Of a stretch of 22,488 nucleotides of DNA, positions 1 to 22,488 are shown in pieces (within the stretch, counting starts at the first letter, position 1; the number at the start of each line of letters is the position of its first letter). A model generated the notes under the pieces. The model was given only the letters and a program-made list of their open reading frames with translations. It made no database searches and was not told the origin of the DNA. The translations under genes were made by a program, and so were the position numbers. The stretch comes from a virus, in IMG/VR virus record IMGVR_UViG_3300047552_000998, positions 1-22,488 of that record; one strand, written 5' to 3'.

Positions 1-215
1 ATATATTGAGCGGCCATGCCGCTGTCAAGGGCTCCCGGTCGAATCAACGCAATAACAGCCGACAATTCCCATAGATTGCGGGGCTGGATCTTACGAAGAT
101 TGTCCTGTACCAGATATGATTCCATCTGGAAACACCCGAAGGTGCGGCCAGAACAAATCAAATCCCATACGGCAGGATCGTCGTACTTGATGCTATCGTA
201 AGAAATCTTTGTCAT
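1..215 (-). CDS. dnaE: DNA polymerase III alpha subunit, C-terminal piece of a split DnaE (partial, runs off left edge)
   Basis: Seventy-one residues are visible before the window ends. They align with the part of bacterial DnaE that follows the palm KFDFLGL motif: a YDDPAVWDLICSGRTFGCFQ block (family pattern DD..S...L..G.T.GVFQLES), then QMES, then ALIRPGALDSGM (family ALYRPGPLxSGM). This block belongs to the palm/fingers boundary and should lead into fingers, beta-binding and perhaps OB regions beyond the edge. It has its own ATG, which overlaps the stop of the upstream gene as TAATG, so translation probably reinitiates from the small gene before it. The catalytic aspartates are not here; they are in the piece at 2418-3950. 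The two pieces must associate to make a working polymerase. The family assignment is firm; the total length is unknown. Confidence 0.9.
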   Translation of the reverse strand, partial: MTKISYDSIKYDDPAVWDLICSGRTFGCFQMESYLVQDNLRKIQPRNLWELSAVIALIRPGALDSGMAAQY

Positions 216-424
216 TAGGAAATGATAACCGCGTGTCTGGTGATATCAAACCGGACAAACGTAGATGATTCAACTTCTACGGGGTTGGAAACAACCATAC
301 CGTCTTCCTGTTCATACACAACCTCAACGGTTTCTGTGCGGATACCAACGTCGTCGCTAAGATCCGCCAACATACGCCGTAATTCACCTACTGTGATAAC
401 TTTGGTAGATTTACTGGATACCAT
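215..424 (-). CDS. Small hypothetical protein between the dnaE pieces
   Basis: This 69-residue protein is not recognised. It starts MVSSKSTKVITVGELRRMLA, with a short amphipathic helix containing ELRRMLADL and then acidic beta-rich sequence. The layout resembles many small phage proteins that begin 'TVGELI..L..L..D..V', but no function follows from that. I chose the ATG at 424 over a longer reading to 466 because a strong AAAAGGA site lies six bases upstream, and because the longer start would overlap the previous gene by 79 bases instead of 37. Its stop overlaps the start of the C-terminal dnaE piece (TAATG), so its translation probably sets that of the polymerase piece. Confidence 0.7.
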   Translation of the reverse strand: MVSSKSTKVITVGELRRMLADLSDDVGIRTETVEVVYEQEDGMVVSNPVEVESSTFVRFDITRHAVIIS

Positions 425-903
425 ACAAAATCCTTTTCTGGCAACTGGACCTGCTGCTTGCCCCACAAAGTAATACGCTTAGCCGTGTCTAAAATCTTGG
501 ACATTTCCTTGGGCTTGATAATACAGTACGACGGCTTCTCTGTTTCAATTCCATTAAACATGACTATGCAAGAGTCTTGCTTGATATAGGAAATAAGATG
601 ACCGACTTTCAGATGGAATACATCGTTACGAGGTCGAGAAAACTTAATCTCGATCTTAAACTTCTGTCCATCTGGCGTTTGAAGCATAAAATCGGCGTTG
701 GTATTAACTTGATGATCGGCCAGCAATTCTCCCGAATTATCTACGCCATGATCTATTACCTTATACGCTTTGCTGCGTCGGCTGGATAGATCCTGCACAT
801 AGGCATTCATTAATACAGATTCGATACGTGTTGATTCTTTAATGTCAGACGCAAACTGCTTGACCGACCTAGAATCTCGCCGATAACTATACTTTTTGGC
901 CAT
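388..903 (-). CDS. Putative PD-(D/E)XK nuclease-fold protein between the dnaE pieces
   Basis: This 171-residue basic protein has a candidate restriction-endonuclease-fold core. D71 lies in NADFMLQ, followed by an E-x-K pair (E85, K87) in FKIEIKFSR at the spacing usual for PD-(D/E)XK enzymes. An upstream acidic residue such as E59 could complete the metal site. The N-terminus is rich in Lys and Arg (MAKKYSYRRDSRSVKQ) and may bind DNA. I see no second domain. It could be a Holliday-junction resolvase-like enzyme, a repair nuclease or a free-standing homing nuclease. Its place between two halves of a polymerase gene makes the last worth considering, but the motif alone cannot decide. It starts two bases after the exonuclease stop. 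Confidence 0.55.
   Translation of the reverse strand: MAKKYSYRRDSRSVKQFASDIKESTRIESVLMNAYVQDLSSRRSKAYKVIDHGVDNSGELLADHQVNTNADFMLQTPDGQKFKIEIKFSRPRNDVFHLKVGHLISYIKQDSCIVMFNGIETEKPSYCIIKPKEMSKILDTAKRITLWGKQQVQLPEKDFVWYPVNLPKLSQ
431..437 (-). promoter_or_regulatory. Ribosome-binding site AAAAGGA deciding the start at 424
   Basis: The minus-strand sequence AAAAGGA lies six bases before the ATG at 424. The same core and spacing occur before the starts at 9754, 12614 and 17054, which supports this start over the longer reading to 466. Confidence 0.7.
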
Positions 904-904
904 A

Positions 905-1546
905 TTAACTCTTTGAAATAGACATTTTCTTATTGACCTGCCGGAACAACTTCATAAAACGCACGAAGGCTTTGGCTGTTAGGCTTACGTCCTCCTCGGC
1001 GTCGTGGTTCGCGGTGGTTCGAGATTCGCCCAGAATGTTTAATAGAGTGTCAAGTTTGTAGTTATTGACCTCGCGATTAGACTCAAAGAGTACAAACATA
1101 AGGGTGGCGGTATCAATAAAGTTAACATGGAAGGGCCACAACTTATCAAGGTCTTCCTTGGTCTTGCATACCTTGTGTCGTAACATAGTAGTACGCAGCC
1201 AATCCCAGTCGAATTTACTGTTGTGCCCAACAAAGTAGGGGTTGCCCATGCGTTTCTTGCTGTCGTTGACGGAGTTTACCCACCGCACAAGATCCTCAAG
1301 AACCACCTTGATATTCAAACCATCCTTGCACGCCTTATCAAACAAATCCTTGCCAATAACCCGAATCGCTTCCTCGGAGGCTGCGGCCGGATTAGTCGGC
1401 TTGACCAGCCACGTTTTGTGGCCCGAGGGGTGGTCTTCAAAATTACTGGCGTTAATAGCCTTAGCAGAAATTTGCACAATATCCTGCTGATCCGGATCTA
1501 GGCCGGTTGTTTCCAAGTCGATGACAATATAGTTACGTTCATTCAT
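905..1546 (-). CDS. DnaQ-like DEDDh 3'-5' exonuclease (probable polymerase proofreading subunit)
   Basis: This 213-residue protein has the three exonuclease motifs of the DnaQ/epsilon DEDDh family. Exo I is VIDLETTG with D10 and E12. Exo II is VGHNSKFDWDWL with D113 (or D115). Exo III is NHDAEEDV, an H-x4-D arrangement with H181 and D186. It should remove mismatched 3' ends in single-stranded DNA and would act with the phage DnaE, which has no proofreading domain of its own. The gene sits between the two dnaE pieces in the same transcriptional unit, which supports that partnership. Its length fits a stand-alone exonuclease with a short tail that could carry a polymerase-binding segment. The start overlaps the stop of the previous gene as TAATG. 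Confidence 0.9.
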   Translation of the reverse strand: MNERNYIVIDLETTGLDPDQQDIVQISAKAINASNFEDHPSGHKTWLVKPTNPAAASEEAIRVIGKDLFDKACKDGLNIKVVLEDLVRWVNSVNDSKKRMGNPYFVGHNSKFDWDWLRTTMLRHKVCKTKEDLDKLWPFHVNFIDTATLMFVLFESNREVNNYKLDTLLNILGESRTTANHDAEEDVSLTAKAFVRFMKLFRQVNKKMSISKS

Positions 1547-2070
1547 TAGAGCACCAAATAATTTCCGCCGTTGTCGTCCGTATCGTTGGAGGCAACAGTC
1601 TTTGTATTCTGACGAGCGTTGATAATCACAGACGTATTGTGATCTATCTTAACATAAGAGGGTAATATCGTATAAAATGAGTACACCTGATTAGCGGTCA
1701 ATAGTTTCTCTTCCTTGGCTCGCAACTTATCCAAGGAATATTCGCCCCGAGAAACATATTCTACAGCCGCCGCCCCATCAATCAACTGCTTAAAAACAGC
1801 CTTTGAACGGTCAGGCCATGGCGAATCCATATTTTCAAACGGCAGATATACCATGTAGGGCCGACGATGCTTCATGGCGGCAATAGCCGCCCACTGTTCG
1901 ATTCCCGGGGCTAGCCCGGTTACAAGCACAAAGTCGTTACTCTGTTCTTCGACGATAGTGTTAATGGCGGCGATAACCGCCTTCTGATCCGTATTAGTCT
2001 TCTCTTCGCCGAAGCCGCCAATAGGACCACCCTTCGACAATCGCGGACCAATAAATGTATATGTCTTCAT
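1546..2070 (-). CDS. SLOG-superfamily (YpsA/DUF1273-like) nucleotide-binding protein
   Basis: This 174-residue protein has a Rossmann-like SLOG core. A first strand, TYTFIGPRLSKGG, carries a glycine turn. The family signature VTGLAPGIEQWAAIAAM (compare YpsA-type 'G.A.G.Dq.aA..A') is followed by PYMVYLPFENMDSPWP and a REYS.DKL.A segment, as in the YpsA group. SLOG proteins bind nucleotides or nucleotide-derived ligands and occur in conflict and signalling systems; the ligand here is unknown. I start it at 2070, two bases after the upstream stop, because the family begins with this first strand and the six extra residues of a longer reading add nothing. A second SLOG gene lies at 7604-8068. Confidence 0.8.
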   Translation of the reverse strand: MKTYTFIGPRLSKGGPIGGFGEEKTNTDQKAVIAAINTIVEEQSNDFVLVTGLAPGIEQWAAIAAMKHRRPYMVYLPFENMDSPWPDRSKAVFKQLIDGAAAVEYVSRGEYSLDKLRAKEEKLLTANQVYSFYTILPSYVKIDHNTSVIINARQNTKTVASNDTDDNGGNYLVL

Positions 2071-2071
2071 A

Positions 2072-2425
2072 TTACCGCACCAACTCAATCTTCTTGTTAG
2101 AATCGGGAGTGATAAGACGGGCCTGATTCATTACCTTCTCAATTGCCGCCAGATGCCGCCGCAGAGTAGAATTAAGCCCTGCCACGGCCTCTTCGAGCGT
2201 CTTAGCGTTCTCAATCTTAATCTCGCCCATCTGCAATCCCTGTGCAGTAGGGATAGGAACGGCGAGACTGTAATACTTATCGTGGTTAGCGGAAGGAGCA
2301 ATCGTTCCGCAACAATTGGTCAGCGGGGTATATTCCCGAACCACAAGCGACTCCTGATCGGTTTCAATAACAAAATTACGAGTCTCAATCACTTTGCTAA
2401 TAACGAGGTCTGTATACTCAACCAT
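2072..2425 (-). CDS. Hypothetical protein directly after the N-terminal dnaE piece
   Basis: This 117-residue protein is not recognised. The N-terminal two thirds look beta-rich (LVISKVIETRNFVIE, YYSLAVPIPTAQG). The last third is helical (TLEEAVAGLNSTLRRHLAAI). Two adjacent cysteines (NCCG, about residues 38-39) are not a metal site on their own. It shares eight bases with the end of the upstream polymerase piece (ATGGTTGA), so it is translationally coupled to it. That location allows a role in polymerase assembly, but nothing in the sequence shows one. Confidence 0.75.
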   Translation of the reverse strand: MVEYTDLVISKVIETRNFVIETDQESLVVREYTPLTNCCGTIAPSANHDKYYSLAVPIPTAQGLQMGEIKIENAKTLEEAVAGLNSTLRRHLAAIEKVMNQARLITPDSNKKIELVR

Positions 2426-3950
2426 TAATCATCTCCATCATATTATCAATCTTCTCAATCGCACTTACGCCCAGCAGGTCAAACTTGACACCGCCACAAT
2501 ATTCGGTCCATACCTTATCCAACATAATAATTCGCCGTCCATCCTGTTCAAGTACCGGCAAGAATTCTGATAGAGGAATATCCCCTACCACCAATCCTCC
2601 GGCGTGTCGTCCATGTCCGCGAATCGTATTTGTTAACTTACGGGCAATATCCATTTCAAACTTATATTCAGTGTACGCATCATGCACAACTGGCACGTTA
2701 TCAATACAATAGTCAATAATATTGTATGCGGGATCGTCAGCCTGAATATCTGCCAACTCGTCCTGAACCTGTGCCTCGTTGACCATTTCTTTCGTGATCG
2801 TATTGGCTACGTCATACGACTTGCCTAGTACGCGGAAAACGTCTTTGATAACTGCCGCACCCTTCATTTTCTGGAAGGTCATAATTTCGGCACACCGCTC
2901 AACGCCGTACTTTTGAGCAATCCATGTTTTCAGGTCTTCGCGAATAGACGGGTGAAAATCCATATCAACGTCAGGTAGAGAGTTAGATGAGCCAGCAAAT
3001 CGAGCCTTATTGATGAAGCGAGAAAACACAAGGCTTCTAGGGGCGTCATATGCTAGGGCTGGATCAGGACAAATAGGGTCAACATCGCAAATACCAGTCA
3101 GATACGAAACAAGACACCCTACAGCACTACCACGCAAACCTACACTCTTACCTTGTTTCGTGGAGTAGGAGATGAAATCACGGACCAGTAGCATATAGTT
3201 ACAGATATTAGCCGCCTGCATAACGCCGATTTCTTCCTTGACACGCTCGGCGTAGACCTTCTGTAAAGGTAGATTATGCTTTAGTCGTTCGTGCAAGCCC
3301 CGCAGTTTCCATCCATTGCGGCATAGATTCAAAAGGTAAACGTCGGCGTTATCAATTTCCGCCCCATTTTCGATACACTTAGGGATTCTGGGCTTAGCCG
3401 CTACACTAAAATACTCTAGTGAACCCACCCAATTCGGTAAATTCTCGTCACATACCAAATGCCCTACAAAGTTGTCAGCAAAGAACTTTTGATTGTCTTC
3501 CGACACCATACGGTCTTTCAATGTAGTCTTTTCGGTAATGCAGACAATAATTTGCTGATAGAGTACGTCTTCGGGCTTGGCATAGTATACAATATGGGAA
3601 AGGTCGCTGGCAGAGGGTCGATATAGATTAGGATATTCGCTAAAATCCCCGGTATATGCTTTACCGCTGGTATTTACATAAGATACACACTTAAGCAATT
3701 CAAGCCACCCGGCGTGGTTCTTAGCAATAACCACTTCCCGTCCATTTGTAGTAGATAAGTGGCATCCAACGATTGGTAGAATCTTAGTCGCGGCCTTTTT
3801 GTTATGCTTTTCGAGTAGCGACAGGAATTCCGGAATCCCAGACACGGAATCGGTATCTGCCAACATAATACGATTCGCCGATAGAATAGTGTGATTTACA
3901 GAAGGGTATTCCCATGATCTTCTAATACTTTCTGGTCTTGTTTGGACCAT
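2418..3950 (-). CDS. dnaE: DNA polymerase III alpha subunit, N-terminal piece (PHP-like region and palm) of a split DnaE
   Basis: This 510-residue protein is the first part of a C-family replicative polymerase. Residues 1-90 correspond to the PHP domain but are short and degenerate: RIMLADTDSVSGIPEF replaces the usual ALTDHGNM.G..EF, and the N-terminal HxH is missing. The palm follows, with GLRGSAVGCLVSYLTG and LPDVDMDFHPSIRED carrying catalytic D327 and D329, then GRHAGGLVV, then GVKFDLLGV carrying D491. The protein stops 20 residues later at MMEMING, where a normal DnaE of over 1000 residues continues into the fingers. That continuation is encoded at 215 and beyond. The start overlaps the previous gene by 55 bases; it is the only ATG that keeps the PHP strand NHTILSANR. 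All three palm aspartates are present, so catalytic function is plausible once the second piece binds. Confidence 0.92.
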   Translation of the reverse strand: MVQTRPESIRRSWEYPSVNHTILSANRIMLADTDSVSGIPEFLSLLEKHNKKAATKILPIVGCHLSTTNGREVVIAKNHAGWLELLKCVSYVNTSGKAYTGDFSEYPNLYRPSASDLSHIVYYAKPEDVLYQQIIVCITEKTTLKDRMVSEDNQKFFADNFVGHLVCDENLPNWVGSLEYFSVAAKPRIPKCIENGAEIDNADVYLLNLCRNGWKLRGLHERLKHNLPLQKVYAERVKEEIGVMQAANICNYMLLVRDFISYSTKQGKSVGLRGSAVGCLVSYLTGICDVDPICPDPALAYDAPRSLVFSRFINKARFAGSSNSLPDVDMDFHPSIREDLKTWIAQKYGVERCAEIMTFQKMKGAAVIKDVFRVLGKSYDVANTITKEMVNEAQVQDELADIQADDPAYNIIDYCIDNVPVVHDAYTEYKFEMDIARKLTNTIRGHGRHAGGLVVGDIPLSEFLPVLEQDGRRIIMLDKVWTEYCGGVKFDLLGVSAIEKIDNMMEMING

Positions 3951-4147
3951 ACTACTTTAATCGGAGGCGTAGGAGTCACTGAGTCACGCGGAATGATGTA
4001 CGCTACAGGCTCGGGCGGGTTCGGTGGAGTTCCCGTTTTTGTCGCGAGTCTACGAATCAGGGCGGCTGCAACCTCCTCCATCGCCATTCGATTCTTAAAG
4101 TGAATACGGTAGTCTTGGAAAAACTCTCTAATTTCAATCTCGGTCAT
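3896..4147 (-). CDS. Small proline-rich hypothetical protein
   Basis: This 83-residue protein is not recognised. It has a helical N-terminal half (IEIREFFQDYRIHFK, MEEVAAALIRRLATK), a proline-rich linker (TGTPPNPPEP) and a short tail ending KVLEDHGNTLL. A GGAG site lies about seven bases before its ATG, which itself overlaps the nuclease stop as ATGA. Its 3' end overlaps the start of the dnaE N-terminal piece by 55 bases. It does not contain the missing PHP histidines, so it is not a detached start of DnaE. Helix-linker-tail architecture suits a small adaptor, but this is only a shape argument. Confidence 0.65.
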   Translation of the reverse strand: MTEIEIREFFQDYRIHFKNRMAMEEVAAALIRRLATKTGTPPNPPEPVAYIIPRDSVTPTPPIKVVWSKQDQKVLEDHGNTLL

Positions 4148-5139
4148 GTGATAACTCCGGTAATAGTTTTCTCATCAACGAACGACTTAGGCTTACGTTG
4201 ATCGCCCGTCGTCTTTGCACTACAAGTCATTTGAACAAAAGGAACCGCCTCTTGGTATCCGTGGGCTTGGGCTAATTCATATGCGGTATCACAGATAGAA
4301 CGCCCGCCGTCTTCAACTGTTTGCATACCGTAATAACACGATTTATAGCATTTGTAGCGTTCCTTACTACGCAGACCGTTTTCCTTGATACGCATTGGCG
4401 TGTTATCTTGGGAAATAGTCTGAAAATGCCGCCGCATAACGTCTACAGTCTTAATCTCGTCGTCGAGATCCATGGACACACTGTAAACTTTGCGGGCCTG
4501 AATATATACCAGTGTCAGCAGTCTATACTTATACTGCGGGTACATTTGCTTGGCGACAAGGTTATATAGACGTAACTGGATATCCTTTTGAAAGTCGTCT
4601 AGCGTCTTAATCCGACCGGTATTCCAGTCTTTGGCGGATTTACCCGTCTTATAGTCGATAATCTCAATAGTATCTTCGTCGATTTCTACTACAAGGTCAA
4701 TAACGCCGTTAACGGCCAGCCGACCGTCTTTGCCGTCATATTTATAGCCTAGACCCGGCTTATCAAATTCATAACGAAACTTCTGCTCGACGCCCAAGAT
4801 TTTACGGTGCTTATCAGGGCCGCGATTACTTCTCGCGATACGATCTACCCATGTTAAGCAAGATTCGTAATCCTCTTCGGTAAAGGTAAATCCAGGGTTT
4901 TCTTTAATGCACCGGTTAAAGCAAATACGAGTAATCTTGGGTAAGTCGTTTGTTATAAAGCATTTCTTGCCGCGTTGGTGACAAAGAGCCTGCAACTCCA
5001 AGATTTTATGGAAGCAGACGCCAAGAGCCGCAGCCTTACCAGCCGGAGAACTAATCCGGCACATATACTGTAGATAATACTTGAAAGGGCAGTCGGTATA
5101 TGATTCTACGCCCGACTTAGATAGACTGGTAACTCTCAT
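4144..5139 (-). CDS. PD-(D/E)XK exonuclease of the Cas4/AddB/RecB-like group, possible Fe-S protein
   Basis: This 331-residue protein has the ordered motifs of RecB-type nucleases. They are SYTDCPFKYYLQ at the N-terminus, H44 in GVCFHKILE, D148 in VNGVIDLVVEID, the D-x-K pair (D162, K164) in EIIDYKTGK, and a QLRLYN helix. Cysteines C17, C264, C268 and C283 bracket the domain in the way of AddB and Cas4 enzymes, whose four cysteines hold a 4Fe-4S cluster, although the spacing differs. The likely role is 5' or 3' resection of DNA ends for phage recombination or replication, together with the RecA-like protein. There is no CRISPR array here, so calling it Cas4 would be misleading. Its start overlaps the SGNH gene stop as ATGA. 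Confidence 0.87.
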   Translation of the reverse strand: MRVTSLSKSGVESYTDCPFKYYLQYMCRISSPAGKAAALGVCFHKILELQALCHQRGKKCFITNDLPKITRICFNRCIKENPGFTFTEEDYESCLTWVDRIARSNRGPDKHRKILGVEQKFRYEFDKPGLGYKYDGKDGRLAVNGVIDLVVEIDEDTIEIIDYKTGKSAKDWNTGRIKTLDDFQKDIQLRLYNLVAKQMYPQYKYRLLTLVYIQARKVYSVSMDLDDEIKTVDVMRRHFQTISQDNTPMRIKENGLRSKERYKCYKSCYYGMQTVEDGGRSICDTAYELAQAHGYQEAVPFVQMTCSAKTTGDQRKPKSFVDEKTITGVIT

Positions 5140-6368
5140 TGTGCTAACACCGCCTCAATTTCTCGCCGAGACAATTCTTCATAACCAGCCTGTGATAGAT
5201 GCAGCGTATCGACGGCCGAAGTGTAATATCCGGCGTTACTCATTTCTGCGTGCGAAGTCAGGGTGGACAGATGCACCAAACGTACTTTCGGATGGTAAAA
5301 CTTATTACTCATTAGCGAAATATAGGATTCAAGCACCTGACTGTTCGGGGTGCTAATTGGATGCGGGGTGGCGATGATGATTTCGTAATCCTTATAGACC
5401 GCCCCGTTTTCCATCGCGTCTACTAGAACCGACACAATATAGTGAAGATTGTCGTAATACGCCTCGGGGCTATTTCCAACGTAGAAATTCTTATAGGACG
5501 GCACCGTTTCGTTTCGGTCGTTTAGACCCATATAAATACGGAATACAACCTTATCGGTACGAGACTTAATCTCGTCACAATATCGAATCAAAAACCCGTC
5601 TGGTAGAGTCGCCAACGTTCCGGCTAAGTCTCGGGCAGATTGACCGCCAAAACCATAGAGGGTAGATACCGCACACCCATGATTGCGATTGTTATTCGTA
5701 ATATGCCCATAATAGACCTGATATGCCGAGACAGTGAGGTTGCCCACACGGAAATCTAGCGGATTAGAGTTGGTTGACGGTGTATAAGACAAGGTATACT
5801 GCTGCATATCGGTCGAGGTGTAGTTGATAGCGGGCAGTTGAGCGTAAACTGTATAAGGGGCGGTGCCGAGTCTAAACTGTGGCGATAATACCGCCGAAGC
5901 ATTAAGCGTCCGTAAATATACCCGCCCGGTTAATGAATCACCGGGCTGATAAAACGGACTATTGCCGTGGAGGGTCATACCTACTGACGTAAGACTGGTG
6001 CCGTTCAATAGCGAGAGCGTATTGCATGGCCGTAGACCCATCGTAGAGGGGTCGTAAGGGTCGCCAGCCCATCCTGCGTAGTTGAAGACCCCGGACCCGG
6101 CATTAGCCGACGTATTGCATCTGTAGCCAACGCCGTTGCCCGAACCAAAATTCTCGCCAAACCAATGAATGCCGGTTCCGTATAGACCAACACGGTTAGA
6201 GAGAGCGTGTGCCCACCCATGGTCCCAGCCATGCCCGCCAAACAATTGATTACTATCGCCAAGCATAACAACATCTACTCGTTCGGTAGAGGCATTATGC
6301 AATAGAGACTGTCCGAAAACAGATCCGGCCATAGTAATAATACACGATGCTAAGATATGTTTAATCAT
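5136..6368 (-). CDS. Secreted SGNH/GDSL-type hydrolase (probable carbohydrate esterase or deacetylase)
   Basis: This 410-residue protein begins with an apparent Sec signal peptide (MIKHILASCIITMAGSVFGQ, likely cut after VFG or VFGQ). SGNH block I follows at VVMLGDSNQLFGG with nucleophile S39. Block III is MGLND, and the C-terminal block is DTLHLSQAGY with D387 and H390. Between them, about residues 110-220 look like a beta-rich insertion that could bind carbohydrate. The enzymes remove acyl groups from polysaccharides or lipids. A signal peptide is unusual for a virion protein and implies export to the host periplasm or surface during infection, perhaps to alter cell-wall or capsule acetylation. 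Alternatively it was captured from a host gene. The start overlaps the preceding small gene by eight bases and has a weak ribosome-binding site. Confidence 0.88.
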   Translation of the reverse strand: MIKHILASCIITMAGSVFGQSLLHNASTERVDVVMLGDSNQLFGGHGWDHGWAHALSNRVGLYGTGIHWFGENFGSGNGVGYRCNTSANAGSGVFNYAGWAGDPYDPSTMGLRPCNTLSLLNGTSLTSVGMTLHGNSPFYQPGDSLTGRVYLRTLNASAVLSPQFRLGTAPYTVYAQLPAINYTSTDMQQYTLSYTPSTNSNPLDFRVGNLTVSAYQVYYGHITNNNRNHGCAVSTLYGFGGQSARDLAGTLATLPDGFLIRYCDEIKSRTDKVVFRIYMGLNDRNETVPSYKNFYVGNSPEAYYDNLHYIVSVLVDAMENGAVYKDYEIIIATPHPISTPNSQVLESYISLMSNKFYHPKVRLVHLSTLTSHAEMSNAGYYTSAVDTLHLSQAGYEELSRREIEAVLAQ

Positions 6369-6609
6369 TTTTTGTTTCTGCCGCAGGAATAGATAAATAC
6401 CGCTTTTCTACATAATGATATTTTCGATAAGTTCCGTTGTTTTGCAGTCTATACCCGCCAGACATTTTTTCGTAATATCTACCCCAAATTGTCAATACCG
6501 TTTGGGCATCGTCGAACCAGAAACTTTTTGGAATAATGGCAAAACGCCGCACAATATGACTACTCAATTGGTTCGTCTGCTGAAATTTGTCGAGTAACCC
6601 GGTAAACAT
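6361..6609 (-). CDS. Small hypothetical protein upstream of the SGNH hydrolase
   Basis: This roughly 82-residue protein is not recognised. It is rich in aromatic and basic residues (SFWFDDAQTVLTIWGRYYEK, YRKYHYVEKRY). The start is uncertain. The ATG at 6609 is preceded only by a weak GAG element and overlaps the previous gene by 50 bases. A GTG lies further upstream at 6621, and a TTG (6567) or GTG (6552) would reduce the overlap. The last two lack a good ribosome-binding site. The aromatic middle and continuous reading frame up to the next gene make it a likely real gene. Confidence 0.55.
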   Translation of the reverse strand: MFTGLLDKFQQTNQLSSHIVRRFAIIPKSFWFDDAQTVLTIWGRYYEKMSGGYRLQNNGTYRKYHYVEKRYLSIPAAETKND

Positions 6610-6805
6610 TACCACGCTCACTTTCTGATAAACATTCTACTTCGATATTATACTGCCCCAAATCTTTGATAACATCGGGGGTTAAGTAACCAAACGGCGT
6701 TTTAACTTCGATTTCTAAGTGATCTGACATACGCAAGGCGTCTAGAACATAGTATTGAGTGTATTCGTAGCGTGTCATAAGTTCATTTACCGTCTTTAAT
6801 TTCAT
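6560..6805 (-). CDS. Small hypothetical protein downstream of the RNase H-NADAR gene
   Basis: This roughly 81-residue acidic protein is not recognised. It begins MKLKTVNELMTRYEYTQYYV and continues with a helix (DALRMSD), a strand pair (EIEVKTPFGYL) and a second helix-strand unit ending VYRVTRQ. The open frame extends to 6937, but that upstream part lies inside the NADAR domain and uses a different frame, so I take the ATG at 6805 (22 bases of overlap). A second candidate is the ATG at 6778, four bases after the upstream stop. Neither has a strong ribosome-binding site. Nothing indicates a function. Confidence 0.6.
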   Translation of the reverse strand: MKLKTVNELMTRYEYTQYYVLDALRMSDHLEIEVKTPFGYLTPDVIKDLGQYNIEVECLSESERGNVYRVTRQISADEPIE

Positions 6806-7616
6806 CTCTAATTTGCATCCATGCGAAACCAAGCAGGTTAGTACCTGTACCGTCTTTACCACATCCCCATATATAGTCGTATGGGGAATTCTCAACCAAT
6901 CGAGCATCGCCTGTGGACAATAGCAACGCTCGTACATCTGGGTGCTGCTGTATTTTATGACGCAGACCGTTCAGCATAATGTTATACTTAATCGCACCCC
7001 AATCTTCTCGCATCTTGACGGATTGAGCAATAAGTTTGGCCTCTTTAGGGGTTGATGCTAAACGAACCTTGCGAGCGTCGTCAATATCAACACACTTCAT
7101 CGCCTGATAGTAATGCTCAACCGTCGCGTACCAGATTTGATTAATCGTGACAGGATAGCGGGCGAAGTTGCTAAACGCTCCGTAGAAGTCGGAAGTACGC
7201 CAAAATTTGATCTCTGGTGGGTTCATAACAATTGCTCTCGTACAGGGGTCGGCCTCATTGTACGCTCGCGGGACCCATGTGAGTTCGATGTTCTTGGAAA
7301 AAAGACGACGACATTCGCGGCAGAGGCGGTTGAGAGGTTCAGATTTTGACTTATAATTCTCTTTGATCTGTCGAATGATTAACTGACTGTCGCCTTTGAT
7401 ATGAACCGGCTCGGTAATATGATTGGTACTAAACCACCGAAGCAACGACCGAACGCCAAGATACTCGGCTACGTTGGTAGTATTATTAGCCTGTTGTACG
7501 CCGCACCCAAACCTTTCTACTATATTGCCGATATCATCATAAATTACCCAACCATAATACATAATATTTAGACGTAAACTACCATCAAAATACGCTGTAT
7601 AGTTTATGTTGGGCAT
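6783..7616 (-). CDS. RNase H-like domain fused to a NADAR (YbiA-like) domain
   Basis: This 277-residue protein joins two recognisable domains. Residues 1-128 have the RNase HI layout: D11 in AYFDGS, E51 in NVAEYLG, D76 in IKGDSQL, and D123 in NEADPCTR, preceded by LTWVPR. All four acidic positions are present. Residues 135-273 match NADAR: IKFWRTSDFYGAFSNF, the TVEHYYQAMK helix with E167, REDWGAIKYN and YDYIWGCGKDGTGTN. RNase H removes RNA from RNA-DNA hybrids such as primers. NADAR proteins act on ADP-ribose or related N-glycosidic substrates, and some remove ADP-ribose from guanine in DNA or act on riboflavin intermediates. A fused pair could clear modified nucleic acid during replication; this is inference. 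The gene follows a SLOG gene with a 13-base overlap. Confidence 0.88.
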   Translation of the reverse strand: MPNINYTAYFDGSLRLNIMYYGWVIYDDIGNIVERFGCGVQQANNTTNVAEYLGVRSLLRWFSTNHITEPVHIKGDSQLIIRQIKENYKSKSEPLNRLCRECRRLFSKNIELTWVPRAYNEADPCTRAIVMNPPEIKFWRTSDFYGAFSNFARYPVTINQIWYATVEHYYQAMKCVDIDDARKVRLASTPKEAKLIAQSVKMREDWGAIKYNIMLNGLRHKIQQHPDVRALLLSTGDARLVENSPYDYIWGCGKDGTGTNLLGFAWMQIRDEIKDGK

Positions 7617-8068
7617 AGAAAGATTTTCTTACCGGAATTATAGAGGCTATTGATTAGGTCTTTGTGGCGATATTTAGCATTCAGGACGTAAATAAGGGCG
7701 TCGGATTCTCTGATGACATATTCCCATTTACGCATGATTTTGAGCGGCGAGAACACACCCTCGGACAAAATAGTTTGCTTGGCGGCACGGTGCCATAGAA
7801 ACTCATATTTATCCTTATCGGCGGGCCACTTATGCGACGGAGAAGTTTGAATCTGAATAGCCTCAAAGGGCACGTTATTGGTATAACAGGTTTCGGCAAA
7901 ATCTAATTCGCTACCAATAGTCATGCCAGTTATCCCAATGCACCGCTTATTGTACAAAGATAATACACGACTATAGACGTTTTGATGTTGCTCTTTTAAA
8001 CGAGTCTTGTCATATCCCCCCAACAAATCAGGGTATACGCCAATAATACCAATCTTAACAATATCCAT
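7604..8068 (-). CDS. SLOG-superfamily (DUF1273/YpsA-like) nucleotide-binding protein
   Basis: This 154-residue protein has a Rossmann-like fold. It has an opening strand IGIIGVYPDLLGGYD and the signature GITGMTIGSELDFAETCY, in which a small-residue turn (G48 to S53) is followed by an acidic residue (E54). It then has PFEAIQIQ, an SPSHKWP turn, and a C-terminal ESDALIYVLN strand that usually closes the ligand pocket. The order matches the YpsA/DUF1273 branch of SLOG. These bind nucleotides or nucleotide-derived ligands; the substrate is not known. The gene is flanked by a GuaB-family enzyme and the RNase H-NADAR fusion, so a purine-nucleotide or ADP-ribose ligand is reasonable but unproven. 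Confidence 0.82.
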   Translation of the reverse strand: MDIVKIGIIGVYPDLLGGYDKTRLKEQHQNVYSRVLSLYNKRCIGITGMTIGSELDFAETCYTNNVPFEAIQIQTSPSHKWPADKDKYEFLWHRAAKQTILSEGVFSPLKIMRKWEYVIRESDALIYVLNAKYRHKDLINSLYNSGKKIFLCPT

Positions 8069-9116
8069 GCGGAGTACCTTCGATGTATCCGTGCTGGGAT
8101 ACCTCTATAAACATAGCCTTTTCTTGCAGAAGAGAGATAGAATAGGCCCCTGAATATGTCATACCGGAACGAATCCCGCCAACATATTCACCCACAAAAT
8201 CTTTAATAGATCCGCCTGCCAAAACTTTGTAACTTATACCCTCTGGGGAAATTCCGGGGCGACACATACCCTTTTCTTTCTGTAGGTCGTGAGAAGACTG
8301 TCCGCGATACACTTTATATGGCAGCGAGTGGGACAATCCATGATACGCCGCCGCCGATTCATCACAGCCAGCGAACATCTTACCAATCATTACAGCGTTG
8401 GCTCCTAGGGCCAAAGCCTTCACAATATCGCCGGAATTTCTAATACCACCATCGGCAATAAGTTTGATATGGGGAGGGATAGAACGGCGTATGTTATATA
8501 AAGCCGACGCCTGTGGAACACCGTGGCCGGTTACTAACCGCGTTGTACAGGCCGCACCGTTGCCAATCCCGACCTTGATACACTCAACGCCGCATACTTC
8601 ATGCAGCCACTTTGCCGCGTCCACAGTACAAACGTTCCCCGCAATAATATTGAGGGTGGGGTCGAGGTTACGAACCGAGCGAATAAAACGCTCCATCTTG
8701 ACTGAATGACAATGGGCAATATCAATACAGATATCTGTTACGCCGAGTTTCAGGAGTTTATCGACAAACATGATTTCGCCGTCAGCCACACCGACCGAAA
8801 CCACCGGATCAATCTCGGTTACGCAGGCGTTAACCGCGTCTAGACGCTGTTCTTCGGTATCAAAGAACCGATGTAGAATACCTAACCCGCCTAATTTAGC
8901 CATGGCGATTGCCATTTTTGGCCCGGTTACACAGTCCATGTTGGCACTAATAATTGGAATACCTAGGCGGCAGGTTGGCGTTAATACAGTATCAAGATCC
9001 ACCCTAGAATCTAATCGAGATTCCATGGGGCAATACTGCGGCATCAGTGTAATATCGTCATACGATAAGAACCGCGTGGGAATGTATTCTTCAAAGTTGG
9101 CGTTAATGAATTTCAT
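8055..9116 (-). CDS. guaB: GuaB-family IMP dehydrogenase / GMP reductase-like enzyme without CBS domains
   Basis: This 353-residue (beta/alpha)8 barrel has the family features in order. The N-terminal LSYDDITLMPQYCPMESRLD segment is followed by PIISANMDCVTG, HRFFDTEEQR and the phosphate-binding VGIGNGAACTTRLVTGHGVP, which holds catalytic C190. ADGGIRNSGDIVKALALGAN follows, then VGGIRSGMTYSGAYSI near the C-terminus. IMP dehydrogenase normally has about 490 residues with a CBS pair; this protein has the bare barrel, like GMP reductase. The ending IEGTPHG recalls the IMPDH 'ESHPHD', so the direction of reaction (IMP to XMP, or GMP to IMP) is open. It would adjust the guanine nucleotide pool during infection. 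It starts within the stop of the dNMP kinase (ATGA). Confidence 0.87.
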   Translation of the reverse strand: MKFINANFEEYIPTRFLSYDDITLMPQYCPMESRLDSRVDLDTVLTPTCRLGIPIISANMDCVTGPKMAIAMAKLGGLGILHRFFDTEEQRLDAVNACVTEIDPVVSVGVADGEIMFVDKLLKLGVTDICIDIAHCHSVKMERFIRSVRNLDPTLNIIAGNVCTVDAAKWLHEVCGVECIKVGIGNGAACTTRLVTGHGVPQASALYNIRRSIPPHIKLIADGGIRNSGDIVKALALGANAVMIGKMFAGCDESAAAYHGLSHSLPYKVYRGQSSHDLQKEKGMCRPGISPEGISYKVLAGGSIKDFVGEYVGGIRSGMTYSGAYSISLLQEKAMFIEVSQHGYIEGTPHGYC

Positions 9117-9754
9117 AGATATTTATCTGCAATAACACATAGAGCGTGATTCCGCTGTTCAATCGTCATTTCGTGATTATCTATGGACGCCACCGTATAA
9201 CCGGTCCAATCAAAATTGTCTAGGGCGGTTTCTGATTTACTGGCCCGGTTTTGTGGATTACGAAGTAGGCGAATAATCAACGGATTGTATTGTTTGAAGA
9301 TGGAGATTTCATTAGGGAAACGGCAGTCGGTAATAAACGTCACACCGGATAAACGGCGATATGTCTTGGCGGTGGCTCTGGCCCAACAATCTGTATCCAT
9401 TTCGCGGCAAATATAACTACCAAAGATTTCCATTACTTCACGGCCGGTCATGTATTGGCCATGGCTGTTGTTATTGGTCCGGTATTTGTCAATAATATCT
9501 TGGCGAAGCGGCAACGAGGTCCATGGGATATGTGTGGGTAGATTTTTTTCTTCGGTTGATCCGTAACAATGGCGAGATTCCAGCCCTAAAACGTCAATAC
9601 AAAACTCTTTCAATGCCGCAGCAAAGGCTAAGTTATGAAATTTTGTGTTGATCGGAAACTTGCCGGATCGACGTAAATACAACTCTAAAAACTCCGCCGA
9701 TGTATCTTTGCCCGCTCGGGCCTTACCGGTAATAATTATCAAATTATGCTTCAT
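9113..9754 (-). CDS. Deoxynucleoside monophosphate kinase
   Basis: This 213-residue P-loop kinase resembles T4 gp1-type phage dNMP kinases. The nucleotide-binding loop ITGKARAGKDTSA holds K16. A middle block YMTGREVMEIFGSYICREMD and a later ITDCRFPNEI are both characteristic of that family. It phosphorylates dNMPs to dNDPs and supplies precursors for phage DNA synthesis, probably including any modified base the phage uses. It sits between the primase and the GuaB-family gene. The start at 9754 has AAAGGA six bases upstream and overlaps the primase end by 11 bases. Confidence 0.88.
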   Translation of the reverse strand: MKHNLIIITGKARAGKDTSAEFLELYLRRSGKFPINTKFHNLAFAAALKEFCIDVLGLESRHCYGSTEEKNLPTHIPWTSLPLRQDIIDKYRTNNNSHGQYMTGREVMEIFGSYICREMDTDCWARATAKTYRRLSGVTFITDCRFPNEISIFKQYNPLIIRLLRNPQNRASKSETALDNFDWTGYTVASIDNHEMTIEQRNHALCVIADKYL

Positions 9755-10655
9755 TCATTATCCTTTGTATCTCTGGACAAACGTGCTTACGAATATCTTT
9801 TACCGTCATATCGCCCAAGTCGTTCTGCAAAACATGCCTAATGCTATATACGTTCTTCGTTTCAGAAAGTTTGTCAAACAGCCCGCCTTTTTTAATAGTT
9901 GCGTGCCCGCCCGCCTTGTCCGGGTCGAGACACAGGATTACATTCTTGATTGGGGATGTATTGATAAGATGTATTTGATGCCTTGAAATATTCGTACCAA
10001 ACAATCCGCCGCAAAAGGTAATCCCGGCCTCCCACGCTCGCCATACGTCGAAAGGCCCTTCGACCAGTACAATAGTTTCTGCATCCTTGATGTTGTGGAA
10101 GTTATAGATAACCTGTCCTGATTTAAACTCATAGTGACACCACTTTAATGCGGAATGCTGGTCTTGCGACCGCCCGCTAAATCCTACTACCTGACCATTG
10201 TGATCGCGTACAGGCAACACTACTCGGTCATAGAGTTGGTGTTGCTTATTTGCTGAAACAAACGCCTCGAAATGTTTGACCGTCTGACTAAAGAACCCTC
10301 GATGAATAAGATACGGGATGTAGGGATTAACTACGTACGGAATATTATTAGGCGTGTTGGTAAATACGATTTCATTATTGGTTTGTTGGTTGGGGTCAAA
10401 AGTCCAACTGCGTTTTTGCCGCTTTGTTCCTGTTAGAGCATACACCAATCCAGATAACCCGCTGCCATATTCCTCCTCACAGTGATGACTGAAACACTTC
10501 CATCGCTGAATGTCGCCATAATATACAAAACTATTTCCATTACCGCCATGGATAGGACAACGGCACCGAAAAGTATCGTTAGCGGTACCCGGCAAACCAT
10601 ATTCTGCAAAGATATCGTCGATATTACATTGCAAGCGAGGTTTCGTTATCATCAT
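9744..10655 (-). CDS. dnaG: DnaG-type DNA primase (CHC2 zinc finger and TOPRIM), short form
   Basis: This 303-residue primase has an N-terminal CHC2-like zinc site (C33, H36, C54, C59, in CRCPIHGG and WKCFSHHC). A central region with VVLPVRDHNGQVVGFSGRSQ follows, then a TOPRIM core with VLVEGPFDVWRA (catalytic Glu) and LCLDPDKAG (the D-x-D pair). It makes RNA primers. The C-terminal helicase-binding domain of cellular DnaG is absent or much reduced. The frame stays open to 10832, but the extra 59 residues are Arg-rich, lie inside the helicase gene and precede the usual start of the fold. I therefore take the ATG at 10655, which follows an AAGGCGGA stretch and overlaps the helicase by 32 bases. 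Confidence 0.87.
   Translation of the reverse strand: MMITKPRLQCNIDDIFAEYGLPGTANDTFRCRCPIHGGNGNSFVYYGDIQRWKCFSHHCEEEYGSGLSGLVYALTGTKRQKRSWTFDPNQQTNNEIVFTNTPNNIPYVVNPYIPYLIHRGFFSQTVKHFEAFVSANKQHQLYDRVVLPVRDHNGQVVGFSGRSQDQHSALKWCHYEFKSGQVIYNFHNIKDAETIVLVEGPFDVWRAWEAGITFCGGLFGTNISRHQIHLINTSPIKNVILCLDPDKAGGHATIKKGGLFDKLSETKNVYSIRHVLQNDLGDMTVKDIRKHVCPEIQRIMNEA
9761..9766 (-). promoter_or_regulatory. Ribosome-binding site AAAGGA for the dNMP kinase
   Basis: AAAGGA on the minus strand ends six bases before the ATG at 9754. It lies inside the last codons of the primase, so this start can be used without a gap between genes. Confidence 0.65.
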
Positions 10656-12129
10656 TCGCAGAATCCGCCTTATCCTTCTTCTTCCTAGGCGTGGGGGGCG
10701 TATAGGTACCTTGCTTTTGACGAGTCTGAATAGATGTATCACCTTCAAACATTTGACATTTACCGAGGTCGGTTTTGATGTTAATATATTCGTTAGGCGG
10801 CATACCCGGTCCATAACGCACATCGCAGACAACCAGTTTACGGTCGCCGTTGGCTCGACTATCTACAACTTCGTCCACTTCGTTTTTCTTCTTGAGAATA
10901 GAGAACGACGTACACAACCAAATAATTCGGTCTGAACCAGCCACCGCCTTAGATCCCTCTAGATCCACGCCGTCACGGTTAAGTTGGACCATGGCTAGAA
11001 TAGGCAGGTTGTATTGTACACCAAAGTTGTGAAGGTCGGTAAGGTATTGGCCAAGATACTGATATTCTTGGTGGTCGCCCAACTCGCCAAGATTCATGGT
11101 CTTAATATAGTCAAGAATAACAAGACATTCTTTGGTCTGACCATTCTCGAAACCAACATGGCGGCTGATCCACTGACGAATCGCAGAGATAATCTGATAG
11201 TGGGAAAATCCGCTGACGTTACGGTAGTAAAATGGTACAGACTTTACGACCTTAACCGCGTTCTCGACGCCGTTTTTCGCAAAGATATCTTTCTTGAATT
11301 GACCGGTTTCAATAGTCTCGATTTCGGTACTGGAAATATTGGCAACAAGTTTAGTTAACATTGTGCCATAGGTCATCTCGGTATCTAAGTAGAGGACCGG
11401 GATATTACGCACAGCAACATTCTTGGCAATGTTAAGAGCCATTGCGGTCTTGCCGGTCTTAGGACGAGCACCAATAACCGCTACGCCCGGGGCTCGAATA
11501 CCGCCGCCGATAGCCTTGTCATAGATAGGAAACCCTGTAGGAATACCACGATTGATAATGTCGTGCTGATAGAAGGTCGCGTACCATTCATCGACGCCAT
11601 GGGCAATGATCTTAGTATCGTTATCGCTCTGCAAAAGCGACTGCTGGAAGTCAAATACTTCTTTTTCGACAGACCCGAAAATATCGAGAATAGTCTTATC
11701 GGGTGTAGTCTGGCGAAGTTTATTCTGGGCTTGCGATAGGCGGAAATCTAAGTCGCGGATTAGATAATAACGAGCAACTTTTCTGGCAAACTCAACCGTA
11801 GAATCTAGAGCGATAGCAATGTGGTCGCAGATATCTAACAAATCGTTAATAGCATACTTGTCAATAACCGAGGAGTCAATGCAGCGGATAATATAGAGCA
11901 AAGACGCTCGATCTACCGAATCCTTACCCTGTTCCTCGAACGCTTTCTTAATAGCCGACCAGACCAACTTATGCTCTGGAAGATAGAAAGACCGCTCGTT
12001 AACAATCGCCGCCACATCAAAATATACTTCACTTTGATGCTTTAGAACCCCGGCCAATACCCCCCGCTCGACCTCGATATCATAAGCATCACTCTTTACC
12101 GGGCCGCTTTCGGATCGCACTTGACGCAT
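10624..12129 (-). CDS. dnaB: DnaB-type replicative DNA helicase
   Basis: This 501-residue protein has a DnaB-like N-terminal domain (residues 15-120: IEVERGVLAGVL, SFYLPEHKLVWSAIKKAF). A linker is followed by a RecA-fold helicase domain with GIPTGFPIYDKAIGGG, Walker A GARPKTGKTA (K226), LYLDTEMT (E251, the position of the DnaB catalytic Glu), Walker B LVILDYIKTM, and AMVQLNRDG for motif 4. It unwinds the fork 5'-3' as a hexamer. The tail (PPTPRKKKDK, NDDNETSLAM) is low complexity. The primase starts inside its 3' end, matching the usual phage helicase-primase pairing. GGAG about 11 bases upstream supports the ATG at 12129, which overlaps the zinc-ribbon gene by 34 bases. Confidence 0.92.
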   Translation of the reverse strand: MRQVRSESGPVKSDAYDIEVERGVLAGVLKHQSEVYFDVAAIVNERSFYLPEHKLVWSAIKKAFEEQGKDSVDRASLLYIIRCIDSSVIDKYAINDLLDICDHIAIALDSTVEFARKVARYYLIRDLDFRLSQAQNKLRQTTPDKTILDIFGSVEKEVFDFQQSLLQSDNDTKIIAHGVDEWYATFYQHDIINRGIPTGFPIYDKAIGGGIRAPGVAVIGARPKTGKTAMALNIAKNVAVRNIPVLYLDTEMTYGTMLTKLVANISSTEIETIETGQFKKDIFAKNGVENAVKVVKSVPFYYRNVSGFSHYQIISAIRQWISRHVGFENGQTKECLVILDYIKTMNLGELGDHQEYQYLGQYLTDLHNFGVQYNLPILAMVQLNRDGVDLEGSKAVAGSDRIIWLCTSFSILKKKNEVDEVVDSRANGDRKLVVCDVRYGPGMPPNEYINIKTDLGKCQMFEGDTSIQTRQKQGTYTPPTPRKKKDKADSANDDNETSLAM

Positions 12130-12614
12130 AACTGTTCACTCTCCGACGCTTGATTGCCTAACTTAGTAGTGCTAATCTGAGTATATGACTTTTCTTGACC
12201 GCATTTGCCACAAACGAAGGTGCTGCTCTTAGACTCACGCGGTTCTCGCGGAGGCTTGGGTTTGTTATATTTACTCGCCCACGCCTTTTCCTCTTCTGTA
12301 TAAGGAACGTCCTCGCCGCCATAAAACTTCATTTTAGAGTTGGTAGTGGTTTTTGGCGTAGCCACTACTTTACTTTCGCGTGGCTTTCGCGTCTTCTTGT
12401 TAACTACTGGCGGTGGAGTATCCTCTTCTTCGATCTTAGGAGTGTCGCCGTCCAGTTTAGACAACGCCTGTTCTAACAATTCACGAAGATTGTAATTACC
12501 GGAATTGCCCTTGGGGGGCGAAATAACTGTACCAGTTAGTCCGGCATATCCATCGGATACATCCTGCCAGTTACCAGTTGATAATCCGCGTTCAATCAGT
12601 TTAATTGGAGACAT
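12096..12614 (-). CDS. Hypothetical protein with disordered linker and C-terminal zinc ribbon
   Basis: This 172-residue protein has three visible parts: a short N-terminal segment (MSPIKLIERGLSTGNWQDVS), a long Lys/Pro/Thr-rich linker, and a C-terminal zinc ribbon with C135, C138, C163 and C166 (CGKCG and CVKC). The shape suggests a DNA- or protein-binding adaptor. It lies immediately before the helicase, where phages often encode a helicase loader or single-strand-binding protein, but I see no OB-fold or loader signature. The start has AAAAGGA six bases upstream. Confidence 0.75.
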   Translation of the reverse strand: MSPIKLIERGLSTGNWQDVSDGYAGLTGTVISPPKGNSGNYNLRELLEQALSKLDGDTPKIEEEDTPPPVVNKKTRKPRESKVVATPKTTTNSKMKFYGGEDVPYTEEEKAWASKYNKPKPPREPRESKSSTFVCGKCGQEKSYTQISTTKLGNQASESEQLCVKCDPKAAR

Positions 12615-13089
12615 TCATGTTCCTTTTTGCCCATCCGCGTTCTTTGGCTAAATTCTGTACCATCTGCGTGATAAATTGTATTCTTTGATCGACATTGCGT
12701 AAGGTGTTTAACTTACTTTCGGCCAAGACACGAATACGCTCAAACTTGGCAGCGTCTTCATTATTGGCGATAAAGAACGTCATCTTTTCCTGATAGGTGT
12801 AGTCTGTTAGATTACGGACATGCTGACCAAGCAAAATACGGATGTTGGATTCAGCCCACTTGATCGCAGTTTCATGGCGATTTAACTCGGTAGTAAGATA
12901 AGCGGCATAACACGATAACTTAACGCAATACGCCGCCAGCGTTACAGAGTCGAGTTTACCAATATCGCCGCTACTCAAAATATGCAACATTGCATCAATA
13001 TCGGTTTGGGGTTCAAATGACGGCAATTTAATCTCCGCTTTGTACACTTCTAAATACTGCTTGACGGCGGTAGGATCTGCGATATTCAT
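12601..13089 (-). CDS. Hypothetical all-helical protein downstream of the Vsr-like nuclease
   Basis: This 162-residue protein is not recognised. It is almost wholly helical (VTLAAYCVKLSCYAAYLTTE, HETAIKWAESNIRILLGQ, FERIRVLAESKLNTLRNV), with no metal or nucleotide motif. Its size and place between recA and the helicase fit a recombination mediator such as UvsY, but I see no residue pattern that proves it, and UvsY is a little shorter. It starts within the stop of the Vsr-like gene (ATGA), so it is translationally coupled to it. Confidence 0.75.
   Translation of the reverse strand: MNIADPTAVKQYLEVYKAEIKLPSFEPQTDIDAMLHILSSGDIGKLDSVTLAAYCVKLSCYAAYLTTELNRHETAIKWAESNIRILLGQHVRNLTDYTYQEKMTFFIANNEDAAKFERIRVLAESKLNTLRNVDQRIQFITQMVQNLAKERGWAKRNMNVSN
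12621..12627 (-). promoter_or_regulatory. Ribosome-binding site AAAAGGA for the zinc-ribbon protein
   Basis: AAAAGGA lies six bases before the ATG at 12614, inside the end of the previous gene. This is the same core and spacing as at 424, 9754 and 17054. Confidence 0.65.
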
Positions 13090-13469
13090 AATAGGGTCCA
13101 GTCGTCCTCTGTAAAAATCTCGATAAGTTTGATACTATTCAACCGGCAGAAGTCTTTCTTACGCTGGTCCCGTTCCTGATGTTCTCGGAATCCGGCCTCA
13201 TTCTTATGGAAAAATTTCACAAACTTATTATGCTGTTCGCCCTGTATTTCTACGGCAATTTTACGCTTTGGCAGCCAGAAATCAAAGTAGAACCCGCATT
13301 CAGGAATATATACATCCTCTAGGATCGGATCAAACGGATACTTAAGTTTAACCTGCTGACCAGTGGTATATTGCAGGGCAGACTTACATCCGTCTTCGTT
13401 CCTCATAGGGTATTGCGAAGGGCGGTTTTCAATTTGGATTTCTTTGCCTGTTAGTGTACGTGCTTTCAT
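13086..13469 (-). CDS. Vsr-like (EDxHD-type) endonuclease-fold protein
   Basis: This 127-residue protein has the compact Vsr-like nuclease arrangement. E51 lies in LEDVYIPE and D63 in YFDFWLPKRK. The diagnostic AVEIQGEQHNKF carries E74 and H80, then REHQERDQRKKDFCRLNS carries D101, and the protein ends in KLIEIF. Free-standing phage proteins of this type are often homing or strand-nicking endonucleases; Vsr itself nicks at T:G mismatches. Lys and Arg are plentiful at the N-terminus. It starts inside the recA stop (ATGA) and is coupled to the next gene the same way, so it is embedded in the replication operon rather than inserted with spacing. Confidence 0.75.
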   Translation of the reverse strand: MKARTLTGKEIQIENRPSQYPMRNEDGCKSALQYTTGQQVKLKYPFDPILEDVYIPECGFYFDFWLPKRKIAVEIQGEQHNKFVKFFHKNEAGFREHQERDQRKKDFCRLNSIKLIEIFTEDDWTLL

Positions 13470-14506
13470 ACGAAAACCAGTTTACGAATAGTCGTTTCAA
13501 TCTTCTCATAAACCGCAGGGTTGGCCCGTAAATAACTACACATGCCCGCCTCGCCCTGCACCTTGATCGGCGTTCCGTCTTCGTTAGCCACGGATTCCAT
13601 GTTAATACTGAGCCATGAACCAGCCTTCTTGATAAAACTCAACTCGGTGGCGATCCGCACAAGGTCAACATACTTATCACATCCCTTGCCGTAACGAATA
13701 GGAATGACAGGCTCAGCATCGGGTGGACCGTTAGCGACTGCCATAATCTTGAACTTGCTGTCTTTGCCTACTTTCTTGCCCGCACTGTCTTCGATATTCG
13801 TAGAGGATAGACAATCCATCCAATAAGACGCACCGTACTGAATAGCGTTGCCGCCGACTTCGCGGAACGGAGATCCATAGCCGCTTGGGTTAGCCTGCAT
13901 ATGCGTAATAGTAATCAAGATACCGTTTGTACTAGTAATAACCTGCTGAATTTTACGCAGGAACTTGTACATGAGTTTGGGCAACTCGGCACGCTGCTGT
14001 TCTCCCATCTCGCCCGACAATTCCTTTTCGGTGGATAGGGCAGCAATAGAATCCAGAATGATTACCGCGTTAGGCTCATCCTTAAGAATCATTTCAACAA
14101 TCTCAAGGAAGGTTTCTGCCGTTAGCATCTTCTCGCGGGTAGATCGGATAATATTGAGCTTATTAGCATCAAGACCCTCAATACACGCCAACAATTCCGG
14201 CTGTAGTCGCCCTTCTACATCAACAAAGTACACAGGGCACCCCGCCTTCTGTGCTTGGGCGGCAAAAGTAAGCACTAACGTAGTCTTACCAGACTTGGCC
14301 TGCCCGCCAATATGCCAGATTGTACCTTGGCGTACGCCACTATTAAAAGCCATGTCTAGGCCGAGTAATCCAGTAGAAATAATAGGTTTACGATTCTGCT
14401 GAATGAATTCTCCGGTGATAATAATATCGCCGTACTTTGCCTTCAAAGCCTCGCTCATCGCATTCAATTCTTCTATTTTGAGTTCGGTTGATTCTTTCTT
14501 TGCCAT
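13466..14506 (-). CDS. recA: RecA/UvsX-like recombinase
   Basis: This 346-residue protein has the RecA core. STGLLGLDMAFNSG leads into Walker A GGQAKSGKTT (K74, T75), then YFVDVEGRLQPE with E98 where RecA has its catalytic Glu. Walker B is AVIILDSIAAL, and EVGGNAIQYGASYWMD corresponds to the RecA 'TGGNALKFYAS' segment. It forms filaments on single-stranded DNA and pairs homologous strands for repair and recombination-dependent replication. The length fits a full RecA, with a short tail in place of the cellular acidic C-terminus. Its start overlaps the upstream stop as TAATG, with AAAAGG nearby. Confidence 0.93.
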   Translation of the reverse strand: MAKKESTELKIEELNAMSEALKAKYGDIIITGEFIQQNRKPIISTGLLGLDMAFNSGVRQGTIWHIGGQAKSGKTTLVLTFAAQAQKAGCPVYFVDVEGRLQPELLACIEGLDANKLNIIRSTREKMLTAETFLEIVEMILKDEPNAVIILDSIAALSTEKELSGEMGEQQRAELPKLMYKFLRKIQQVITSTNGILITITHMQANPSGYGSPFREVGGNAIQYGASYWMDCLSSTNIEDSAGKKVGKDSKFKIMAVANGPPDAEPVIPIRYGKGCDKYVDLVRIATELSFIKKAGSWLSINMESVANEDGTPIKVQGEAGMCSYLRANPAVYEKIETTIRKLVFV

Positions 14507-14982
14507 TATACACCTTTTGATAAAATGTTATTGTTGCGTTTAATAACTTGCTTTTCGATATACTCTACTTTGGTCGTCAACTTCTCAATCTCGGCCGCTT
14601 TGATATCAAGGTCCTTAATATATTGAAGTTGAGCGATAAATAATTCGCTGATTACTTGGGGTAGACGATCTTTAGTAAGATAACGCAGCGACCATAAATC
14701 AGTAGACTGAACATACTTCAAAACCACATGCGGGCTAAATACCTTAAGGATCTTGCGTACTTGAGTCAACTCGGCTACATAATCCTTAGCCATTTCACTA
14801 TACAAGTCGCTGCTTGCAAACTCTTTACGCCAAAATTCTACCTTTGGTACTTCTTTGCGTAACTTCGTATATCGCCGACGAAAGATAATCTCGGTAATAT
14901 AGTTTGCAATATTAATCTTTTTATCCGGAATAATCGTCGAGTTAAATTCTAATGTTTCGTCGCCAACCGATTCCGCAGGCAT
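14506..14982 (-). CDS. Hypothetical helical protein upstream of recA
   Basis: This 158-residue protein is not recognised. It is basic in the middle (EIIFRRRYTKLRKEVP) and helical throughout, with a probable C-terminal coiled coil (about residues 118-150, with IKAAEIEKLTTKVEYIEK). It overlaps the previous gene by 41 bases; an AAAGG element upstream of the ATG at 14982 supports this start. It is translationally coupled to recA, which suggests a related role such as an accessory to recombination, but that is only positional. Confidence 0.75.
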   Translation of the reverse strand: MPAESVGDETLEFNSTIIPDKKINIANYITEIIFRRRYTKLRKEVPKVEFWRKEFASSDLYSEMAKDYVAELTQVRKILKVFSPHVVLKYVQSTDLWSLRYLTKDRLPQVISELFIAQLQYIKDLDIKAAEIEKLTTKVEYIEKQVIKRNNNILSKGV

Positions 14983-15328
14983 TTACCGACCGCCTTTCTT
15001 TTTCCACACCCTCGCCTGTTGCTTCATCATACCAATTGATACATACGTTTTCACCATCGGTGGACCATCCGAGGCCAATCAAATTACGGACAGAAGATCC
15101 AATATTAGGAACAACCTTCTTGCGTAGAATAACATAGCCCGCACAGTTTGATTCGGATCGTATACCTTCTACGTCCCCAAAACAATCAACCTGTTCAATA
15201 GATTGATGGGGCGAATAGCAGATATTCTCGATTAACATATTATCCGGCAAACTACGCCAGTATGCACCGATATCGGCCAGACTCACAATAGCGTCTGGAT
15301 GGTCGTTGAATGAAATTGCAATAATCAT
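14942..15328 (-). CDS. Hypothetical protein
   Basis: This 128-residue protein is not recognised. It opens with a hydrophobic strand (MIIAISFNDHPDAIVSLADI), then has mixed beta sequence with NLIGLGWSTDGENVCINWYD and an Arg-rich end (GWRRNIRI). Cysteines are scattered and make no clear metal site. It starts within the stop of its upstream neighbour (ATGA). Confidence 0.7.
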   Translation of the reverse strand: MIIAISFNDHPDAIVSLADIGAYWRSLPDNMLIENICYSPHQSIEQVDCFGDVEGIRSESNCAGYVILRKKVVPNIGSSVRNLIGLGWSTDGENVCINWYDEATGEGVEKERRSVNACGIGWRRNIRI

Positions 15329-15786
15329 GCTAGTTTATGAATACCCATTTTCTTACGGGTCGCAGGGCTCATTGAGTCAAAAGGATCGTTTTCCTTGGTT
15401 ACTACGCCGGTCCCGCCTCGGTGGTTCTTCACTTTTTGCTGAGCCATACGCAAAAACGCCTCGGTTTGGGTTTGGAGATAGTGGAGATAATAATCAAAGC
15501 ACGCCACTTCGACCTCAACTAGTTTGGTCTTAGTGTTAAGCCGTTTCTTGCTACGTGCCTTGGCTTCCTCTTTGTTATGCTTTTTGTGAGGGTCAACTAA
15601 ATGGTTAGTTGAATCTACACAAACGTATCGCTTGCTACCTTCGCTATAACACGATACGGCCTTATCCGCAGAAGAAGACTTTAGTACCTTACCATTAAAA
15701 CCATACACAATTTTAGGTGCGGTAACATTTACGGTTGGCTTGCTGGTATCCTGACGAAAAATTGCTCCATCATATTTCTTATTCAT
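15325..15786 (-). CDS. Hypothetical basic protein
   Basis: This 153-residue protein is not recognised. It is strongly basic, especially about residues 70-90 (KKHNKEEAKARSKKRLNTKT), and ends with a helix and a DPFDSMSPATRKKMG segment. A nucleic-acid or structural contact is likely from the charge, but no motif identifies it. The frame is open to 15828; I use the ATG at 15786 because it forms an ATGA with the upstream stop and the shorter protein still starts MNKKYDGAIF. Confidence 0.7.
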   Translation of the reverse strand: MNKKYDGAIFRQDTSKPTVNVTAPKIVYGFNGKVLKSSSADKAVSCYSEGSKRYVCVDSTNHLVDPHKKHNKEEAKARSKKRLNTKTKLVEVEVACFDYYLHYLQTQTEAFLRMAQQKVKNHRGGTGVVTKENDPFDSMSPATRKKMGIHKLA

Positions 15787-16055
15787 GCTTTCCCCAATAT
15801 ATACTGATACGACTGATCCCCAACGCATACAATATCTACGATTTTGTTGGGGGAAGAACTGCTGTCCGCAGACACATTACTGATATAAATTACGCCGTCA
15901 AACTGATGTACTGCCGATTCGCCTACACAATATGGACACTTGGCTGATATTTTTACATGAACGTCCACGTTGGGGTCGCGGCAATATACAAACAATAGTT
16001 TACGCTGGCAACGCTCGCAGCGTACCGGCACACTTTCCTCTTCAATATTTGTCAT
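15783..16055 (-). CDS. Small zinc-ribbon protein
   Basis: This 90-residue protein has a clear four-cysteine zinc ribbon, C13-x2-C16 (VRCERCQRK) and C40-x2-C43 (KCPYCVG), on beta strands. An acidic and serine-rich middle follows, then a hydrophobic C-terminus. Such ribbons bind nucleic acid or protein; the partner is unknown. An AAGGT ribosome-binding site lies just upstream of the ATG, which overlaps the previous gene as ATGA. Confidence 0.75.
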   Translation of the reverse strand: MTNIEEESVPVRCERCQRKLLFVYCRDPNVDVHVKISAKCPYCVGESAVHQFDGVIYISNVSADSSSSPNKIVDIVCVGDQSYQYILGKA

Positions 16056-16372
16056 TTCTTACCTTCCATGATATATCGAGTCTTTTGGGCGGCGGATAAC
16101 TTAGCCAACGACTTGTCTGGCTTCTTATTCTTACGCCACCACGGTTGAGGCTTCGGCTTGGGAAGCCCGCGTTCTTTTTCTAACTGTCGTGTATTGGCTT
16201 CCGCTAAGGCACCAACAGTCTTCGGCTTATTAGTGTCTACGCCAACAGAAGGAATACTATATACTCGGAAGTATTTCTTCTTTTTATGCTGAATAGACTT
16301 AGGGCATTTCCCTACCCGAAAATACTTTTCGTGCCGCTCACCGTCTTTAGACTGAAATTCATACATCGGCAT
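16052..16372 (-). CDS. Small basic protein with an FmdB-like N-terminus
   Basis: This 106-residue protein begins MPMYEFQSKDGERHEKYF, which recalls the FmdB-type start (MP.Y.F.C..C), but the cysteine pairs are missing and only a single cysteine (GKCPKS) remains, so no zinc ribbon can form. The rest is rich in Lys, Arg and Pro (PKPKPQPWWRKNKKPDKS) and probably disordered, with nucleic-acid affinity. I chose the ATG at 16372, four bases after the upstream stop, over the extended frame to 16411, because the family-like start is there. Confidence 0.6.
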   Translation of the reverse strand: MPMYEFQSKDGERHEKYFRVGKCPKSIQHKKKKYFRVYSIPSVGVDTNKPKTVGALAEANTRQLEKERGLPKPKPQPWWRKNKKPDKSLAKLSAAQKTRYIMEGKK

Positions 16373-16376
16373 ATGC

Positions 16377-17054
16377 TTACTTGTGACCCTTTGCTTTCTG
16401 CCAAGCGTCAATGAGACTCTTGGTAATCCCGCCCTGAATAGAGTCCGCGATAGGAGCGAACTCCTCCCATGTGATTACGCCGTCCTGCTTGGCTTGTTCG
16501 ATAGATTCCCAAGTTTGTTTTAGGGCTCGGTTAGAAATCACGGTGTAGATGATTAATCCTAGCACGATTAAGGCGGTAATCAGAGCAACATATAGGAGAT
16601 ATTGGAAAACGAACAGTAAAGTAATGGAACCGGCGAATATACATCCGGCAATAACCATTAACTTAAAGTTGCGTAACGTACCGGTAAAGACCAAGGCCCC
16701 GGCCACAAAGATACCAATACCAGAAATCACGCTAATCGTAACAAGGTAAGACTTGTAGCGTTTGAGCGAGGAATCTCGTTCGGCCTGTAGGTCACGCCCC
16801 AATTTCTCGTTATTCTTATTGAGGGCTACCACATTCTTATTGGCGTCGGCGACATGCTTATCAATATTCTTGGTTTCTTCATGGATAGAAGGATCGTCAG
16901 TTAACGTATTGATATTAGCCGCCGAAGTCTTGATTTCGGCAAGATGCTCGACTACACTAGCGGCCTGTCCCTTGCTGTCCTGCAAAGTTTTGGTGCCGCT
17001 AGATGCACATCCCGCTAAAAACAACGCACAAAGTATGCCTACGATAGACTTCAT
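16377..17054 (-). CDS. Putative membrane lipoprotein with three membrane segments (lysis or envelope role possible)
   Basis: This 225-residue protein starts with a lipoprotein signal, MKSIVGILCALFLAGCASS, with a lipobox LAGC and lipidation at C16. A helical, likely coiled-coil stretch follows to about residue 100. Three hydrophobic segments come next (about 103-125, 130-150 and 152-174), then a short cytoplasmic tail with a calcium-loop-like DGVITWEEF (191-199). Lipid anchor plus coiled coil plus membrane span is the layout of unimolecular spanins, and multiple spans recall holins, but this combination matches neither cleanly. A role in lysis or in superinfection control at the envelope is reasonable. 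AAAGGA lies six bases before the start. Confidence 0.78.
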   Translation of the reverse strand: MKSIVGILCALFLAGCASSGTKTLQDSKGQAASVVEHLAEIKTSAANINTLTDDPSIHEETKNIDKHVADANKNVVALNKNNEKLGRDLQAERDSSLKRYKSYLVTISVISGIGIFVAGALVFTGTLRNFKLMVIAGCIFAGSITLLFVFQYLLYVALITALIVLGLIIYTVISNRALKQTWESIEQAKQDGVITWEEFAPIADSIQGGITKSLIDAWQKAKGHK

Positions 17055-17057
17055 AAA

Positions 17058-17264
17058 TTATCCTTTAGATAATATCTTAATAGCCGTATTCATAATATTC
17101 AACGCCGTCAGCCGCCCCGGACCTGTACGCCCGCTAATAATATCACCACCACCGCCGCCCTCTTCGGGGCTGTCGTTATAGATTTCTAGGTTAAACTGCT
17201 GCGTTAATAAGAACGTGCGTTCAACACTATATAAAGTATTGTTAGGTGGTTGATAAATAATCAT
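17058..17264 (-). CDS. Small hypothetical protein with a glycine run
   Basis: This 68-residue protein is not recognised. It has a beta-rich start (MIIYQPPNNTLYSVERTFLL), a flexible EEGGGGGD linker and a short helix near the end (LNIMNTAIKILS). It lies just after the Ig-like protein and shares its start with that gene's stop (TAATG), so it may be part of the same virion-surface group. Confidence 0.6.
   Translation of the reverse strand: MIIYQPPNNTLYSVERTFLLTQQFNLEIYNDSPEEGGGGGDIISGRTGPGRLTALNIMNTAIKILSKG
17061..17066 (-). promoter_or_regulatory. Ribosome-binding site AAAGGA for the lipoprotein
   Basis: AAAGGA lies six bases before the ATG at 17054, at the end of the small upstream gene. This is one of four starts with this exact core and spacing. 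Confidence 0.65.
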
Positions 17265-17782
17265 TAGGTGGCCGCTCCGATGGTCTGGGTGGTGCCGTTA
17301 TCGCTAATGGTCTGCGTTGTAAGTACCGTGGTGTTATCAGTATCATATACATTAATACCGCCAGCAGCACTGATATCGGTCTTACCGAAGAACCGCTGGT
17401 AGAGCAATACCATTTGGTCACGGAAGGTGGTAGCAGGACCAACAGGCAGGGTAGTAGTAACGTTATCTAAGCCTGTAGAGGACAGGGTAACAGTACCAAT
17501 AGTATCAGAAGTGTAAAAGATCTGCGGCGAGGCTGTATAAGACTGGTTGGTAGAATTGAAAATTACCGCAACCGCATCCGCGTTGGTTTCGGCTTGAGAG
17601 AGGGTAACGTAATACATACCGCCCTCTAACTCAATAGGAGTATTGGTTAACGCTGTAAAAGCACCTGCGTCTTTAGATACCTTGCCCGTCACAGCGGACG
17701 CGGCCCCGGTAACAGGCTCGCCAGTAACCTTATTAAAGACGTAAACATAGATTTTCTGGTTAGATAAGTTTTTATACAGCAT
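17264..17782 (-). CDS. Ig-like beta-sandwich protein, probable virion-surface or baseplate accessory
   Basis: This 172-residue protein has an N-terminal domain with the pattern of phage tail-associated Ig-like proteins: TGEPVTGAASAVTGKVSKD, then a TNTPIELEGGMYYVTLSQAE segment, then VAVIFNSTNQ. The remainder is Thr-rich, ending in a VYDTDNTTVLTTQ repeat-like strand pair. Such proteins hold receptor-binding or spike proteins to the tail, and the beta-helix gene immediately upstream supports that. Its start overlaps the beta-helix stop as TAATG. The fold is recognised from pattern only, so the exact family is open. Confidence 0.65.
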   Translation of the reverse strand: MLYKNLSNQKIYVYVFNKVTGEPVTGAASAVTGKVSKDAGAFTALTNTPIELEGGMYYVTLSQAETNADAVAVIFNSTNQSYTASPQIFYTSDTIGTVTLSSTGLDNVTTTLPVGPATTFRDQMVLLYQRFFGKTDISAAGGINVYDTDNTTVLTTQTISDNGTTQTIGAAT

Positions 17783-18906
17783 TATTGAATACCTATTCTT
17801 GTATGACGCACCAAAGAGGGTAACGCCCCGTAATTATCACCATAATGAATACTATAACCAAAACCGGTCACATGCGGGAGTAAATATAGGCCGGTAGTTG
17901 CATGAGAAGAGAATAACCCCGTGTGTTGTACCCGCATACTTTCAGATAGGGCGTTCAAACCGGCAATTGATCGTGTGCCGGTAGAGTCAATCATGTTGTA
18001 TAGATTGTAATTAGTAACAGATGGAATCCATCCAGTGGCGTTGGAAGCGTTGAACAGGGTTAATCCACTACTAAATATGTTATTTGATACATGCCATAGG
18101 CCAGCGTGATTGTTGCTGCTATAGGTCATATGGTTTTCTGGAATATCGACAAAGGTATTGTTGAGAATACTATATCCATATCCCGCTAGCCCATAAGAAC
18201 CAGCAATGCCGATTTTAGAACCAATAATAATACAGTTAGACACTACTCCATAAGCCCCGAGGCTAATTGCAGCAGTGCTAGCGGTAGATGAGTTATTCCA
18301 AACAATGCAATTGTGAATGCGTGTAAACGACGGCGAAGTGGCTACAATTGCCGCCGTCATGTTATTCGTTTGCGGAATAAATACATCGCAGTTATCAATA
18401 ATAGCGTTATTACTTGAAGTGGTAATTGCGTGGCTACTGGATGAAGTGTTGGTGCTTACGACTTTGCAACCAACTAAGGCTCCTTGCCGTAGGTTAACCG
18501 CCGGTTTTGAGGCGGTAGATCCGCTGGTAGTAATATGACATCCGTATAAGTGCGTATAGTCTGTTAACTGTAGTGTTGTATTACTAGATAATACTAAGCG
18601 AGCCAAGTTGGATTCGTTGAGTAAAACCCCGGAAGATCGCCGAGTATCCACAGGTTGTAAACTAGTGTCTACGGCAACATAACGTAATGGCGAAATATTT
18701 GTCCCTGTTGCCGCCGCCACAATATCCGTTCCCGGAAGGTGATAGTTGCCGTTGTTAATAATGTATACGGTATCGCCAGCGGTAGGAGTTTTGCTGCTGC
18801 CAAAAGCCTCAGTGATAAGGAATGGACCGTTAGCACCGCCCGTATCAAAGGGTGCCGACCCGTTCTTACTGCCTGTTCCTGTTGCTGAAACGTAGTATAT
18901 TGCCAT
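17782..18906 (-). CDS. Right-handed parallel beta-helix protein (tail-spike or polysaccharide-binding protein)
   Basis: This 374-residue protein begins AIYYVSATGTGSKNGSAPFD and continues to AGDTVYIINNGNYHLPG, the usual opening of right-handed beta-helix proteins of the pectate-lyase type. Repeated rung-like stretches with Asn and short hydrophobic turns follow (NNAIIDNCDVFI, RIHNCIVWNNSST, VVSNCIIIGSKIGIA, SILNNTFVDIPE). No catalytic residues can be named by eye. Such proteins bind or cut host polysaccharide on phage tails. An AGAGG site lies upstream, with two bases between it and the previous gene's stop. It could also be a minor capsid decoration. Confidence 0.75.
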   Translation of the reverse strand: MAIYYVSATGTGSKNGSAPFDTGGANGPFLITEAFGSSKTPTAGDTVYIINNGNYHLPGTDIVAAATGTNISPLRYVAVDTSLQPVDTRRSSGVLLNESNLARLVLSSNTTLQLTDYTHLYGCHITTSGSTASKPAVNLRQGALVGCKVVSTNTSSSSHAITTSSNNAIIDNCDVFIPQTNNMTAAIVATSPSFTRIHNCIVWNNSSTASTAAISLGAYGVVSNCIIIGSKIGIAGSYGLAGYGYSILNNTFVDIPENHMTYSSNNHAGLWHVSNNIFSSGLTLFNASNATGWIPSVTNYNLYNMIDSTGTRSIAGLNALSESMRVQHTGLFSSHATTGLYLLPHVTGFGYSIHYGDNYGALPSLVRHTRIGIQ

Positions 18907-18908
18907 AA

Positions 18909-20318
18909 TTAAGCCTCTGAAACTCCGCTACGCATACGCATACGAGCACGCGACGGTCTTGCAGCCTCTTTTCCTTGGATAAAGGTGTTGTACAACTTCA
19001 TAATTCTATCGCCGGTAGTAGCAGAAGTATCGCCACTAAAGATACTAAACATACGAATTCCTAGGTGTTGATAACCAGAAAGCATGACGTACGCAATATC
19101 GTCGGCGTTATAAATATATTGATTACCGTTTGTATAAGCGGCGGATAATTCGTCTGGTACGGGACACCATGGTATAATAGAACGGTTCGATCCGCTGATT
19201 GCGGTTAAACGACTAGCGACAAAATTCTTATATACTTCGCCAGTAGTGCTGCCGTAGATAGTGGAAGGCACATGGTATCTATTAACAATAATCGGGCCGT
19301 ATAAAGTTGGACAAAAGTAATCTAAACGAGCGTCAGTAAGCCCGGACGAATATCGAACGAATGGATTAATAACGTCCCGCAAGCCGTATCCGCCGGTATA
19401 GTGGGCAAATAATTGTCCGTAATTACACACCCGCGATTCTGGGAATATCGCCTTAACCGGCTCATACCACGATTTATAAATGGCGTAATCTTTACATAAT
19501 TCTGCCGCTGGCGTCCAGAAATTATACCAAGATTGGTTTACACCTTGGAAATAAGGTAATCCGGTAATATTGGGGGCGGGGTTCCCATCAGCATAATATT
19601 TAGCAAGCAAACCTGTCAGAGTGACAGGTACAAACCTTGTTCCATTTTCACGACGTTCATACAACGTTTCAGTAGTATTACGAGGATCGTTAATCATATC
19701 CGTCCACGAACCGTCGTGAACATAAACGCCGTGGCCGTAGTTACCCGTAGTAGAGTGTAAAATTTCCTCAGCAGGAGAGGTGCCGTGCGTAACTTCGATA
19801 TCTTCATTAAACAGCCACGGATAGCATAAATTACGCGAATCTAACTCACTCTTAAGCAATGGCAAGAATTGGTCAGCCCACGCTCTGGCCCGTGCAATCC
19901 CGGTAGCGGCATAGAAAGTCGAGCGTCTATAAACGCCAGTACCGCAACCATCTTCGATTTGATCCAATAATCCACCTGTAGGGTATCCCATGGTGGTAAA
20001 ATGATTATGGGTGCCGAAGTTATGGACCATAACCGCACCCATATAGCACCCAGTACCAAACCATCCGCTACCGCGTACATATCCAAGATATTCAAACCAG
20101 TCGCCAATAGTTTGAGCGATACCGGTGATATTGTGCGACCGATTGGCGTAACCCGGGGGTTTGTCCCAAGAGGGAACATCTACCCGAACGCGAGCAATTT
20201 GATGAATATTTGGGTGGTTATTTACCGGGTGAGTGGCGTCAACAATGTTATAAAAGACAAAAAACAACGGATCGGGAATCCGGTTAGATACGTTGGATTG
20301 TGTGACAGGAGGCGGCAT
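18909..20318 (-). CDS. Large glycosidase-like or tail-surface protein
   Basis: This 469-residue protein has no signal peptide and many aromatic residues. Blocks such as WFEYLGYVRGSGWFG, YPWLFNEDIEVTHG, YDYFCPTLYGP-like strands (LDYFCPTLYGPI) and YVMLSGYQHLGIRMFSIF have the look of a TIM-barrel glycosidase, with a possible catalytic acid in NEDIE. The family cannot be fixed by eye. The end is Arg-rich (SRARMRMRSG), which is unusual for such enzymes. Its position next to the beta-helix and Ig-like genes suggests it binds or cuts host surface glycans. The start has a weak ribosome-binding site; the gap to the upstream gene is five bases. Confidence 0.6.
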   Translation of the reverse strand: MPPPVTQSNVSNRIPDPLFFVFYNIVDATHPVNNHPNIHQIARVRVDVPSWDKPPGYANRSHNITGIAQTIGDWFEYLGYVRGSGWFGTGCYMGAVMVHNFGTHNHFTTMGYPTGGLLDQIEDGCGTGVYRRSTFYAATGIARARAWADQFLPLLKSELDSRNLCYPWLFNEDIEVTHGTSPAEEILHSTTGNYGHGVYVHDGSWTDMINDPRNTTETLYERRENGTRFVPVTLTGLLAKYYADGNPAPNITGLPYFQGVNQSWYNFWTPAAELCKDYAIYKSWYEPVKAIFPESRVCNYGQLFAHYTGGYGLRDVINPFVRYSSGLTDARLDYFCPTLYGPIIVNRYHVPSTIYGSTTGEVYKNFVASRLTAISGSNRSIIPWCPVPDELSAAYTNGNQYIYNADDIAYVMLSGYQHLGIRMFSIFSGDTSATTGDRIMKLYNTFIQGKEAARPSRARMRMRSGVSEA

Positions 20319-20323
20319 TCTAC

Positions 20324-21094
20324 TTATAATACACTATTATCATAAGCGAAAGAGGCGTCCACAATCGCCGGGATAGATGCGATATCATAAATACCCGAAC
20401 AGGACCAACTGTTCATTTCTACCACTTTATATACCCCTTCGTCGGTCATATAGGCTAAATCAATAACATAATGCGACCCAACATTTATCCGGGGTTGTAA
20501 ACGTATTAAAGTCGTATAGGCGGTTTGTAACAGTTTTGGCGACACCAAAACAGTTTTCTCGTTGTAAACCCCGTGCGTAACGATTTTCCCGTTGGCGATA
20601 TGGAACCGAATTTCGTGCCCGATATTATGGACAGGTCCGACTACGGCCATTTGAGTGTCTAATTTTGCCTCGATTCCAACCTCTTCTAAACTCTGCCCTT
20701 CTTCTAGTATAAAACCGGACCACGGCTTCCATCCAGAGTTAGGGCGGCAAAATATACGCGGAGCATGGCAACGGCGAGATTCCCTTAATACGCCCACCGG
20801 AATCCACGACGCCCGATAATTAACCGCCTGCGGCCCAATCGAGGCGGCATATTGAGAGTAGTCGAAGGTTTCCAAAGTATCGCCGATAGAGAGGCAGGAC
20901 CGATATTCTGGATATTTACGCCACAGTTTACGCATCCCGTATATGCTCATTAAAGCACAGGTGGGAGATAAATCGGGACCGCTAAAGGTATCTAGAGTAG
21001 GATCGTAGATAATGATTCTGTCGCTAGCATACGCCCGAATCGCCTCGTTAATCTCATGGGTATCAAATTCGGTGTCGAGTAGTAAACACTTCAT
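20324..21094 (-). CDS. ATP-grasp domain protein (DUF4343/R2K-like)
   Basis: This 256-residue protein carries the C-terminal ATP-grasp metal and nucleotide site. HYVIDLAYMTDEG holds D212, followed by VYKVVEMNSWSCSGIYD with E226 and N228, as in the DUF4343 (R2K-type) family. The first 110 residues vary and end in GPQAVNYRASWIPVGVLR, a likely substrate region. ATP-grasp enzymes of this type are predicted to make amide or peptide bonds, and phage copies may modify proteins or small molecules. The substrate here is unknown. It overlaps the macro-like gene as ATGA and has AAAGGT seven bases upstream of its ATG. Confidence 0.8.
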   Translation of the reverse strand: MKCLLLDTEFDTHEINEAIRAYASDRIIIYDPTLDTFSGPDLSPTCALMSIYGMRKLWRKYPEYRSCLSIGDTLETFDYSQYAASIGPQAVNYRASWIPVGVLRESRRCHAPRIFCRPNSGWKPWSGFILEEGQSLEEVGIEAKLDTQMAVVGPVHNIGHEIRFHIANGKIVTHGVYNEKTVLVSPKLLQTAYTTLIRLQPRINVGSHYVIDLAYMTDEGVYKVVEMNSWSCSGIYDIASIPAIVDASFAYDNSVL

Positions 21095-21444
21095 TTAATA
21101 TACCTTTGCAAATTACCAATAAAGGATACATTGGGCGGAATATTCTTAAACACGGTTGCAATTTCGGCAGGCTTATATCCGGCCAGCCCGCATCCAATAT
21201 CTACCACTTCAAATTGCAGGTCGGGAGATTGACGAGCAAATTCTACAAAGTCGGCAACATATTCGGCAATTTTGTCTAGAGGGAGGGTGTTGAGTTTTGC
21301 GTCTTTAGTTGGGATAGCGTATGAAGAACCTGCGAGGCCGACGCCGCACCCATATACGGCCCCGTGGTGACGTTTGGCGTGCAGGGCACTACCGGCTCCA
21401 TGGCGACCCGCTAGATTGGAACCAAAAACAAAAATCGTGCTCAT
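21091..21444 (-). CDS. Macro-domain-like (ADP-ribose-type) protein
   Basis: This 117-residue protein has FVFGSNLAGRHGAGSALHAK, GVGLAGSSYAIPTKD and DIGCGLAGYKPAEIATVF. This pattern matches small macro-like proteins of the A1S_2505 type, which are predicted to bind ADP-ribose or related metabolites. The glycine-rich turns and Asn-10 are in the usual binding-site positions. It could hydrolyse ADP-ribose adducts, bind nucleotide signals or act in metabolite repair. The ATP-grasp gene begins within its stop, which suggests coordinated expression. Confidence 0.82.
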   Translation of the reverse strand: MSTIFVFGSNLAGRHGAGSALHAKRHHGAVYGCGVGLAGSSYAIPTKDAKLNTLPLDKIAEYVADFVEFARQSPDLQFEVVDIGCGLAGYKPAEIATVFKNIPPNVSFIGNLQRYIK

Positions 21445-21831
21445 CTATTTATTCTCACTATGGTTTTGCAACTTATAAATCATATCTTCAATTTCGTCAT
21501 CGCGAAAATGAGATTTAATCAAATCCCATGTATGACCATATAAATTGTTACAAGATCCGACTTTGCGGTTGCGGATATCTTTGTCTAGATCCAGCAAGAT
21601 AGGATCCATATCTTTGTTCTTAATTGCGTCTTGATGTAGGGCGGTTAACAACTGATTTTTCCATGACGGATGTTTGCGTTTCCATAATATCCATGCCGCT
21701 ACCCACTGTACCGGCAAATATAAAGCGTGCAATTTATCCCATGTCCACGCTAAGAGCATAGCAATGCCAGCCCCTCCCGCCGCACCAATAACACCAGCCC
21801 CGACAATATTAACTACCCACACCTGCCACAT
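21445..21831 (-). CDS. Membrane protein with one N-terminal transmembrane segment
   Basis: This 128-residue protein has an N-terminal hydrophobic helix (about 5-28, with IVGAGVIGAAGGAGIAMLLA) and a Trp-rich amphipathic stretch (PVQWVAAWILWKRKHPSWK). A soluble charged C-terminus ends in DDEIEDMIYKLQNHSENK. The layout suits a small membrane-anchored protein, possibly a holin-like or envelope protein, but the family is not recognised. It starts at the ATG at 21831 after a GAGGT site and ends one base before the macro-like gene. Confidence 0.7.
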   Translation of the reverse strand: MWQVWVVNIVGAGVIGAAGGAGIAMLLAWTWDKLHALYLPVQWVAAWILWKRKHPSWKNQLLTALHQDAIKNKDMDPILLDLDKDIRNRKVGSCNNLYGHTWDLIKSHFRDDEIEDMIYKLQNHSENK

Positions 21832-21876
21832 TAGTCAACCTCGCTTTCGTCATCTATGATTACACTTGCATACGTT

Positions 21877-22236
21877 TCACTGATTTTGGCAACTCTTTCT
21901 ACCATACGCGGTCAACAATTCGTGTTTACAGTATTGTGCAAACACCGAAGAAAAGACAAAGGCGGCGTTACTAATTTCCAAACTGTCGTTTACCACAATT
22001 AAATCGAGGGGGTTAGCCCAAACCGCTCTAGTCCATCCTTCCCCAAATGCTTCGTCAATAGTTTTACCACCGTCAGAACAGGCAATACACCGCTCTGACA
22101 GGCTGAAACAAGCGGGAACAATACCGTTTGACCGCCCTATCTTTCTCACAGTCAAAAGCGACATTTCAAATGTGTCGGGGTCGTACTCCACTACCATATC
22201 ACCTTCGTGAATTTCGTTATCTAATAGGTCTTTCAT
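21877..22236 (-). CDS. Hypothetical protein
   Basis: This 119-residue protein is not recognised. It begins MKDLLDNEIHEGDMVV and has a beta-rich middle, with CIACSDG holding two close cysteines. That pair alone is not a metal site. The 'GD.V' turn near the start is common in small phage proteins. The frame is open to 22260; I chose the ATG at 22236 because GGAG lies five bases upstream. The 45 bases between it and the next gene (21832-21876) contain no feature I can identify. Confidence 0.65.
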   Translation of the reverse strand: MKDLLDNEIHEGDMVVEYDPDTFEMSLLTVRKIGRSNGIVPACFSLSERCIACSDGGKTIDEAFGEGWTRAVWANPLDLIVVNDSLEISNAAFVFSSVFAQYCKHELLTAYGRKSCQNQ

Positions 22237-22488
22237 ATTTGCTCCGCATAATATTAACAATATTAATGTTTTTCAATGCTAGTGACGCAATAACATTATC
22301 TTCTACGTTCTGTTCGACGGTTTGTAAAGTATCTGCCGGTCCATAAGGTACTATACGACCATTTGTACGATCTGCTGGCGGGCGGCGAAACATCCGCTGT
22401 ACTTTCAAATTTGCGGCCAAAACTTGTATCGCCTCTGCCTGTGCAGATAATTGAAGACGAAGATTCGCCAATTCTTGTTCTAAATCTA
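22217..22488 (-). CDS. Coiled-coil protein, C-terminal part (starts beyond right edge)
   Basis: The frame is open to the window edge, with 89 residues visible. The first 25 are a Leu/Ala/Gln-rich coiled-coil stretch (ELANLRLQLSAQAEAIQVLA), followed by a basic turn (VQRMFRRPPADR) and a tail with ENVIAS-like and NINIVNI segments. No function can be assigned. Its true start lies to the right of 22488. A TTG at 22471 is possible but less likely, because the coiled coil continues upstream of it. It overlaps the next gene by 20 bases. Confidence 0.65.
   Translation of the reverse strand, partial: DLEQELANLRLQLSAQAEAIQVLAANLKVQRMFRRPPADRTNGRIVPYGPADTLQTVEQNVEDNVIASLALKNINIVNIMRSKYERPIR
22242..22245 (-). 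promoter_or_regulatory. Ribosome-binding site GGAG deciding the start at 22236
   Basis: GGAG on the minus strand ends five bases before the ATG at 22236, supporting this start over the longer frame to 22260. Confidence 0.6.

Follow-up and report, generated by a model that had tools for sequence, protein, structure and literature searches.

Intein-free division of dnaE between palm and fingers in a clade of uncultured tailed phages, with a DEDDh exonuclease gene separating the halves

Gene organization of the dnaE locus

The analysed window is an entire IMG/VR virus record of 22,488 bp, representing a viral fragment, and nearly all of its clear genes are located on the minus strand. DnaE is encoded by two genes, dnaE-N and dnaE-C, the latter extending to the contig edge, which are separated by five tightly packed ORFs that overlap or abut each other (Table 1). 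The coordinates and residues of this arrangement, previously described in an earlier note on this DNA, were confirmed.

Table 1. Genes of the dnaE region of the window
Gene or product	Position	Strand	Length	Characteristics
dnaE-C	3..215	-	71 aa visible before contig end	start of the fingers half; own ATG
83-aa ORF	215..466	-	83 aa	starts with GTG or possibly an internal ATG; end overlaps the dnaE-C start codon (TAATG)
171-aa protein	388..903	-	171 aa	nuclease-like matches weak only (RE_TdeIII, 0.014)
DEDDh 3'-5' exonuclease (epsilon/DnaQ-like)	905..1546	-	213 aa	PF00929, 1.4e-14
SLOG/YpsA-like protein	1546..2088	-	180 aa	PF06908, 4.6e-9
117-aa protein	2072..2425	-	117 aa	no family found; ATG overlaps dnaE-N stop (overlap of 8 nt)
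dnaE-N	2418..3950	-	510 aa from M1	reduced PHP domain, palm, thumb; palm Asp D327, D329, D491
PD-(D/E)XK (Cas4/RecB-like) exonuclease	4144..5139	-		PF12705, 4e-23; phrog_69, 3e-27; upstream, in the replication module

The start codon of dnaE-N is uncertain, being either M1 or M29, which follows an upstream stop. The encoded protein matches the palm nucleotidyltransferase family PF07733 (1e-52) over residues 217-494, and the match to the PHP domain is weak (3e-4, residues 27-100): the PHP domain of the window is degenerate and N-terminally shortened, and its metal ligands are lost. All three palm carboxylates characteristic of the C family are invariant in the alignment. The protein is alignable to phage DnaE proteins as far as its final residues and ends 19 residues past D491 (...GGVKFDLLGVSAIEKIDNMMEMING).

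The N-terminus of the dnaE-C product reads MTKISYDSIKYDDPAVWDL...FGCFQMES, and the sequence matches the fingers family PF17657 (6e-19). The C half is truncated after 71 residues, because the window is a virus fragment and the gene runs off the contig; complete C halves of relatives comprise approximately 470-560 aa. The fingers were found in the window itself, and the HhH/clamp-binding and OB regions only in the C halves of relatives. When the profiles were mapped onto solved structures, the N half ended at residue 637 of Taq alpha, and the C half began at residue 640 of Taq alpha (residue 584 in Escherichia coli). Since these two points adjoin on solved Pol III alpha, no DnaE block is lost at the break, which separates the palm (NTase) domain of Pfam from the fingers domain; the C piece indeed resumes at the next conserved block, as had been proposed.

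The intervening exonuclease contains the DxE...H..D core, belongs to the RNase_T fold family and matches phrog_192, 'DNA polymerase exonuclease subunit' (5.5e-29). It is the constant gene between the halves; the other four genes are specific to the window or occur sporadically, and a relative of the SLOG/YpsA-like protein was found between the halves in locus L023 (1.6e-9). Upstream of dnaE-N, in the order of transcription, are genes for RecA, DnaB, primase, dNMP kinase, an IMPDH-like protein, an RNase H-NADAR protein and the PD-(D/E)XK nuclease, the last of which is equally placed in locus L171. Together with the dnaE region, these genes constitute a phage replication module. No minus-strand terminator-like site was found in positions 1-4300 of the window, and both halves with the intervening exonuclease gene, all on one strand, probably form one operon. 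The argument from translational coupling is weakened because the halves are 5-7 kb apart in the close relatives L097, L101 and L103.

Distribution of the split dnaE

A single-protein scan with the window N piece revealed no relative, and profile scans were needed; the DnaE proteins retrieved by tblastn from 50,697 phage records were all distant, with 32% identity for the best-placed match. Profile scans of IMG/VR, of IMG/VR again with split-type N halves, and of GTDB genomes yielded 234 loci. Profile checks at the ORF level of these and of the phage loci identified 93 split and 138 fused dnaE genes; in 15 more loci the N half ends normally and no C half is present in the stretch covered, mostly at contig ends. 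The same break as in the window was counted in 90 loci including the window, with phage G, phage phiT1 and locus L043 left out. The 89 further loci, in which alpha is likewise encoded by two ORFs and not as a single polypeptide, originate almost entirely from IMG/VR and from many metagenomes; at 80% identity the split palms, including that of the window, form 38 distinct groups.

The distance between the halves in the 90 loci varies from 657 to 7,310 bp (median 1,011). N halves extend 0-23 aa beyond the palm, and C halves start with their own Met at the palm/fingers boundary. The search for the same break in related phages, suggested in the earlier note, thus gave a positive result, and two separately translated pieces cut between palm and fingers remain the best reading of the locus.

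Phylogeny of the split palms and other phages with divided dnaE

In the tree of 146 palm representatives, all 41 split sequences, including the window and three contig-end cases, form one clade with an SH-aLRT support of 99 and no fused members. The window is located on a long branch with L017, L097, L098 and L102, its nearest relatives being about 42% identical in the palm; within its subclade the spacing between the halves ranges from 0.67 kb (L017) to 7.3 kb (L103). Many C halves are extended at the N-terminus by a segment that contains a CGC motif and one more Cys. The N halves of this CGC subgroup retain PHP histidines that have mostly disappeared from the window's own subgroup. When a fourth metal ligand was sought in the N half or the exonuclease versus the CGC extension, it was mainly the retention of PHP ligands that correlated; one further His/Asn column was also noted. 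Judging by these residues, the data suggest that some members of the clade have lost PHP function, with the exonuclease being retained.

Division of dnaE at the same position was also found outside the 90 loci. In Rossellomorea phage phiT1 (gp20/gp19/gp18, PV767480) the gene is interrupted at the same palm/fingers break without an intein, with one gene of 49 aa between the halves, and the IMG/VR relative L043 has the same break, also intein-free, with one small gene. Unlike the clade of the window, neither contains an exonuclease gene between the halves. In the free tree of 146 representatives the palms of phiT1 and L043 are placed among fused sequences; a common split group including both was not rejected by the AU test on a reduced set (p 0.54), and the data are compatible with either one or two origins of these splits and those of the clade. 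Two polymerase genes with the same break position are annotated in Corynebacterium phage P1201 (gp59/gp58, NC_009816); in contrast to the clade, they overlap by 29 nt and no exonuclease gene lies between them. In Darwin, a relative of P1201, dnaE is fused; the P1201 gene either was divided independently and recently or has a frameshift in its deposited record. Accordingly, the description of an intein-free break as unusual needs correction: it is clade-wide here and has precedents in the isolates phiT1 and P1201.

Several other candidates were rejected. Pbunavirus PB1, examined on account of a short DnaE of Pseudomonas phage PA5 in BFVD, has a fused dnaE with an exonuclease gene directly upstream. 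The dnaE of Cellulophaga phage phiST is interrupted at a different point of the palm, and its two ORFs overlap by 8 nt. Bacteroides phage DAC19 encodes an exonuclease homologue, with no dnaE nearby.

Inteins and introns

Cyanobacterial DnaE is reportedly assembled by split inteins, and phages are said to contain 'fractured genes' of a similar kind. Such systems share the two-gene DnaE with the window, but their halves carry intein segments and are ligated, whereas the break in the clade has none: among the loci read, neither a Hint segment of about 100 aa on the N halves nor an intein C segment (Asn before Cys/Ser/Thr) on the C halves was found at the palm/fingers position. The claim that intein residues are lacking at the junction was therefore borne out, both by the short N tails and by the separate Met of the C halves.

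Rejoining of the halves by a split intein or by RNA splicing, so that the working enzyme would be one chain, is nevertheless a natural alternative in this clade, since genuine intein fractures exist in it at other DnaE sites. Loci L029 and L023 have a further break within the C half (FNK|C...SN|SHS), which is marked by Hint segments, and a nuclease-like gene separates the two parts; the N half of L050 is broken at GRG|C...HN|SAAG; in-frame inteins are carried by L038, L049 and L050; homing-endonuclease-like genes lie between the parts in L029, L023 and L050. The dnaE genes of phage G and Jayan-type phages are also interrupted, by breaks of the intron/intein type at, at least in part, other sites. 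But these genuine fractures look entirely different from the palm/fingers break. No Rfam intron was matched in positions 1-4200 of the window, a result that is weak alone because the presumed introns of L016 and L012 (Jayan and phage G) were likewise missed. The region between the halves consists of consecutive coding genes that overlap both halves at their start and stop codons, and this coding density and these overlaps argue against an intron there. Rejoining into one chain is therefore regarded as very improbable.

Constraint on the split genes and search for another polymerase

The fragmentary contig, the position of the C half at its edge and the reduced state of the PHP domain could indicate decay of the split dnaE or a chimeric assembly, with the virus using another polymerase or that of the host. 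However, the arrangement recurs in 89 other contigs, and each of the 92 split loci checked retains the three palm Asp (by regular expression, with printed exceptions judged by eye). The dN/dS values of all three genes are 0.02-0.24 in the printed pairs with unsaturated dS. Pairwise distances in 67 complete triples are strongly correlated (Spearman 0.89 for N and C halves, 0.90 for N half and exonuclease, 0.86 for exonuclease and C half), and correlations as high were obtained in none of 300 permutations.

Large relatives (24 records of 72-230 kb) were examined for other polymerases. A single palm was found in 23 of them, and the record of L032 contained two of split size; neither DNA_pol_A nor DNA_pol_B was detected in any of the 24 records, and terminase was detected in nine. 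The split DnaE, represented by one or two palms per record, is thus the only polymerase of families A, B and C found there, an absence of a second polymerase that is not absolute because the large records are classed as linear fragments. Decay or chimerism with reliance on another polymerase is, on this evidence, scarcely credible. Neither of the two observations that the earlier note had regarded as damaging to the split was made: relatives are split and not fused, and no second complete polymerase was found in the large relatives. The clade represents a real, large and widespread group of uncultured tailed phages with a clade-wide split, and not a one-off or an assembly fault.

The intervening exonuclease

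A DEDDh exonuclease gene related to that of the window was found between the halves in 89 of the 90 loci, often directly adjacent to both of them; the exception is L171, in which dnaE is split and an exonuclease was not detected. All 89 exonucleases contain the DEDDh core (regular expression, printed exceptions judged by eye). A related exonuclease was found near fused dnaE in none of the 138 fused loci, and no locus contains an ORF in which the exonuclease is fused to the N or C half.

The gene might be a passenger inserted once and functionally unrelated to the polymerase: the split occurs without it in L171, phiT1, L043 and P1201, and other genes also accumulate in the gap between the halves. 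Against this stand its near-constant retention, its co-inheritance with the N half, its preserved active site, its assignment to a phage family of polymerase exonuclease subunits and the PB1-like phages, in which an exonuclease gene abuts the fused dnaE. A passenger is thus considered unlikely.

Structure models and proposed organization of the replicase

AlphaFold2 modelling of the window N half alone gave a pLDDT of 87.2 and a pTM of 0.85; for the complete C half of L017 these values were 90.0 and 0.81. The best Foldseek match of the N half was Taq Pol III alpha (2hpi, 4e-27), and the C half of L017 matched Pol III alpha 7pu7 (5e-21). Separate confident models that match Pol III alpha make each half a plausible stable protein.

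The sequences and models are best explained by a non-covalent assembly of alpha from two subunits, accompanied by an epsilon-like proofreader encoded at the same locus; this reading is considered highly probable. Two separate subunits divided between palm and fingers would make up the replicative C-family alpha, DnaE-N contributing the PHP domain, palm, thumb and three catalytic Asp, and DnaE-C the fingers, HhH/clamp-binding region and OB. The halves would be expected to join through the large palm-fingers surface of normal alpha, forming one active polymerase. The exonuclease would provide proofreading, which may be most needed where the PHP metal ligands are lost, as in the window. We infer co-assembly, polymerase activity and a role of the exonuclease as epsilon.

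The domains and their order are the same as in bacterial Pol III alpha (E. coli and Taq DnaE), which also has a DEDDh exonuclease, epsilon, as partner; the clade differs in that alpha consists of two chains with the exonuclease gene between them. In PolC, by contrast, the exonuclease domain is inserted within the PHP domain of one chain, and here the exonuclease is a separate gene. To our knowledge, bacterial replicase alpha subunits exist only as one chain or as chains rejoined by inteins. Intein-free enzymes encoded in pieces include Methanothermobacter PolB, consisting of two polypeptides, gp43A/43B of T4-like phages and NrdA of Aeh1. These are likewise essential enzymes formed from separately made halves, but they are not C-family replicases and lack the order with a proofreader between the halves. 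A survey of bacterial alpha subunits mentioned only intein-split and frameshifted genes (PMC3919608), and no split alpha was encountered in the passages retrieved from a second survey (PMC12926913). No description of the split DnaE of this clade was found in the literature searched, the search being non-exhaustive.

Implications

The palm/fingers boundary appears to tolerate breaks, because the clade, phiT1 and P1201 all have one at this position, and engineering could draw on the natural split site of the clade. In a common group of environmental viruses, the replicase may be overlooked or wrongly labelled by annotation pipelines. On the basis of the sequences and models, it is likely that the Pol III core of the whole clade is obligately built from several gene products, with alpha permanently divided into two non-covalently joined subunits and accompanied by a co-encoded proofreader. 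If true, this would be the only known lineage with a C-family replicase stably split without splicing, and its separate palm and fingers would represent a natural test of a polymerase active site formed from two proteins at the replication fork.

Additional Fractures and Interruptions of dnaE

Three loci of the clade that shares the window's intein-free break between palm and fingers carry an additional fracture of dnaE, located in the C half (fingers onward) at L029 and L023 and in the N half (PHP, palm and thumb) at L050. These fractures are of the genuine split-intein type, and the parts of the fractured gene are separated by a nuclease-like gene at all three loci. Since the intein fractures come on top of the palm/fingers break, the polymerase is therefore spread over at least three genes in these representatives.

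The dnaE break of Cellulophaga phage phiST falls within the palm and represents either a further break site or a frameshift. Interrupted dnaE genes were also found in Bacillus phage G (L012, L005; gp329-gp339) and Bacillus phage Jayan (L016; CDS0041-0043), in which the interruptions consist of an intein and of intron-like segments; no intron was detected by an Rfam scan of the dnaE regions of these two phages.

Features of the compared dnaE loci and other genes of the window
Feature	Location	Details
dnaE of Cellulophaga phage phiST	L254:41632-45232	two ORFs, 8-nt overlap
Extra split-intein fracture, C half	L029:11855-14847	FNK|SHS site
Extra split-intein fracture, C half	L023:12843-15695	FNK|SHS site
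Extra split-intein fracture, N half	L050:7409-10702	GRG|SAAG site
RNase H-like (RVT_3) domain fused to NADAR domain	window 6783-7616	one ORF
IMP dehydrogenase/GMP reductase family protein	window 8055-9116	phage-encoded, 353 aa
Homing-endonuclease-like protein	window 13086-13469	phrog_9084; adjoins recA on downstream side
R2K clade ATP-grasp protein	window 20324-21094	PF14243, 1.8e-14

Distribution of Split dnaE and the Subunit Junction

The 206 kb record IMGVR_UViG_3300024358_000009 (L032) contains two palm and two fingers genes of the split type, with the copies 146 kb apart; this double set is either a duplicate replicase or the result of joined contigs.

Split dnaE was also present on two contigs from Lokiarchaeota MAGs, L171 (SHMW01000005.1) and L174 (JABXKB010000087.1). 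The gene order at L171, namely, DnaB, primase, dNMP kinase and PD-(D/E)XK, is that of the window. Both are probably misbinned phage contigs or else viruses of that community.

The C halves of nine loci (L019, L021, L024, L027, L040, L153, L155, L167 and L174) have an added N-terminal stretch, containing a CGC motif and a third Cys, immediately ahead of the fingers. The PHP histidines are kept in the N half where this extension is present, and the subunit junction may hold a metal site.
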